From Methyloversatilis sp. (lineage in GTDB: Bacteria; Pseudomonadota; Gammaproteobacteria; Burkholderiales; Rhodocyclaceae), in NCBI RefSeq assembly GCF_030698125.1, contig NZ_JAUYNV010000004.1, forward strand, positions 1-64,000: DNA of 64,000 bases, read 5' to 3'. This document shows positions 1-64,000 of the stretch, piece after piece (position 1 is the first letter of the stretch; the number at the start of each line of letters is the position of its first letter). Position numbers and translations under genes: made by a program. Under the pieces are notes generated by a model, which saw nothing but the letters and a program-made list of their open reading frames with translations, did not search any database and had not been told where the DNA came from.

Positions 1-480
1 CCCTGTCCGCGATCTGCACGTCGATCACGCGATGCCGCATTTCGGAGACGGGAATCGCCTTCGGGGGCGAAGCGGGGGTTTCGGCGAGCACGGCTCGTTG
101 CCCGTGGAGCCGGTCGGCCATGCAGGGCCGACCGTGGGACGGCTCCTGCGAAAAACCGCGACGCTGTTGCCCTTCGGAGCGGACCCTGTCCGCGATCTGC
201 ACGTCGATCACGCGATGCCGCATTTCGGAGACGGGGATCGCCTGCAGGGCAGGCTCCTACAAAGGCGCGACGGTGTTGCCCTTCGTCGGAGCGGACCCCG
301 TCCGCGATTGGCGCGTCGATCACGCGACGCTGCATTTCGGAGACCGGAATCGTCTGCAGGGGTGGAGCGGGGGTTTCGGCGAGCACGGCTCGCCGCCCGT
401 GATGGCTCCTGCGAAAGACAGCACGGCTCCAAGGATGTGAGGCGTTTTCCGTAGGAGCGGACCCTGTCCGCGATCCGGAT
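1..480. repeat. REP-like repeat array A (degenerate, imperfect tandem)
   Basis: Non-coding stretch with copies of a unit whose core is the hairpin GCGGAC-CCT-GTCCGC followed by CGAT. Copies begin at about 176, 288 and 454, and a truncated one is present at position 1. Intervening sequence carries recurring blocks resembling CACGCGATGCCGCATTTCGG and CCGGAATCGCCTGCAGGGC. Spacing is about 112 bp for one pair and longer for the others, so this array is more eroded than array B. It lies downstream of the methyltransferase gene read from the minus strand. Long reading frames across it differ from copy to copy and look like by-products of GC-rich repeats. Confidence 0.85.
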
Positions 481-572
481 GTCGATCACCCGCTGTCCCG
501 TGTCCGGCGATAGCGGATCGCCAGTCGATGCCGTTCCGGCAACACTTCCCGCAGCGCAGTCAGCCGGCCCGC

Positions 573-1205
573 TCAGTCGGCTGGCCGGCGCCACACGCTG
601 GCCAGCCAGTTCTGCTGTTCGCGCGGCAGGCCGGACGGGCGGTAGTAGTGGGTCAGTTCGACGAAACCGGCGCCGGTCAGGTAGCGGCGCCAGCTGTCGA
701 GGTCATGGTAGCTGCCGTAGCGTTCGCCATTCCACCCTTCCTGTCCGTTGCCGCGCGGATTCGAACTGAACAGCACGCCGCCGGGCTTGAGTGCAGCACA
801 CAGCTTGCCCAGCACCCCGGGCAGCAGACGCGCCGGCACATGGAACAGCGAGGCATTGGCAAAGACGCCGTCGAAGCGCGCCGGGGGAAGGTCGAGATCG
901 AGGAAGTTCTGTTCCAGCACCGTGCAGCCGCTGAACGCGCGCGCCATGGCAGCCGGGCGTGCGGCGCCTTCAAGACCGGTCGGACGATGGCCCATGTCCT
1001 TCAGTGTCTTCAGGTCACGGCCGGGGCCGCAGCCGAAATCCAGCAGCTCGAATGGTGGCTCGGCGTCGATGAAGGACAGCAGGGCGGCGATGTTCTGGCT
1101 CACGTCGTGGTTGCGCGTACCTTGCCAGTAGTCATCGGCATGGCGATCGTAGTGGCCCAGCGTCGAGCGGGTGATCAGGTCTGCATCGTCGGCGGGCTCG
1201 GACAT
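573..1205 (-). CDS. class I SAM-dependent methyltransferase
   Basis: Probable small-molecule methyltransferase of about 210 aa. The SAM-binding glycine motif LLDFGCGPGRDLK lies near residue 60, followed by a motif II-like region (NFLDLDLPPARFDGVFANAS) and KPGGVLFSSNPRGNG, a usual Rossmann methyltransferase order. The start at 1205 (MSEPADD) has GGAAG 8 nt upstream. An in-frame ATG five codons earlier (1220) lacks a ribosome site. No partner gene is coupled to it: it sits alone between repeat array A and a 300-bp gap. The substrate cannot be read from the sequence. Confidence 0.85.
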   Translation of the reverse strand: MSEPADDADLITRSTLGHYDRHADDYWQGTRNHDVSQNIAALLSFIDAEPPFELLDFGCGPGRDLKTLKDMGHRPTGLEGAARPAAMARAFSGCTVLEQNFLDLDLPPARFDGVFANASLFHVPARLLPGVLGKLCAALKPGGVLFSSNPRGNGQEGWNGERYGSYHDLDSWRRYLTGAGFVELTHYYRPSGLPREQQNWLASVWRRPAD

Positions 1206-1220
1206 GCGGTGCGCTTCCAT

Positions 1221-1503
1221 GGATGGGGTCGGTGAAACGTCGCTGCAGTGCAGCGGGACACCTGCGCGAAAACCTCTATGCTGAAAAGGTATGTGCGCCG
1301 GCCCTGCTGCCGGTGCGTATTGTGTGCCGATTGCAGGCCCTGCCGCTCAGCCATCCAACAACAAGCGAACAACCGGCCGGCAGTAGATGGAACCCGGCGC
1401 CGTCCGCGGCCCGCGCCGTGCAAACGGTGAATCAGAACAGCGTCGTCGATGCGGCCTCCTGCCGCACCGGATGGCGTGTCGTCCATCGATGGAGGAGACC
1501 GAC
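1221..1503. other. 283-bp intergenic region between divergent genes
   Basis: Separates the leftward methyltransferase from the rightward hypothetical gene. It must hold promoters for both, but no convincing -35/-10 pair or operator was found. A GGAGG ribosome site lies at its right end, just before the hypothetical gene. No gene is supported here. Confidence 0.5.
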
Positions 1504-2175
1504 ATGAAACGTGCAGGAAAAACGCCCGACTCTGACCCGTATCCGGAAGCTGAAAGCGAAGCCAGGTCCGGAGCCGGAACGAGGGAGGACATCGCAGCGG
1601 AATTTCTCCCGCCCGTCGACGTGCTGCAGGCGGAGAAGGCCGGATTCGGCATGCCCTGGGAACGTGAACTCGATGTCGTCGCGGCCTGGCAGGCGGCCGG
1701 CGGCAACGTCGACAGCGAGTGGGACGCCTGCGTGTGGGAAATGCGTGCCACGAGCTTGCGCAGCACACCGAGCGCAGCGCGCGCGGCCGGTCCGGATGCC
1801 GCGAATGAACCGCCGACCATGGCCACCGTGGTTCGCCTGACGACCTCGCTCGTGTCCCTGCGCGAGCGGCTGTTCCGCATGCAGAGCGAGGTGACCGACG
1901 TCGCGCGTGGCGAAATGCGCGAGCGGCGCACACCGGTCGACGATGCCGATGAGGCCCCCGCGCGCTCGGTGGTGCGCCGCCCGCTCAGCGCCCCGAACAG
2001 CGCACGCATCCTGCGCCTGGCGCGTGACTACGTGGCGGCACTTGATCTTGCGCGCGCCGGCATGGCCAGTCTGGTCGGCTTGCAGCCGATGAATGAAGCC
2101 GCTGCCGAGCCGGTGGTCGATCGTCGTCGCAACCGCGTGCTCATCGACTTTCCCGACCGCCGCTCCGCCGGCTGA
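1504..2175 (+). CDS. hypothetical protein
   Basis: A protein of 223 aa not recognised as any known family. It has no signal peptide or membrane segment and is rich in Arg, Ala, Glu and Asp. The middle (about residues 70-130) is predicted helical, and a second helical block near residues 155-200 is Leu/Ala-rich. The start was set at ATG 1504 (MKRAGKTPD) because GGAGG lies 8 nt upstream; the frame is open 39 codons further up, but that stretch has no ribosome site. It converges on the ABC exporter gene with 36 bp between the stops. The last residues read VLIDFPDRRSAG. Function unknown. Confidence 0.6.
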   Translation: MKRAGKTPDSDPYPEAESEARSGAGTREDIAAEFLPPVDVLQAEKAGFGMPWERELDVVAAWQAAGGNVDSEWDACVWEMRATSLRSTPSAARAAGPDAANEPPTMATVVRLTTSLVSLRERLFRMQSEVTDVARGEMRERRTPVDDADEAPARSVVRRPLSAPNSARILRLARDYVAALDLARAGMASLVGLQPMNEAAAEPVVDRRRNRVLIDFPDRRSAG

Positions 2176-2211
2176 CGCCTCGACCCGCACCGGCGGGGTG
2201 TTGCCGCCCGG

Positions 2212-4089
2212 TCAGGCGACCGCGGCGGTGGCTGCTTCGGCCGGCTCTTCGATGTCCTCGCCGAGGAAGCCGCCGCTCTGGTGCGCCCACAGACGCGCGT
2301 ACAGCCCGCCCCGGGCCAGCAGCGCAGCGTGGTCGCCCTCTTCGACGATGCGGCCGCGATCGAGCACGATCAGCCGGTCCATCGCGGCGATGGTCGATAA
2401 CCGGTGCGCGATGGCGACCACGGTCTTGCCGGTCATCAGCCGGTACAGGCTGGCCTGGATCGCGGCTTCCACTTCCGAATCGAGCGCACTGGTCGCTTCG
2501 TCGAGCAGCAGGATGGGGGCGTCCTTCAGCATCACGCGGGCGATCGCCACGCGCTGGCGCTGTCCGCCTGACAACTTCACGCCGCGTTCGCCGACGTGGG
2601 CGTCGTAGCCGCGCCGGCCCTTGGGATCGACCAGATCGGCGATGAATTCGTCGGCTTCCGCGCGTTCGGCGGCGGCGATCATGTCGGCATCGTCGGCGTC
2701 GGGCCGGCCGTACAGGATGTTGTCGCGCACCGAGCGGTGCAGCAGCGAGGTGTCCTGCGTCACCATGCCGATCTGTGCGCGCAGGCTGTCCTGGGTGCCG
2801 AGCGACACGTCCTGACCGTCAATCAGGATGCGGCCGCCCTCGACGTCATGAAAGCGCAGCAGCAGGTTGATCAAGGTGGACTTGCCGGCACCCGAGCGGC
2901 CGACCAGACCGATCTTTTCTCCCGGCCGGATGTGCAGCGACAGGTCGTCGATCACCCGCTCGCCGGTGCCATGACCGTTGCCGTAGTCGAAATTGACATG
3001 CTCGAAGCGGATGTCGCCGCGCGTCACATGTAGCGGCTGTGCGTCGGGCCGGTCATTGACGAGGCGCGGCCGCGCCAGCGTGTTGATGCCGTCGCGCACG
3101 GTACCGATCTGCTCGAACAGCGACGCCAGTTCCCACATCACCCAGTGCGAAATGCCGTTCAGGCGCAGCGCCATCGCAGTGGCTGCCGCCACCGCACCGA
3201 CGCCGATCTGGCCCTGCATCCACAGCCACAGCGTGGTGCCGGCGGTGCTGGCGATCAGCCCCATGCTCAGGATGTGATTGATGATTTCGAAAGCGGTGAC
3301 GAGCCGGCTCTGCGCGTACACCGGCACCATGAATTCACGCATCGCGTCGCGCGCGAACAATGCCTCGCGCGCCGAGTGCGAAAAGAGCTTCACGGTCGCG
3401 ATATTGGTATAGGCGTCGGTGATGCGCCCGGTCATCAGCGAGCGGGCGTCCGCCTGCGACTGAGCCACCTTGCCCAGGCGCGGCACGAAATAGACCATCG
3501 CTGCCACGTACAGCGACAGCCAGCCGGCGAAGGGCAACAGCAGCCACAGGTCGAAACTGCCGACCAGCGCCACCATGGTGACGAAGTAAATGATCACGAA
3601 CACCAGGATGTCGGCCACGATCATCCAGGTATCGCGCACCGCGAGCGCGGTCTGCATCACCTTGGCAGCGATGCGGCCGGCGAACTCGTCCTGGTAGAAG
3701 TTCATGCTCTGGTCGAGCATGTGGCGGTGGAAGTTCCAGCGCAGACGCATCGGGAAGTTGCCGGCCAGCGACTGGTGCTTGATCAGCGTCTGCAATGCAA
3801 TCAACAGCGGGCTGGCCAGCAGGATGCCGCCCAGCATCAGCAGGTGGGTGCGCTCCTCAACCCACAGCTGCGCCGGCTCGATCCTGCCCAGCCAGTCGAC
3901 GATGTTGCCCAGCATGGCGAACAGCATGGCTTCAAACACGCCGATCAGCGCGGTACACGCGGTCATCAGCAGGATGAGGCCACGCATGCCTTCGGTGCCG
4001 CTCCACAGGAAGGCGAACAGGCCTTTGGGTGGCGAAGGAGGCGTGCCGTCCGGGTACGGATCGACCCGTCGTTCGAAATAGCTCAGCAA
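2212..4089 (-). CDS. ABC transporter, fused permease and ATP-binding exporter
   Basis: Half-transporter of 625 aa in the multidrug/lipid exporter family, expected to act as a homodimer in the inner membrane. The N-terminal half has about six membrane segments (ABC type 1 domain). The C-terminal half is a nucleotide-binding domain with Walker A GLVGRSGAGKST, the signature KLSGGQRQRVAIAR, Walker B ILLLDEATSALDSE and the switch histidine in IAHRLSTI. A TTG start at 4089 is chosen: GGAG lies 6 nt upstream and LLSYFERRVDPYP matches the usual beginning of this group. The frame runs 85 codons further up, but that stretch is low-complexity and lacks family residues. Substrate unknown. Confidence 0.93.
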   Translation of the reverse strand: MLSYFERRVDPYPDGTPPSPPKGLFAFLWSGTEGMRGLILLMTACTALIGVFEAMLFAMLGNIVDWLGRIEPAQLWVEERTHLLMLGGILLASPLLIALQTLIKHQSLAGNFPMRLRWNFHRHMLDQSMNFYQDEFAGRIAAKVMQTALAVRDTWMIVADILVFVIIYFVTMVALVGSFDLWLLLPFAGWLSLYVAAMVYFVPRLGKVAQSQADARSLMTGRITDAYTNIATVKLFSHSAREALFARDAMREFMVPVYAQSRLVTAFEIINHILSMGLIASTAGTTLWLWMQGQIGVGAVAAATAMALRLNGISHWVMWELASLFEQIGTVRDGINTLARPRLVNDRPDAQPLHVTRGDIRFEHVNFDYGNGHGTGERVIDDLSLHIRPGEKIGLVGRSGAGKSTLINLLLRFHDVEGGRILIDGQDVSLGTQDSLRAQIGMVTQDTSLLHRSVRDNILYGRPDADDADMIAAAERAEADEFIADLVDPKGRRGYDAHVGERGVKLSGGQRQRVAIARVMLKDAPILLLDEATSALDSEVEAAIQASLYRLMTGKTVVAIAHRLSTIAAMDRLIVLDRGRIVEEGDHAALLARGGLYARLWAHQSGGFLGEDIEEPAEAATAAVA

Positions 4090-4216
4090 ATCTTTCTCCG
4101 AGAGGGCTGCATGGGTGCATACCGCACCGACCCGAGGGGCGATTTTACCCGGCCGGCTGTGACAGCCCGCGCTTGGGCAACGGATCGACGGGTTGGTTGC
4201 GCCGGGCGCAGCGCCG

Positions 4217-4714
4217 CTACAGCAGTACCACGCGGTCCGGCAACTCGTTGTGCGGGTGGCCGTCGGGCGGGAAGTGGCGCGCCAGCGCCTGCGTGACCGC
4301 TTCGACGCATTCCAGTGCGCCGTCGCGGAATTCGCCACGCGCAAAGCGCGTTTCGAGCTGCCCGCACAGCGCCGCCCATTCGGCGTCGCCGACGCGGGCG
4401 CGGATGCCGCGATCGGCGACGATTTCGATGTCGTGATCGGCCATCTGCAGATAGATCAGCACACCGTTGTTCTGTGCGGTGTCCCAGATGCGCAGTTGCG
4501 AAAACACCTCGATTGCACGCTCGCGTGCGGTCTGGCCGCGCCACACCGCAAGTGGCTGCTGTGCACCCTCGACCACGAAACGCAATTCGCCCGCGTGGCG
4601 CGTTTCGCTGGCCGTGATCGCCTGTTCGATGTCGCGCAGCGTCGCAGCCGGAAACGCCCGGTGCATCTGCCAGGGCAGATGGAAGGCATGCTTGAGCATG
4701 CGCAGCACGGTCAT
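4217..4714 (-). CDS. TPM-domain protein (second, soluble copy)
   Basis: 165-aa protein of the TPM (TLP18.3/Psb32/MOLO-1) family, lacking a signal peptide and the Gly-rich tail of its neighbour. Family features visible are the helix with DIEQAITASETRHAGELRFVVEG, the strand VLIYLQMADHDIEIVADRGI, and the C-terminal helix ending in HFP. The start at 4714 (MTVLRML) follows GTGAGG; codons further upstream are a read-through of the Gly-rich coding region of the adjacent gene. It is third in the lemA-TPM-TPM operon, 49 bp after the previous stop. That gap contains a short GAACGAGC-type repeat. In vivo role unknown; some TPM proteins have weak phosphatase activity. Confidence 0.85.
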   Translation of the reverse strand: MTVLRMLKHAFHLPWQMHRAFPAATLRDIEQAITASETRHAGELRFVVEGAQQPLAVWRGQTARERAIEVFSQLRIWDTAQNNGVLIYLQMADHDIEIVADRGIRARVGDAEWAALCGQLETRFARGEFRDGALECVEAVTQALARHFPPDGHPHNELPDRVVLL

Positions 4715-4763
4715 GGCCTCACTCCGCTCACTTGCTCGTTCGTTCGCTCGCTCATGGGTTTGC

Positions 4764-5597
4764 TCACCATCGGCCCGACGCGCCACCGCCGCCGAAACCC
4801 CCGCCACCACCGCCGAAGCCGCCGCCCCCTCCGAAGCCACCACCCCGCCCGCCGCCCATGCCGCCGATACCGCGCCCGCCGCCACCAAACAGCGTGACCA
4901 GCAGCGCAATGATGGCGGCGGCAATGGCGATGCCCAGCCCACCCACCATCAGCCAGGCAACGAAGCCCACCGCGCCGCCGGTCACCAGCGCGCCGGGCAG
5001 TCGGCCCAGCACCGAGCGCAGGATGCCGCCCATCGCCAGTGCAATGACGAACAGCACCGGAATGTAGCCTTCGATGTCGCCGGCCGATTGGCCCGCTTTC
5101 GGTGACACCGCCGGCAGCGGCTCGCCGTCGATCACCGACACCATGCGTTCGACGCCGGCGCGCACGCCGCCGTCGAAGTCGCCTTCGCGAAAGCGCGGCG
5201 TGATGATTTCGGCAATGATGCGCTTGGCCGTGATGTCGGTCAGCGCGCCTTCCAGCCCGTAACCGACCTCGATGCGCAGCGCGCGGTCGTCCTTGGCCAC
5301 CAGCAGCAACGCGCCGTCATCCACGCCCTGGCGACCGAGCTTCCAGCTTTCGGCGACGCGCAGCGCGTACTGCTCGACGGTTTCCGGCGCGGTCGTCGGC
5401 ACGACGAGCACCGCGATCTGGCTACCCTTGCGCGCCTCGAAGGCCGCCAGCGACTGCTCGAGCGCAGCCGTGGTGGCCGGACTGAGCGTGCCGGTCTGGT
5501 CGGTGACGCGCGCGCCCAGCGGCGGCACCGCCAGCTGTGCGAAGGCCAGCGAGGAGACAAGCAACAGCGCGCCGAACGCGGCGCGCAGGCCCGGCAT
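4764..5597 (-). CDS. TPM-domain membrane protein, YgcG family
   Basis: 277-aa exported protein: signal peptide (MPGLRAAFGALLLVSSLAFA), then a periplasmic TPM domain (about residues 30-165, including RVTDQTGTLSP and GVDDGALLLVAKDDRALRIEVGYGLEG). Two membrane segments follow near residues 190-250, and the C terminus is an extreme glycine-rich tail ending in SGRW. It starts 16 bp after the lemA stop, so the two are almost certainly cotranscribed. A GTG three codons upstream is a possible alternative start. LemA and YgcG-type proteins commonly travel together; a role in envelope maintenance is inferred, not shown. Confidence 0.88.
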   Translation of the reverse strand: MPGLRAAFGALLLVSSLAFAQLAVPPLGARVTDQTGTLSPATTAALEQSLAAFEARKGSQIAVLVVPTTAPETVEQYALRVAESWKLGRQGVDDGALLLVAKDDRALRIEVGYGLEGALTDITAKRIIAEIITPRFREGDFDGGVRAGVERMVSVIDGEPLPAVSPKAGQSAGDIEGYIPVLFVIALAMGGILRSVLGRLPGALVTGGAVGFVAWLMVGGLGIAIAAAIIALLVTLFGGGGRGIGGMGGGRGGGFGGGGGFGGGGGGFGGGGASGRW

Positions 5598-5613
5598 CAG
5601 GTTCACTTTCGGC

Positions 5614-6237
5614 TCACTGCGTGGCGCCGGCCGGTTTCGCCGGCTGGGTGCCGAAATCCACCGTCGGCGGGCGCGCAATCTCGGCCTCGTTCTCGACCGT
5701 GAAGTTCGGCTTCACGTCATGTCCGAATACCATCGCCGTCAGGTTGCTCGGGAAGGAACGCACCGTGACGTTGTAGTCCTGCACCGATTTGATGTAGCGG
5801 TTGCGGGCCACCGTGATGCGGTTTTCCGTGCCTTCGAGCTGCGCCTGCAGGTCGCGGAAGTTGGCATCCGACTTGAGCTGCGGGTAGTTTTCAGCGACCA
5901 CCAGCAGGCGCGACAGCGCGCTGCCCATTTCGCCCTGTGCGGCCTGGAATTTCGCGAATGCCTGCGGATCGTTGATCAGCTCCGGCGTGGCCTGGATGGC
6001 GCCCACCTTTGCGCGCGCTTCGGTGACGCGGATCAGGATGTCTTTCTCCTGTTCGGCGAAACCCTTGACCGTATTGACCAGATTCGGAATGAGATCGGCG
6101 CGGCGCTGATACTGGTTCAGCACCTCCGACCACGCCGCCTTCACCTGCTCGTCGCCCGACTGCAGCGTGTTGTAGCCGCAGCCCGACAGCAGCGTGACGG
6201 TGAGAAGAGCCAACAGTGACATCCACAACTTGCGCAT
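5614..6237 (-). CDS. lemA: LemA family lipoprotein
   Basis: 207-aa LemA protein with a lipoprotein signal (lipobox LLSGC, Cys20). The typical core begins QVKAAWSEVLNQYQRRADLIPNL and continues to NRYIKSVQDYNVTVRSFP and FPSNLTAMVFG. It is expected to be an anchored helical-bundle protein facing the periplasm. The ATG at 6237 has GGAGG 6 nt upstream, the best ribosome site of this operon; the frame extends upstream only into repeat array B. First gene of the lemA-TPM-TPM operon. The array upstream means its promoter must lie within about 150 bp of the start, between the last repeat and the gene. Confidence 0.93.
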   Translation of the reverse strand: MRKLWMSLLALLTVTLLSGCGYNTLQSGDEQVKAAWSEVLNQYQRRADLIPNLVNTVKGFAEQEKDILIRVTEARAKVGAIQATPELINDPQAFAKFQAAQGEMGSALSRLLVVAENYPQLKSDANFRDLQAQLEGTENRITVARNRYIKSVQDYNVTVRSFPSNLTAMVFGHDVKPNFTVENEAEIARPPTVDFGTQPAKPAGATQ

Positions 6238-6384
6238 AGCCTGCCTCCGGAACCGTTTGAACATGACGGTAGTTGGGGGCGAGTGCCCCGGATGCAAGCA
6301 GGATACAGGCTGGATGTGACGGCGCCTCGGTTGTGAGGGTGATTGCGGACGGGGTCGGGTCCGACAATCAACCGCGAACGGCAG

Positions 6385-7130
6385 GAGCGGACCCTGTCCG
6401 CGATACGGACGCTGATCACGCGATGCCGCATTTCGGAGACCGGAATCGCCTGCAGGGCAGGCTCCTGCGAACACCGCGACGGCTTGCCCTTCGTAGGAGC
6501 GGACCCTGTCCGCGATCCGCACGCTGATCGAGCGCTGTCGCGTGTTCGGAGACCGGAATCGCCTGCAGGGCAGGCTCCTGCGAACACCGCGACGGCTTGC
6601 CCTTCGTAGGAGCGGACCCTGTCCGCGATCCGCACGCTGATCACGCGATGCCGTATTTCGGAGACCGGATCGCCTGCGGGGCAGGCTCCTACGAAAACCA
6701 GCGACCGTGCTGCCCTTAGGAGCGGACCCTGTCCGCGATCCGCACGCTGATCACGCGATGCCGTATTTCGGAGACCGGAATCGCCTGCAGGGCAGGCTCC
6801 TGCGAACATCGCGACGGCTTGCCCTTCGTAGGAGCGGACCCTGTCCGCGATCCGCACGCTGATCACGCGATGCCGTATTTCGGAGACCGGAATCGCCTGC
6901 AGGGCAGGCTCCTACGAACACCGCGACGCTGTTGCCCTTCGGAGCGGACCCCGTCCGCGATTGGCACGTCGATCACGCGATGCTGCATTTCGGAGACCGG
7001 AATCGCCAGTGGGGGCGGAGCGGGGGGGGGGCGAGCACAGCTCGCCGCCCGTGGGACGGCTCCTGCGGATACCGCGACGATGTTGCTCTTCGGAGCGGAC
7101 CCCGCCCGCGATACGTGCGTCGATCACGCA
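6385..7130. repeat. REP-like tandem array B (seven units of about 110 bp)
   Basis: Seven copies of a unit begin with GGAGCGGACCC at 6385, 6496, 6609, 6719, 6831, 6941 and 7092, a spacing of 110-113 bp for the first six. Each unit carries two hairpins: GCGGAC-CCT-GTCCGC and, about 70 bp later, GCCTG-CAGGG-CAGGC. Whole units are alike, including the sequence between hairpins, so there are no unique spacers as in CRISPR. The last unit is diverged and followed by a run of nine G. The array occupies most of the 931-bp gap between lemA and fabI, and no gene is supported in it. Confidence 0.92.
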
Positions 7131-7168
7131 AGGGCGGAGGTTCGGCGAACTGGCGCGGGGGCGCCGAC

Positions 7169-7954
7169 TCAGTCGACCGCGCTCAGCGCGGTCTGGCTGA
7201 AACCGCCGTCTACATAGGTGATTTCTCCGGTCACGCCGCTGGCGAGATCGGACAGCAGGAAGGCGGCGACATTGCCCACTTCCTGGATGGTCACGTTGCG
7301 GCGCAGCGGCGAGTTCCTTTCGTTGTAGGCCAGCAGCTTGCCGAAGTTGCCGATGCCCGAGGCGGCCAGCGTCTTGATCGGGCCCGCCGATACGGCGTTG
7401 GCGCGGATGCCCTGCGGGCCGAGGCTGGCGGCAAGGTAGCGCACGGATGCTTCCAGGCTGGCCTTGGCCAGACCCATCACGTTGTAATTGGGTAGCGCAC
7501 GCACGGCGCCGAGGTAGGACAGCGTGAGCACGGAGCCATTGCGCCCCTGCATCATCGGGCGCGCCGCCTTGCACAGCGCTGGAAAACTGTAGGCGCTGAC
7601 TTCATGTGCGGTGCGGAAAGCTTCGCGCGAGAGGCCATCGAGAAAGTCGCCATCGAGCGCCTCGCCGGGGGCGAAGGCGATCGAATGCACCAGGCCGTCC
7701 AGACCGTCCCACGTCGAACCCAGTTGTTCGAACAGCGCGGCGATCTGCGCGTCGTCCGCCACGTCGCAGGCAAACAAAAGTGAAGACCCGAAATCCGCCG
7801 CCATCTTGGTGACGCGATCGGTGAAGCGCTCGTTCTGGTAGGTGAATGCCAGCTCGGCGCCTTCGCGGTAACAGGCCTGGGCGATGCCGTAGGCGATCGA
7901 GCGGTTGGACAAAAGTCCGGTGATCAGAATTTTCTTGCCGGCGAGAAAGCCCAT
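7169..7954 (-). CDS. fabI: enoyl-[acyl-carrier-protein] reductase (NADH), FabI
   Basis: 261-aa FabI, which reduces trans-2-enoyl-ACP in the last step of each fatty-acid elongation cycle. Seen: the divergent N-terminal nucleotide motif [13 protein letters not shown], the catalytic pair Tyr147 and Tyr157 with Lys164 in the spacing Y-x6-K (YNVMGLAK), and the C-terminal loop [12 protein letters not shown]. Length equals that of well-known FabI proteins. The start at 7954 has GGAG 7 nt upstream; upstream codons belong to the divergent RNase H gene. The gene is monocistronic and is followed downstream by repeat array B. Confidence 0.96.
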
Positions 7955-8009
7955 GTGCGTCTCCAGAGGTCCGGTTTCGGGCCGGTTGGGGGAGGGCGGA
8001 TTATAGGGG

Positions 8010-8567
8010 ATGGCGCGCGCTGCGTTTCGCCCGCACGCATGCACCGCATGGCACCATCTGCCAGTGCCGACTTCCGCTCCTCTTTCGCTCGAACTTTCGC
8101 CCGAGCCCTTGCCCGATCCTTTGCCCCCCTCGACCTGGCAGATCTGGTTCGATGGCTGCGCGCTACCCAACCCGGGCCGCATCGGTCTGGGCGCGCTGCT
8201 GGTGTCGCCCCAGGGCGCGCGCATCGAGTTGTCCAGCCCGGCCGGACGTACCGGCTGCAGCAACGAAGCCGAACTGGTCGCGTTGTGCGCCGCACTCGAA
8301 CACGCTGTCGGCCTCGGCGCCCGCCATATATGTATACGCGGCGACAGTGACTTCGTCGTCCGCCACCTGCGCGGCGAGCAGCGCACAGCCATCGCACCGC
8401 TGCTCGAACTGGTCGTGCGCACCGAAGCCCTGCTCACCGGCTTCGAATCGGTCAGCCTGGAATGGGTGCCGCGCCACCGCAACCGCGACGCCGACCGCCT
8501 GTCGCGCGCCGCGCTCGGCCTTCCGGACAAGCCGGCGCCGGTGCCGGGGCGTCGGCGCGCGCGCTAG
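8010..8567 (+). CDS. RNase HI-like protein
   Basis: 185 aa with an RNase H fold. The four acidic positions are visible: [10 protein letters not shown] (first Asp), [15 protein letters not shown] (Glu), [13 protein letters not shown] (Asp) and [12 protein letters not shown] (last Asp). This resembles plant-type/ypdQ-like RNase H rather than the housekeeping enzyme, which is present separately at 30936-31373. About 40 N-terminal residues before WQIWFDG are Pro-rich with no family match, so the true start may be the GTG at 8064 or another site. It diverges from fabI with 55 bp between starts and overlaps the end of the convergent permease gene by 4 nt. Confidence 0.8.
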
Positions 8568-9574
8568 CCCAGCACCCGTGCCGCGACCGCCGCATACGCC
8601 GGTATGCCGACCATCAGGTTGAGCGGGAAGGTCACGCCCAGGCTGAGACCGAAGTACAGCGCAGGGTTGGCTTCCGGTATCGCGGTGCGCAGCACGGCCG
8701 GCACCACGATGTAGGACGCACTGGCCGACAGCACCATCAGCAGGGTGGCGTCGCCTGGGCCCATGCCCAGCGCGGCAGCGAGCGCCAGGGCAATGGATGC
8801 ATGCACGACCGGAGCCACGGTGGCATAGACCAGCAGCCAGCGCGAGGCCTTGCGCGCCAGGTCGAAATTGCGCGCCACCATCAGGCCCATGTCGAGCAGG
8901 AAAAAGGCCAGCATGCCCTTGAACAGGTCGCCGGTGAAAGGCTGCATCATCGCCTTGCCGGCTTCGCCGCTGAAGTAGCCGATGGTCATCGCGCCGATCA
9001 GCAGGAGCTGGGCGCCATCGGTGAAGGATTCGTGCAGGATGCGGCCGATCGGGGTGCCCGATGCACGCGGGCCGGCAGTCATCATGAGCACCCCACCGCC
9101 CGAAGCGACGACGGCGGGGGCGGTGGCGGCCTGCCGCGCCGCGTTTGCCAGCACCACGGCCATGATGATGGCGGGCGATTCCATCAGCACCATGGCGGCA
9201 GTCATGTGGCCGCCGAAGGCGGTGCCGGCGTTGTCCAGATACTGCGTGGCGGTAACGAAGGTGACCGCGCTGACCGAGCCGTACGATGCCGCCACCGCCG
9301 CCGCGTCGAAGCGCGACCCCACCCGGCGCAGCAGCAGGTAGCCGATCCCCGGCACCAGAAAGGCCATGAAGACTGCAGCCGCGAGGCCGGCCGCCACGCC
9401 CGGATTCATGCCGGACTGCGCCAGGGCGTAGCCGCCCTTCAGGCCGAGTGCCATCAGCAGGTAAAGAGACAGGAATTTCTTGATCGGCTCCGGGATGTCG
9501 AGGTTGGAGCGCAGCGCGCCGGCCAGAATGCCGAACACGAAGAACAGGATGGCGGGGTCGAGCAGTGTATGCAT
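8564..9574 (-). CDS. SbtA-type sodium-dependent bicarbonate transporter family permease
   Basis: 336-aa polytopic inner-membrane protein of the SbtA (DUF897) family, with about ten hydrophobic segments. Recognisable stretches are the N terminus DPAILFFVFGILAGALRSNL, the half-repeat SYGSVSAVTFVTATQYL, and its pseudo-symmetric partner ASASYIVVPAVLRTAIPEANP. Cyanobacterial SbtA imports bicarbonate with sodium; the substrate here is inferred only. GGAG lies 9 nt before the start. It diverges from a LysR regulator with an 89-bp gap holding two nested inverted repeats, so it is the likely target of that regulator. No SbtB-like PII protein is next to it. Confidence 0.88.
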   Translation of the reverse strand: MHTLLDPAILFFVFGILAGALRSNLDIPEPIKKFLSLYLLMALGLKGGYALAQSGMNPGVAAGLAAAVFMAFLVPGIGYLLLRRVGSRFDAAAVAASYGSVSAVTFVTATQYLDNAGTAFGGHMTAAMVLMESPAIIMAVVLANAARQAATAPAVVASGGGVLMMTAGPRASGTPIGRILHESFTDGAQLLLIGAMTIGYFSGEAGKAMMQPFTGDLFKGMLAFFLLDMGLMVARNFDLARKASRWLLVYATVAPVVHASIALALAAALGMGPGDATLLMVLSASASYIVVPAVLRTAIPEANPALYFGLSLGVTFPLNLMVGIPAYAAVAARVLG

Positions 9575-9609
9575 GGGGGCAATCTCCTTTCGACCCGGAT
9601 GCTAGGGTG

Positions 9610-9647
9610 TGCAAGTCATCGAGTAAAATCGATTTTTGTGTCTTGCA
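9610..9647. promoter_or_regulatory. nested inverted repeats between the SbtA-type gene and the LysR gene
   Basis: Outer arms TGCAAG (9610-9615) and CTTGCA (9642-9647) enclose inner arms ATCGA (9618-9622) and TCGAT (9629-9633), separated by GTAAAA. The inner dyad spans 16 bp, in the size range of LysR recognition sites. Its position between divergent genes fits a LysR operator acting on both. The binding assignment is inference. Confidence 0.55.
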
Positions 9648-9663
9648 ACATAGAGAAAACCCT

Positions 9664-10545
9664 ATGAACATCACCTTCAGGCAGTTGCGGCTCTTTCTCT
9701 CGCTGGCCGAAACCGGCAGCGTGAGTGGTGCGGCGCGCGCACTCCACGTGACCCAGCCCACTGCGTCCATGCAGTTGAAGGACATGAGCGAATCCGTGGG
9801 GCTGCCGCTGTACGAAGTGGTGGCGAAGAAGGTGTATCTGACCGACATCGGTCATGAACTGGCCAAGACGGCGCGGGCCATCGCGCAGTCCTGGGACGCC
9901 TTCGAACAGGAGGCCGACGGCGCGCGCGGCCTCACCCGTGGCAAGCTCAGGGTCGCGGTCGTCAGCACCGCGCAGTACTTCATGCCGCGCCTGCTCGGCA
10001 GCTTCTGCGCCCGGCATCCGGCGATCGACGTGTCGCTCGAAGTGCTCAACCGCGACGGCGTGGTGCAGCGCCTGCGCGAAAACATGGACGATCTGTACAT
10101 CATGTCAATGCCACCGGCCGACATGGACCTGAGCGACGACATCTTCATGACCAATCCCATCGTCGTCGTCGCACCCGCCGACGATGCGCTCGCCAGCCAG
10201 TCATCGGTGCCCCTGGACGCACTGCGCAGCCACCGCTTCATCCTGCGGGAACGCGGCTCCGGCACGCGCATGGCGGCCGATCAGCATTTCCGCAGCCACC
10301 GTTTCCGGCCCGACATCCGGCTCGAACTGGGCAGCAACGAAGCGATCAAGGAAGCCGTCGCCGGCGGTCTCGGCATCGCGGTGCTGTCGCGCCATGCGCT
10401 GCACGGCCTGGACGGCGAGCACGGCGTGAGCGTGATCGACGTCGAGGGATTTCCGGTGCTGTCGAACTGGCACATCGTGCATCCGGGCGGCAAGAAGCTG
10501 TCGCCGCTGGCGCGCGCGTTCAAGGCGCACCTGCTGGCCACTTGA
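9664..10545 (+). CDS. LysR-family transcriptional regulator (CbbR/CmpR-like)
   Basis: 293-aa LysR regulator. The winged HTH occupies residues 1-65 (MNITFRQLRLFLSLAETGS, then AARALHVTQPTASMQLKDM), and an effector-binding domain follows from about residue 90 (LRVAVVSTAQYFMPRLLG) to the end. The effector half resembles CbbR/CmpR regulators, which control carbon-fixation or bicarbonate-uptake genes; that agrees with its divergent SbtA-type neighbour. The ATG at 9664 gives the normal family N terminus. It converges on katG, with a hairpin between them. Confidence 0.9.
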   Translation: MNITFRQLRLFLSLAETGSVSGAARALHVTQPTASMQLKDMSESVGLPLYEVVAKKVYLTDIGHELAKTARAIAQSWDAFEQEADGARGLTRGKLRVAVVSTAQYFMPRLLGSFCARHPAIDVSLEVLNRDGVVQRLRENMDDLYIMSMPPADMDLSDDIFMTNPIVVVAPADDALASQSSVPLDALRSHRFILRERGSGTRMAADQHFRSHRFRPDIRLELGSNEAIKEAVAGGLGIAVLSRHALHGLDGEHGVSVIDVEGFPVLSNWHIVHPGGKKLSPLARAFKAHLLAT

Positions 10546-10610
10546 ACCGGCGGCTGGCCACCGGAAACGCCTGGCGAGAACCCTCGGCGCCCACATGGAA
10601 AGCCGTTCCC

Positions 10611-10648
10611 GCAGGGCCTGGTCCGTGATCGGAGCGGACCAGGCCTGC
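10611..10648. terminator. hairpin between convergent LysR and katG genes
   Basis: Long inverted repeat with arms GCAGGGCCTGGTCCG and CGGACCAGGCCTGC (one bulged G) around a 9-nt loop TGATCGGAG. It lies between two converging stops and probably terminates both transcripts. There is no T-run, so it may act as a barrier or stabiliser rather than a standard intrinsic terminator. Its right arm begins like the REP unit (GGAGCGGACC). Confidence 0.6.
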
Positions 10649-10687
10649 GCGAACCGGTGACGTTGCGCGCAGGCAGGACGGCGGGTG

Positions 10688-13376
<2,689 letters not shown>

Positions 13377-14570
13377 TCAGAAGGGCAGTACGAGCTGCCC
13401 TTCTTCCTTTTCCGGCGCAGTGCCGGGCGCGGGCAGTGCGTCGGCACGCATCAGGTGGCCGGCGCGCACACCGAGCAGGCGGAAGCGCCGGTCGAGCGGC
13501 ATGCGCTTGACGCACAGGGCGGCATGATGGCGGATGCCCGGCGCATCGCACAGGTATGCAGGCAGCGTGATTTCTCGTGTCAGGATGCTGAAATCATCGA
13601 GCCGCATCTTCGCTCCGATGGATTTCGCGACATAGCCCTTGCGCTGCAGGTCATCCGCCAGGCGCTCGCACAGCCAGGTGAAGATCGCGCCCAGTTCGGC
13701 TCGGTCGTGGCGCGCATGCAGGTCGCGCTCGAAGGTGGTTTCGCGGCTGAGCGATTTCGCTTCGCGCTCGGTCACCAGCGGCCGGTCGTCGCGGCCGTGC
13801 GCGGCGTCGGTCAGCCAGCGGCCATAGCTCTGGCCGAACTGTTCGATCAGCCAGTGCGGTTCTGCCGCCGCCAGTTCGCCGATGTGGCGGATGCCCAGCG
13901 CGTCGAGCTTCGCACTGGCCTTCGGGCCGATGCCGTTGATCCGTCTGGCCGGCAGCGGCCAGATGACGGACGGTATGTCGACTGCAGTCAGCAGCGTGAT
14001 GCCGCGCGGCTTGTGCAGATCGGACGCCAGCTTGGACAGCAGCTTGTTCGGCGTGATGCCGATCGAACAGCTGAGCCCGGTCGCCGCCAGCACCGCATGC
14101 TGTATGCGCAGCGCAATGGCGCGCACGCCGCCGTGCGGGTCGTCGCCCACGGCGTCCTGCGCGCCCGGCAGGTCGGTCAGGTCCATGTAGATTTCGTCGA
14201 TGCCGCGGTCTTCGATCAGTGGCGCGTGCTCGGCGACGGCTGCCTTGAACAGCCGCGAGTTGTGTCGATAGGCGTCGAAATCGACCGGCAGCAGCACCGT
14301 GTCCGGCGCCAGCGCGGCGGCTTTCATCAGGCCGATGCCCGAATGTACGCCGAAGGCGCGCGCCTCGTAGGTGGCGGTCGTGGCGACGCCGCGGCCGGCG
14401 TAGTCGCGCAGGCGGGCGAAACGGCGCGTGCCGTCGGCCTGCAGTTCGGGCTGATGCCGTGCGCCGCCGCCGACCACCATGGGCAGGCCGCGCAGTTCCG
14501 GGTAGCGCAGCAGTTCGACCGACGCGAAGAAGGCGTCCATGTCGAGGTGGGCGATCCAGCGGCGGCGCAT
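13377..14570 (-). CDS. dinB: DNA polymerase IV (DinB, Y-family)
   Basis: 397-aa translesion polymerase. The catalytic acidic residues are in HLDMDAFFASVE at the N terminus and in RGIDEIYMDLTDL in the middle. A helix-hairpin-helix-like segment INGIGPKASAKLDALGI follows, and a little-finger domain leads to the C terminus EEGQLVLPF. That last QLVLPF-type end is a good candidate beta-clamp-binding motif. The start at 14570 (MRRRWIAHLDMD) is right for the family; upstream codons are inside the rhomboid gene. It starts 10 bp after the rhomboid stop on the same strand, so it is likely translated from the same message. No LexA box was found. Confidence 0.95.
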   Translation of the reverse strand: MRRRWIAHLDMDAFFASVELLRYPELRGLPMVVGGGARHQPELQADGTRRFARLRDYAGRGVATTATYEARAFGVHSGIGLMKAAALAPDTVLLPVDFDAYRHNSRLFKAAVAEHAPLIEDRGIDEIYMDLTDLPGAQDAVGDDPHGGVRAIALRIQHAVLAATGLSCSIGITPNKLLSKLASDLHKPRGITLLTAVDIPSVIWPLPARRINGIGPKASAKLDALGIRHIGELAAAEPHWLIEQFGQSYGRWLTDAAHGRDDRPLVTEREAKSLSRETTFERDLHARHDRAELGAIFTWLCERLADDLQRKGYVAKSIGAKMRLDDFSILTREITLPAYLCDAPGIRHHAALCVKRMPLDRRFRLLGVRAGHLMRADALPAPGTAPEKEEGQLVLPF

Positions 14571-14580
14571 CGTGGTCGGA

Positions 14581-15720
14581 TCAGTTCGGCTTGTCGCTTC
14601 GCCGCGTGACCTGCGGGGGCGGCTGGCTGGCCTGCTCCAGCGCGTCGCGCACGCGTTCGAGGTCGTGCGCACGCAGGCCGTCGACCAGCGCACGTGAGGC
14701 GTCGAGCCGCCGTTCGGCATAGCGGCGCAGGCTTTCCAGTGTCGGCGCCGACGGTGCTTCCGGGCTGAGGCGCAGGTCGGTCAGTTCGTCGAAACGCTGC
14801 TGGTAGGCGTCGGCCACCTCGGATTCGATGCGCCCGGCCAGTTCGTCGAACGACGCGCCGGACGATTGCGCATCGCCGATCAGCTGCGTCCAGCGGTCAG
14901 CGATGCGCTTGTCTTCGCCGATGAACTCACGGATTTCACCGCGCGCCATCACCTCTTCGCTCCAGCGATAGCGCGGCGACGGAATGCCGATCACCATCAG
15001 CACCAGCGCGGTCACCAGCGTGAAGCCGGCCAGCCATTGCCCGGCCGAGGCGGTTTGCGTGCGGTAGCGGCCGAGCAGAGGTTTTGCGCTGTCGCCCAGC
15101 GGTTGCGCCAGCGCGGCACCGGCCAGCAGGCCGGCGATGAAGCCGCCGATGTGCGCTCCGTTGTCGATGCCCGGGATCTGGAAGCCGAGAAAGATGGTGA
15201 TGGCCGCGAAAACGCTGGCGCCCCAGAACAGACGGGTGAATTCGCGCGGGTCCAGCGTGTCGCGCTGCTGCCACAGAAAGCTCAGCAAGGCGCCATACAC
15301 ACCGAAGATGGCGCCCGATGCGCCGCCCGACACGGCCCGGTCGCCCTGCGAAATCAGTGACAACAGATTGCCGGCCAGACCGCTCACCAGATAGATCGTG
15401 ATGAAGCGCGCCGGACCGAACATGCGTTCGACCAGCCGGCCGCCGTCCCACAGCGACAGCATGTTCATGCCGAGGTGGAACAGCCCGAAGTGCAGGAACA
15501 GCGCGCTGCCCAGCCGCCACCATTCACCGTCCTTGGTCGCCGGGCCGAAATTGGCGCCCCAGGCGAACTGCACATCGCTCGATGAATGCCACAGACCGGC
15601 GCCGTACAGCAGCATCAGCGCGAACACGCCGACATTGAGTGCGACCAGCGTCAGCGTGACCGGAATGCGCCGGCGGCGCCGGATCAGCTGGTCGAGCAGG
15701 GGCAGGGGGGTGGGTGTCAC
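14581..15720 (-). CDS. rhomboid-family intramembrane serine protease
   Basis: 379 aa. The N-terminal 210 residues are a six-segment rhomboid domain: WR motif (EWWRL, about residue 67), HFGLFHLGMNM with Asn86, the nucleophile Ser135 in GGASGAIFG, and the catalytic His190 in NGAHIGGFIAG. One more hydrophobic segment lies near residue 235. The remaining C-terminal part (about 250-379) is soluble and helical, with no recognised domain, longer than in minimal bacterial rhomboids. Substrate unknown. It is upstream of and coupled to dinB. Confidence 0.92.
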   Translation of the reverse strand: MTPTPLPLLDQLIRRRRRIPVTLTLVALNVGVFALMLLYGAGLWHSSSDVQFAWGANFGPATKDGEWWRLGSALFLHFGLFHLGMNMLSLWDGGRLVERMFGPARFITIYLVSGLAGNLLSLISQGDRAVSGGASGAIFGVYGALLSFLWQQRDTLDPREFTRLFWGASVFAAITIFLGFQIPGIDNGAHIGGFIAGLLAGAALAQPLGDSAKPLLGRYRTQTASAGQWLAGFTLVTALVLMVIGIPSPRYRWSEEVMARGEIREFIGEDKRIADRWTQLIGDAQSSGASFDELAGRIESEVADAYQQRFDELTDLRLSPEAPSAPTLESLRRYAERRLDASRALVDGLRAHDLERVRDALEQASQPPPQVTRRSDKPN

Positions 15721-15872
15721 GTGCGGCAGTGCGTCATGCGGAAGTGGGTCGAGCGTAGCACTGCACTACGGTGGCGACGCTCGCCAACGTGTATCCGTTT
15801 GCGATCCATCCGGCCGGAAGTCGCGGACGCACGCGCAACGACTGCCTGACCCGATCAACCGGGCCGCAGGGG

Positions 15873-16499
15873 TCAGCGACCGAATTCGGTCATGTCCAGC
15901 AGGTCGCTGATCAGCTCGAGGCGGAGCAGCGGGTCGGTCATTTCCATCATGCGCTGCCGATCCTCGGCCGGCACCGGCAGCAGTTCGCACCAGCGGTTGG
16001 CCACCCAGCCGGCGGCGTCGAAGCGGCTTGGTTCGAGGATGGGCGAAACCTCTGCCGATTCGAATACCTCGAGCATGCGCACCAGATTGGCCGCGACATA
16101 GGCCAGATCCGACGGCACCTTGACATGCGGGTCGGCCGGCAGCATGTCGACGTCGGCCATCCACAGGCCGTGCGGCGTCTGTTCGCTGGCCGTCACCTTG
16201 AAGCGCGAGGTGCCGCGGGTGACGATTTCGATCAGCCCGGGCTGCGGTGTCTGGTAATCGATGATTTCGGCCAGCGTGCCGATGGCGTGAAAGCGCTCGC
16301 CCGGCGTCGGGCCGGGGCGCTGCACGTCCTGGCCCTGGGTCAACGCCACCACGCCGAACGGCTTTCCGGTCTTGTGGCACTGCTTGATCATCGTCAGATA
16401 GCGCACCTCGAAGATGCGCAGCGGCAGCATGCCGTCCGGAAACAGTACGACGCCGAGCGGAAACAGCGGGATGGCGTCGGCGGAAAGTGAAGTCGTCAT
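15873..16499 (-). CDS. LON peptidase substrate-binding (N-terminal) domain protein
   Basis: 208-aa stand-alone LON-N (PUA-like) domain protein without ATPase or protease domains. Typical start IPLFPLGVVLFPDGMLPLRIFEVRY and mid-motif GVVALTQG, with an alpha-helical C terminus (LLRLELISDLLDM). Such proteins are common in proteobacteria and their role is not established. The ATG at 16499 overlaps the stop of the upstream lipoprotein gene by 4 nt (ATGA), so the two are translationally coupled. Confidence 0.9.
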   Translation of the reverse strand: MTTSLSADAIPLFPLGVVLFPDGMLPLRIFEVRYLTMIKQCHKTGKPFGVVALTQGQDVQRPGPTPGERFHAIGTLAEIIDYQTPQPGLIEIVTRGTSRFKVTASEQTPHGLWMADVDMLPADPHVKVPSDLAYVAANLVRMLEVFESAEVSPILEPSRFDAAGWVANRWCELLPVPAEDRQRMMEMTDPLLRLELISDLLDMTEFGR

Positions 16500-17398
16500 G
16501 AGTGGGCCTGTAGGCTGGATTCGCTGCGGCGGCAGGCGATCTGTTCGATATCGGCGATGAGCGAGGCGGCTTCGTTCTGCAGGTGCTTGCGCTGCGCCGG
16601 CGTGAGCGACGCCGACAGCGCCGACAGTGCCTCGGCCGCGCGGGCGCGGTTGGCGTCGAAGGCGGCGGAGTAGCCCGGCGTGAAGAGGTTGCCGGGCGAC
16701 ACGAACAGGGTTTCGAGGTCGCTGATCACGGCGTCACGTTCGGCGTTGCGGCGCGCCAGCACATCGGCCAGTGCAGTCTGCCAGCGACGGCGGCTTTCCA
16801 TGCCGTCCTCGCCATTGCTGCGCACGTCGCGTGCCCAGTCGTCGATCAGCATCAGCTGCGTCGGCGTGAGTTTGCCCAGCCAGGCTTCGCTGCGCTTCTT
16901 CATGCGCCTGGCGCGCTCGCGCACCCGTTCGTCGCGCGGTGGCTCGACCCAATCTTCAACATAGTCACGGTTGCTCTTTTTCATCCGCTTGTTGAATGTC
17001 TCGATCTGCGCCGGCGTGGCACCCACCATCAGCGGCCCGACTTCACGCGCCGCGCGGCGGGCGATGTCGTGGCCGAACCCCAGGGCCTGGTCGATGTGCA
17101 CATTCGCACGCGCCACGCTCAGGCCGGCGCGCATGTCGGCATCGACCGTGCGCAGCCAGGCCGAGTATGCAGGAAGCTGGGTCGCGCAGTGCCAGTCGAC
17201 CAGCCGCGTGACCGCCGGCTCGACCACCGCACGCTGCGCCGAATACATCGGCAGGTAGTCGTCGAGCCGCCAGGCGATCAGGCGGTCGATCTGGTTGTAG
17301 CCCATCTGCACAAAGCTGCAGCCGGTGAGCGCAAGCACAACGGCGAACGCGGGCAGCAGGGCTTTCAGGGAGCGGGCAAGGGGGGCGTCCCGGTTCAT
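16496..17398 (-). CDS. DUF6279 family lipoprotein
   Basis: 300-aa lipoprotein: signal with lipobox LALTGC (Cys27), then the hallmark MGYNQIDRLIAWRLDDYLPM of this family, followed by an all-helical, charged domain (for example NKRMKKSNRDYVEDWVEPP and LTPTQLMLIDDWARDV). It resembles a periplasmic helical bundle. No catalytic residues are evident. It overlaps the downstream LON-domain gene by 4 nt. Function unknown. Confidence 0.85.
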   Translation of the reverse strand: MNRDAPLARSLKALLPAFAVVLALTGCSFVQMGYNQIDRLIAWRLDDYLPMYSAQRAVVEPAVTRLVDWHCATQLPAYSAWLRTVDADMRAGLSVARANVHIDQALGFGHDIARRAAREVGPLMVGATPAQIETFNKRMKKSNRDYVEDWVEPPRDERVRERARRMKKRSEAWLGKLTPTQLMLIDDWARDVRSNGEDGMESRRRWQTALADVLARRNAERDAVISDLETLFVSPGNLFTPGYSAAFDANRARAAEALSALSASLTPAQRKHLQNEAASLIADIEQIACRRSESSLQAHS

Positions 17399-17554
17399 CG
17401 GTGAGCGGAGAGGTGATACATCATGTCCATCCTAGACCGATCGTCGCACCGTCGGTTCGCCGAGTGAACCGACGGGCCTGTCAGCCGGGCACCGCCGGAA
17501 ACCTTTTTCCGCCCGCCCGCTCACAGACCGGACCTCGCCGCCTACAATCCGCCC

Positions 17555-19735
17555 ATGATCCGACTGCGACCGCTGCACCGTTCCCTGTGCCGACTGCTGG
17601 CCGCGTCCTTCGCCTTCGCGTTGCTCAGCGGCTGCGGCGAGGTCTGGAACAACCCGTATCCGGCGGCGGAAACCGGCCGCAACATTCTCTACACGGCGTT
17701 CACCGACCGGCCCAAGCATCTCGATCCGGTGCAGTCCTACAGCGAAAACGAAATCACCTTCACGGCGCAGATCTACGAGGCGCCGCTGCAGTACCACTAC
17801 CTCAAACGACCGTTCGAACTGACCACGGCCACCGCCGAAGCGATGCCTCAGCCGCGCTTCTACGACCGCGACGGGCGCGAATTGCCGGCCGACGCGCCGG
17901 CGGCCGACATCGCCGAGTCGGTGTACGACATCCGCATCAAGCCGGGCATCCGCTATCAGCCGCATCCGGCACTGGCGCGCGACGAAGCCGGCCATTACCT
18001 CTACCACTCGGGTGGACCGGGCGCGCGCCTGACGCTGTACGACTTCGAACAGACCGGCTCGCGCGAGCTCGAAGCCGCCGACTACGTCTACCAGATCAAG
18101 CGGTTGGCGCACCCGGGCCTGCATTCGCCGATCTTCGGCCTGATGAGCGACTACATCGTCGGCCTGAAGGAATACGGCGACGCGCTGAAGGACGCCGCGA
18201 AGACATTGCCGCCCGGCGCCTGGCTGGACCTGCGCCAGCACGCGCTGGCGGGCGTCGAGGTGATCGACCGCCACACCTATCGCATCCGTCTCAAGGGCAA
18301 GTACCCGCAGTTCCTGTACTGGCTCGCCATGCCCTTCTTCGCGCCGGTGCCGTGGGAGGCCGACCTGTTCCACGCCCAGCCCGGCATGGCCGAACGCAAC
18401 CTCACGCTCGATTGGTACCCGATCGGGACCGGCCCCTACATGCTGAGCGAGAACAATCCGAACGCGCGCATGGTACTGACGCGCAACCCGAACTTCCGCG
18501 AAGAAACCTATCCGTGCGAGGGTGAGGCGGGCGACCGCGAAGCCGGCCTGCTGGCCGACTGCGGCAAGCGCCTGCCGCTCGTGGAACAGATCGTGTTCAC
18601 GCGCGAGAAGGAACAGATTCCCTACTGGAACAAGTTCCTGCAGGGCTACTACGACGCATCGGGCATCAGCTCCGACTCCTTCGACCAGGCGGTGCAGTTC
18701 GGCCACACCGGCGAGGTCAGTCTGAGCGACAGCATGCGGGCACAGGGCATCCGGCTGCAGACTTCGGTATCCACGTCCACGATGTACATGGGCTTCAACA
18801 TGCTCGACCCGGTGGTCGGCGGCATGGCGGAGCGCGGCCGCAAACTGCGTCAGGCCATCGGCATCGCGCTCGACCAGGAGGAATTCATTTCCATCTTCCA
18901 GAACGGCCGCGGCCTGCCGGCCCAGTCGCCGCTGCCGCCCGGCATTTTCGGCTTTCGCGATGGCCGCGAAGGCATGAATCCGCAGATGTACACGTGGGTG
19001 GGCAACGAGCCACGGCGCCGGCCGATCGACGACGCGAAGCGGCTGCTGGCCGAAGCGGGCTGGCCGAACGGGCGTGACGCGAAGACCGGCGAGGCACTGG
19101 TGGTCAACCTCGACACGACCGGCACCGGTCTGGGCAGCAAGGCGCGCATCGACTGGCTGACCAAACAGTTCGATCAGCTCGGCGTGCAACTGGTGGTGCG
19201 CAGCACCGATTACAACCGCTTCCAGGAAAAGGTGCGCAAGGGCGCCGCCCAACTCTTTTTCTGGGGCTGGAACGCCGATTACCCGGACCCGGAAAATTTC
19301 CTGTTCCTGCTCTACGGCCCGCAGTCGAAGGTGAAGGTGCAGGGCGAGAACGCGGCGAACTACGAAAACGCGGAATTCGACCGCCTGTTCGAGAAGATGA
19401 AGGCGATGGACAACAGCCCGGAGCGGCAGGCCATCCTCGACCGCATGCTGGCCATCCTGCAGCACGACGCACCCTGGGTGTGGGGCTTCCACCCGAAGAG
19501 CTATGGCCTGGAACACAGCTGGGTGTTCAACCGCAAACCGTCGACCGTGGCCAACAACACGATGAAATACACCCGCATCGACCCGGCGCTGCGCGAAGCG
19601 AAGCGCGCCGAGTGGAACCGCCCGGTGCGCTGGCCGCTGGTCGCCGGCGCCCTGTTGCTGCTCGCACTGGTGTGGCCCGCCTGGCGCCACTGGAAGCGCT
19701 CGGAACAGGCGCGCGCAGTGGGGGCGGCGGCATGA
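17555..19735 (+). CDS. peptide-type ABC transporter substrate-binding lipoprotein with C-terminal anchor
   Basis: 726-aa solute-binding protein of family 5 (DppA/OppA/YejA type). Lipobox LLSGC (Cys27), then ILYTAFTDRPKHLDPVQSYSENE, the family stretch DWYPIGTGPYMLSENNPN, and FFWGWNADYPDPENFLFLLYG. Unusually, it ends with a membrane segment (about residues 695-713: WPLVAGALLLLALVWPAW) followed by basic residues. It would therefore be held in the inner membrane at both ends. A TACAAT hexamer ends 6 nt before the ATG, so the transcript may have almost no leader. First gene of a four-gene importer operon. Ligand probably peptides; not proven. Confidence 0.9.
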   Translation: MIRLRPLHRSLCRLLAASFAFALLSGCGEVWNNPYPAAETGRNILYTAFTDRPKHLDPVQSYSENEITFTAQIYEAPLQYHYLKRPFELTTATAEAMPQPRFYDRDGRELPADAPAADIAESVYDIRIKPGIRYQPHPALARDEAGHYLYHSGGPGARLTLYDFEQTGSRELEAADYVYQIKRLAHPGLHSPIFGLMSDYIVGLKEYGDALKDAAKTLPPGAWLDLRQHALAGVEVIDRHTYRIRLKGKYPQFLYWLAMPFFAPVPWEADLFHAQPGMAERNLTLDWYPIGTGPYMLSENNPNARMVLTRNPNFREETYPCEGEAGDREAGLLADCGKRLPLVEQIVFTREKEQIPYWNKFLQGYYDASGISSDSFDQAVQFGHTGEVSLSDSMRAQGIRLQTSVSTSTMYMGFNMLDPVVGGMAERGRKLRQAIGIALDQEEFISIFQNGRGLPAQSPLPPGIFGFRDGREGMNPQMYTWVGNEPRRRPIDDAKRLLAEAGWPNGRDAKTGEALVVNLDTTGTGLGSKARIDWLTKQFDQLGVQLVVRSTDYNRFQEKVRKGAAQLFFWGWNADYPDPENFLFLLYGPQSKVKVQGENAANYENAEFDRLFEKMKAMDNSPERQAILDRMLAILQHDAPWVWGFHPKSYGLEHSWVFNRKPSTVANNTMKYTRIDPALREAKRAEWNRPVRWPLVAGALLLLALVWPAWRHWKRSEQARAVGAAA

Positions 19736-19802
19736 GGACGTCGCTGGCCCGGGCTGGTGTCACGGGATTGTCCGCCGGGATCGCCTGCGGGAGGCTTGCC
19801 CG

Positions 19803-20780
19803 ATGATTGCCTACATCATCCGCCGCCTGCTCTATGCCATCCCCATTCTGATCGGGGTGAACCTGATCACCTTCCTGCTGTTCTTCGTCGTCAATTCGCC
19901 GGATGACATCGCGCGCATGCAACTGGGCGCGAAACGGGTCACGCCGGAGGCGATCGAGAAGTGGAAGGCCGAACGCGGCTATGACAAGCCGATGGTGTGG
20001 AATGCCGCCGCGCCGGGCGTGGCCAAGGCGACCGACACCATCCTGTTCGACAAGTCGGTGCGCATGTTCGCGCTCGATTTCGGCCGCGCAGACGACGGGC
20101 GCGACATCGCGCTCGAAATCAGGAGCCGCATGGGTCCCAGCCTCGCCATCGCGATTCCGACCTTCATTCTCGGGCTGTTCGTCACCGTCAGTTTCGCGCT
20201 GCTGCTGGTGTTCTTCCGCAACACTGCGCTGGATGTCGGCGGCGTCGTGCTGTGCGTGGCGGCGATGTCCATTTCCGGGCTGTTCTACATCATCGGCGGC
20301 CAGTATCTGGTCAGCAAGGTGTGGAATCTGGTGCCCATCTCCGGCTACGCACCCGGGCTGGACGCCGGCAAGTTCCTGATACTGCCGGTGCTGATCAGCG
20401 TGGTCGGCGGCATCGGCGCGTCGGCGCGCTGGTACCGCACGCTGTTCCTCGAAGAGATCAACAAGGACTACGTGCGCACGGCGCGCGCCAAGGGCCTGTC
20501 GGAACTGCGCGTGCTGTTCCGGCACGTGCTGAAGAACGCGATGATTCCCATCCTGACCGGCGTGGTGGTGGTCATTCCGCTGCTGTTCATGGGTTCGCTG
20601 CTGCTCGAGAGCTTCTTCGGCATCCCGGGGCTGGGCAGCTACACCATCGACGCCATCGGCTCGCAGGATTTCGCCGTGGTGCGCTCCATGGTGTTCATCG
20701 GCTCGGTGCTCTACATCGTCGGTCTGCTGCTGACCGACATTTCCTACACGCTGGTCGATCCGCGGGTGAGGCTGAACTGA
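19803..20780 (+). CDS. ABC transporter permease, DppB-like
   Basis: 325-aa inner-membrane permease. N-terminal segment MIAYIIRRLLYAIPILIGVN, then a periplasmic loop of about 85 residues. The binding-protein-dependent transport domain has the EAA-type loop DYVRTARAKGLSELRVLFRHVLKNA, and the family end DISYTLVDPRVRLN closes the protein. GGGAGG lies 9 nt before the ATG. It is 67 bp after the binding-protein gene and pairs with the next permease. Confidence 0.93.
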   Translation: MIAYIIRRLLYAIPILIGVNLITFLLFFVVNSPDDIARMQLGAKRVTPEAIEKWKAERGYDKPMVWNAAAPGVAKATDTILFDKSVRMFALDFGRADDGRDIALEIRSRMGPSLAIAIPTFILGLFVTVSFALLLVFFRNTALDVGGVVLCVAAMSISGLFYIIGGQYLVSKVWNLVPISGYAPGLDAGKFLILPVLISVVGGIGASARWYRTLFLEEINKDYVRTARAKGLSELRVLFRHVLKNAMIPILTGVVVVIPLLFMGSLLLESFFGIPGLGSYTIDAIGSQDFAVVRSMVFIGSVLYIVGLLLTDISYTLVDPRVRLN

Positions 20781-20828
20781 TGTCCTACTGTTCACTGCGA
20801 TCGCTGCCCGCTGCGAGGCACGGCTGAC

Positions 20829-22273
20829 ATGGATTTCAAACCGCTCCTTCTGTGGTCCGACATCCTGCTGTGGGCGATGGTCGCCGGCTGCATCGCGCTC
20901 GCCGTCTACTGTCGTCGGCAGGATTACCTGCGCCGCGCCTGGCGGCGGGTGGGCGAGTCGGGCGTGGCGATGGCGTCGGCGACGATACTGGCGGCCTTCG
21001 TCAGTGTCGGCCTGCTCGATTCTCTGCACTACCAGCCACGGCTGCCGGCGCAGGAAGGCAGCAGCGAAGTGCAGTACGCGCCCGAGGTGCTGTCGGTGCT
21101 CGACGCGCTGGTGGCCGACCTGCGGCTGAACAAGGAAAAGACCTACTCCGCGCCGCTCGCCACGCACGCCTTCGCGAAGGAAACGATGGAGCGCGACGGC
21201 CTGCAGACGCGCGACTACCCGCGGCTGAAGTGGGGCGGTGCGCATCTGGACGACGTGGCAGGGCGCGACAGTGATCTCGCGCGTCGCGCCGCAAGCGGCG
21301 CTTTCTACGGACTGCTGCTGTGGGCGGCGGTGGTCGGCGTGGCAGTCGGCTGGATGGCGCTCGCGCGCGGCGCCCCCTACGGCGCCACCTGTCGCACCGT
21401 GTGGCGGCCGGGCACCGCGGCAACCCGGCCCATCGCCTGGCGCGCGGTGTTCGCGACGCTGGCCGTGCTGAGCGTGATCGGCGGCATCACCGCGGCGTGG
21501 TCGGCTGGCTATCACGTGTTCGGCACCGACAAGGTGGGGCAGGACGTGCTCTATCTGTCGCTCAAGTCGGTGCGCACTGCGCTGCTGATCGGCACGCTCA
21601 CCACGCTGGTGACGCTGCCGCTTGCGGTCGCACTCGGCCTGATCGCCGGGTTCCGCGGCGGCTGGTGGGACGACGCGATCCAGTACCTCTACACCGTGCT
21701 GAATTCCATTCCCGGCGTGCTGCTGATCGCCGCCATGGTGCTGATGATGCAGGTCGTCATCGATACCCACCCCGAATGGTTCGAAACCGCCGCCGAACGC
21801 GCCGATGCCCGGCTGCTGGCGCTGTGCTTCATCCTCGGCCTCACTTCATGGACCGGCCTGTGCCGCTTGCTGCGGGCCGAGACGCTGAAGCTGCGCGAAC
21901 TCGATTACGTGCAGGCGGCACGCGCCTTCGGCGTCGGCGACGCGCGCATCATGGCGCGCCACATCCTGCCGAACCTGATGCACATCGTGCTGATCGCGCT
22001 GGTGATGGATTTCTCCGGCCTGGTGCTGTCCGAAGCCGTGCTGTCCTATATCGGCATCGGCGTTGACAGTTCGATGAACAGCTTCGGCACCATGATCAAT
22101 GCCGCACGCCTCGAATTGTCGCGCGAGCCAGTCGTGTGGTGGTCGCTGGCGGCGGCCTTCGTGCTGATGCTGGCGCTGGTGCTGGCGGCCAACCTGTTCG
22201 CCGACGCGGTGCGCGACGCCTTCGATCCGCGCTTCCAGTGGCGCGCGCGGCGCATCGTGAAGAACGTGACAGC

Positions 22274-22277
<4 letters not shown>
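20829..22277 (+). CDS. ABC transporter permease, DppC-like with long N-terminal part
   Basis: 482 aa, about 180 longer than ordinary DppC proteins. The C-terminal half is a normal permease domain: FGTDKVGQDVLYLSLKSVRT, the EAA loop ELDYVQAARAFGVGDARIMA, and the end NLFADAVRDAFDPRFQW. The N-terminal extra part has two or three more membrane segments and a soluble stretch (about residues 70-150). This layout resembles the longer YejE-type permeases. Its last 4 nt overlap the ATPase gene (ATGA). Confidence 0.9.
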
Positions 22278-24298
<2,021 letters not shown>

Positions 24299-24315
24299 AC
24301 CTGATCAACGCGCGC

Positions 24316-24380
24316 ATCGCGGACAGGGTCCGCTCCTGCGAAGGACATCGATCTCCTGCAGGAGCGGACCCGTCCGCGAT
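24316..24380. repeat. inverted pair of REP-like units between convergent genes
   Basis: ATCGCGGACAGGGTCCGCTC (from 24316) and its inverted counterpart beginning AGGAGCGGACC and ending GTCCGCGAT (24360-24380) can fold into one long stem with a loop of about 22 nt. They match the first half of the arrays at 1-480 and 6385-7130. The pair lies between the converging ABC ATPase and lytic transglycosylase genes, where it can act as a bidirectional terminator. Confidence 0.8.
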
Positions 24381-24407
24381 CACGGCATCAGACTGCTGGC
24401 GTCTCGC

Positions 24408-25895
24408 CTATTTCCGCGCCGGGATCACGGTCGTCTTCCGTGCCGGTGGCGCACTGACCTTTTTCTTCTGCACGCCCTGCTTCACGGCCTTGCTGCCGGA
24501 GGCCGGCGTGACCGGCACGTTCACCCAGCGACCGTTGCGCTTGACGCGCTTGTATTTCGGCTTGTCGACACCGAGGCGCGGCGCTTCTTCGGCGTTGCCG
24601 CCGTCCAGCGACAGGCTGCTGTTCTCGTCCGGCACCAGCAGCGTGCTGCCCGGGCCGATGCGCACGGTCGGCGACAGGCCGTTGAAACGGCGCAGCCGCC
24701 ATTCGCTGACGCCGAAGCGGCGGATCACCGTGGCCAGCGTTTCCTTCGGCCCCAGCGTGTAGGTGCGCCAGGGCGCGCCGGCGGTTGGTGCGGCGTCGGG
24801 ATTGCGGTTGTCCAGATTGGCCATGAAGGTATCGACCGCGTGCGCCGGCAGCACCAGCTGCGCGCCGCCCTTGCCGGTGCGGATGACCGGCCGCTTGTGC
24901 TGCGGGTTGAGCGCCTTGATTTCGGCGACCGGCACGTCGGCCAGCCGGGCGGCAGTGGCCAGATCCATCGACGGTGCTTCGGCCACCTGGGCGAAGTAGG
25001 GCTTGTTTTCGACCGATTCGAGTTCGATGCCGAACAGTTCGGGCTGCGCGACGATGTTCTTCAGCGCCTGCAGCTTGGGGACGTAGTGGCGTGTTTCGGC
25101 AGGCATGTTCAGCGAGGCGTAGTCGGTCGGCAGGCCGGCCGCCTGGTTGCGCAACACCGCGCGCCCGACCGCGCCTTCGCCCCAGTTGTAAGACGCCAGC
25201 GCCAGATGCCAGTCGCCGTGCATTTCGTAAATCTTCTGCAGGTATTCGAGCGCCGCCTGGGTCGACGCGACGATGTCGCGCCGGTCGTCGCGCTGTGCGT
25301 TTTGTTCGAGCCCGTACATCTTGCCGGTGGACGGGATGAACTGCCACAGACCGGACGCCTTGGCCACCGACAGCGCCTCCGGGTTGTACGCGCTCTCCAC
25401 CATCGGCAGCAGTGCCAGTTCGGTCGGCAGGCCGCGCTTTTCGATCTCTTCGACGATATGGAACATGTAGCGCCGGCCCCGCTCGGACATGCGCCGGAAG
25501 TAGTCGGGGCGGTTCAGATACCAGGCCTGGTGCTCGGCGACCAGCGGGTGGTCGAGGTCGGCCATGCCGAAGCCCTTGCGGATGCGTTCCCACAGATCGT
25601 CCGGCGGCAGGGTGAGGTCAACCGGCTTGATTTCGTCTTCCGGTGCCCGGACGATTTCGGTCGGTTCGGGGAAGGGGATCGGTTCGGCCTTGCCCGGTTT
25701 GATGCCCGGTGTGCGGCTGGTGTCACCCGGTTTTTTCGTCGCACGGCTGCGTTCCGGCGTGCTGACGGATGACCGGGCAACGGGCGCGTCGCTGGTATTC
25801 TCGCTGACCACACCGGTGGCCGCGCAGCCGGCGAGCAGCAGGCCCGACAGCAGGATCGCGGCGCGGCGCAGGAGGGAATCGATGAGAAGCGACAT
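24408..25895 (-). CDS. membrane-bound lytic murein transglycosylase, MltD-like
   Basis: 495-aa lipoprotein (lipobox LLAGC, Cys24) that would cleave peptidoglycan glycan strands from the periplasmic face. The SLT domain spans about residues 140-290, with catalytic Glu167 in MVESAYNPEALS, then GLWQFIPSTGKMYGL and LALASYNWGEGAV. A LysM-like region follows around residues 370-415 (TYTLGPKETLATVIRRFGVS), and a basic Lys/Ala-rich tail ends in VIPARK. MltD of E. coli has the same order of domains. Residues 30-90 are a Pro/charged linker. Monocistronic. Confidence 0.92.
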   Translation of the reverse strand: MSLLIDSLLRRAAILLSGLLLAGCAATGVVSENTSDAPVARSSVSTPERSRATKKPGDTSRTPGIKPGKAEPIPFPEPTEIVRAPEDEIKPVDLTLPPDDLWERIRKGFGMADLDHPLVAEHQAWYLNRPDYFRRMSERGRRYMFHIVEEIEKRGLPTELALLPMVESAYNPEALSVAKASGLWQFIPSTGKMYGLEQNAQRDDRRDIVASTQAALEYLQKIYEMHGDWHLALASYNWGEGAVGRAVLRNQAAGLPTDYASLNMPAETRHYVPKLQALKNIVAQPELFGIELESVENKPYFAQVAEAPSMDLATAARLADVPVAEIKALNPQHKRPVIRTGKGGAQLVLPAHAVDTFMANLDNRNPDAAPTAGAPWRTYTLGPKETLATVIRRFGVSEWRLRRFNGLSPTVRIGPGSTLLVPDENSSLSLDGGNAEEAPRLGVDKPKYKRVKRNGRWVNVPVTPASGSKAVKQGVQKKKVSAPPARKTTVIPARK

Positions 25896-26092
25896 TGCTG
25901 CGAAAGAGCCAAACCCCGAATGCTAGCCACCCGGAGCATGCAGCGTCAAACCTGATTGCGGACGCTGCCGGCGTTGAAGAACCGATGAAGAGACCGGAAA
26001 GGGACCGCGCGGGCAGCGCTTAGTTTCGTTTCGTCAGACACCCGCACGCGCGATGCGCACGTGGCTTATCATGCGCAAAAAAGGGTATGTCC

Positions 26093-27049
26093 ATGAAAGC
26101 GCTGATCATTGAAGATTCCCAGACGGGGCTTGCCGTCATCAGTCAGCATCTCGAACGGATGGGCATACTGCCCATTGCCGCCACCGACGGCGAAGCCGGT
26201 ATTGCCGCTTTTCGCGAGCACAACCCGGACATCGTGCTGCTCGACGTCGTGCTGCCGGGCATCGACGGCTACGAGGTCGCGCGACGCATCCGCGCCATCG
26301 AGCAGTCGGGCGAATGGACACCCATCCTCTTTCTGACCGCTCGTACCGCCGACACCGATCTGGTGCAGGGCATCACTGCGGGCGGAGACGACTACCTGTT
26401 CAAGCCGGTCAGCGAAGTCGTCCTTGCGGCCAAGGTGCGCGCCATGCAGCGCATCCTGCAGATGCGCTATTCGCTGGTGGTGCTGACACGCAAGCTCGAC
26501 GCCGCCAATCAGGAACTGACCCGGCTGAGTTCGCTCGACGGGCTGACCGGGTTGGCCAACCGCCGCCAGCTCGACGAAACCATCATGCGTGAATGGCGGC
26601 GCGCGGCGCGCTACAAGCGGCCGATCGCACTGGCGCTGGTCGATGTGGACAATTTCAAGCAGTACAACGACACCTACGGTCACCTCGCCGGTGACGAGTG
26701 CCTGAAGAACGTCGCGAATGCATTGCTCGCGGTGTCGCGCCGACCGAGTGATCTGGTTGCGCGCTATGGCGGCGAGGAATTTGCGCTGGTGCTGCCGGAG
26801 ACCGATCTGGGCGGTGCTCGCCGCGTTGGCGAGGGGCTGTGCGACGCGATCCGCGCGCTCGGCATCGAACATCGTGCCGTGCCGGGCGGCAAGTTGACCA
26901 TCAGTGTCGGCGTTGCCAGCACGACACCCGGGCAGGAAAGCGGCGGCCCGCGAAGCCTGCTTGCAGAAGCAGACTTCGCGCTCTATTCCGCCAAGTCCGG
27001 TGGTCGTGACCGCGTCGGCTTCAAGGTGCCGGAAGTCGCGTTGGAGTGA
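26093..27049 (+). CDS. response regulator with GGDEF domain (diguanylate cyclase)
   Basis: 318-aa two-domain protein that would make cyclic di-GMP when phosphorylated. The receiver domain (residues 1-118) has phospho-acceptor Asp51 in VLLDVVLPG, Thr82 and Lys104 (LFKPVSE). The GGDEF domain starts near residue 140, with active-site GGEEF at 225-229. An RxxD inhibitory site (RPSD, 216-219) stands five residues before it, so product inhibition is likely. The ATG at 26093 has AAGGG 7 nt upstream; the ATG at 26087 has almost no spacing. No histidine kinase is adjacent. Confidence 0.93.
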   Translation: MKALIIEDSQTGLAVISQHLERMGILPIAATDGEAGIAAFREHNPDIVLLDVVLPGIDGYEVARRIRAIEQSGEWTPILFLTARTADTDLVQGITAGGDDYLFKPVSEVVLAAKVRAMQRILQMRYSLVVLTRKLDAANQELTRLSSLDGLTGLANRRQLDETIMREWRRAARYKRPIALALVDVDNFKQYNDTYGHLAGDECLKNVANALLAVSRRPSDLVARYGGEEFALVLPETDLGGARRVGEGLCDAIRALGIEHRAVPGGKLTISVGVASTTPGQESGGPRSLLAEADFALYSAKSGGRDRVGFKVPEVALE

Positions 27050-27243
27050 TCGGGTACGTTGTGCCCGTCTCGGGACACCGCACCATCCATATTGCAGGTC
27101 AAGCTGAACCGTCGCCGACGCACGGGCAACGTCATCCTCAGGGGCACCATGACATATTTCTCGGCGGGTGTTGCGGGCGAGGTGGTTGCGGTTCGCAGCG
27201 GCTGCTACGGTTCAAAGGGTGACTTCATCATGGAGTGGTAATC

Positions 27244-29193
27244 ATGGACGCCTGCTTTTCGAACCGAGCCGTTCGGTCACAGCGCCGTCAGCACACTCCG
27301 CGGTCAGGACGTTCTGCAGCCTTGACCCTGCTTGTGTGCGGCGCTGCGGCGTGGGCGTCGGCGACGGCGCAGACGACCGTGCCCAGTGGTCAGCAGGTCG
27401 ATAAGTTCGGGGCGGTCGATCTGGGCGTGCTGTCGATGGAGGGCGGCACGATCATTTTTCGGGACGGCTTTTTCGGACCCTCAACCGCAACAAACGCTGT
27501 GCTCGCCAATGGCTGGATTGCCGCTGCGGGTTACTCGGCCCGGGTCGAATTTCGAGGAGACACCGCCGTCCCGGGCGCAAGCTATGGCGTCTCGTTTCCG
27601 ACCGACGGCATGTACATCGCGGCCAGCGATGCCGAGGACCTGTTTCCGCTCGATGCGATCAACAAGGGTCAGTTTTTCCAGACGGGCAACGGCCAACTGA
27701 CGCTGGGTGGCGGTGCGCGTTTCGTCAATGATGTTTTTTCGACTTACTGGATCCAGAACGATCTGGGCATGGTTCGAACTTCCGATCTTGCGCGGTCGTC
27801 TTTCGTGAACCGGAGCGGGTCGGTGATCAAGGCGTCCGGTACCGGAACGAGCGTATTCGCGCTGCCGGTGCAGCACGATGGCGGCAAGTTCGAGACATGG
27901 TCGGGCACGCTTCACCTGGCCGCCGGTGGATACCACGACACCGCCACCTTCTACGCCGACGGGCTTGGCGGCAACCCGAGCACGTACGGTATTTCCTTCG
28001 CGGGCTCCCATGTGTTTACCGGTATCACCACGACGGAGACCGGTGGTCTGCTGCTGAACCAGCGCAGCCGCATCGCTCTGGTGCGAGGCGGGAACTTTGA
28101 TGTCGCGGAGTGGCGGCAGCACGCAGTTTTTCTCGTCGACGGGTTTCAGAGCCGCATCGAGATCGGGCCCGACGCGACGCTGCACAACACCGGAACATTG
28201 GTGACGGCGGGCGGTGGTGCGTTGGTGGCGATGGGGGCAGGATCGTCGCCACTCGCCAGTCCAGGCCGTGGCCAACTGATCAACGAAGGCTTTTTTACGG
28301 GCGTGCTGCTGGGCAGCCGCGAGTCCGGCCCCTGTTCGAACGATCGATTCGGCGACACCTGCGTGATCAACGTCCGCAACGCGCGGGGGGGCGAAATGAC
28401 CTTTCTTCCGGTGCCGGAAGACGATCCGCTTTTTCCTGATAACGCCTCCGATTACAACGCGGTCGGCGTCTTCGAGAACGCCGGTCGCGTGCGCGTCCCC
28501 GGAATTGTCGAACCTCTCAACGGCATCGCGACGGTGGTGGATGCGGACGCCTTCATCCAGGATCGGCAGGGCGTCGCCACGCTGTTCAACACGCCCGAAC
28601 TGGTGATCGATCCGGATGGTGAGCTGCGCGTCGGCAGCTTCAGCCAGCTCGAAGGTGACACGGTGGTCAATGGGCGGCTGACTGGCGATCAGATCGAGTT
28701 CCTGGGCGGCACGCTCAGCGGCACCGGGAGGATAGGCTACGGCTCCGGCGGCTTCAACAGCGCCATTGCAACGGGTGCCGTTACCGTCGGGCCGGGCAAC
28801 TCGCCCGGCATCCTCACCATCGACGGCAACCTCGATGCGAACGGCACGATCTTCGACATCGAAATCGGCGGTCGCCTCGCGGGCATCGAATATGACCAGC
28901 TGGTCGTACTGGGTCAGGCGAATCTCGTAGACAGCGTTGTGAACCTGCGCTTCATCGATGGCTTCGTTCCCGATCAGGGCGACGTGTTCGAATGGCTGGT
29001 CGCTGATCCGCCGTTCTCCGGTCCGGCGCCGCTGACGGTCCATGTCTTCAGCGACCTGGCCGTGATCGAAGGCGAAACCGACGGTCGCAGGTTCTATGTC
29101 AATGCCGTCACTGCGGTGCCGCTGCCGCCTGCCGCCTGGCTTTATGGAGCCGGGCTTCTGATGGTCGGTTGCCTGGCCCGGCGCAGACGATGA
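27244..29193 (+). CDS. VPLPA-CTERM sorted surface protein with autotransporter-like repeats
   Basis: 649-aa secreted protein. A signal peptide near residues 25-45 ends in ASATAQ. The body is rich in Gly, Thr, Asn and short beta-repeats. The region around residues 490-560 (GTLSGTGRIGYGSGGF, VGPGNSPGILTIDGNLD, IEYDQLVVLGQANL) resembles the stalk repeats of autotransporters. It has no beta-barrel; instead it ends with a PEP-CTERM-class signal: VPLPPAAWLYGAG, a hydrophobic segment and CLARRRR. Such tails are processed by exosortases. GGAG lies 8 nt before the ATG at 27244; a GTG three codons earlier is an alternative. No exosortase gene is in the window. Confidence 0.85.
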   Translation: MDACFSNRAVRSQRRQHTPRSGRSAALTLLVCGAAAWASATAQTTVPSGQQVDKFGAVDLGVLSMEGGTIIFRDGFFGPSTATNAVLANGWIAAAGYSARVEFRGDTAVPGASYGVSFPTDGMYIAASDAEDLFPLDAINKGQFFQTGNGQLTLGGGARFVNDVFSTYWIQNDLGMVRTSDLARSSFVNRSGSVIKASGTGTSVFALPVQHDGGKFETWSGTLHLAAGGYHDTATFYADGLGGNPSTYGISFAGSHVFTGITTTETGGLLLNQRSRIALVRGGNFDVAEWRQHAVFLVDGFQSRIEIGPDATLHNTGTLVTAGGGALVAMGAGSSPLASPGRGQLINEGFFTGVLLGSRESGPCSNDRFGDTCVINVRNARGGEMTFLPVPEDDPLFPDNASDYNAVGVFENAGRVRVPGIVEPLNGIATVVDADAFIQDRQGVATLFNTPELVIDPDGELRVGSFSQLEGDTVVNGRLTGDQIEFLGGTLSGTGRIGYGSGGFNSAIATGAVTVGPGNSPGILTIDGNLDANGTIFDIEIGGRLAGIEYDQLVVLGQANLVDSVVNLRFIDGFVPDQGDVFEWLVADPPFSGPAPLTVHVFSDLAVIEGETDGRRFYVNAVTAVPLPPAAWLYGAGLLMVGCLARRRR

Positions 29194-29335
29194 TCTCCGC
29201 CTGAGGCTGACCTGATCCAGCGAGGCAAGCGGTTTTCGCGTCGAGGACAGTGACCTGCCTGGCGACCCTTAGGTCTGGCCAGGACACAGTTCGATCGGCC
29301 AGACTCCGGACCAGGTTTGGCCGCTCCGCACCCCG

Positions 29336-30097
29336 CTAGAGCCCGTTCTTCCACTCCCGCAGGACCGCGAACACCTCGACCGGGCTTTTCAGTTCGCGGC
29401 CGGCGTGCGCTTCGGCCGCGCGAATGACCGCTGCCTCGCGCACGCGCAGGAAGGGGTTGGTGGCCAGTTCTTCGGCCAGTGCGAACGGCACGCTGGGCTG
29501 GCCGGCGGCCCGGAGCTTCGCAACGCGGCGGGCGCGGGCGATCAGCGCCTGGTTGTCCGGTTCGACCGCCAGTGCGAAGCGCAGATTGGATTCGGTGTAT
29601 TCGTGCGCACAGTAGATCTGCGTGTGCAGCGGCAACGAGGCGATGCGCGACAGCGAATGCCACATCTGCTCGGCGGTGCCTTCGAACAGTCGGCCGCATC
29701 CGGCGGCGAACAGCGTGTCGCCGCAGAAAAGTGCATCGCCGCCATACCACGCGATGTGGCTGCGCGTGTGGCCGGGCACTTCGAGCACGCTGAGGGCGAC
29801 GCCCAGCCAGGGCAGGTCGATGCGCCGGCCCTCCGCCACCGGATCGGTCACTTCGGCAATGCGCTCGTCCGCGGGCCCGTAGACGCGTGCGCCGGTGCGA
29901 CGCACCAGTTCGGCGACGCCGCCGATGTGGTCGCTGTGGTGGTGGGTGATCAGGATGGTGTCGAGCGTCAGGTGGTGCCGGTCGAGTGCGGCGAGCACCG
30001 GTGTGGCGTCACCCGGGTCGACCGCCAGCGCGCGTGTTCCGTTTGCGACCAGCCAAAGATAATTGTCGCCAAACGCGGGTATCGGATATATCTTCAT
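29336..30097 (-). CDS. gloB: hydroxyacylglutathione hydrolase (glyoxalase II)
   Basis: 253-aa metallo-beta-lactamase-fold enzyme that hydrolyses S-lactoylglutathione to lactate and glutathione, the second step of methylglyoxal detoxification. Metal-binding motif THHHSDH (residues 51-57), further ligand His in VPGHTRSHI, Asp in FCGDTLF and His in CAHEYT. The C terminus carries the GloB-specific helical domain (RALAEE-like LAEELATNPFLR). Start MKIYPIPAFGDNY at 30097 is typical. Divergent from the methyltransferase-rnhA-dnaQ run, a conserved gamma/betaproteobacterial neighbourhood. Confidence 0.96.
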   Translation of the reverse strand: MKIYPIPAFGDNYLWLVANGTRALAVDPGDATPVLAALDRHHLTLDTILITHHHSDHIGGVAELVRRTGARVYGPADERIAEVTDPVAEGRRIDLPWLGVALSVLEVPGHTRSHIAWYGGDALFCGDTLFAAGCGRLFEGTAEQMWHSLSRIASLPLHTQIYCAHEYTESNLRFALAVEPDNQALIARARRVAKLRAAGQPSVPFALAEELATNPFLRVREAAVIRAAEAHAGRELKSPVEVFAVLREWKNGL

Positions 30098-30174
30098 CCG
30101 CCCGATTCTGGCGTGACGTTGGCGCAATGACAATGCGTCGCCTGCACGCGCGACGATTCACCGCCCCGAAAAAC

Positions 30175-30921
30175 ATGTCGATTCCCGGTTTGCACGAATG
30201 GCTGGATACCCCGCAGGGACAGTACGTCCAGCGCTGGGAGCACGCGCAGGTCGACCTGCTGTTGGCGGATGTATTCGGTTACAACGCGGTACAGATCGGC
30301 CTGCTGCAGCACGACTATCTGCGCGCCAACCGGATGCCGTTCAAGCTGTACAGCGACGATGCGCACTCCGGCACGAAGCCGGCGCTGGTGTGCGATCCGG
30401 TGCATCTGCCGTTTCCCGCCACCAGCGTCGATCTGGTAGTGCTGCCGCATGTGCTCGAATTTGCTGCCGACCCGCACGCCGTGCTGCGTGAGGTCGAGCG
30501 CGTGCTGGTACCGGAGGGACAGGTGCTGGTGACCGGCTTCAACCCGTTCAGCCTGTGGGGCGCACGGCGGCGCCTGCAGGAACGCGAGCCCTTTCCGTGG
30601 AATGGTGACTGGCTGTCGGTGCCGCGCCTGCGCGACTGGTTCAAGCTGCTCAGCCTGGACACGCAGGCGGGCTGTTTCGGTTGCTATCGCCCGCCGGTAC
30701 GCAGCGAAAAATGGCTGGCACGCTGGAGCTTCATCGAATCCGCCGGGGACCGCTGGTGGCCGTTTCTGGGAGGCGCCTACGTACTGCAGGGCGTCAAGCG
30801 GGTGCATGGCATGCGCCTCATCACGCCGCAATGGAGCGACCGCCGCGCCGCCGCGCGAGCCGTGGCCAGCGTCGGCAGCGCCAATCGCAATACCGTGCCG
30901 GACCGCAAGTTCGGCACCTGA
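30175..30921 (+). CDS. class I methyltransferase, YafS-like
   Basis: 248 aa. It keeps the second half of a SAM methyltransferase fold well ([21 protein letters not shown], then [20 protein letters not shown]), but the usual GxGxG motif I is degenerate ([15 protein letters not shown]). This matches YafS and relatives, which lie between gloB and rnhA in many proteobacteria. Start ATG 30175 ([10 protein letters not shown]) fits the family; an ATG at 30127 would add 16 residues and nearly overlap the gloB promoter. Activity unproven. Followed after 14 bp by rnhA. Confidence 0.82.
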
Positions 30922-30935
30922 ACCTGGAGCAAGCC

Positions 30936-31373
30936 TTGGACGACGTGATCATCTACACCGACGGTGCCTGCAGCGGCAACCCCGGCCCGGGCGGCTGGGG
31001 CGCGCTGCTCAAGTGCGGCGCCGTAGAGCGCGAACTGTCGGGCGGCGAGCGCGCGACCACGAACAACCGCATGGAACTGATGGCGGTGATCGAGGCGCTC
31101 AACGCACTGAAGAAGCCGGTGCGCGCCGTGGTGTATACCGATTCGCAGTATGTGCAGAAGGGCATCAGCGAGTGGATACACGGCTGGAAGCGCAAGGGCT
31201 GGAAGACGGCGGGCGGCGATCCGGTCAAGAACGTCGACCTGTGGCAGGCGCTTGACGCGGCGGCACGGGTGCATGAAGTCGAGTGGAAGTGGGTCAAGGG
31301 CCACGCCGGTCACCCGGAAAACGAGCGCGCCGACCGGCTGGCGCGCGACGCGATTCCTTTGCGCGGCGCGTAA
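30936..31373 (+). CDS. rnhA: ribonuclease HI
   Basis: 145-aa RNase HI, which degrades RNA in RNA-DNA hybrids. Catalytic residues are visible in [16 protein letters not shown] (Asp), [10 protein letters not shown] (Glu), YTDSQYV (Asp), and [16 protein letters not shown] (His and Asp). A TTG start at 30936 is chosen because GGAG lies 7 nt upstream and it gives the normal length; a GTG 9 nt further on is the alternative. It is a canonical neighbour of dnaQ and distinct from the RNase-H-like gene near 8 kb. Confidence 0.95.
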
Positions 31374-31437
31374 GCGTGACGGCTGGCTGTAGAATGCGCG
31401 GCGCTGCAGTCCGACCTGTTTCCAGACTTCCCTTCCA

Positions 31438-32157
31438 ATGAAACGCCAGATCATCCTCGACACCGAAACGACCGGACTGGAATGGCAGAACGGCGACCGG
31501 CTGATCGAAATCGGCTGCGTCGAAATGGTGGGTCGCAAGCGAACCGGCAGGCAACTGCACCGCTTCGTCAATCCGGAGCGCGAGGTGCCGGAAGGGGCCG
31601 TCGCCATTCACGGCATCACGACCGACTTTCTCGCCGACAAGCCGAAATTCCGCGATGTGGCGGCGGAATTCGTCGATTTCGTGCGCGACGCCGAACTGGT
31701 CATCCACAATGCCGCATTCGACGTCGGTTTCATCGACAACGAACTGAACCTGATCGGGCTGCCGCTGCTGCGCACGATCACCAGCGGCCCGCCGATCGAC
31801 ACCGTGCGCATGGCGCGCGACATGTTCCCCGGCAAGCGCGCCAATCTCGATGCACTGTGCGAGCGCTTCGGCATCGACAATACGCATCGCGAATTCCACG
31901 GCGCACTGCGCGACGCCGAACTGCTGGTCGAGGTGTATCTGGCGATGACGCGTGGTCAGGAAAGCCTGATCATCGATCTCGAACCGGATGCCGCAACGGT
32001 GCGCAGTGCCGGGCCGACGCGCGTTTCCGGTGCATTGCGTCGCGTGCTGGCGAGTGACGCCGAGCGGGCCGAACATGAACGCGTGCTGGCCGAGATCGAC
32101 AAGGCCAGCGGCGGCGCCACGGTATGGCGCGCCATCGAGCCGGTCGCGCCGGCATGA
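31438..32157 (+). CDS. dnaQ: DNA polymerase III epsilon subunit (proofreading exonuclease)
   Basis: 239-aa 3'-5' exonuclease of the replicative polymerase. Exo I motif IILDTETTG (Asp8, Glu10), Exo II VIHNAAFDVGF, Exo III REFHGALRDAELL with catalytic His and Asp. After residue 185 the C-terminal segment is less conserved and would carry the part that contacts the alpha subunit. It follows rnhA with 64 bp between them, and its own promoter may lie in that gap. Confidence 0.96.
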   Translation: MKRQIILDTETTGLEWQNGDRLIEIGCVEMVGRKRTGRQLHRFVNPEREVPEGAVAIHGITTDFLADKPKFRDVAAEFVDFVRDAELVIHNAAFDVGFIDNELNLIGLPLLRTITSGPPIDTVRMARDMFPGKRANLDALCERFGIDNTHREFHGALRDAELLVEVYLAMTRGQESLIIDLEPDAATVRSAGPTRVSGALRRVLASDAERAEHERVLAEIDKASGGATVWRAIEPVAPA

Positions 32158-32162
32158 ACATC

Positions 32163-32190
32163 GGGTCTGCCGGTACGTGCCGCCAGACCC
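32163..32190 (+). terminator. hairpin after dnaQ
   Basis: Arms GGGTCTG (32163-32169) and CAGACCC (32184-32190), with an inner CGG/CCG extension across one mismatch, located 6 nt after the dnaQ stop. It lacks a T-run, so it could be a Rho-aided or stabilising hairpin. Confidence 0.5.
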
Positions 32191-32291
32191 TGCCGGGGCA
32201 GGTTTCTTGCTTCGGCCATTCCACATTTCCGGACGCTGCGCCAACCCGGCGCTGACGTCCGGCGATGCACAACCATGACAGGAGACCCCGA

Positions 32292-33326
32292 ATGAGTGCG
32301 CACAAAATCCCCGCCACCCTGATACCCGGCGACGGTATCGGCCCCGAAATCATGGACGCCGCGCTGGCTGCGCTGGACGCCGTCGGTGCGCCGTTCGAAT
32401 GGGATACGCAGCCGGCCGGCATGGGCGCGCTCAAGACGCACGGTGACCCGCTGCCGGAGGCGACGCTGGAAAGCATCCGCCGCACCCGGCTCGGCCTGAA
32501 GGGCCCGCTGGAGACGCCGGTCGGCGGCGGCTTCCGCTCGATCAACGTGCGTCTGCGCGAGGCGTTCAAGCTGTACGCCAACATCCGTCCGGCGCGCACG
32601 CTGATCCCGGGTGGCCGCTACGACAACATTGATCTGATCGTCTGCCGCGAAAACCTCGAAGGCCTGTACATGGGCTATGAGCACTTCATCCCGATCGAGG
32701 GCGACCCGCACGCGGTGGCCATGTCGACCGGTGTGAACACCCGTCAGGGCGCGCGCCACATTCTCGAATACGCGTTCGAACACGCGATCGCGCTCGGCCG
32801 CAAGAAGGTGACCGTGGTGCACAAGGCCAACATCATGAAGGCGCTGACCGGCATCTTCCTGGAGACCGCCGAACAGATGTACGAAGAGCGCTACAAGGGC
32901 CGCATCGAGTTCGAACAGGTCATCGTCGACGCCTGCTGCATGAAGCTGGTGATGAATCCGTGGCAGTTCGACGTGCTGGTGACCACCAACCTGTTCGGCG
33001 ACATCCTGTCCGACCTGACGGCAGGTCTGGTCGGTGGCCTGGGCATGGCACCGGGCTCGAACATCGGTGCCGACGCGGCGATCTTCGAGGCGGTGCATGG
33101 CTCCGCGCCGGACATCGCCGGCAAGGGCATCGCCAATCCGACCGCACTGGTGCTGGCGTCCGCGTTGATGCTTGACCATGTGAATCTGCAGGAAAAGGGC
33201 GACGTCATCCGCAAGGCAGTGTCGGATACGCTCAATATCGATAATGTGCGCACCGGCGATCTCGGCGGCAAGGCGACGACGAAGCAATACACCGACGCCC
33301 TGGTCGCGCGCATCCGCAACAGCTGA
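32292..33326 (+). CDS. isocitrate/isopropylmalate dehydrogenase family protein (probable isocitrate dehydrogenase)
   Basis: 344-aa beta-decarboxylating dehydrogenase. Seen: TLIPGDGIGPEI at the N terminus, the substrate-binding LREAFKLYANIRPAR, ENLEGLYMGYEH, and the metal-binding aspartates in TTNLFGDILSDLTAGLVGG. The nucleotide loop is FEAVHGSAPDIAGKGIANP. The family stretch and length are those of NAD-type isocitrate dehydrogenases rather than LeuB, so conversion of isocitrate to 2-oxoglutarate is likely. Cofactor choice is not certain. GGAGACC precedes ATG 32292. No leucine-pathway genes are near. Confidence 0.88.
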   Translation: MSAHKIPATLIPGDGIGPEIMDAALAALDAVGAPFEWDTQPAGMGALKTHGDPLPEATLESIRRTRLGLKGPLETPVGGGFRSINVRLREAFKLYANIRPARTLIPGGRYDNIDLIVCRENLEGLYMGYEHFIPIEGDPHAVAMSTGVNTRQGARHILEYAFEHAIALGRKKVTVVHKANIMKALTGIFLETAEQMYEERYKGRIEFEQVIVDACCMKLVMNPWQFDVLVTTNLFGDILSDLTAGLVGGLGMAPGSNIGADAAIFEAVHGSAPDIAGKGIANPTALVLASALMLDHVNLQEKGDVIRKAVSDTLNIDNVRTGDLGGKATTKQYTDALVARIRNS

Positions 33327-33351
33327 TCGCGGTCGGGGCTGACGCGGTAGC

Positions 33352-33461
33352 GGCGTCCTCGCTGCAATAGGCATGGCGGCGGTTCCCTTGGCGCGCGGCC
33401 GCCTCGCCGCGATCGTGCCGCGACCATCGTTGAGCAGCGTGCGCATCGCGGCGGGGACGCC
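33352..33461. repeat. inverted-repeat element, copy 2 (BIME/MITE-like)
   Basis: Left end GGCGTCCTCGCTGCAAT (33352-33368) and right end ATCGCGGCGGGGACGCC (33445-33461) are inverted copies of one sequence, followed by CCACAGGGGC. A third partial copy GCCTCGCCGCGAT lies inside. Related to 13239-13304. It fills the 182-bp gap between the convergent dehydrogenase and cytochrome genes. Confidence 0.7.
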
Positions 33462-33508
33462 GTCCCACAGGGGCTCCTCCCGCAGTCATGGCCCGTGGGG
33501 CCATGCAC

Positions 33509-34792
33509 TCAGCGCAGATTGCCGCGGTAGCGCTGCACATCGATCACGCTGACCGGGCTTGCAGTGTTGCTCCAGCTGCTGCGGATGTGTGACACGACCA
33601 GCGCGATGTCTTCGTCGCTCAGACTGGCGGCGAACGGGGGCATGCCGAACGGACGCGGATTGCCCTGTGTGGCGGGGGCGAAGCCGCCGCCGAGGACGAT
33701 GCGCAGCGGATTGGCCGGCGGGTCCAGCGTCACCGCGCGGTTGCCGTCGAGCGCCGGATAGATGCGGCCGGATCCTTCGCCCTGCTCGCCGTGGCAATTC
33801 GCGCAGTGGTCGGCGTACAGCAGGGCGGCGCGGGCGCGCTGCGCGTCGTCCAGCGCGACAGCCCGGCCGGTCGCTGCCGCAGAAGACGTCGCAGGCAACG
33901 CCTGCAGATAGGTCGCCATCGCGTCCAGATCGCCGGCGGACAGATATTGCGTGCTGCCATACACCACCTCGGCCATCGGCCCGGCGACCGACGCGTCGTG
34001 CGTGATGCCGTCGCGCAGCAGTGCGATGACGTCGTCGCGTTTCCAGCCCTGCACGCCCGCCTCGTGCGGTGAGCCCAGCGACGGCGCATACCAGTTCTGG
34101 CCTGCCATCAGTCCGCCGGCCAGCTTGTCCGCGTCTTCGCTGGCGCCCAGCGCGTTGCGCGGTGCGTGGCACGCGCTGCAGTGGCCGAGCCCCTGAACCA
34201 GATAGGCGCCGCGGTTCCAGTCTGCGGACTGCGACGCGTCGGCCTGGAACACGGCCGGCTTGAAATACAGCGCCCGCCAGGCGGCCAGCGCGGTCTGCGA
34301 GTCGTACGGGAAGCGCAGCACGTGCGGCCGGCTGGCTTGCCGGGTCGCGGGCAGCGTCTGCAGATAGGCCCACAACGCATCCGAATCTTCGCGCGTGACA
34401 TGGGTGTAGCTGGTGTAGGGAAAGGCTGGATAGAGCAGACGGCCGTCGCGCGAGCGACCTTCGTGCAGCGCCCGCCAGAATTCGTCGGAAGTCCAGCGGC
34501 CGAGACCGGTGTCGGGGTCGGGGGTGAGGTTGGTCGTGTAGAAGGTGCCGAACGTGGTGTTGATGGCGCGCCCGCCGGCCCAGGGTGTGCCGCCGCGTGC
34601 GCTGTGGCAGGCCATGCAGTTGCCGGCGCGTGCCAGATACTCGCCGCGTGCGACGAGTTCAGTCGATGGTGCAGCGACGCGGGATGCGTTGGCAATCGCG
34701 GGCGTGTCCGGACCGGCGTCACGACCGGTCGTCCACCAGACCAGTGCAGCCAGCAGCGCCAAAAGCGGAAGGATCAGTGCGGCGCGTTTCAT
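33509..34792 (-). CDS. triheme cytochrome c, dehydrogenase-subunit type
   Basis: 427-aa exported electron carrier with three CxxCH haem sites: CMACH (about residue 58), CSACH (about 200) and CANCH (about 320), each in a small cytochrome c domain. A single N-terminal hydrophobic segment (ALILPLLALLAALVWW) acts as signal or anchor. The architecture is that of the cytochrome subunits of membrane-bound alcohol, gluconate or aldehyde dehydrogenases, but no dehydrogenase subunit is next to it. Start ATG 34792 overlaps the stop of the upstream diheme cytochrome by 4 nt (ATGA). Confidence 0.92.
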   Translation of the reverse strand: MKRAALILPLLALLAALVWWTTGRDAGPDTPAIANASRVAAPSTELVARGEYLARAGNCMACHSARGGTPWAGGRAINTTFGTFYTTNLTPDPDTGLGRWTSDEFWRALHEGRSRDGRLLYPAFPYTSYTHVTREDSDALWAYLQTLPATRQASRPHVLRFPYDSQTALAAWRALYFKPAVFQADASQSADWNRGAYLVQGLGHCSACHAPRNALGASEDADKLAGGLMAGQNWYAPSLGSPHEAGVQGWKRDDVIALLRDGITHDASVAGPMAEVVYGSTQYLSAGDLDAMATYLQALPATSSAAATGRAVALDDAQRARAALLYADHCANCHGEQGEGSGRIYPALDGNRAVTLDPPANPLRIVLGGGFAPATQGNPRPFGMPPFAASLSDEDIALVVSHIRSSWSNTASPVSVIDVQRYRGNLR

Positions 34793-35538
34793 CGTGCGGC
34801 GCCCCCGGCTGTCTGCGCGGCGGGCACGCCTCCGCAGCGTATCGGCAGGTCGCGCGCCGGCCTGGCAGCGGGTCTGGCACCGGCCGGCACTGTCTGTGCA
34901 GCCAGCCACTGCGATACCGCGCCGATGTCGTCCGCGCTCAGTTGCTTGACGATCTGTGCCATGCAGTCCGGCGCGTGTGCCTGGCGGATGCCGCTTTTCC
35001 AGGCGCTCAGCTGGGCGGCCAGATAGTCGCGCGGCAGGCCGATCAGGCCCGGAATCGCGGGCGCGACGCCCATCAGTGCGTCGCCATGGCAGCTGGCGCA
35101 GGCCGGCAGGTCACGTGCTGCGTCGCCCTCGCGCACCAGTTTTTCGCCGCGGGTGAGCGCCGCGTTCGGGCCCATGGCGCGGACGGCCGGGTAGGGCAGG
35201 TCGAGCGCGGCGAAGTGGTCGGCCATGTCGCGCAGGTAGTCGTCGCCGAGCGTCTGCAGCAGTTCGGACATCAGCGGGTACTGGCGGCGACCGTCGCGGA
35301 AGTTCAGTAGCTGGTTGTGCAGATAGCCGGCCGGCTTGCCGGCGATGCGCGGGTAATAGCCGTCCGGGCCGGCGCGACCTTCGGCGCCGTGACAGCCGGT
35401 ACAGGCGAGTACGCGCTGCGCCAGCGTGTCTTCGACGAGGGGTGCAGCGAGAGCCGAAAAAGAGAAAAGTGCGCAGCAGGTGAGCAACAAGCGCTGCATC
35501 GGCAGACGGGCGGGGCGGGATGCAAACAGACGTTTCAT
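34789..35538 (-). CDS. diheme cytochrome c (c4-like)
   Basis: 249-aa periplasmic cytochrome with two haem sites, CTGCH and CASCH, in tandem domains, resembling cytochrome c4 and c553-type proteins (GPDGYYPRIAGKPAGYLHNQL is typical). Cleaved signal: LLLTCCALFSFSALA. Start at 35538 (MKRLFAS) is tentative, since no good ribosome site is visible; an ATG at 35499 (MQRLLLTCC) is possible. First gene of a two-cytochrome operon with the triheme protein, likely passing electrons to a terminal oxidase. Confidence 0.92.
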   Translation of the reverse strand: MKRLFASRPARLPMQRLLLTCCALFSFSALAAPLVEDTLAQRVLACTGCHGAEGRAGPDGYYPRIAGKPAGYLHNQLLNFRDGRRQYPLMSELLQTLGDDYLRDMADHFAALDLPYPAVRAMGPNAALTRGEKLVREGDAARDLPACASCHGDALMGVAPAIPGLIGLPRDYLAAQLSAWKSGIRQAHAPDCMAQIVKQLSADDIGAVSQWLAAQTVPAGARPAARPARDLPIRCGGVPAAQTAGGAAR

Positions 35539-35640
35539 CGGGGCGGGTGGAGCAGGCAGGCAGGAGGCGGAAAAGCCGGATGATAAGGGCCGCGCCCCGG
35601 TATGCACGGTTATGGTGCGATGCCGCACCCGCCGCCGCGA

Positions 35641-36129
35641 TCAGAGCCCACGGATTTTCTGCAACAGTGCGCTGGTCGAGCGCTCGTGCTCGAAAGCGAT
35701 CGATTCGACCCGGCCGCCCCACGCCAGCACCTCACGTGCGCCGACGATGCGGTCGATCGGCCAGTCTCCGCCCTTGACCAGCACCTCGGGACGACAGGCA
35801 AGGATGAGATCGAGCGGGGTATCGGCGTCGAACCAGGTGACCAGACTGACTGATTCCAGCGCCGCGATCACGGCTGCGCGATCTTGCAGCGGATTGACCG
35901 GGCGGTCATCGCCTTTGCCCAGCCGGCGCACCGAGTCATCGGAGTTCAGCGCCACGATAAGCGAGCCACCGAGCGCACGCGCCTGTGCCAGGCAGGTCAC
36001 GTGACCGCGATGCAGGATGTCGAAACAGCCGTTGGTGAATACCCGAGATACGGGCAGCTCGGCCGCGCGCGCCGACAGGTCGGCCGGCGCGCACAGTTTG
36101 CCCTCGAAGGCCGGTGTGCCGCCCTCCAT
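35641..36129 (-). CDS. rfaE2: D-glycero-beta-D-manno-heptose 1-phosphate adenylyltransferase
   Basis: 162-aa nucleotidyltransferase that transfers AMP from ATP to heptose 1-phosphate, making the ADP-heptose precursor of the LPS inner core. Motif FTNGCFDILHRGH (HxGH at residues 40-43), ALNSDDSVRRLGKG, and the C-terminal RSTSALLQKI motif. It corresponds to the C-terminal half of E. coli HldE; here it is a separate protein, and a kinase partner is not in the window. Start overlaps the ferritin-like gene stop by 1 nt (TGATG). Confidence 0.94.
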   Translation of the reverse strand: MEGGTPAFEGKLCAPADLSARAAELPVSRVFTNGCFDILHRGHVTCLAQARALGGSLIVALNSDDSVRRLGKGDDRPVNPLQDRAAVIAALESVSLVTWFDADTPLDLILACRPEVLVKGGDWPIDRIVGAREVLAWGGRVESIAFEHERSTSALLQKIRGL

Positions 36130-36959
36130 CAAGCGGTCGTGGCGAACTGCTTGCGGAAGCGGTTCAGGTCGCTGACGGTCTTGAAGCTCTCGCCGAACAG
36201 CGAACCGAGATTGCGCAGGATGCCGCCGATGACGCGCGCTTCGCAATCCTTGTCGAAGCGGATCTGCTGGTCCAGCCAGTGCTCGAGCCAGTCCGGGTCG
36301 GGCAGGCGGGACTGTATCGTGTCGCGCGGATACAGCGCCTTGCTGACGTGCAGGTTGGTCGGATGCAGCGGCTTGCCGGCGCGCCCGCTGGCCGCCATCA
36401 ACATGCCGATCTTGGAAAACGCCGCGCGCGCCGTGTCGCCGGTGCGCTCGATCGCACGCTTCATGTACTTCAGATAGGCGCCACCATGCCGCGCCTCGTC
36501 GCGCGACAGCAGATTGTAGATGTGCTTGATGACCGGCTCGGTGTGCCATTCCGACGCACGGCGATACCACTGGGTCAGCCGCACTTCGCCACAGAAATGC
36601 AGCATCAGCGTTTCAAGCGCCGGTGCCGGATCGAATTCGAAGCGCACCTCGTGCAGTTCCTGCTCGGTCGGCGCCAGGTCGGGCCGGAACCTGCGCAGGT
36701 ACTCGAGCAGTACCAGCGAATGCTTCTGTTCCTCGTAGAACCACACCGACATGAAGGCGCAGAAGTCGGAATCGTCGCGGTTGTCGCGCAGGAACATTTC
36801 GGTTGCCGGCAGCGCGGACCACTCGGTGATGGCATTCATCTTGATGGTCAGCGCCTGTTCGTCCGACAGCAGCGACGCGTCGAAGCCGTCCCAAGGCACG
36901 TCCTTGTCCATGTCCCAGCGGGCGGATTCGAGTGACTTGAACAGTTCAGGGTAGAGCAT
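36129..36959 (-). CDS. ferritin-like diiron protein (acyl-ACP desaturase-like)
   Basis: 276-aa four-helix protein with a full diiron ligand set: Glu46 (AITEWSAL), Glu77 and His80 (EEQKH), Glu125 (GEVRLTQW), Glu155 and His158 (DEARH). The spacing E, ExxH, E, ExxH is that of the ferritin-like oxygenases and acyl-ACP desaturases. Expected cytoplasmic; substrate unknown. GAGGAG precedes the ATG at 36959. It is coupled by a 1-nt overlap to rfaE2, which may be a historical rather than functional link. Confidence 0.85.
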   Translation of the reverse strand: MLYPELFKSLESARWDMDKDVPWDGFDASLLSDEQALTIKMNAITEWSALPATEMFLRDNRDDSDFCAFMSVWFYEEQKHSLVLLEYLRRFRPDLAPTEQELHEVRFEFDPAPALETLMLHFCGEVRLTQWYRRASEWHTEPVIKHIYNLLSRDEARHGGAYLKYMKRAIERTGDTARAAFSKIGMLMAASGRAGKPLHPTNLHVSKALYPRDTIQSRLPDPDWLEHWLDQQIRFDKDCEARVIGGILRNLGSLFGESFKTVSDLNRFRKQFATTA

Positions 36960-37175
36960 GGGCGGGCTCCTCGGGAAAACGCCATTTTACGCGAGCACAA
37001 GTCAGCATGATGAATGCTGTACGTGTACGACCGGTCAGATCAAACCACGTTCAGCCCGCTGCCGGTAAATGAAATAGGCGGATGAAAAGGGCGCTATCGA
37101 ACCTGAGCGGCGTGCCCGGTGCATATTTCAGGAGAAAGTCCCGGCCGGATGACGTCCGCCCGGTGAGTCCGCGCG

Positions 37176-38126
37176 TCAGTTGAGGGCGGCGATGGACGCA
37201 CCGGGCAGCCGGGCCGCGCGCCACCGCGCCAGCGCGTCGGGCACGCTCCGGATGGCACCAATCACGGATACGCCGGGGATGCCGGCCAGTCGCTCGTGCG
37301 CCCCTGCGCCACCGACCCAGATGTCCACCGTGTCCGGAAGTGATTCACGCAGGGTACGAACGCCGGCGAGTGCCTGGCGCAGCGGATAGGCAGCGCTGAA
37401 GGACAGCGCCACGATGTCGGCCGCCGAGGTGATGGCCGATGTGCGGATGTCGGTCAGCGGCATGCGGGGCCCGAGCGAACAACACTGCGCGCCTTCGGAT
37501 GCAAGCATCACCTCCACCATCAGCAGTCCGAGACCATGTTCCTCTTCCGGCAATGTGGTCAGCAGCACGCGCGGCGGCGTGGCCGGCCGGGTGTAGCTGG
37601 CGAGGGTACCTCGCAGGAAGCTCTGCACCTGCTCGGTGTAGAAGTGTTCTTCCGGCACGCCCAGTTCGCCGCGTAGCCAGGCTTCGCCGATGACCACGTT
37701 GAGGGGCGCGACAAGGTCCGACACCAGCCCCTGCAGACCTCTTTCGAGCAGGCTGCGCTGGAACAGGTTGCGCAGTGCGGGTACATCGTGACGCCGTATC
37801 GCCGCGAGTACGTCTTCCGTCGGTACGCCACCATCCGGCGCGACCGGCCCGCCTGCGCCGCGTTCAGCTTCGATAATCCGCTGTAGTTCCGCCTCGCTGG
37901 CGGCCAGCAGCTTGCCCGGCCGCCACCCTTGATCGAGCAATCTGCGTATCAGGCGCAACCGATTGACGTCGTCAGACGTATACAGACGCTCGCCCGCTTC
38001 ATCGCGAGCAGGCTGGGGGAATCCATAGCGCCTTTCCCACGCGCGCAACGTATCTTTGGGAAGGCCTGTTTCGCGTTCGACGGCGCTGATCGTCATTCGA
38101 GCCAGACCGTTGGCGTCATGTTTCAT
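37176..38126 (-). CDS. MerR-family regulator with B12-binding domain, CarH/LitR type
   Basis: 316 aa. MerR HTH at residues 10-80 (MTISAVERETGLPKDTLRAWERRYG), a helical bundle at about 105-180 and a cobalamin-binding Rossmann domain from about 185. Photoreceptor signatures of adenosylcobalamin-dependent CarH proteins are present: Wx9EH (Trp150, Glu160, His161) and the lower-ligand motif ExHxxG (Glu195, His197, Gly200). From established CarH work, dark AdoCbl-bound protein represses and light releases it; applying that here is inference. A 13-bp palindrome ends 1 nt upstream of its start codon, so it probably represses itself. Divergent from the nine-gene lipid/oxidative stress run. Confidence 0.9.
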   Translation of the reverse strand: MKHDANGLARMTISAVERETGLPKDTLRAWERRYGFPQPARDEAGERLYTSDDVNRLRLIRRLLDQGWRPGKLLAASEAELQRIIEAERGAGGPVAPDGGVPTEDVLAAIRRHDVPALRNLFQRSLLERGLQGLVSDLVAPLNVVIGEAWLRGELGVPEEHFYTEQVQSFLRGTLASYTRPATPPRVLLTTLPEEEHGLGLLMVEVMLASEGAQCCSLGPRMPLTDIRTSAITSAADIVALSFSAAYPLRQALAGVRTLRESLPDTVDIWVGGAGAHERLAGIPGVSVIGAIRSVPDALARWRAARLPGASIAALN

Positions 38127-38127
38127 A

Positions 38128-38140
38128 TTGTCCTGGACAA
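38128..38140. promoter_or_regulatory. operator palindrome 1, TTGTCC-T-GGACAA
   Basis: Perfect 13-bp palindrome one base upstream of the CarH-type start codon, covering its ribosome-site region. Its twin at 38191-38203 lies 63 bp away, about six helical turns. Likely operator for self-repression; the binding protein is inferred. Confidence 0.75.
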
Positions 38141-38144
38141 ACTA

Positions 38145-38173
38145 TTGACACAGCGTTCAATGCACCCTAGATT
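38145..38173 (+). promoter_or_regulatory. sigma-70 promoter of the photo-stress cluster
   Basis: A consensus -35 TTGACA (38145-38150), a 17-bp spacer and -10 TAGATT (38168-38173). It reads toward the small exported protein gene at 38219, with initiation near 38180. Operator 2 covers about +11 to +24, suited to repression. Confidence 0.75.
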
Positions 38174-38190
38174 AAGAACATTAGATCGTT

Positions 38191-38203
38191 TTGTCCAGGA
38201 CAA
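38191..38203. promoter_or_regulatory. operator palindrome 2, TTGTCC-A-GGACAA
   Basis: Same 13-bp palindrome as at 38128-38140, differing only in the central base. It lies just after the predicted start of the rightward transcript and 15 bp before the first gene. Confidence 0.75.
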
Positions 38204-38218
38204 ATTGGGGGGGTAATC

Positions 38219-38491
38219 ATGAAGCACGCTGCTGTAGCGGGTTTGCTATTCGCCGTAACGGGTGCTTTCAGCAGTACATGCAATGCTCGCATGCCGGGCG
38301 CGGACGAACCGTCGGCCACCGCAAATCCGGCGCCGGTTGCGCTGGCTGTGCCAGCAAGAGCCGCGCACAAGGCGACGCCGAACGAAACGCTCATCCACCT
38401 GCATCGCGCGGTGACGGGCATCCACTTCCTGCCGTCGGCGTTTTCCGAAACGACGGTGCGCTGTTGTGAGCCCAGTCGTGCGTCGCGCTGA
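38219..38491 (+). CDS. small exported hypothetical protein
   Basis: 90-aa protein of no known family. N-terminal signal peptide (MKHAAVAGLLFAVTGAFSS), then an Ala/Pro-rich stretch, then HLHRAVTGIHFLPSAFSETTVRCC. It is the first gene after the two palindromes and promoter, with a G-rich ribosome-site region. Its end overlaps the glutathione peroxidase frame by 26 bp, so either its stop or the next start is translated by coupling. Existence as a protein is moderately likely, given its placement and signal peptide. Confidence 0.55.
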   Translation: MKHAAVAGLLFAVTGAFSSTCNARMPGADEPSATANPAPVALAVPARAAHKATPNETLIHLHRAVTGIHFLPSAFSETTVRCCEPSRASR

Positions 38492-39026
38492 CGGGTTTCT
38501 TGCTGCCGTTTTTACCCTGATGACCGGAGTCGCCATGGCCGAAGCCTGCCCGAACCTGCTTGATCGCTCGCTGCCCGGCCTGCTCGACGGCAAGCCGAGA
38601 TCGCTGTGCGAATTCAGCGGTCGCGTGTTGCTTGTCGTCAATACCGCAAGTCGCTGCGGCTTTACCCGGCAGTACGAAGGCCTGGAAAAACTGCAGTCTC
38701 GCTTCGGCGCGCGCGGCCTGACCGTGCTGGGATTTCCGTCAAACGATTTCGGGAATCAGGAGCCGGGCAGCGACAAGGACATCGCAGAGTTCTGCAGCAT
38801 GACCTACGGGGTCAAGTTTCCGATGTTTTCGAAGACTGCCGTGAAGGGTGCGCAGCGGCACCCCTTTTACGCCGACCTCACGCGTCTGACTGGCGTCGAA
38901 CCGGCATGGAATTTCCACAAGTATCTGATCGCGAGAGATGGCAGCACGATCACGGCGTTTCCGAGCAATGTGGCGCCGGAATCGCCCGAAATGATCGCTG
39001 CCATAGAGGCCGCGCTGGCGCGTTGA
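38466..39026 (+). CDS. glutathione peroxidase family protein, exported
   Basis: 186 aa. Thioredoxin-fold peroxidase with the catalytic Cys in NTASRCGFTRQYEGLE, Gln in FGNQEPGS, and Trp and Asn in PAWNFHKYLI, the family tetrad. Unlike the cytoplasmic enzymes it begins with a signal peptide (GFLAAVFTLMTGVAMAEA), so it would act in the periplasm on peroxides, perhaps lipid peroxides. Start is GTG 38466 or GTG 38478, without a clear ribosome site; it overlaps the previous gene by 26 bp. Part of the cluster controlled from 38145. Confidence 0.9.
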   Translation: MSPVVRRADGFLAAVFTLMTGVAMAEACPNLLDRSLPGLLDGKPRSLCEFSGRVLLVVNTASRCGFTRQYEGLEKLQSRFGARGLTVLGFPSNDFGNQEPGSDKDIAEFCSMTYGVKFPMFSKTAVKGAQRHPFYADLTRLTGVEPAWNFHKYLIARDGSTITAFPSNVAPESPEMIAAIEAALAR

Positions 39027-39131
39027 TGTGGATGTCCATTTTCCGTTAATTGGTTGTGTCAATGTAAAGTTACGCTTTGCTTCCGCGTTGTGTTACGGCC
39101 GCATCTCACCCAGGGCGGTTCCAGGAGAGTT

Positions 39132-40415
39132 ATGAGAATTGCAGTCGTGGGTTCCGGAATTTCCGGACTCGCAGCCGCATGGCTGCTGTCGCGCGAACAC
39201 CAGGTCACCCTGTTCGAACAGCACGACCGTCTCGGCGGTCACTCGAACACGCTTGATGTCGAACTGGATGGCGTGCGCCATCCGGTGGACACCGGTTTCA
39301 TCGTATTCAACCGGGCGACCTATCCGCACCTGTGCGGCCTGTTCGCTCATCTGGGCGTGGACATCGCGGACAGCGAAATGAGCTTCGGCGTCAGCCTGCG
39401 CGACTCCGGCATCGAATGGAGCGGCAGCAGCCTCGCCACGGTGTTCGCCCAACCGGCGAATCTCGCCCGGCCAAAGTTCTGGCGGATGTTGCAGGACATC
39501 ATGCGCTTCAACAGCGAAGTGACCGAGCGGGCCGCCAACGGCAGCGCCGAGCACCTGTCGCTCGGTGAGTTTCTGGTGAAGCATCGCTACAGCGAGTCCT
39601 TCCGGGACTGGTATCTGCTGCCGATGGCGGCAGCGATCTGGTCCTGCCCGACCCGTACGATGATGGCCTACCCGCTCGCCACGTTTGCCCGCTTCTGCCA
39701 CAACCACGGATTGCTGCGCGTGAATGACCGACCTCAGTGGCTCACCGTACGCGGTGGTTCGCGTGAGTACGTGAAGAAACTGGCTGCGCTGTTGTCGGAC
39801 GTGCGGCGCGGTGCGGCCGTCACCCGTGTGCGCCGGACCGAAGAGGGCGTGTGGATCGATGCGGAGGGCGCCTCGACCTGCTTCGATCAGGTTGTGATGG
39901 CCAGTCATTCCGATGAGTCACTCGTTCTGCTGGGTGAAGCAGCGACGCCTGCCGAACAGCGGCTGCTTGGCGCCATACGCTACCAGTCCAACCATGCGGT
40001 GTTGCACACGGACACGCAGTTGTTGCCGCGCAACCGGCGCGTCTGGTCAGCGTGGAATTACCTGGCGGGCGAGGGCGCGCCCGACGAGCGGCCAGTCAGC
40101 GTGTCCTACCTGATGAACCGCCTGCAGCCGCTGCCGTTCAGGCACCCTGTCGTGGTGACTCTGAACCCGTTCATCCAGCCCGATCCGGCCAGCGTGATCG
40201 CGCGCATCGAATATGCGCACCCGCTGTTCGATGGCCCGGCGATCGATGCGCAGCAACGGCTGCCCGAAATACAGGGCCGCGACCGCATATGGTTCTGCGG
40301 CGCCTGGACCGGCTACGGTTTTCACGAGGACGGCCTGTCGTCCGCGGTGCGCGTGGCGCGGCAGCTCGGTGCCGACGTGCCCTGGCAACGCAGCGAACCG
40401 GTGCTGGCCGCGTGA
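39132..40415 (+). CDS. FAD-dependent amine-oxidase-family protein
   Basis: 427-aa flavoprotein. FAD-binding GxGxxG motif (VVGSGISGLAAAW) followed by LFEQHDRLGGHSNTLDV, and the C-terminal WFCGAWTGYGFHEDGLSSA that closes the flavin site. Related to carotenoid/phytoene-type and cyclopropane-neighbour oxidoreductases called NAD/FAD-binding protein. Good ribosome site CCAGGAG, 96 bp after the peroxidase gene, so a secondary promoter may exist. Stop overlaps the DUF1365 start by 1 nt. In Rhodobacter, related genes act in furan-fatty-acid synthesis; transfer of that role is inference. Confidence 0.9.
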   Translation: MRIAVVGSGISGLAAAWLLSREHQVTLFEQHDRLGGHSNTLDVELDGVRHPVDTGFIVFNRATYPHLCGLFAHLGVDIADSEMSFGVSLRDSGIEWSGSSLATVFAQPANLARPKFWRMLQDIMRFNSEVTERAANGSAEHLSLGEFLVKHRYSESFRDWYLLPMAAAIWSCPTRTMMAYPLATFARFCHNHGLLRVNDRPQWLTVRGGSREYVKKLAALLSDVRRGAAVTRVRRTEEGVWIDAEGASTCFDQVVMASHSDESLVLLGEAATPAEQRLLGAIRYQSNHAVLHTDTQLLPRNRRVWSAWNYLAGEGAPDERPVSVSYLMNRLQPLPFRHPVVVTLNPFIQPDPASVIARIEYAHPLFDGPAIDAQQRLPEIQGRDRIWFCGAWTGYGFHEDGLSSAVRVARQLGADVPWQRSEPVLAA

Positions 40416-41182
40416 TGATGGCGAGCGACGTCAGCCTGTGCCGCGGCGCAGTCATGCACGAGCGGACCGCACAGGTCCGTCGCCGCTTCGCGTATCAGTT
40501 GTTCTTCATGCGTTTTCGTCTCGACACGCTGGGCAAGTCGAAGATTCCGATGCTTGCACTGAACCGCTGGGCGCCGTTGTCGCTGCACTACCGCGATCAC
40601 GGTGCGCGCGACGGATCGCATCCGCTGCCCTGGATACGCGCATTGCTGGCGCAGGAGGGGCTGGCCGGCGTTGATGGGGAAGTCGTCCTGCAAACCATGC
40701 CGCGGCTGTTCGGTTATGTGTTCAACCCGGTCAGCTTCTGGTTCTGTCACGACGCCGACGGTGCCTTGCGCGCCGTGCTGTGCGAGGTCAGCAACACCTT
40801 CGGCGAACGCCATGCCTACCTCGTGGCGCATGACGACCGCCGCCCCATCCTGAATGGCGAGTGGCTGGAAACACGCAAGGTGTTTCACGTGTCGCCCTTC
40901 TTTCCGGTCAGCGGTTCCTATCGCTTCCGTTTCGATCAGCGCGACACCCAGCATGCGGTCGCGATCGACTACTTCGAAGGCGCAGAACGGCAGTTGCGCA
41001 CGCGTGTCTCGGGGCGCGCCGTGCCGATGAGCCGCGCCGTGGCGTGGCGTGCGCTGGCGGCTTTTCCGCTGATGACGCTGGGTGTGATCGCGCGCATTCA
41101 TATCCAGGCTTTTCACCTGTGGCGGGCGAATGTGCCCTTTTTCAGAAAACCGCCTCCTCCAGTACAGGAATTGACCCGATGA
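40415..41182 (+). CDS. DUF1365 family protein
   Basis: 255 aa. Typical features: RRRFAYQLFFMRFRLDTL near the start, then MPRLFGYVFNPVSFWFCHD and CEVSNTFGERHAYL, with KVFHVSPFFPVSGSYRFRF later. A hydrophobic stretch near residue 215 may contact the membrane. Biochemical role unknown; it is nearly always next to a cyclopropane-fatty-acid-synthase-like gene and an FAD amine oxidase. Start either ATG of the pair at 40415 or 40418; the stop overlaps the next gene by 4 nt (ATGA). Confidence 0.9.
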   Translation: MMASDVSLCRGAVMHERTAQVRRRFAYQLFFMRFRLDTLGKSKIPMLALNRWAPLSLHYRDHGARDGSHPLPWIRALLAQEGLAGVDGEVVLQTMPRLFGYVFNPVSFWFCHDADGALRAVLCEVSNTFGERHAYLVAHDDRRPILNGEWLETRKVFHVSPFFPVSGSYRFRFDQRDTQHAVAIDYFEGAERQLRTRVSGRAVPMSRAVAWRALAAFPLMTLGVIARIHIQAFHLWRANVPFFRKPPPPVQELTR

Positions 41183-42393
41183 ACCAACCGGATGCCCTCA
41201 TCGCGCTTGCGCGACACGGAAAGCTTCCATCGGCCGCGCGCCACGTATTCAAACTGCTCGAACGCATCGAGCACGGCTGGCTGATGATGTCGCTGCCGGA
41301 CGGCGAAATGGTGTCTTTCGGCGGCCGGGGCGAGCCGGTCGAAATGCGCGTTCTCGACTGGGGTGTATTCGACCGCGTGATCGCCCGCGGCGACATCGGT
41401 CTTGGCGAGGCGTGGTTCGACGGACTCTGGGACACCGACGAGCTCGGCCGCGTGCTGACGCTGTTCGCGCAGAACCGCGACGCGCTGCAGCGCGCGGTGC
41501 ACGGCAACCTGCTCGCGCTGGTGTTTGCGCGCATGCGTCATCTCGGCCGCGCGAATACGCGACGTGGCAGCCGCCGCAACATCGTCGCCCACTACGATCT
41601 GGGCAATGAGTTCTACGGTCTGTGGCTGGACGGCAGCATGACCTACTCGAGCGCGCTGTACGAAGGCGATACCCGACGCGATCTGGAAACGGCGCAGCTC
41701 GCCAAGTATCAGCGCATCGCGCGCGTGATGGGACTGTCGGCCGACGACAGCGTGATCGAGATCGGTTGCGGCTGGGGTGGTTTTGCCGAGGTCGCGGCGC
41801 AGCGTGCCGGTGCGCGCGTGCATGGCGTGACCCTGTCTCCCGCACAGCTTGCATGGGCGCGACAGCGCGCCGAGCGCGGCGGCTATGCCGACCGCGCGAC
41901 CTGCGAATTGCGTGATTACCGGGACTTGCGCGGCAAGGCGTCGCACATCGTATCGATCGAAATGCTCGAAGCCGTCGGCGAGCGCTGGTGGCCGACCTAT
42001 TTCGCCAAGCTCGACAGCCTGCTGGCGTCCGGCGGGCAGGCGGTGATCCAGACGATCAGCATCGCCGACGACCTGTTTGCGCGTTACCGTAAAGGCACTG
42101 ACTTCATCCAGCAGCATATTTTCCCGGGCGGCATGCTGCCCTCGCCCAGCGTGTTCGTGCAGCAGGCGGAGAAGGTCGGCTTGCAGGTGCGCGACGACTT
42201 CCGCTTCGGGCTTGATTACGCGCTCACGCTGGCACGCTGGCGCGCCACCTTCGAAGCGCGCACCGACGCCTTGCGCGCGCTGGGTTTCGATCGTCGCTTC
42301 CAGCGGCTGTGGCGCTTCTATCTGGCGTATTGCGAAGCCGGTTTCCGTGCCGGTTCGATCGATGTTCATCAATTTCATCTGGAGAAAACCTGA
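41179..42393 (+). CDS. cyclopropane-fatty-acid-phospholipid-synthase family methyltransferase
   Basis: 404-aa SAM-dependent enzyme acting on unsaturated acyl chains of phospholipids. The SAM motif is VIEIGCGWGGFAEVAA, preceded by NIVAHYDLGNEFYGLWLDGSMTYSSA, the lipid-site pattern of CFA synthases. Then SIEMLEAVGERWWPTYF and QHIFPGGMLPSP. Full length. The product could be a cyclopropane or a methylated/furan precursor fatty acid; sequence alone does not decide. Translationally coupled to DUF1365 upstream and to the chalcone-isomerase-like gene downstream (1-nt overlap). Confidence 0.92.
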   Translation: MNQPDALIALARHGKLPSAARHVFKLLERIEHGWLMMSLPDGEMVSFGGRGEPVEMRVLDWGVFDRVIARGDIGLGEAWFDGLWDTDELGRVLTLFAQNRDALQRAVHGNLLALVFARMRHLGRANTRRGSRRNIVAHYDLGNEFYGLWLDGSMTYSSALYEGDTRRDLETAQLAKYQRIARVMGLSADDSVIEIGCGWGGFAEVAAQRAGARVHGVTLSPAQLAWARQRAERGGYADRATCELRDYRDLRGKASHIVSIEMLEAVGERWWPTYFAKLDSLLASGGQAVIQTISIADDLFARYRKGTDFIQQHIFPGGMLPSPSVFVQQAEKVGLQVRDDFRFGLDYALTLARWRATFEARTDALRALGFDRRFQRLWRFYLAYCEAGFRAGSIDVHQFHLEKT

Positions 42394-42917
42394 TGCGCCG
42401 AATGCTTGCCTTGTTGTTGATGGTCGCCGGCATCGCGTCCGCCCAGCCTCTGGCGGGGGCCGGCGACGTGTTGCCCGACCTGAAACCGCTCGGCAAGGGT
42501 GAAATGCGCTGGTTCGGCTTCAAGCTGTACGACGCCTCGCTGTGGGCCAGCGGCGGCAGCTATTCGCCGGACGGCGGTTTTGCGCTGAGCCTCCGCTACG
42601 CTCGTTCGTTCGAAGGCTACAAGCTGGCCGAAGCCAGCATCGATGAGATCAAGCGCCTGGGCGAACGCGACAAGAAGCTTCTGGCGCGCTGGAAGGACAT
42701 CCTCACTGGCGTATTTCCAGACGTGAAGGAAGGCGATGTGCTGACCGGCGTGAAGATGCCGGACGGCAGCGCACGCTTCTTCCATCAGGGCGTCGAACTG
42801 CCAGCCATCGAAGACAGGGCGTTGTCCGATGCCTTCTTCGCCATCTGGCTTGACGCCCGCACCCGCGAGCCGAAGCTGCGCGCCCGTCTGCTGGCCGAAT
42901 CGCTCCCGTCCAGTTGA
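42393..42917 (+). CDS. chalcone-isomerase-like exported protein
   Basis: 174 aa. Signal peptide (MLALLLMVAGIASAQ), then the chalcone-isomerase-like fold signature MRWFGFKLYDASLWASGG, FALSLRYARSFEGYKLAEASIDEI, and WKDILTGVFPDVKEGDVLTG. Bacterial members do not have flavonoid substrates; several are lipid-associated periplasmic proteins of unknown role. GGAG lies ahead of the ATG, which overlaps the previous stop by 1 nt. Stop overlaps the TTG start of the MFS gene. Confidence 0.88.
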   Translation: MRRMLALLLMVAGIASAQPLAGAGDVLPDLKPLGKGEMRWFGFKLYDASLWASGGSYSPDGGFALSLRYARSFEGYKLAEASIDEIKRLGERDKKLLARWKDILTGVFPDVKEGDVLTGVKMPDGSARFFHQGVELPAIEDRALSDAFFAIWLDARTREPKLRARLLAESLPSS

Positions 42918-44194
42918 GATCGGCCCGCCTGTTTGCCTATGGCGTGCTCGGTGCGCCGCTGGCCGCCGCGGCACTGCCCATCTACGTACACATTCCGAAG
43001 CTGTACGCCGACAGCTTCGGCGTATCGCTGACCGTGCTGGGCATCGTGCTGTTCGCCGCGCGTCTGCTCGACGCGCTGGTCGACCCGCTGATTGGCGCGG
43101 CCAGTGATCGCGCGCGGGGCCGCCGTCGCCTGGTGTGGATGGGCTTGCTGCCGCTGGCGCTCGGGTTGCTTGCGCTGGTGCGTCCGGCCGAAGGCGCCGA
43201 TCCGGTGTTCTGGCTGATCGGTGCGCTGGCACTGGTCTATGCCGGCTACAGCATCAGCACCATCAATTATTACGCCTGGGGCGCCGAACTGTCGGCGACG
43301 CCGGCTCTGGGCACCCGGCTTGTCGCGGTGCGCGAAGGTTGTGCGCTGGTCGGTGTCGTGGCGGCGTCCATCGCGCCGGGCTTGCTGTCGCCGGATGCGG
43401 CACAGGGTCTGTGGCAGGCGGTGCTGTACTGGCTGCCGCTGCTGGCGGTGAGTGCTGTCATCACGCTGTTCGCCGTGCCGGAGGCGAGCCGCGTGCAGCC
43501 GATGGGGCACGAGCCGTTGCGTGCAGTGCTGGGCGAGGTGCTGCGGAACAGGCGCTTCCGTCGCCTGCTCGCGGTGTTTGCGCTCAATGGCATCGCGTCG
43601 GCGATTCCGGCCACCCTGGTGTTGTTCTTCATCGCCGACGTGCTCGGCGCAGCGGAGCGGGAAGGGCTGTTTCTCGCGCTGTACTTCGTCGCCGGCGTGC
43701 TGGCGCTGCCGCTGTGGACGCGCCTGTCGGACCGCTACGGTCGCGCGCGCAGCTGGGCTGCGTCGATGGTGCTCGCGATATCGGTCTTCGCATGGGCGTT
43801 CACGCTCGGCCCGGGTGACGACACGGCCTTCATGCTGATCTGCGCCGCATCGGGCATCGCGCTCGGTGCCGACCTCGCATTGCCGGCGGCGCTGGTGGCG
43901 GGCCTGGTCGGCCGGCGCGATGAGCCGCTGTCGGCTGGCGGCAGCTTCGGCGTGTGGAACTTCGTCACCAAGATGAATCTGGCGCTGGCAGCCGGTCTGG
44001 CGCTACCGCTGCTGGGCGTGCTCGGCTATCAGCCAGGCGCCACCGACGCCGATGCACGACTGGCGCTGGCCGCGGTCTATGGGCTGGTGCCGTTGGCGCT
44101 CAAGGCGGCCGCCTGCGTGCTTCTGTGGCGCCATGCGGACTGGCTGGAACCGGAAGTGGAAACCGAAGCGAATGACGGAGGACTGAAGTCGTGA
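42914..44194 (+). CDS. MFS transporter (GPH-like)
   Basis: 426-aa polytopic permease, about 12 hydrophobic segments. N terminus AYGVLGAPLAAAALPIYVHIP and the loop GAASDRARGRRRLVWMG place it in the major facilitator group close to glycoside-pentoside-hexuronide cation symporters. TTG 42914 overlaps the upstream stop, which suggests translational coupling; no better ATG exists near the beginning. Substrate unknown. Frequent partner of DUF3833 and CFA-like genes. Stop overlaps the GTG of the DUF3833 gene (GTGA). Confidence 0.87.
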   Translation: MRSARLFAYGVLGAPLAAAALPIYVHIPKLYADSFGVSLTVLGIVLFAARLLDALVDPLIGAASDRARGRRRLVWMGLLPLALGLLALVRPAEGADPVFWLIGALALVYAGYSISTINYYAWGAELSATPALGTRLVAVREGCALVGVVAASIAPGLLSPDAAQGLWQAVLYWLPLLAVSAVITLFAVPEASRVQPMGHEPLRAVLGEVLRNRRFRRLLAVFALNGIASAIPATLVLFFIADVLGAAEREGLFLALYFVAGVLALPLWTRLSDRYGRARSWAASMVLAISVFAWAFTLGPGDDTAFMLICAASGIALGADLALPAALVAGLVGRRDEPLSAGGSFGVWNFVTKMNLALAAGLALPLLGVLGYQPGATDADARLALAAVYGLVPLALKAAACVLLWRHADWLEPEVETEANDGGLKS

Positions 44195-44742
44195 GATCGA
44201 TGTTGTGGCGGATGCGGGGCTTCATCGGTGCGCTGTGCGCCGCCGTGCTGGTGGCCGGGTGTGGTGGCGTGGCGGTCGATCGTTATGCAGGGCAGAAGCC
44301 CGCCATGGACCTGCGCACCTACTTCAACGGCACGGTCAATGGCTGGGGCATGTTCCAGGACCGCGGCGGCGAGGTGATCAAGCGCTTCACGGTGCGCATC
44401 GAGGCGCGCTGGGAAGGCGACACCGGCACGCTGGATGAACACTTCTCATGGAGCGACGGCACGACCAGCCGCCGCGTGTGGACCATCAGGGATCTGGGCA
44501 ACGGCCGCTACACCGGCCGTGCCGACGACGTCGTCGGCGAAGCGACCGGCGAGGCAAGCGGCAGTGCGCTGCGCTGGCGGTATGTACTGGCGCTGCCGGT
44601 CGATGGCAGCGTCTACAACGTCGACTTCGACGACTGGATGTACATGATCGACGACAAGGTCATGCTGAACCGTTCGGCGATGAGCAAGTTCGGCATCCAC
44701 CTCGGCGAGGTGACGCTGTCGTTCACCCGCGGCGCGCCCTGA
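44191..44742 (+). CDS. DUF3833 family lipoprotein
   Basis: 183-aa lipoprotein, lipobox LVAGC (Cys24). The conserved core includes MDLRTYFNGTVNGWGMFQDRGG and DEHFSWSDGTTSRRVW, and ends FDDWMYMIDDKVMLNRSAMSKFG. A beta-rich lipocalin-like fold is plausible. Always seen in the CFA/FAD/SDR cluster in proteobacteria; function unknown. GTG start overlaps the MFS stop by 4 nt, and the stop overlaps the SDR start by 1 nt (TGATG). Confidence 0.9.
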   Translation: MRSMLWRMRGFIGALCAAVLVAGCGGVAVDRYAGQKPAMDLRTYFNGTVNGWGMFQDRGGEVIKRFTVRIEARWEGDTGTLDEHFSWSDGTTSRRVWTIRDLGNGRYTGRADDVVGEATGEASGSALRWRYVLALPVDGSVYNVDFDDWMYMIDDKVMLNRSAMSKFGIHLGEVTLSFTRGAP

Positions 44743-45521
44743 TGTTCGCGCCGCTGAATCCGCCGCTGACTGACTGGTCGGGCAAGCGCGTCTGGCTCAT
44801 CGGCGCATCGTCCGGCATCGGCGAAGCGCTGGCGCGCCGGCTGATGGCCGACGGTGCCCGGGTGGCGTTGTCGGCGCGCAGTGCCGACAAGCTCGCGCAA
44901 CTGGGTTCGCTGTCTCCCCTGGCCGTGGTGCTGCCGCTCGACGTGGCCGAACCCGACGCACTCGCGCATGCGGCCGCCACGCTCACCGCACGCTGGGGCG
45001 GCATCGATGCCGTGCTGTTCGTCGCCGCGCGCTATCAGGCGGTGCGCGCCTGGGAGCTGGATCCGGCGGACATCGACGCCACGCTCAACACCAATGTCGC
45101 GGCCGTCATGAAGGGCTGTGCCGCGGTGCTGCCCGGCATGCTCGCCGCGCAGTCGGGTGCGCTGGTCATCCTGTCCAGTGTGGCGGGTTATCGCGGCCTG
45201 CCCAAGGCCATCATCTACGGTGCGACCAAGGCGGCACTGATCAATTTCGCCGAAACGCTCTTCATGGACGTGCGGCCGCGCGGGCTCGGCGTGCATCTGG
45301 TCTGCCCCGGCTTCGTCGAAACGCCGCTGACCGCCCAGAACGATTTCAAGATGCCGGCCCTCATTTCCTCCGACGAAGCGGCGGGGCATATCCTGAACGG
45401 CCTCGCCCGCGGCGAGTTCCACATCCACTTTCCGCACCGCTTCACGCGCTGGCTGCTGCTGCTGCGACTGCTGCCCTACCGGATGTATTTCACCGCCGTG
45501 CGGCGGATGACCGGACTTTGA
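44742..45521 (+). CDS. short-chain dehydrogenase/reductase
   Basis: 259-aa SDR. Cofactor motif LIGASSGIGEALA and the catalytic triad Ser (ILSSVAGY), Tyr and Lys (YGATKAA). The C-terminal stretch RFTRWLLLLRLLPYRMYF is hydrophobic and may associate with membrane. Residue DVRPRGLGVHLVCPGFVETPLT follows the usual PG motif. Last gene of the cluster; substrate unknown, with lipid or aldehyde likely from context. The next gene (membrane protein) faces it on the other strand with 18 bp between stops. Confidence 0.92.
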   Translation: MFAPLNPPLTDWSGKRVWLIGASSGIGEALARRLMADGARVALSARSADKLAQLGSLSPLAVVLPLDVAEPDALAHAAATLTARWGGIDAVLFVAARYQAVRAWELDPADIDATLNTNVAAVMKGCAAVLPGMLAAQSGALVILSSVAGYRGLPKAIIYGATKAALINFAETLFMDVRPRGLGVHLVCPGFVETPLTAQNDFKMPALISSDEAAGHILNGLARGEFHIHFPHRFTRWLLLLRLLPYRMYFTAVRRMTGL

Positions 45522-45539
45522 CGCCCACCGACGCGGGGC

Positions 45540-46199
45540 TCAGCGCGCCTCGACCGTCGCGGCGGTGTCGTCCCGACGCATCGCAAGCCCCGCCAGCCAG
45601 TCCAGCGCGCAATAGAACGCACCGGCCGCGATCGGCGGATTGGCGGCGGTAAATGGCAGCCCCGGAACGAGCAGCGCCCAGGTCCAGTTGCCCATCGCCG
45701 TGCCGTACAGTTCCATCAGCAGCGCGAGTGCAAACATGGTGCCGTACAGCCGGGGTGACGGACCGTACCGGATGCACAGCAGGAAGAAGGCGAACAGCAG
45801 CAGGCTGATGGTGTCGGCCTCCAGCCATGCGAAGGACAGGACCAGACCGGCGCCCAGTGCCGGAACGGCGTCCGGCAGTGAAGCGGGCAGCCGCTCGGTG
45901 AGCCACATGCCGAGCGCGAACAGCAGCACATGGCCGGGCGGCACGAACAGCGGCAGATTGCCGAGCCGGTATTCGTACAGCCCCCAGACCAGCGCGAGCA
46001 CGATTTCGCCGAAGGTTGCCCACGCCAGGCAGACCAGCCACAGCCGGCGATGGTCGGCATCGGCGCGCCAGCACAGCAGTCCGAACAGCATCCAGGTCCA
46101 GATGGACACCACCGGCTGTGCCCAGACGTAGGCCTGCCCGTCGAGCCACAGGCCAGCGACGATGGTCAGCACGATGATGAGGGCGAAGCGTTGTGTCAT
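45540..46199 (-). CDS. predicted integral membrane protein
   Basis: 219 aa with about seven hydrophobic segments and no recognised family. Conserved-looking patch YEYRLGNLPLFVPPGHVLLF in mid-protein, then TEADTIS-like WLEADTISLLL, and MELYGTAMGNWTWALLVPG. The Tyr/Asn/His-rich patch resembles those of carotenoid-type membrane enzymes, but this is only an impression. Start chosen at ATG 46199 (MTQRFALI); upstream codons cross the aroC promoter region. It ends 18 bp from the SDR stop, so it is probably not cotranscribed with the photo-stress cluster. Confidence 0.75.
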   Translation of the reverse strand: MTQRFALIIVLTIVAGLWLDGQAYVWAQPVVSIWTWMLFGLLCWRADADHRRLWLVCLAWATFGEIVLALVWGLYEYRLGNLPLFVPPGHVLLFALGMWLTERLPASLPDAVPALGAGLVLSFAWLEADTISLLLFAFFLLCIRYGPSPRLYGTMFALALLMELYGTAMGNWTWALLVPGLPFTAANPPIAAGAFYCALDWLAGLAMRRDDTAATVEAR

Positions 46200-46293
46200 G
46201 GCGAGGCGGGTGCAGTCACGGGCGGTGTGCGCCGGAAAGGCGCGACCGGGGCGCATGGTAAACTCCGGGCCTTGAAAAATCGCGGGTTTTCCC

Positions 46294-47463
46294 ATGTCCG
46301 GCAACACTTTGGGCACGCTGTTCTGTGTCACGTCCTTCGGTGAATCGCATGGCCCGGCCATCGGCTGTGTGGTCGATGGCTGCCCGCCGGGGCTGGCGCT
46401 GACCGCTGCCGACATCCAGCATGAACTTGATCGACGCAAGCCCGGCACATCGCGTCACGTGACGCAGCGGCGCGAGCCGGACGAAGTGGAAATCCTGTCC
46501 GGCGTGTTCGAAGGTATGACGACCGGCACGCCGATCGCATTGTTGATCCGCAATCAGGACCAGCGTTCGAAGGACTACGGCAACATCGCCGAAACCTTCC
46601 GCCCGGGTCACGCCGACTACGCCTACTGGCAGAAGTACGGCATCCGCGACCACCGTGGTGGCGGCCGTTCGTCGGCGCGCGAAACCGCGGTGCGCGTGGC
46701 GGCCGGCGCGATCGCGCGCAAGTGGCTGAAGGAGCGCCACGGCATCGACATCCACGGCTGGATGAGTCAGCTCGGCCCGCTGCGCATCAGCTACCGTGAC
46801 CGTGCAGCCATCGCGGACAACCCATTCTTCGCCCCCGACGCGGCCATCGTGCCCGAACTCGAAGTGTTCATGGACACGCTGCGCAAATCCGGTGATTCCT
46901 GCGGCGCGCGCATCGATGTCATGGCATCCGGTGTGCCGGTTGGCTGGGGCGAGCCGGTGTACGACCGGCTTGATGCCGATATCGCGCACGCCATGATGGG
47001 CATCAATGCGGTCAAGGGTGTCGAAATCGGCGCCGGTTTTGCGAGTGTCGAGCAGCGCGGCACCGAACATTCGGACGAAATGTCGCCGCAGGGCTATCTG
47101 TCGAACAACGCCGGCGGTGTGCTCGGCGGCATTTCGACCGGTCAGGACGTGCGCGTGTCGATCGCCATCAAGCCGACGTCGAGCATCCGGCTCGACCGCC
47201 ATTCGATCGACAAGGCGGGCAACCCGGTCATCGTCAACACGCACGGCCGTCACGATCCGTGTGTCGGCATCCGCGCGACGCCGGTGGCCGAAGCCATGCT
47301 GGCGCTGGTGCTGATCGACCATGCGCTGCGCCATCGCGCGCAGTGCGGCGACGTCGAATGCGCGACGCCGCGCATCGCCGCTGCGGCGCCGGCCGACGTG
47401 ATCGCCGGCATCCGCGCGCAGCGCGACGCGGCGGTCGATGATCCGGAGCCGGACGAGGCCTGA
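46294..47463 (+). CDS. aroC: chorismate synthase
   Basis: 389-aa enzyme converting EPSP to chorismate, the last step of the shikimate pathway, using reduced FMN. Signatures: [54 protein letters not shown], and [15 protein letters not shown]-terminal [17 protein letters not shown]. Normal length. The frame ends 7 bp from the stop of the convergent PEBP gene. It is monocistronic and diverges from the membrane protein gene. Confidence 0.97.
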
Positions 47464-47470
47464 GGGAACG

Positions 47471-48097
47471 TCAGCCGGTGACTGCCGGGTTCAGCGAGTA
47501 AACCCCGGTCAGCTTGGCTTCTCCGAGCACCCGGCCAGCCATGGCCTTGAGTGCATCGGCGGCGTTGAAACGCCCGTCGACCGGCAGCCGCTCGATGTCC
47601 AGCGCGTACAGCGTGAACACGTAGTGATGCAGGATTTCGTCATTCCACGGCGGGCAGGGACCGTCGTAGCCGTAGTAGTCGCCCTTCATCTGCTCGTCGC
47701 CGGCAAACCAGGCCGTATAGTCATTGATGCCCTGGCGCGTGCCGCGCGGTCCGGTCGGGCCCGGCTTGCCGCACGGCGTCACGTCGGACGAGAACTCGCC
47801 TTCGGCGATTTCCCCTGTCGGGGCGAGATCCACCAGCACCCAGTGCGAAAAATCGGTGCGCGGCAGACTGGCCGGCACGGTGCGCCCTTCCTGATTCACA
47901 TCGTCCGGCCGGGTCGGTACGTCCGGGTCGTTGCAGATCAGCACCAGCGACCGCGTTCCGGTCGGCAGGCCGGACCACGCCAGATGTGGATTGCGGTTCG
48001 CGCCCAGGCAGACGTGGCCGGTGGCGGCCGGAATGCAGAAGGCGTTTTCGCCCGGAATGCGGCTGTTGTCTGCGAAGTTGTTGCTCGTCAGTTTCAT
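47471..48097 (-). CDS. PEBP family protein (YbhB/YbcL type)
   Basis: 208 aa, phosphatidylethanolamine-binding-protein fold: ANRNPHLAWSGLPTGTRSLVLICNDPD and the ligand-pocket region TDFSHWVLVDLAP. Then YDGPCPPWNDEILHHYVFTLYALD, the signature CPPxxD-xxHxYxF motif of this family. No signal peptide, so cytoplasmic. Ligand unknown. GGAGG lies 6 nt before ATG 48097. It starts 13 bp after the murJ stop, thus likely cotranscribed. Confidence 0.92.
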   Translation of the reverse strand: MKLTSNNFADNSRIPGENAFCIPAATGHVCLGANRNPHLAWSGLPTGTRSLVLICNDPDVPTRPDDVNQEGRTVPASLPRTDFSHWVLVDLAPTGEIAEGEFSSDVTPCGKPGPTGPRGTRQGINDYTAWFAGDEQMKGDYYGYDGPCPPWNDEILHHYVFTLYALDIERLPVDGRFNAADALKAMAGRVLGEAKLTGVYSLNPAVTG

Positions 48098-48110
48098 ACA
48101 TGCCCTCCAG

Positions 48111-49649
48111 TCAGGATGTTGCGCGCCGCGAAAAGTCGCGCAGCCGGAAACCCAGTGCAAACAGCGTGGCGAAGTAGGCACCCGCGCCCGCCAGAACAAT
48201 CCAGGTCAGGTTCAGGATGCGCGTCATCGTACCTGCGCGCAGCCAGTCGCCGGCCAGATCGGCGCTGACGTACAGCACGCCGCCCATGACGGCCAGCGCG
48301 ACCAGGATCTTCAGCCAGAAAGCGGTCCATCCGGGTGCCGGCAGATAGGCGCCGATGCGCCGCAGGCCGCGATACAGCAGTGCGGCGTTGACCAGCGAAG
48401 CGAGACCGATCGACAACGCCAGCCCGGCATGCGCCAGCGGTTTGATGAAGGCAAGGTTCATCAGTTGCGTCAGCACCAGCACACCGAGTGCGATTTTTAC
48501 CGGCGTGCGGATGTCCTGGCGCGAATAAAAGCCGGGCGCGAGCACCTTCACGAGGATCAGCCCTGTCAGGCCGATACTGTAGGCGACCAGTGCGTTGCGC
48601 GTCTGCAGCACATCGTGCGCCGTGAACTGGCCGTGGTGGAACAGCGTGGCCACCAGCGGCGTGGCGAGCAGGGCGAGCGCCAGCGCAGCGGGCAGCGTCA
48701 GCATCAGGGTCAGCCGCAGGCCCCAGTCGAGCAGGCCGGAAAATTCACCGGTGTTTCCGTCGGCGTGACTGCGCGACAGCGAGGGCAGCAGGATGGTACC
48801 CAGCGCCACGCCGAGCAGACCGGCCGGAAATTCCATCAGGCGATCGGCGTAATACAGCCATGACACCGATCCGCTTTCCAGGAAGGACGCGAAGATGGTG
48901 TTGATCAGCAATGAAATCTGCGACACCGACACGCCGAGGATGGCCGGCAGCATCAACTTGAAAACACGCCGCACGCCGGGGTCCTGCAGATCGAGCCTGA
49001 TGCGCGGCAGCATGCCGATGCGCATCAGTGCCGGCACCTGCAGCGCCAGCTGCAATACGCCACCGATGAATACCGCCCAGGCGAGCGCCAGCACTGGCGG
49101 ATCGAAGAAGGGCGCCGCGAACAGGCTCATGCCGATGAAGCTCAGATTCAGCAGCACCGGCGTGAATGCCGGTATCGCGAAGCGGCTGAAGGTGTTCAGC
49201 ACGCCGCCGGCCATGGCCACCAGCGACATGAAAAGGATGTAGGGGAAGGTGATGCGGGTCAGCATGACCGTCAGGTCGAACTTTTCGGCGTCGGCCGCGA
49301 AGCCCGGGGCGGATATGTAGATCAGCCACGGCGCGCCGAAGATGCCGAGCAGCGTCACGCCGGTGACGATGAGCGCCAGCAGGGTCGCCACCCGATCGAT
49401 CAGCGCCCGTGTATCGTCGGTGCCGCGCCGGTTGCGGTACTCGCCGAGAATGGGCACGAAGGCCTGCGAAAACGCACCTTCGGCGAACATGCGGCGCAAC
49501 AGGTTGGGCAGGCGGAAGGCGACGAAGAAGGCGTCGGTCGCGGCGCCCGCACCAAAAGCGCGCGCGATGAAGAAGTCGCGTACGAAGCCGAGGATGCGCG
49601 ACAGCAGTGTCATGCTGCTGACGGTCGCGAGTGCGCGGAGCAGATTCAT
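48111..49649 (-). CDS. murJ: lipid II flippase MurJ
   Basis: 512-aa MOP-superfamily flippase (MviN) with about 14 membrane segments, which moves lipid II across the inner membrane for peptidoglycan synthesis. Diagnostic segments: [47 protein letters not shown], and [19 protein letters not shown]. Start ATG 49649 gives the normal [14 protein letters not shown]; codons upstream belong to no family. The ribosome site is weak. It diverges from rpsT, the usual arrangement in betaproteobacteria. Confidence 0.96.
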
Positions 49650-49790
49650 CGAAAGAAGGCGATGCCGGGTCAGCGCGCACCTTACCAGAGCGCGCAGCGC
49701 GAACGTGCCTGCCGGGAGCTCGAAAGGGGGCTTGCGCCGCACTGTGAGCTTATGTATATTCGCGTGTTTTCCCGAACACGAGTTCGCAAC

Positions 49791-50063
49791 ATGGCCAATT
49801 CAGCACAAGCACGCAAGCGCGCCCGTCAGGCAAACGTTCGTCGCGATCACAACACGAGCCAGCGCTCTGAACTGCGCACGGCGATCAAGAATGTCCGCAA
49901 GGCGATTCTCGCCGGCGACAAGCAGGCCGCGCAGGCGATCTTCCTGAAGGCACAGACGACGATCGACAGCATCGCCGACAAGAACATCATTCACAAGAAC
50001 AAGGCCGCTCGCCACAAGAGCCGCCTGTCCGGTGCGATCAAGTCGATGGCCGCAGCGGCCTGA
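49791..50063 (+). CDS. rpsT: 30S ribosomal protein S20
   Basis: 90-aa basic protein that binds 16S rRNA in the small subunit. [21 protein letters not shown] at the N terminus and the middle [16 protein letters not shown] are invariant-type. C-terminal [20 protein letters not shown]. Divergent from murJ; followed after 16 bp by a strong intrinsic terminator. Confidence 0.98.
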
Positions 50064-50079
50064 GCCTCGATACGAATGA

Positions 50080-50108
50080 AAAAGCCGACCTTCGGGTCGG
50101 CTTTTTTG
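50080..50108 (+). terminator. intrinsic terminator after rpsT
   Basis: Arms AAAAAGCCGACC (50080-50091) and GGTCGGCTTTTT (50096-50107), tetraloop TTCG, with a run of T. It is symmetrical and could also stop transcripts coming from the right. Confidence 0.95.
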
Positions 50109-50257
50109 TTTTCTCCGGCAGCTTTTCCGGAGCAACGGTTTGAGGCGTCGGACGGGTCATCCGGATGATCGATCCGGAATTCATACGTTGTCGTGGATTC
50201 CCGCGCTCACTGTCCGTCCGCATTCCGGACGACGCAGGTCGATTGCGGCCATGCCCG

Positions 50258-50653
50258 TCAGGGCAGCGTGTCGCTGACCTGGTAGTCGACGCGCAAGCCG
50301 TTGTCGCGCGCGAAGTGCATCAGGAAGTTGTAAGCCAGCGGTTCGAGCTCATACAGCCGCGCATCGACGAAAACACACTTTTCCCCGGTGATCCAGCACC
50401 CTGGTCGCACAAATGGCGAGTAGCGCATCTTGCGCTGGCTGCCGAACGATGACATCACGCCGCACAGACGGTCGCACCAGTCGCTGGGTCGGAACGCCTT
50501 GCCATTCGCGGTGGCGCCGATGATGGTGAAACTGCGCGGAGCGCGGCTCCCGTCGCGCAACGCGTCATCGGCATGGCGTGTCGACAGGACTTCGTTCGCC
50601 GGTGAATCGGCAATCGATAAAGCTGCGGCTTCGAGGTGCGGTACGGCGCTCAT
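50258..50653 (-). CDS. DUF3579 family protein
   Basis: 131-aa protein with the DUF3579 signature: FTIIGATANGKAFRPSDWCDRLCGVMSSFG, then RYSPFVRPGCWITGEKCVFVDARLYELEPLAYNFLMHFARDN. The first 40 residues are variable. Small cytoplasmic protein found mostly in betaproteobacteria; role unknown. Start ATG 50653 is chosen by family length (upstream frame is without support), but its ribosome site is poor. Often near argD, as here. Divergent from the small gene at 50822. Confidence 0.88.
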   Translation of the reverse strand: MSAVPHLEAAALSIADSPANEVLSTRHADDALRDGSRAPRSFTIIGATANGKAFRPSDWCDRLCGVMSSFGSQRKMRYSPFVRPGCWITGEKCVFVDARLYELEPLAYNFLMHFARDNGLRVDYQVSDTLP

Positions 50654-50762
50654 ATCGGATTTACGACCTGTGCAATGGAATTCTTGACCCGGGTCGCAGA
50701 TGCGTGTGCCGGCAGGCAAAGCGAGTCAAACAAGAAATCCCTTAAAAAACAATCGGAACGAA

Positions 50763-50791
50763 TTGTAAAGTTACCAACTAGTTTCTATACT
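50763..50791 (+). promoter_or_regulatory. sigma-70 promoter of the small gene before argD
   Basis: -35 TTGTAA (50763-50768), 17-bp spacer, -10 TATACT (50786-50791), in a distinctly AT-rich stretch. Initiation would be near 50798. The -35 lies inside the 11-mer TGTAAAGTTAC, which recurs at 39063-39073. Confidence 0.7.
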
Positions 50792-50821
50792 CGCGCTATC
50801 TCCATGACGAGATTGCGATTT

Positions 50822-51031
50822 ATGCTTAATTCACCCATGCGCGCTCACAAGGCAACGAAGCCTTCGACGGTGCGGTCTCCGGTAGCACGGTTCGGATTCA
50901 GCATTCGCACACGCAGCGGCGTGTTGATGGAGAACCTGAGCATTCCGGGTACGTCGGCCGACGATGCCGAACGCAAGCTGAAACAGATCTACATGGGTTG
51001 CTCGGTGCTAGCACGCTTTGTGCCAGACTGA
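50822..51031 (+). CDS. small conserved-looking hypothetical protein
   Basis: 69-aa basic protein. Beginning MLNSPMRAHKATKPSTVRS is Ser/Lys/Arg-rich; the second half contains SIRTRSGVLMENLSIPG and DDAERKLKQIYMGCSVL, which looks like a compact folded domain. An ATG at 50804 would add six residues, but it falls only 6 nt after the expected transcription start. Seen directly: strong promoter upstream and a neighbour of DUF3579. I do not recognise its function, though similar small proteins occur beside arginine genes. Confidence 0.6.
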   Translation: MLNSPMRAHKATKPSTVRSPVARFGFSIRTRSGVLMENLSIPGTSADDAERKLKQIYMGCSVLARFVPD

Positions 51032-51222
51032 GGTTGGCACGCCGTACCTGTCGGTGATCCGTTCCGGATCAAGGCGCTAGCGATGTTGTTGTCCGTTTCA
51101 GGCAGGTTGTGAAGCGGCGTGTCACCCGCGACCTTTGCTGCGCTGCAGTGACGATGTGCGCCGCACACGACGGTCTGGCGCTACACAGCGTGACGGCTTT
51201 GCACTAAAATCTCGGCTTGATC

Positions 51223-51254
51223 AAGCACGGCGGCGCGAGCCGCCGTGCTTTTTT
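51223..51254 (+). terminator. strong intrinsic terminator ahead of argD
   Basis: Arms AAGCACGGCGGC (51223-51234) and GCCGCCGTGCTT (51239-51250) around a GCGA loop, followed by six T. It stops transcripts of the upstream small gene. It ends only 54 nt before the argD start; a TAAAAT hexamer stands at 51205-51210, so attenuation of argD is conceivable. Confidence 0.9.
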
Positions 51255-51308
51255 CGTTTTCCGTAGTGCGCCTGACGGCACACTCGCCACGCGGTCGCGG
51301 AGCTTTCG

Positions 51309-52496
51309 ATGACGCATCTGATGAATACCTACGGCCGGCAGCCGGTCGCCTTCACGCACGGCAAGGGCGCCCGCCTGTATGACGACGCCGGGCGCGAATA
51401 TCTGGACGCGATGGCGGGCGTGGCGGTCAACACGCTGGGCCACGGCCACCCCGATCTGGTGCAGGCGATTTCCCGCCAGGCCGCCGAAATGATCCATTGC
51501 TCGAACCTCTACCGGGTGACCGCTCAGGAAGACCTGTCGGACCGTCTGGCCGCGCTGTCGGGCATGGACGAGGTGTTCTTCTGCAATTCCGGTTGCGAAG
51601 CCAATGAGGCCGCCATCAAGCTGGCACGCCTGTACGGTCATCAGCGCGGCGTCGAACTGCCGGGCATCATCGTCATGGAACACGCCTTCCACGGACGCAC
51701 GCTGGCCACATTGTCGGCCACCGGCAACCGCAAGGTGCAGGCCGGGTTTGAGCCGCTGACGCCGGGTTTCTACCGGGTGCCGTTCAGCGACATCGAGGCA
51801 GTGCGCGCCATCGCCGAACACAACCGCAACGTCGTCGCCGTGCTGTTCGAGCCGGTGCAGGGCGAGGGCGGCATCCACCCGGCAGACCTCGCCTACATGC
51901 GCGAACTGCGCGTGCTGTGCGACCAGCATCAGTGGCTTTTCATGGTGGACGAGGTGCAGTGCGGCATTGGCCGCACCGGCAGCTGGTTCGCCTTTCAGCA
52001 CGCCGGCATCGAGCCCGACGTGATGACGCTGGCCAAGGGTCTGGGTTCCGGTGTGCCGATCGGCGCCTGCCTGGCGCGCGGCCCGGCCGCCGGCGTGTTC
52101 AAGCCGGGCACCCACGGCTCGACCTTCGGCGGCAATCCGCTCGCCTGCGCCGCCGCGCTGACCACCCTCGAAGTGGTCGACCGTGACGATCTGCGGGGCA
52201 ATGCGGTGCGCCAGGGCGATGCAATCCGCGCCGGTTTCGGGGCGGAGCTGCGGGACGTCGCAGGCGTCGTGGACATCCGCGGTGTCGGGCTGATGATCGG
52301 CATCGAACTTGATCGTCCCTGTGCCGCGCTGGTAGCGCTGGCACTGGAAGCCGGTTTGTTGATCAATGTGACGGCCGACACCACCATCCGTCTCGTGCCG
52401 CCGCTGATCTATTCCGATGCCGACAGTCAGGAACTGGTGCAGCGCCTGACGCCCCTCATCCGCAACTTTCTCGCGGGCGCCCAGCTCGCCGCCTGA
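51309..52496 (+). CDS. argD: acetylornithine/succinyldiaminopimelate aminotransferase
   Basis: 395-aa PLP enzyme that forms N-acetylornithine in arginine synthesis. Seen: FCNSGCEANEAAIKLARLYG, HAFHGRTLATLSATGN, the PLP-contacting FMVDEVQCGIGRTG, and the Schiff-base Lys in MTLAKGLGSGVPIGA. Full length. Two bp separate it from argF, so both are cotranslated. No ArgR box was recognised in the upstream region. Confidence 0.96.
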   Translation: MTHLMNTYGRQPVAFTHGKGARLYDDAGREYLDAMAGVAVNTLGHGHPDLVQAISRQAAEMIHCSNLYRVTAQEDLSDRLAALSGMDEVFFCNSGCEANEAAIKLARLYGHQRGVELPGIIVMEHAFHGRTLATLSATGNRKVQAGFEPLTPGFYRVPFSDIEAVRAIAEHNRNVVAVLFEPVQGEGGIHPADLAYMRELRVLCDQHQWLFMVDEVQCGIGRTGSWFAFQHAGIEPDVMTLAKGLGSGVPIGACLARGPAAGVFKPGTHGSTFGGNPLACAAALTTLEVVDRDDLRGNAVRQGDAIRAGFGAELRDVAGVVDIRGVGLMIGIELDRPCAALVALALEAGLLINVTADTTIRLVPPLIYSDADSQELVQRLTPLIRNFLAGAQLAA

Positions 52497-52498
52497 CG

Positions 52499-53422
52499 AT
52501 GACCCGACCCAGACACTTTCTGCAGCTCACCGACCTGTCGCGCGAAGAACTGGATTACGTGTTCGCGCGCACGCGCTGGATCAAGGACAAGTTCAAACGC
52601 TACGAACAGTACTGGCCGCTGCAGGACCGCACGCTGGTAATGATTTTCGAAAAGCAGAGCACGCGTACGCGGCTGTCGTTCGAAGCCGGCATGCACCAGA
52701 TGGGGGGCAGCGCCATCTACCTGAACACGCGTGATTCGCAGCTTGGACGCGGCGAGCCGGTGGAAGACGCGGCGCAGGTCATTTCGCGCATGTGCGACGT
52801 GGTCATGATCCGCACCTTCGAACAGACCATCATCGAGCGTTTCGCGGCCAACTCGCGGGTGCCGGTCATCAACGGTCTGACCAACGAATACCACCCGTGT
52901 CAGGTGCTGGCCGACATCTACACCTGGATCGAGCACCGAGGCGAGATATCCGGCCGCACGGTGGCCTGGATCGGTGACTCGAACAACATGTGCCACACCT
53001 GGATGCAGGCGGCCGAGCTGTTCGACTTCAAACTCAATATTTCGACGCCGCCCGGCTACGAGGTGGAACCGGAGCGCGCAGGCGTGGGTACCGATCATCA
53101 CGAATGTTTCGCCGACCCGATGGACGCCGCGCGCGGCGCTGATCTGGTCACCACCGACGTATGGACCTCGATGGGCTGGGAAGCGGAGAACGAGGCGCGC
53201 GCCGCGGCGTTCGCCGACTGGCAGGTGGATGCCGACATGATGAAGGCCGCGAAGCCGGATTCGCTGTTCATGCATTGCCTGCCGGCACATCGCGGCGAAG
53301 AGGTCAGTGCAGACGTGATCGACGGCCCGCATTCGGTGGTGTGGGAAGAAGCCGAAAACCGCCTGCACGCGCAGAAGGCGCTGATGGAATTCCTGCTGCT
53401 GGGCCGCGTGTCCGGCAGCTGA
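52499..53422 (+). CDS. argF: ornithine carbamoyltransferase
   Basis: 307-aa enzyme joining carbamoyl phosphate and ornithine to make citrulline. Carbamoyl-phosphate motif KQSTRTRLSFEAGMHQ, ornithine motif FMHCLPAHRGEEVS, and the NMCHTWMQAAE region. Normal length. Begins 2 bp after argD and is followed 36 bp later by argG. Confidence 0.97.
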   Translation: MTRPRHFLQLTDLSREELDYVFARTRWIKDKFKRYEQYWPLQDRTLVMIFEKQSTRTRLSFEAGMHQMGGSAIYLNTRDSQLGRGEPVEDAAQVISRMCDVVMIRTFEQTIIERFAANSRVPVINGLTNEYHPCQVLADIYTWIEHRGEISGRTVAWIGDSNNMCHTWMQAAELFDFKLNISTPPGYEVEPERAGVGTDHHECFADPMDAARGADLVTTDVWTSMGWEAENEARAAAFADWQVDADMMKAAKPDSLFMHCLPAHRGEEVSADVIDGPHSVVWEEAENRLHAQKALMEFLLLGRVSGS

Positions 53423-53458
53423 ATCAACGAATCAACTGAAAGCGAAAGACGAAATACG

Positions 53459-54709
53459 ATGAGTGGCACGATGACTAGCGGCGACATCAAGAAAGTGGTC
53501 CTGGCCTATTCGGGCGGCCTGGACACCTCGGTCATCCTGAAGTGGCTGCAGGATGTGTACCAGTGCGAAATCGTGACCTTCACCGCCGATCTCGGCCAGG
53601 GTGAAGAGCTCGAACCGGCGCGCGCCAAGGCGATCAAGCTGGGCATCAAGCCGGAGAACATCTACATCGACGACCTGCGCGAGGAGTTCGTGCGCGACTT
53701 CGTGTTTCCGATGTTCCGTGCCAACACGATCTACGAAGGCGAATACCTGCTCGGTACCTCGATCGCGCGTCCGCTGATCGCCAAGCGCCTGATCGACATC
53801 GCCCGCGAAACAGGCGCCACCGCCATTTCGCACGGCGCGACCGGCAAGGGCAACGACCAGGTTCGTTTCGAGCTGGGCGCCTACGCATTGATGCCGAACG
53901 TGAAGGTGATCGCGCCGTGGCGCGAATGGGATCTGCTGTCGCGCGAAAAGCTGCTCGCCTACGCCGAAACGCACGGCATACCGATCGAAATGAAGCACAA
54001 GCAGGGTGGCTCGCCGTACTCGATGGACGCCAATCTGCTGCACATCAGCTACGAAGGCCGTCATCTGGAAGATCCGTCCGCCGAGGCTGAAGAGTCGATG
54101 TGGCGCTGGACGGTGTCGCCGGAAGCGGCGCCGGACGCGGCCGAATACCTCGACCTCGAATTCGAGCGCGGCGACCTGGTCAGCATCAACGGCACGCGCA
54201 TGAAGGCGCACGAGCTTCTGGCCTCGCTGAACCAGATCGGTGGCAAGCACGGCATCGGCCGCCTTGATCTGGTCGAGAACCGCTACGTCGGCATGAAGTC
54301 GCGCGGCTGCTATGAAACACCGGGCGGCACGATCCTGCTGCGCGCCCACCGCGCCATCGAGTCGATCACGCTGGACCGCGAAGTCGCCCATCTGAAGGAC
54401 GATCTGATGCCGCGCTACGCCAGCATCATCTACACCGGCTACTGGTGGAGCCCGGAGCGCCGCGCGCTGCAGGCGCTGATCGACCACACGCAGCAATCGG
54501 TCAATGGCTGGGTGCGGCTGAAGCTGTACAAGGGCAATGTGATCGTCGTCGCGCGCGATTCGAAGACCGATTCGCTGTTCGATCCGACCATCGCCACCTT
54601 CGAGGACGACGCCGGTGCGTACGACCAGAAAGACGCGGCCGGTTTCATCAAGCTGAACGCGCTGCGCATGCGCATTGCCGCCAACGCGGCGATCAAGCGC
54701 GGCAAGTAA
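53459..54709 (+). CDS. argG: argininosuccinate synthase
   Basis: 416-aa ligase that condenses citrulline and aspartate with ATP. The P-loop [15 protein letters not shown] is near the N terminus, followed by [14 protein letters not shown] and the C-terminal [20 protein letters not shown]. Second Met at 53471 is an alternative start; the first is kept since the 36-bp gap contains GAAAGCGAAAGACGAA, a weak site. Last of argDFG. Confidence 0.97.
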
Positions 54710-54745
54710 GTCTCCGGACGCCTACCCACTTACAGGAACGGAAGC

Positions 54746-55060
54746 ATGTCCCAGTTCGACAACGTCAATGTCGTCAAGAAGGCCAACGTCTATTTCGACG
54801 GCAAGTGCGTCAGCCACAGCATCCAGTTCGCCGACGGCACGAAGAAGTCGGTCGGCGTCATCCTGCCGGCCACGCTCACCTTCAACACCGGCGCACCGGA
54901 AATCATGGAAGGCGTGGCAGGCAGCTGCCGTGTGCGCCTGAAGGGTGAGGCCGAATGGAGGACTTACGGTGCAGGCGAGTCCTACAATGTGCCGGGCAAC
55001 TCGTCGTTCGACATCGAAGTCACTGGCGAGCCCTATCACTACGTCTGCCACTTCGGCTGA
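54746..55060 (+). CDS. ppnP: pyrimidine/purine nucleoside phosphorylase PpnP
   Basis: 104-aa cupin-fold enzyme (DUF1255) that splits nucleosides with phosphate. Typical: [41 protein letters not shown], and the end [17 protein letters not shown] lies before the ATG. It follows argG by 36 bp and precedes yajQ by 24 bp; these probably share a transcript. Confidence 0.94.
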
Positions 55061-55084
55061 GCGGACACTTCCGGGAACCGACGC

Positions 55085-55570
55085 ATGCCTTCCTTCGACA
55101 TCAGTTCCGAAATCGACATGGTCGAACTGCGCAATGCAGTCGATCAGGCGAACAAGGAAATTGCCAACCGCTTCGACTTCAAGGGGTCGGATGCGCGCGT
55201 CGAGCAGGGCGACAAGCTGCTGACGCTGTTCGCCGACGACGACTTCAAGCTCGACCAGGTCTACGACGTGCTGCTGACCAAGTTCGCCAAGCGCAACATC
55301 GACGTGCGTTCGATCGAGCGTGGCGACGCGCAGAAGATCAGCGGCAACAAGTCGAAGCAGGAACTGAAGCTCAAGGTGGGCATCGAGAGCGAATCGGCGA
55401 AGAAGATCGTGCGTGTCCTCAAGGACAGCAAGCTCAAGGTGCAGGGCAGCATCCAGGGCGAAGAAGTGCGCGTGACCGGCGCCAAGCGCGATGTGCTCCA
55501 GGACGCGATCGCGCTGCTGCGCAAGCAGGTGACCGACATTCCGCTGCAGTTCGGCAATTTCCGCGACTGA
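55085..55570 (+). CDS. yajQ: YajQ family cyclic-di-GMP-binding protein
   Basis: 161 aa, full YajQ (UPF0234): [21 protein letters not shown], then [13 protein letters not shown] and [22 protein letters not shown], with the end PLQFGNFRD. Members bind nucleotides or RNA, and some bind cyclic di-GMP in Xanthomonas; here the role is inferred. Convergent with the amidotransferase. Confidence 0.95.
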
Positions 55571-55602
55571 GCGGCGCGCGGCCGCGTCAGCCGGCGGCGC
55601 AG

Positions 55603-56307
55603 TTAGTCCTTCAGACCTTGACTCCACTTCGCGTACGCGCATTCCGCGACGGCGTGCAGCGCCGCCACGCGCGCCTCGATGTCCTGCTGCATGCCGTCGG
55701 CCGACTGCACCGTCGGCTGGGCCGAAGCTTCGTGGATTTCCTTCTGCCCGCCGACACACCACTCGCGGATCATCGCTTCGGTCATTTCGATGTGGCACTG
55801 CATCGCCAGATGCTTGCCGATCGCCCAGGCCTGATGGGTGCAGGCATCCGACGCCAGCAGATGGGTGGCACCGTCGGGCAGCGAAAAGGTTTCACCGTGC
55901 CAGTGAAACGACAGGAAACCCTCCCGGTCGCCGAACCACTCGCGCGCAGCCGGACCTTTGAGCGTCACGTCGTGCCAGCCGATTTCCTTGACCGGATTGG
56001 CGCCCACCGTGCCACCCAGCGCCTTCGACATCAGCTGCCCGCCCAGACAGTGACCGATGACCGGGATGTCGGCGTCCATCGCGCGGCGGATCAACGCAAG
56101 CACCTCAGGTATCCAGGGTAGCGGGTCGTTAACACTCATCGGGCCGCCCATGAAACACAGGCCGGCGAACGCTGTCGGATCGTGTGGAACGGCATCACCG
56201 CGGTCGATGGCGACCATCTTGATGTCGCGGCCTATGCCTTTCATGTATGTTGCGATATGCCCTGGCCCCTCGGTCAGGCTGTGACGGAAAACTGCAATGG
56301 GCTTCAT
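55603..56307 (-). CDS. class I glutamine amidotransferase-like protein
   Basis: 234 aa. Catalytic triad Cys87 (IGHCLGGQ), His172 and Glu174 (CHIEMTE). Oxyanion region CFMGGPMSVND. It is like the stand-alone GuaA-type amidotransferases that act on small amides or gamma-glutamyl compounds. No synthase partner is near. GGAGG lies 7 nt before ATG 56307. Its first codons overlap the start of the divergent retropepsin-like gene by 11 bp. Confidence 0.9.
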   Translation of the reverse strand: MKPIAVFRHSLTEGPGHIATYMKGIGRDIKMVAIDRGDAVPHDPTAFAGLCFMGGPMSVNDPLPWIPEVLALIRRAMDADIPVIGHCLGGQLMSKALGGTVGANPVKEIGWHDVTLKGPAAREWFGDREGFLSFHWHGETFSLPDGATHLLASDACTHQAWAIGKHLAMQCHIEMTEAMIREWCVGGQKEIHEASAQPTVQSADGMQQDIEARVAALHAVAECAYAKWSQGLKD

Positions 56308-56953
56308 CAATAGACCTCCTGCGCACATTCTAGCGATGCTTCTGTCGCTGGCGGGCGGTTCTGCCTACTCGGCGGACCTCTCGCTGGCCGGCGTGTTCGG
56401 CGGCAAGGCGGTGCTGGTGGTCGATGGCGGCGCGCCGCGCACGCTCGCCGTCGGAGCCCGGTCGCCGGAAGGCATCCGGCTGTTGTCGGTCGACCGCGAC
56501 AGCGCGTGGGTTGAAGTCGAAGGGCGGCGCGTGCAGTTGCGCATCGGCGAAAACGTCGCGTCGTCGCGCAGCAGCGACGCCGGCGCGGCCGCCATCCACC
56601 TGAACGCCGATTCGCAGGGGCACTTCCTGTCCGATGGCGCCATCAACGGCACGCCGGTGCGTTTCCTGCTCGATACCGGCGCCACGGTCATCGCGCTCGG
56701 GCGCAGCGATGCGCTGCGCGCCAACATCCGCACCGCGTCTGCCCCGGTCATGACGGTGCAGACCGCCAATGGCGTGGTGCGCGCCTGGCGGGTCAAGCTG
56801 GCCAGCGTCAAACTGGGCAGCGTGACGCTGAGCAATGTCGAGGCGGCAGTGATGGAAGCCGACATGCCGCATGTGCTGCTGGGCATGAGTTTCCTGAACC
56901 GCATGGACATGCAGCGCTCGGGCCAGATCATGACGCTGAAGCAGCGCTTCTGA
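56297..56953 (+). CDS. retropepsin-like aspartic protease, TIGR02281 family
   Basis: 218-aa exported protein. Signal-like N terminus, then a small domain with VLVVDGGAPRTLAVGARSPEGI, and a clan AA protease domain from about residue 100 with the catalytic FLLDTGATVIALG. The family acts as dimers. The ATG at 56336 (MLLSLAGG) is an alternative that avoids overlap with the divergent amidotransferase; no clear ribosome site decides. Its stop overlaps the NUDIX start by 1 nt. Substrate unknown. Confidence 0.87.
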   Translation: MGFINRPPAHILAMLLSLAGGSAYSADLSLAGVFGGKAVLVVDGGAPRTLAVGARSPEGIRLLSVDRDSAWVEVEGRRVQLRIGENVASSRSSDAGAAAIHLNADSQGHFLSDGAINGTPVRFLLDTGATVIALGRSDALRANIRTASAPVMTVQTANGVVRAWRVKLASVKLGSVTLSNVEAAVMEADMPHVLLGMSFLNRMDMQRSGQIMTLKQRF

Positions 56954-57567
56954 TGGACACGCCCCTGCTTTCGTCTGCGGGTTTCGATCCGCAAGGTTTG
57001 CGCAGTCGCCTGCGCGCATTGCCGTCGTGTCCGATCGACGAGCGCTTCGCCGGCTTCACGCCGGCCGCCGTGCTGGTCCCGGTGGTCATCGGCGGTGCCG
57101 AGCCGACCTTGCTGCTGACCCGTCGCAGCGCGCATCTTTACGATCACCCGGGCCAGATCGCGTTTCCGGGGGGCCGGGTCGATCCCGGCGATGTGTCGCC
57201 CGAAGCCACCGCGTTGCGCGAAGCGCAGGAAGAAATCGGTCTGGCGGCCGAACAGGTCGAACTGCTCGGACGCCTGCCCGACTATTTCATCACGGCGAGC
57301 GGATTCCGCGTGACGCCGGTGGTCGCCCTGCTGCGTACGCCGCTTGCGTTGCAGCTCGACCCGTTCGAGGTTGCCGAGGCCTTCGAAACCCCGCTGTCCT
57401 TCCTGCTCGATCCGTCCAACCGCAAGCGCGGCCGCATCGAGCACGAAGGCGTGATGCGCGAGTATTGGGCCATGCCCTGGCAGGGCTACGACATCTGGGG
57501 GGCGACCGCCGGCATGATCGTCAGTTTCACCGAGCACCTGCGCGCCGATCAACCACTGCGGCGGTGA
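56953..57567 (+). CDS. NUDIX hydrolase, CoA pyrophosphatase-like
   Basis: 204 aa. Nudix box GGRVDPGDVSPEATALREAQ followed by EEIGL is complete. The preceding LLLTRRSAHLYDHPGQIAFPGGR is the signature of the CoA diphosphatase (NudL) group. It likely hydrolyses CoA or related dinucleotides in the cytoplasm. Coupled to the protease gene by a 1-nt overlap, a gene pair seen in other betaproteobacteria. Confidence 0.92.
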   Translation: MDTPLLSSAGFDPQGLRSRLRALPSCPIDERFAGFTPAAVLVPVVIGGAEPTLLLTRRSAHLYDHPGQIAFPGGRVDPGDVSPEATALREAQEEIGLAAEQVELLGRLPDYFITASGFRVTPVVALLRTPLALQLDPFEVAEAFETPLSFLLDPSNRKRGRIEHEGVMREYWAMPWQGYDIWGATAGMIVSFTEHLRADQPLRR

Positions 57568-57666
57568 CAACGGGCTGTGTTGACTTCTGGCCGCTGACGC
57601 CCGCCCGGCGCCGGATTCCGCGGTGTGCTATCGTCCGCAGGCTGGCACGGCAACTGACGCTTCTTC

Positions 57667-58593
57667 ATGACCTGGCTGTCCCTCTTCGTCGCACTCCTGA
57701 TTGAGCAGTTCAAACCGCTGTCCTACGAACGCGTAGTGGCGGGGCCGCTTGCGCGCTACGCCTTCTGGTTCGAGCAGCGGCTCAATGCCGGTGAAGCCCG
57801 GCATGGCGTGATCGCGTGGGTGCTCGCTGTCGGTCTGCCGGTGTTCGCCGTGTGGTGCCTCTACCTAGTGCTGGTGTGGGTCAACCCCTTGCTCGGCTGG
57901 GCACTCAACGTACTGGTGCTCTACGCCACCATGGGTTTCCGCCAGTTCAGCCATCATTTCGAAGCGATTGCCGATGCATTGCGCGCCGACGACCCGGACA
58001 CGGCGCGACGCGAGCTGTCGGACTGGCTGCAGCGCAATACCGACCGCCTGAAGACCGAGGAAATCGCCCGGCTGTCGATTGAGCAGGGCATCCTCGCGGC
58101 GCACCGGCACGTGCTGGCCCCGCTGGCGCTGTTCGCGCTGCTGCCCGGACCGACCGGCCCGCTGCTGTATCGCCTTACGGAACGCCTGTCGTGGTCGTGG
58201 GCGCGGCGGGAAAATATCGAATTCGGTGCATTCGGCCGCTTTGCGCGCCGCATGTACGAATGGCTGGACTGGGTACCCGTGCGCATGACCGCCGCCACGT
58301 TCGCCATCGTCGGCGATTTCGAGGATGCGGTGCATTGCTGGCGTACTCAGGCGGCAAAGTGGCCTGAACAGGCGGCCGGCATCCTGCTGGCCAGTGGCGC
58401 CGGCGCACTGGGCGTCAAGCTCGGCGCGCCGTTGTTCGAGCTCGGCGAGGTGGCCGATCGGCCCGAACTGGGCGTGGGCACCGACGCCGATGTTGATCTG
58501 ATGCAAAGCGCGATTGGCCTGGTCTGGCGCACACTGGTGTTTTGTCTGATCCTGCTTGGCTTGCTGACGCTGGCCGGCTATATCGGAAACTGA
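57667..58593 (+). CDS. CobD/CbiB family (AmpE-like) membrane protein
   Basis: 308 aa with about five hydrophobic segments. FVALLIEQFKPL at the start, GFRQFSHHFEAIADALRADD and SIEQGILAAHRHVLAPL resemble CobD/CbiB, and the overall layout is similar to AmpE. No other cobalamin genes are present, so a role in B12 amide-chain attachment is doubtful. Not coupled to neighbours: 99 bp before, 43 bp after. Confidence 0.85.
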   Translation: MTWLSLFVALLIEQFKPLSYERVVAGPLARYAFWFEQRLNAGEARHGVIAWVLAVGLPVFAVWCLYLVLVWVNPLLGWALNVLVLYATMGFRQFSHHFEAIADALRADDPDTARRELSDWLQRNTDRLKTEEIARLSIEQGILAAHRHVLAPLALFALLPGPTGPLLYRLTERLSWSWARRENIEFGAFGRFARRMYEWLDWVPVRMTAATFAIVGDFEDAVHCWRTQAAKWPEQAAGILLASGAGALGVKLGAPLFELGEVADRPELGVGTDADVDLMQSAIGLVWRTLVFCLILLGLLTLAGYIGN

Positions 58594-58636
58594 TTCGAAA
58601 CGTGTTCGGAAACTGATTTCAAGGGAGGTTGTGGCG

Positions 58637-59824
58637 ATGGCTGACAAGAGAGAAGTGGTGATCGTGGGTGCAGCGCGTACGCCGATCGGTGCCTACGGCG
58701 GTTCGCTGAAGGATTTCACGGCATGTGATCTGGGCGCGCACGTCGTCAAGGCCGCCTTTGCGCGCGCCGGTGTCGATGCCAAGGAAGCACAGCACCTGGT
58801 GTTCGGCAACGTGATCCACACCGAAGCACGCGACATGTACGTTTCGCGCGTGGTCGCGCTCAATGCCGGCATGGCCCAGGAATCCTGCGCAATGGGCGTG
58901 AACCGCCTGTGCGGGTCCGGCTTCCAGGCCATCGTGTCGGCCGCCAACGCCATCCAGCTCGGCGACGCCGAATGTGCAGTCGGCGGTGGCGTCGAAACCA
59001 TGAGCCGCGGCGGCTACCTGATGCCCGCTGCGCGCTGGGGCGCCCGCATGAACGACACCAAGATGATCGACATGATGGTCGGTGCGCTGACCGATCCGTT
59101 CGAAACGACCCACATGGGCATCACGGCCGAAAACATCGCCAGCCAGTTCGGTTTCGGTCGTGAAGAGCAGGACGCGTTCGCTGTCGAATCGCACCGCCGC
59201 GCTGCCGCCGCAACCGATGCCGGCCATTTCAAGTCGCAGATCGCGCCGCTTGAAGTGCAGACCAAGAAGGGCACGACGGTCATCGACACCGACGAGCATT
59301 TCCGGCGCGACGCCACGGTCGAAGGCATGGCCAAGCTGCGCCCGGTGTTCAAGAAGGACGGCTCGGTGACTGCCGGCAATGCTTCGGGCATCAACGACGG
59401 CGCGGCCGCCATCGTCATGATGGAAGCCGGTGCTGCTGCGCGCGCCGGTGCCAGGCCGCTGGCCCGCCTGGTGTCCTATGCGGTCGCCGGCGTCGCGCCC
59501 AGCATCATGGGCACGGGCCCGATTCCGGCCGTCAAGCTGGCGCTCGCGCGCGCCGGCCTGAAGGCGTCCGATCTCGACGTGATCGAATCGAACGAGGCGT
59601 TTGCTGTGCAGGCAATGTGCGTGACACGCGAACTCGGTCTCGATCCGGCCAAGGTGAACGTCAATGGCGGCGCGGTGGGCCTCGGTCATCCGGTCGGTGC
59701 GACGGGTGCCGTCCTGACCGTCAAGTGCCTGTACGAACTGCAGCGCACGGGCGGCCGATACGGCCTGATCACGATGTGCATCGGCGGCGGGCAGGGCATT
59801 GCCGGCATCATCGAACGCATCTGA
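58637..59824 (+). CDS. acetyl-CoA C-acyltransferase (thiolase)
   Basis: 395-aa biosynthetic-type thiolase. Nucleophile Cys92 in NRLCGSGFQ, His in GLGHPVGATGA, and the C-terminal acid-base Cys in TMCIGGGQG. Condenses or splits acyl-CoA; PhaA/AtoB-like specificity is a fair guess. Start ATG 58637 has GGGAGG 8 nt upstream; the GTG at 58631 has only 2 nt spacing. Followed by a strong intrinsic terminator. Confidence 0.94.
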   Translation: MADKREVVIVGAARTPIGAYGGSLKDFTACDLGAHVVKAAFARAGVDAKEAQHLVFGNVIHTEARDMYVSRVVALNAGMAQESCAMGVNRLCGSGFQAIVSAANAIQLGDAECAVGGGVETMSRGGYLMPAARWGARMNDTKMIDMMVGALTDPFETTHMGITAENIASQFGFGREEQDAFAVESHRRAAAATDAGHFKSQIAPLEVQTKKGTTVIDTDEHFRRDATVEGMAKLRPVFKKDGSVTAGNASGINDGAAAIVMMEAGAAARAGARPLARLVSYAVAGVAPSIMGTGPIPAVKLALARAGLKASDLDVIESNEAFAVQAMCVTRELGLDPAKVNVNGGAVGLGHPVGATGAVLTVKCLYELQRTGGRYGLITMCIGGGQGIAGIIERI

Positions 59825-59848
59825 GCGCGGGTTGCTTCAACACTCCGG

Positions 59849-59873
59849 AACGCCCCGCACATTGCGGGGCGTT
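59849..59873 (+). terminator. intrinsic terminator after the thiolase
   Basis: Arms AACGCCCCGC and GCGGGGCGTT around loop ACATT, then TTTGTTTT. Isolates the thiolase from the downstream ATP-grasp operon. Confidence 0.92.
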
Positions 59874-60046
59874 TTGTTTTGCGGCTCTGCACCAGATGAA
59901 TCCGGGTGCTGCACCGTTGTGGTGCAAAAAGCCACTCGGGCCAGAGGTTTTCAGGTATCGACGCGGCTTTGGGGCATGGCACATTTCTCGCTGTGCTCCC
60001 GATGAAGTCAGCACAAGCGCCACATCACCACCGAGACAACACGATC

Positions 60047-61468
60047 ATGGCAAATCCGTCGTCGATCTATGACGAAATGAACAGTGCCGACGGCACGGTG
60101 CGCAGTCACTACGCCGGATACAAGAAGTGGCTTGCGGAAACGCCCCCCGAGCGCATCGCCCAGAAGCGTGCCGAAGCCGACCTTGTCTTTCACCGCGTCG
60201 GCATCACGTTCGCCGTCTACGGCGAAGAGTCCGGCAAGGAACGCCTGATCCCGTTCGACATCGTGCCGCGCATCATTCCGGCCCAGGAATGGAAGCAGCT
60301 TGCGGCCGGCCTGCGCCAGCGGGTCAAGGCGCTGAACATGTTCCTGAATGACGTCTATCACGACCAGGAAATCATCAAGGCCGGTCACATGCCGGCCGAA
60401 CAGATCCTGTCCAACAGCCAGTACCGCCCGGAAATGCAGGGCGTCGATGTGCCCGGCGGCATCTATGCCCACATCGCCGGGGTCGACGTGGTGCGCGCCG
60501 GCGCCGGCGAGTTCTACGTGCTGGAAGACAATCTGCGCGTGCCCTCCGGCGTGTCCTACATGCTGGAAGACCGGCGCATGATGATGCGGCTGTTCCCGGA
60601 ACTGTTCTCGCGCTATCGCGTGGCGCCGGTCGAGCACTACCCGGACATGCTGCTGACCAATCTGCGCGCTGTCGCACCGGCCGGGGTCATCGACCCGACC
60701 GTCGTCGTGCTCACGCCGGGCGCCTACAACTCGGCCTACTTCGAACACGCTTTCCTCGCGCAGCAGATGGGCGTCGAACTGGTCGAGGGGCAGGACCTGT
60801 TCGTGCGCGACGAGCACCTGTACATGCGCACCACGCAGGGTCCGCAGCGGGTGGACGTGATCTACCGCCGCATCGACGACGACTTCCTTGACCCGCTCGC
60901 CTTCCGGCCCGATTCCATGCTCGGCGTGCCGGGTCTGCTGCAGGTCTATCGCGACGGACACGTCACGCTGGCCAATGCGATCGGTACCGGCGTGGCCGAC
61001 GACAAGTCGATCTACCCCTACGTGCCGGACATGATCCGTTTCTACCTTGGCGAAGAACCGTTGCTGAACAACGTGCCGACCTTCATGTGCCGCAAGCCGG
61101 ACGATCTGGCTTACGTGCTGTCCCATCTGGACGAACTGGTCGTCAAGGAGACGCACGGCGCAGGCGGCTACGGCATGCTGATCGGCCCGCGTGCCACGAA
61201 GGAGGAGATCGAACGCTTCCGGCAGCTCATCATCGACACGCCGGAGCGCTACATCGCCCAGCCTACGCTGGCGCTGTCTGCCTGCCCGACCTTCGTCGAT
61301 GCCGGCATCGCGCCGCGCCACATCGACCTTCGCCCCTTCGTGCTGTCCGGCAAGGACATCAACATGGTGCCGGGCGGCCTGACCCGCGTGGCACTGCGCG
61401 AAGGATCTCTGGTGGTGAATTCGTCGCAGGGCGGCGGCACCAAGGACACCTGGATACTGGAAATCTGA
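60047..61468 (+). CDS. circularly permuted ATP-grasp protein
   Basis: 473 aa of the permuted ATP-grasp group (formerly DUF404/DUF407). Features: DIVPRIIPAQEWKQLAAGLRQRV, EHYPDMLLTNLRAVAP near the middle, and the ATP-contacting LVVKETHGAGGYGMLIGP and SGKDINMVPGGLTRVAL. Such proteins are predicted to form peptide (amide) bonds with ATP. Start ATG 60047 was chosen since it gives the family N terminus. One bp before the alpha-E gene. Together with alpha-E, transglutaminase and Anbu it forms a conserved peptide-metabolism cluster of unknown product. Confidence 0.93.
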   Translation: MANPSSIYDEMNSADGTVRSHYAGYKKWLAETPPERIAQKRAEADLVFHRVGITFAVYGEESGKERLIPFDIVPRIIPAQEWKQLAAGLRQRVKALNMFLNDVYHDQEIIKAGHMPAEQILSNSQYRPEMQGVDVPGGIYAHIAGVDVVRAGAGEFYVLEDNLRVPSGVSYMLEDRRMMMRLFPELFSRYRVAPVEHYPDMLLTNLRAVAPAGVIDPTVVVLTPGAYNSAYFEHAFLAQQMGVELVEGQDLFVRDEHLYMRTTQGPQRVDVIYRRIDDDFLDPLAFRPDSMLGVPGLLQVYRDGHVTLANAIGTGVADDKSIYPYVPDMIRFYLGEEPLLNNVPTFMCRKPDDLAYVLSHLDELVVKETHGAGGYGMLIGPRATKEEIERFRQLIIDTPERYIAQPTLALSACPTFVDAGIAPRHIDLRPFVLSGKDINMVPGGLTRVALREGSLVVNSSQGGGTKDTWILEI

Positions 61469-61469
61469 C

Positions 61470-62420
61470 ATGCTGAGCCGCACCGCAGATCACCTCTACT
61501 GGATGGCGCGCTACATCGAGCGCGCCGAAAACGTCGCCCGCATGCTGGACGTGAATTACCGCATGTCCATGGTGCCGCAGGCAGAAGGCGGCATCGACGC
61601 CGGCTGGGGGGCGACACTGTCGATCACCGGTCTGGAAGACGCTTTCCGCTCCAAGCACAGTGCGGCCACGATGGAAGCGGTGCTCGAATTCATGGTGTTT
61701 GACGGCACGAATTCGTGCTCCATCATGAGCTGCCTGCGCATGGCACGGGAAAACGCCCATGCGGTGCGTGGCACCATCACGTCGGAAATGTGGGAAACCA
61801 CCAACGACACCTGGCTCAAGATGCGCGACTACCCGCGCTGGAAACTCGCCGGCAGCGAAATCGGCGAGTTTTTCGAATGGGTCAAGTTCCGCTCGCACCT
61901 GTCGCGCGGCGTCACGCTGGGCACCATGCTGCGCGACGAGGCCTTTCACTTCATCCGTCTCGGTACCTTCCTCGAACGGGCCGACGCGACCGCGCGCTTC
62001 ATCGACGTGAAGTACCACATGCTGGTCGACGGTGCGGCACCGCCCGATACCGCGGCCGATTACTACCAGTGGAGCGCGCTGCTGCGCTCGGTGTCGGCAT
62101 TCGAGGTCTATCGCAAGGTCTACCGTGACCTGATCACGCCGGTCAAGGTCGCCGAACTGCTCATCCTGAACGACCAGATGCCGCGCTCGCTGCGCACCAG
62201 CATGGTCGAAGTGTTCGAAAACCTGAATGCGCTGTCGAACTACCGTTCGAGCGAAACCGAAAGGCGAGCCGGCGAACTGCAGGCCAGCCTGAAGTTCGGC
62301 CGCATCGAGGATGTGTTCGCGCGTGGCCTGCACGAATACCTGACGCAGTTCATCGTGCGTGTCATCGATCTGGGCAACCGGGTGTCCGAAGACTTCCTGG
62401 TGCCGATGTCGTCAAGTTGA
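61470..62420 (+). CDS. alpha-E domain protein (DUF403)
   Basis: 316-aa all-helical protein. Typical MLSRTADHLYWMARYIERAENVARMLDV, later FFEWVKFRSHLSRGVTLGTM and RLGTFLERADATARFIDVKYHML. Glu- and Arg-rich helices repeat; no enzymatic motif is known. Its invariable partner is the permuted ATP-grasp gene one bp upstream, so the two are surely cotranslated, perhaps as a complex. The 139-bp gap that follows holds a direct repeat. Confidence 0.92.
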   Translation: MLSRTADHLYWMARYIERAENVARMLDVNYRMSMVPQAEGGIDAGWGATLSITGLEDAFRSKHSAATMEAVLEFMVFDGTNSCSIMSCLRMARENAHAVRGTITSEMWETTNDTWLKMRDYPRWKLAGSEIGEFFEWVKFRSHLSRGVTLGTMLRDEAFHFIRLGTFLERADATARFIDVKYHMLVDGAAPPDTAADYYQWSALLRSVSAFEVYRKVYRDLITPVKVAELLILNDQMPRSLRTSMVEVFENLNALSNYRSSETERRAGELQASLKFGRIEDVFARGLHEYLTQFIVRVIDLGNRVSEDFLVPMSSS

Positions 62421-62433
62421 TCACCCCTCGGGG

Positions 62434-62540
62434 GGGCGGGCCGGCGACGAATTGACTGCCCCCTGGGCCGTCCTGCGTCCGTCCCGCCCGCGAGGGGGGG
62501 GCAAGTCGTCTTGGGGCGGCCCGGCGACGACTTGTCTGCC
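62434..62540. repeat. short direct repeat between alpha-E and transglutaminase genes
   Basis: CCGGCGACGAATTGACTGCC (62441-62460) and CCGGCGACGACTTGTCTGCC (62521-62540) match at 18 of 20 positions, 80 bp apart. Each is preceded by a G-rich run. The gap is very GC-rich and includes the inverted run GGGCGGG and CCCGCCC. Purpose unknown. Confidence 0.6.
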
Positions 62541-62559
62541 GAAATCAGAGGAGATAACC

Positions 62560-63372
62560 ATGCTGCTCGACATCCGCCACGAAACCACGCTGCGCTACAC
62601 GCGGCCGGTGCAGTACAGCATCCAGCAACTGCGACTGACGCCGCGCGAAGATTCGACCCAGCGGGCGCTGGCCTGGAAGGTTCAGGCGCCGGGCAACGCA
62701 CGCCGCTCGATCGATGCGCATGGCAATGTCGGCCACCTGCTGACGCTTGACCGCCCGCACAGCGAGTTGTCCATCCTGGTCAGCGGTACGGTTCGCATGA
62801 CCGACGCTGCGGCGTGGATGCCGCGTGATGCGGGCACGCTGTCGCCGCTGTCCTATCTGGCGACCAGCCGTCTGACGGAAAGCGACGAGCAGGCACATGC
62901 GATGGCGGCCACCCATCTTCGCGCCCGACGCGACACCGTGGGCGAACTGCTCGATCTGAGCGGCGCGGTCTGCGGCGCGGTACGTCACCAGCCTGAATGC
63001 GTACCGCCGGCCGGTGCCGCCAGTGCATTCGAAGCCGGGCGCGGCTGCGGCGCCGACATCGCGCACGCTTTCATCGCATGCTGCCGTGCCGCCGGGCTGC
63101 CGGCGCGTTTCGTCAGCGGCTATCTGGTCGACGCGGCAGGAGAATGGGCTGCGCCGCACACCTGGGTCGACGTCTGGCTGGCCAGCGGCCCCGCCGCCGG
63201 CGGCGAAGCAGGCTGGGTCAGCGTCGATGTTCTGGAACGATCGCTGGCCGGGCAGGGCTACTGCAGGCTGGCCGTCGGTCGCGATCATCTCGATGCCTGC
63301 CCGGTGCGTCTGAGCGACACGGCTGACCATGCCGTGATGACGGTGACGCGGGTGTCTGTGCACCGCCACTGA
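62560..63372 (+). CDS. transglutaminase-like domain protein
   Basis: 270 aa. An N-terminal bacterial transglutaminase-like region (MLLDIRHETTLRYTRPVQYS) precedes the papain-like core: Cys163 (GRGCGADIAH), His200 (APHTWVDVW) and Asp223 (WVSVDV). No signal peptide, so it acts in the cytoplasm as an amide hydrolase or crosslinker. AGAGGAG lies 7 nt before ATG 62560. Third gene of the ATP-grasp/alpha-E/Anbu cluster. Confidence 0.92.
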   Translation: MLLDIRHETTLRYTRPVQYSIQQLRLTPREDSTQRALAWKVQAPGNARRSIDAHGNVGHLLTLDRPHSELSILVSGTVRMTDAAAWMPRDAGTLSPLSYLATSRLTESDEQAHAMAATHLRARRDTVGELLDLSGAVCGAVRHQPECVPPAGAASAFEAGRGCGADIAHAFIACCRAAGLPARFVSGYLVDAAGEWAAPHTWVDVWLASGPAAGGEAGWVSVDVLERSLAGQGYCRLAVGRDHLDACPVRLSDTADHAVMTVTRVSVHRH

Positions 63373-63484
63373 ACGGTCGGCCTTTCCGGATGGGCTCGCC
63401 CGGCTGTGGCTTTTCTGGCCGCACCGCGCACAGGCCCGCCGACACGGATAACATTCCTTTCCCACACCTGCCGGAACTTCTGCC

Positions 63485-64000
63485 ATGACTTACTGCGTGG
63501 GCATGCTGCTCGACGCCGGGCTGGTCTGCCTGTCCGATTCCCGTACCAATGCGGGGGTCGATCACATCAATACCTTCCGCAAGATGAATGTGTTCGAGCG
63601 GACGGGCGAACGCGTGCTCGTGCTGATGAGCGCCGGCAATCTCGCGGTCACGCAGACGCTGGTGAGCCTGTTGCGCGAGCGCCTGACCACCGACGGCCCG
63701 AACCTGCACACTGTGGCGAACCTGTTCGAAGCGGCCCGCCATGTCGGCGACTGCCTGCGCGAGGTGTATGCGCGCGACGCCGATGCGCTGCAGGAATTCG
63801 GCATCGAATTCAACGCGTCCTTCATCCTCGGCGGTCAGATACTGGGTGAGGTGCCGCGGCTGTTCCAGATCTACTCGGCCGGCAATTTCATCGAGGCGAC
63901 ACGCGACACGCCTTACTTCCAGATCGGTGAGGCAAAGTACGGCAAGCCCATCATCGACCGCGTCATCCGCCCGGAAACCTTGCTCGACGATGCGGCCAAG
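63485..64000 (+). CDS. Anbu-type proteasome homologue (partial, runs off window)
   Basis: The first 172 codons of an N-terminal-nucleophile hydrolase of the proteasome/HslV superfamily, open to the last base. After Met removal the first residue is Thr1, followed by Asp17 and Lys32 (VCLSDSRTNAG, INTFRKM), the catalytic set of proteasome-type peptidases. LMSAGNLAVTQTLVSLL and SFILGGQI match the Anbu (ancestral beta subunit) group. Context is decisive: Anbu is regularly encoded beside these ATP-grasp, alpha-E and transglutaminase genes. The rest lies beyond 64000. Confidence 0.9.
   Translation, partial: MTYCVGMLLDAGLVCLSDSRTNAGVDHINTFRKMNVFERTGERVLVLMSAGNLAVTQTLVSLLRERLTTDGPNLHTVANLFEAARHVGDCLREVYARDADALQEFGIEFNASFILGGQILGEVPRLFQIYSAGNFIEATRDTPYFQIGEAKYGKPIIDRVIRPETLLDDAAK

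Follow-up and report, generated by a model that had tools for sequence, protein, structure and literature searches.

Class I LitR/CarH regulators of Thermus, Bacillus and Myxococcus control carotenoid genes, and CarH operators consist of 11-bp direct repeats with T-N2-ACA that overlap the -35 box (PMC8156234). Class II LitR proteins (PplR1, PmlR2) are likewise LitR-family repressors, and the genes induced by light in these systems include ufaM and genes for an FAD enzyme and an SDR. For class II LitR, two sites are described, the first at the -35 box and the second in the stretch from the start site to the start codon (PMC9758184). UfaM, UfaD and UfaO form the furan fatty acid pathway (PMC7380195). 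In Rhodobacter sphaeroides, ufaD and ufaO lie in the RpoE-ChrR operon RSP1091-1087, which is under ChrR-dependent, singlet-oxygen control, and ufaM lies elsewhere (RSP2144).

The locus described here lies in a 64,000-nucleotide window of a Methyloversatilis genome (contig NZ_JAUYNV010000004.1, assembly GCF_030698125.1), and consists of a MerR-type regulator facing a divergent operon (Table 1). In place of the ChrR control of R. sphaeroides, CarH-type control is proposed here, and its target would be a furan-lipid operon rather than the carotenoid genes of class I systems. The preferred reading, held with fairly high confidence, is that a CarH-type AdoCbl repressor is released by light and so switches on this operon. 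This model is supported by gene content, the operator pair, the link between regulator and operators, and the residues of the B12 pocket. Both parts, a B12 light-sensing repressor and a set of furan-lipid genes, are known, but their pairing appears not to have been described: among the titles and abstracts listed from the open PMC literature there was no report of an AdoCbl-type LitR controlling ufa genes, and no paper in that literature was found to combine CarH with 'furan fatty acid'. New here are the operator pair with its promoter, its recurrence in relatives, a natural test across genomes and a family-wide residue pattern.

Table 1. Features of the regulator, the intergenic region and the divergent operon (positions in the window)
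Feature	Position	Strand	Basis or remark
CarH/LitR-type MerR regulator with AdoCbl-type B12-binding domain, 316 aa	37176..38126	-	profile, residue and relatives comparison
Operator O1 (putative), ATTGTCCTGGACAAA; perfect 13-bp palindrome 38128-38140	38127..38141		adjoins regulator start codon, 3 bp ahead of -35 box
-35 box TTGACA, final TnnACA element of the 11-bp-spaced series	38145..38150	+	sequence; kept in relatives
-10 box TAGATT, 17 bp from -35 box	38168..38173	+	sequence; -10-like box at corresponding place in relatives
Operator O2 (putative), TTTGTCCAGGACAAA	38190..38204		63 bp from O1, just 3' of expected transcription start
Small ORF, 90 aa, hydrophobic N-terminus, 'LIHLHR' motif; first operon gene	38219..38491	+	open reading frame
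Glutathione peroxidase-family protein (GSHPx)	38466..39026	+	Pfam; real start may be ATG 38520 or 38535
UfaD-like FAD oxidoreductase (Amino_oxidase)	39132..40415	+	Pfam; pathway in PMC7380195
UfaO-like DUF1365 protein	40415..41182	+	Pfam; pathway in PMC7380195
UfaM-like SAM-dependent fatty acyl methyltransferase (CMAS family)	41179..42393	+	Pfam, residue comparison
Chalcone isomerase-like protein (Chalcone_3)	42393..42917	+	Pfam
MFS/GPH-type transporter (MFS_2)	42914..44194	+	profile search
DUF3833 protein	44191..44742	+	Pfam
Short-chain dehydrogenase (adh_short, SDR)	44742..45521	+	Pfam

The operon and its predicted lipid product

The first-pass annotation had placed a CarH/LitR-type regulator opposite a lipid and oxidative-stress cluster of nine genes, and this description is borne out by the regulator's domains, its match to Thermus CarH and the gene families of the operon. 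Eight of the nine genes have a Pfam match, while the ninth, the 90-aa ORF, has none. The overlapping junctions claimed from the FAD gene onward are also there, all six of them overlapping by 1 or 4 nt.

Judged by protein family and gene order, the operon combines UfaM-, UfaD- and UfaO-type genes. The lipid product, which the first-pass annotation had not specified, is now proposed from this set: the operon probably makes a methyl furan fatty acid. As in R. sphaeroides, the ufaD- and ufaO-type genes are followed by three genes of similar size. RSP1090-1087 encode proteins of 250, 402, 186 and 245 aa, and the Methyloversatilis counterparts have 255, 426, 183 and 259 aa. RSP1089-1087 are taken here to encode an MFS protein, a DUF3833 protein and an SDR.

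It is rather unlikely that the operon instead yields a cyclopropane or other modified fatty acid. The methyltransferase does belong to the CMAS family, its nearest solved relatives are cyclopropane synthases, and homology is the basis for assigning functions to the DUF1365 and FAD proteins; however, the ufaD-ufaO content and the trailing genes match R. sphaeroides in order as well as size, and UfaM, UfaD and UfaO of R. palustris are reported to yield the same product (PMC7380195). At the positions of EcCfa C139 and H266, the methyltransferase carries Ser/Ala and Gln, respectively, in all 54 loci matched (79 loci examined). Because cotton cyclopropane synthases are reported to carry similar changes (PMC3132707), these replacements do not prove a furan pathway.

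Operators, promoter and genomic distribution

The region between regulator and operon contains two TTTGTCCNGGACAAA-like palindromes, 63 bp apart, that flank a TTGACA-17-TAGATT promoter. The putative sigma70-type promoter has TnnACA elements at 11-bp spacing that reach into its -35 box and may correspond to those overlapping class I promoters. The element in the window, TGGACA-N5-TTGACA, has two 11-bp repeats and lies inside the palindrome, compared with three or four repeats in published CarH operators. Counting against a CarH-like operator, the core site is a palindrome and not a pure direct repeat, and the presence of two palindromic cores, usually separated by 63 or 74 bp, also distinguishes this arrangement from class I. 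The class II site differs as well, with the form TGTACA-N12-TGTACA.

The operator pair, defined as two sites 55-95 bp apart with at most three mismatches each, is present in 48 of 58 relatives, and no pair was found by the same criterion in the other 10. The spacing is most often 63 bp (23 loci) or 74 bp (13), followed by 64 bp (5) and 62 bp (3), with 73, 75, 77 and 86 bp observed once each; the 73-75 bp class thus lies one 11-bp step beyond the 62-64 bp class. Loci of the shorter class have ACA at O1+21 (16 of 31) or at O1+22 (5 of 31). In the longer class it occurs at O1+21 in 7 of 15 loci and at O1+32 in 10 of 15. The ACA at O1+10 belongs to the search motif itself. A closely similar locus is found on plasmid pAZKH of Azoarcus sp. 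KH32C (AZKH_RS26025-25990), where a gene annotated as 'MerR' diverges from the seven genes that here run from the FAD enzyme to the SDR, and two sites with one mismatch lie 74 bp apart. This locus lacks a peroxidase gene, however, and no small gene is annotated between the regulator and the FAD gene.

A chance origin of the operators was rejected on the position of the sites and not on their rarity. With up to two mismatches, 119 sites occur in the 58 upstream stretches, against none in 20 dinucleotide shuffles, and 132 of the 149 such sites in 79 loci adjoin the regulator. In the Methyloversatilis genome a control pattern (the core read backwards) is nevertheless as common as the core. The exact 13-bp core and the control each have two matches there, and 3 core places and 17 control places when one mismatch is allowed. 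Summed over 150 genomes, the exact matches number 87 for the core and 51 for the control. As the core is not rare genome-wide, the evidence for operators lies in their location. Beyond O1 and O2, the genome contains only one site with one mismatch (C15:4702); a wider regulon was not found at this stringency, and no site lies at photolyase-family genes.

Four of 13 inspected off-locus matches in other genomes (L220, L228, L235 and L236) encode FVQDN in an open frame that, by eye, resembles a dTDP-sugar epimerase; being within an open frame, they are regarded as coding coincidence. The off-locus site at L216 lies ahead of a lipocalin-like gene.

The genomic context of the regulator is well conserved. 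Fifty family loci extend 5 kb or more upstream of the regulator; in 43 of them, ufaD-, ufaO- and ufaM-like genes lie divergently within 6 kb, an arrangement that exceeds chance. Regulator and operon are separated in three genomes, and in all three the sites are still found upstream of the operon. Seven genomes have the operon with no match to the regulator, and operator sites are absent from six of these; in two of the six a ChrR anti-sigma gene is present instead of the regulator. Over 150 genomes, 57 have both the regulator and DUF1365, 7 have DUF1365 only, 3 have the regulator only and 83 have neither (raw counts, kinship ignored). The operators and promoter make it likely that the regulator at 37176-38126 controls the divergent operon locally.

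The regulator and its B12 pocket

The regulator consists of a MerR DNA-binding domain, a four-helix B12 cap and a Rossmann B12 domain, which is the domain order of class I. In Pfam profile searches MerR_1 and B12-binding_2 score above cut-off, and the B12-binding (Rossmann) domain falls right at it (31.9 against 32.1 bits in one run, 32.2 in another). Thermus CarH is the best solved relative (E 3e-34, residues 11-298), with homology over nearly the full length of the regulator. The NCBIfam CarH equivalog model NF052513 gives 145.1 bits, below its cut-off of 400.

The AdoCbl-pocket residues also resemble those of class I. G147, W150, E160, H161, E195, H197, G200, G219, P223, S242 and G273 are identical in all 60 family regulators, and both Wx9EH (W150, E160-H161) and ExHxxG (E195-H197-G200) are present in the window regulator and throughout the 60. 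A residue check thus upheld the earlier assignment of W150, E160, H161 and H197 to these motifs. The light signature described for SignatureFinder comprises GxxW, EH, GxxH and GxxxP (PMC11796333). Three of the four occur in the regulator, while the Gly of GxxH, which in CtMerR is described as acting through its main-chain carbonyl (PMC11796333), is Glu194; this position is Asp, Glu or Asn in 55 of the 60 family regulators, the window's included. The claim made here is therefore that the regulator works like CarH, not that it is a full member.

A second departure from class I concerns the bis-His histidine (TtCarH His132), reported from 'many' CarH homologues (PMC9304148). The corresponding position is Leu151 in the window, and His is found there in none of the 60 family regulators and in 3 of 20 class-level regulators. 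The TtCarH H132A mutant is described as unable to monomerise (PMC11796333). CtMerR responds to light without this histidine (PMC11796333), so it is not strictly defining for the CarH class. With the histidine missing from all 60 regulators and the GxxH glycine from 55, the photochemistry of these proteins may differ from that of Thermus CarH. The genome encodes a PduO-type adenosyltransferase, and a genome search gave no match to the CobA type.

The missing histidine and altered GxxH would also suit a regulator that represses through O1 and O2 but senses no light, being CarA-like or responsive to redox or ROS, with the B12 fold kept. CarA is reported to have a B12 motif yet to work without B12 (PMC8156234), and for a Vibrio cholerae MerR protein of the blue-light response a ROS-mediated action has been proposed (PMC5241685). 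This explanation is unlikely, as the adenosyl-pocket residues, the Wx9EH Trp among them, do not vary across the 60 regulators, which is difficult to account for if AdoCbl plays no part. Green light also elicits a response from CtMerR, SasPcob and AbDPcob, which lack the bis-His histidine.

Light could alternatively be sensed by a partner, either a short LOV protein or a CarS-like antirepressor, with the regulator only its target, as for class II LitR in Pseudomonas. PmlR2 is described as serving PmSB-LOV as its effector, and ufaM lies in the related pmlR1 region together with genes for an FAD enzyme, an SDR and a photolyase (PMC9758184). Such an arrangement is highly improbable here. Class II LitR is described as retaining nothing of the B12 domain beyond its four-helix part (PMC9758184), whereas the window regulator also has the Rossmann part. 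A scan of 14 window proteins gave no short LOV gene. The first operon gene does encode a small protein with no Pfam match, but its hydrophobic N-terminus makes action on a DNA-bound protein less likely.

Genome context and proposed control

Photosynthesis genes are present in this Methyloversatilis genome. The window had been said to lack photolyase, ChrR and carotenoid genes. For ChrR this stands, with none in the window, only two matches genome-wide, both far below the 124.5-bit cut-off at 28.8 and 26.5 bits, and thus no ECF sigma-ChrR pair beside the operon; photolyase-family and crtB-type genes, however, do occur elsewhere in the genome. The suggestion that the regulator is the sole switch holds in so far as it is the one regulator of its family found in the genome and the operator pair was found only here, but other likely light regulators, PpsR and a B12 protein that we take to be AerR-like, are encoded in the photosynthesis cluster elsewhere. 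A general tie between regulator and phototrophy is unsupported: Photo_RC occurs in 6 of 150 family genomes, and the regulator is found in 5 of these 6 and also in 55 of the 144 others.

Under the preferred CarH-type model, the regulator loaded with AdoCbl would in the dark bind at two places and so bridge the promoter: at O1, where half-sites spaced by 11 bp extend into the -35 box, and at O2, shortly after the expected start. We infer AdoCbl binding, release by light, and repression rather than activation: the bound protein would silence the divergent operon, and probably the regulator gene as well, until light broke the Co-C bond, whereupon the repressor would release the DNA and the operon would be transcribed. 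The UfaM-, UfaD- and UfaO-like enzymes would methylate, desaturate and oxygenate an 18:1 acyl chain of phospholipids. The resulting methyl furan fatty acid would be a protective membrane lipid made alongside glutathione peroxidase.

A broader proposal is about as likely as not. In it, furan-lipid synthesis in a family that contains phototrophs is under the direct control of a separate branch of B12 photoreceptors that lack the bis-His photoproduct, the operator is tuned by gain or loss of single 11-bp repeats, and the regulator and the singlet-oxygen sensor ChrR substitute for one another at the same operon. The 60 homologues with their operators offer a test set for CarH function without the bis-His histidine, and control of furan fatty acid synthesis, if the model is true, would be testable by light alone. 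B12-based green-light sensing would then be linked directly to a protective membrane lipid instead of carotenoids, and within one family the same lipid operon would be under either a direct light sensor or a singlet-oxygen sensor.

Regulator, divergent operon and candidate lipid product

The regulator consists of a MerR helix-turn-helix and two B12-binding domains, the second of which scores at its cut-off in the profile search. Its best solved relatives are chains of Thermus CarH (E 3e-34), and it is 91–93% identical to the regulators of named Methyloversatilis sp. records. In the facing operon, seven genes, the first encoding the FAD enzyme and the last the SDR, overlap at every junction by 1 or 4 nt. 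Given the domains, the CarH match and these overlaps, the first-pass annotation was therefore correct in describing a CarH/LitR-type regulator facing an overlapping divergent gene cluster.

Features of the regulator–operon region (window positions)
Feature	Position	Strand	Remarks
Diiron-like protein	36129–36959	−	FA_desaturase_2 match; beside rfaE2; adjoins the regulator in some relatives too
Regulator	37176–38126	−	316 aa
O1 (candidate operator)	38127–38141		Palindrome
−35 box (predicted)	38145–38150		
−10 box (predicted)	38168–38173		
O2 (candidate operator)	38190–38204		Palindrome
Small ORF	38219–38491	+	90 aa; first gene facing the regulator; no Pfam match
Glutathione peroxidase-family gene	Operon, after the 90-aa ORF	+	Profile match

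The small ORFs that come first after O2, in the window and in relatives, often have a hydrophobic N-terminus in common, together with a short motif whose last residues are HR.

By homology, the FAD enzyme, DUF1365 protein and CMAS-type methyltransferase match UfaD, UfaO and UfaM, respectively. These enzymes convert an 18:1 acyl chain to a methyl furan fatty acid. The Rhodobacter sphaeroides operon begins with ufaD and ufaO and has three further genes, encoding 402, 186 and 245 aa, which in the same study were not required for furan lipid formation (PMC7380195). The corresponding trailing genes of the window, in like order, encode an MFS protein (426 aa), a DUF3833 protein (183 aa) and an SDR (259 aa). 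We take RSP1089–1087 of R. sphaeroides to be the same three types. For the lipid product, earlier recorded as unknown, a methyl furan fatty acid can thus be proposed, by homology only. The active-site residues of the methyltransferase did not discriminate between UfaM and a cyclopropane synthase.

Candidate operators and their conservation

The palindromes O1 and O2, whose starts are 63 bp apart, bracket a predicted promoter read from the sequence, TTGACA-N17-TAGATT. O1 adjoins the regulator start codon and stops 3 bp short of the −35 box, while O2 lies 16 bp beyond the −10 box and so just downstream of the expected transcription start. With its 17-bp spacer the promoter resembles an ordinary sigma70 promoter, which is more in keeping with repression than with classical MerR activation. 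In the window's genome (4.20 Mb, with the window on contig C31), exact matches to the 13-bp core TTGTCCNGGACAA occur only at O1 and O2. A control pattern, the core read backwards, also has two exact occurrences, so rarity alone is weak proof; what counts is that both copies fall within one 92-bp gap and are placed alike in relatives. The control leaves confidence in the reading unchanged, because this is based on site position and on the natural test provided by operons apart from or without the regulator.

Published CarH operators consist of 11-bp repeats (nAnnTnnACAn): Thermus has three and Bacillus four, and in Cystobacterineae the −35 element lies inside a repeat (PMC8156234, PMC9304148). 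The window resembles these in part, with only two repeats of this kind, set within a palindrome.

The regulator is present in 60 of the 150 family genomes searched, the window's own counted, and surrounding regions were obtained for all 59 others. Divergent ufaD-, ufaO- and ufaM-like genes occur within 6 kb at 43 of the 50 loci having at least 5 kb upstream (exceptions: L053, L072, L073, L186, L188, L190 and L191). Where at least 300 bp upstream of the regulator was available, 48 of 58 loci have a site pair and ten have none. The spacing is 63 bp in 23 loci, 74 in 13, 64 in five, 62 in three, and 73, 75, 77 and 86 in one each. With up to 2 mismatches, 119 sites occur in the 58 upstream stretches, compared with none in 20 shuffles; across 79 loci (59 family and 20 class), which total 1.41 Mb, there are 149 such sites, 132 of them within the 33 kb next to the regulator.

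The 62–64 and 73–75 bp classes differ by one 11-bp unit, and parsimony on a quickly built regulator tree gives five changes between them, or two counting well-supported branches only. Between O1 and the −35 box, ACA is also repeated every 11 bp: the 31 short-class loci have it at +21 in 16 cases and at +22 in 5, the 15 long-class loci at +21 in 7 cases and at +32 in 10; the ACA at +10 belongs to the search motif itself.

Some relatives (e.g. L050, L055 and L065), though not the window, carry one more operator-like copy, with up to 3 mismatches, ~150–170 bp after O2. Of the 21 loci with both this copy and an ORF after O2, 19 have the copy in the frame of the first such ORF, so the protein often reads V-x-D-K/N there. 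A FolE2-type GTP cyclohydrolase precedes ufaD in L068 and L206 (called by profile) and in L042, L054, L056, L063, L066 and L071 (by eye); folE is also one of the light-induced genes of Pseudomonas putida (PMC9758184).

Operons apart from or without the regulator

Regulator and operon are far apart on one contig in genomes G018 and G082, where site pairs (74 and 62 bp apart) still precede the operon, and on different contigs in G021, where one site does. Seven genomes have DUF1365 and no regulator match. In six of these, the stretch examined around the operon contains no site within 2 mismatches. G056, the remaining one, has such a site where a broken contig ends, and the assembly may therefore just lack its regulator. 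In two loci (L204 of G013, L207 of G075) ufaD still lies between rfaE2 and the diiron-like gene as its flanking genes, and regulator and operators are both absent, likely a natural loss. In two of the seven genomes, both of one genus (G024, G085), a ChrR-family anti-sigma gene (186 and 185 bits; cut-off 124.5) faces the ufaD/O/M operon instead, adjoined in G085 by an ECF sigma gene. Overall, 57 family genomes have regulator and DUF1365, seven DUF1365 alone, three the regulator alone and 83 neither (Fisher p 1e-29, uncorrected for kinship).

Outside the family, a search of 369 class genomes gave matches in 61, and 20 more distant regulators from 19 of these were examined. Seven of the 20 retain Trp, the EH pair and the axial His and have ufa genes nearby, variously oriented. 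One other, a LitR-like regulator also near ufa genes (L171, genome G429), has a degenerate B12 pocket in which Trp, the EH histidine and the axial His are all replaced. One MAG labelled Bordetella parapertussis, perhaps wrongly, has a 47% identical regulator (L086, CAMDFL010000049.1).

Possible light sensing and phototrophy

The Wx9EH motif (Trp150, Glu160, His161) and His197, which the first-pass annotation reported as kept, are invariant in 60 of 60 family regulators, as are Gly147, Glu195, Gly200, Gly219, Pro223, Ser242 and Gly273. Two Thermus CarH features are absent. At the position of the histidine responsible for its bis-His light state the window has Leu, and none of the 60 has His. 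In 55 of them, Asp, Glu or Asn takes the place of the Gly in the GxxH light signature; 18 of the 20 regulators sampled from other parts of the class retain this Gly. One study reports that Thermus CarH H132A is unable to monomerise, and that CtMerR, which has no bis-His histidine and whose Gly contacts cobalamin via the main chain, is light-responsive (PMC11796333). By analogy with CtMerR, the window regulator may well be light-sensitive with a photoproduct other than bis-His. Its score against the NCBIfam CarH equivalog is 145 bits (cut-off 400). With the pocket kept, the bis-His position and GxxH Gly changed and this score below cut-off, we therefore grade it as a variant of the CarH type that probably works like CarH, and we infer the light response.

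The window's genome has a photosynthesis gene cluster (contig C15, 62000–101999; L094, L095) with bchI, bchX, bchZ, bchH, acsF, pufL, pufM, PpsR and a crtB-type gene whose best model is below its cut-off. A B12-binding protein adjoining PpsR, which no family model named AerR, is presumably AerR-like. The presence of puf genes in Methyloversatilis has already been mentioned in the literature (PMC5017807). Reaction-centre genes had no match in 55 of the 60 regulator-bearing family genomes, so phototrophy is not required. Regulator, operators and operon form a real, conserved regulatory unit joining two known parts, a CarH-type regulator and putative furan-lipid genes, and the literature searched yielded no description of this joining. 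Bacteriochlorophyll would generate singlet oxygen, giving the operon a purpose.
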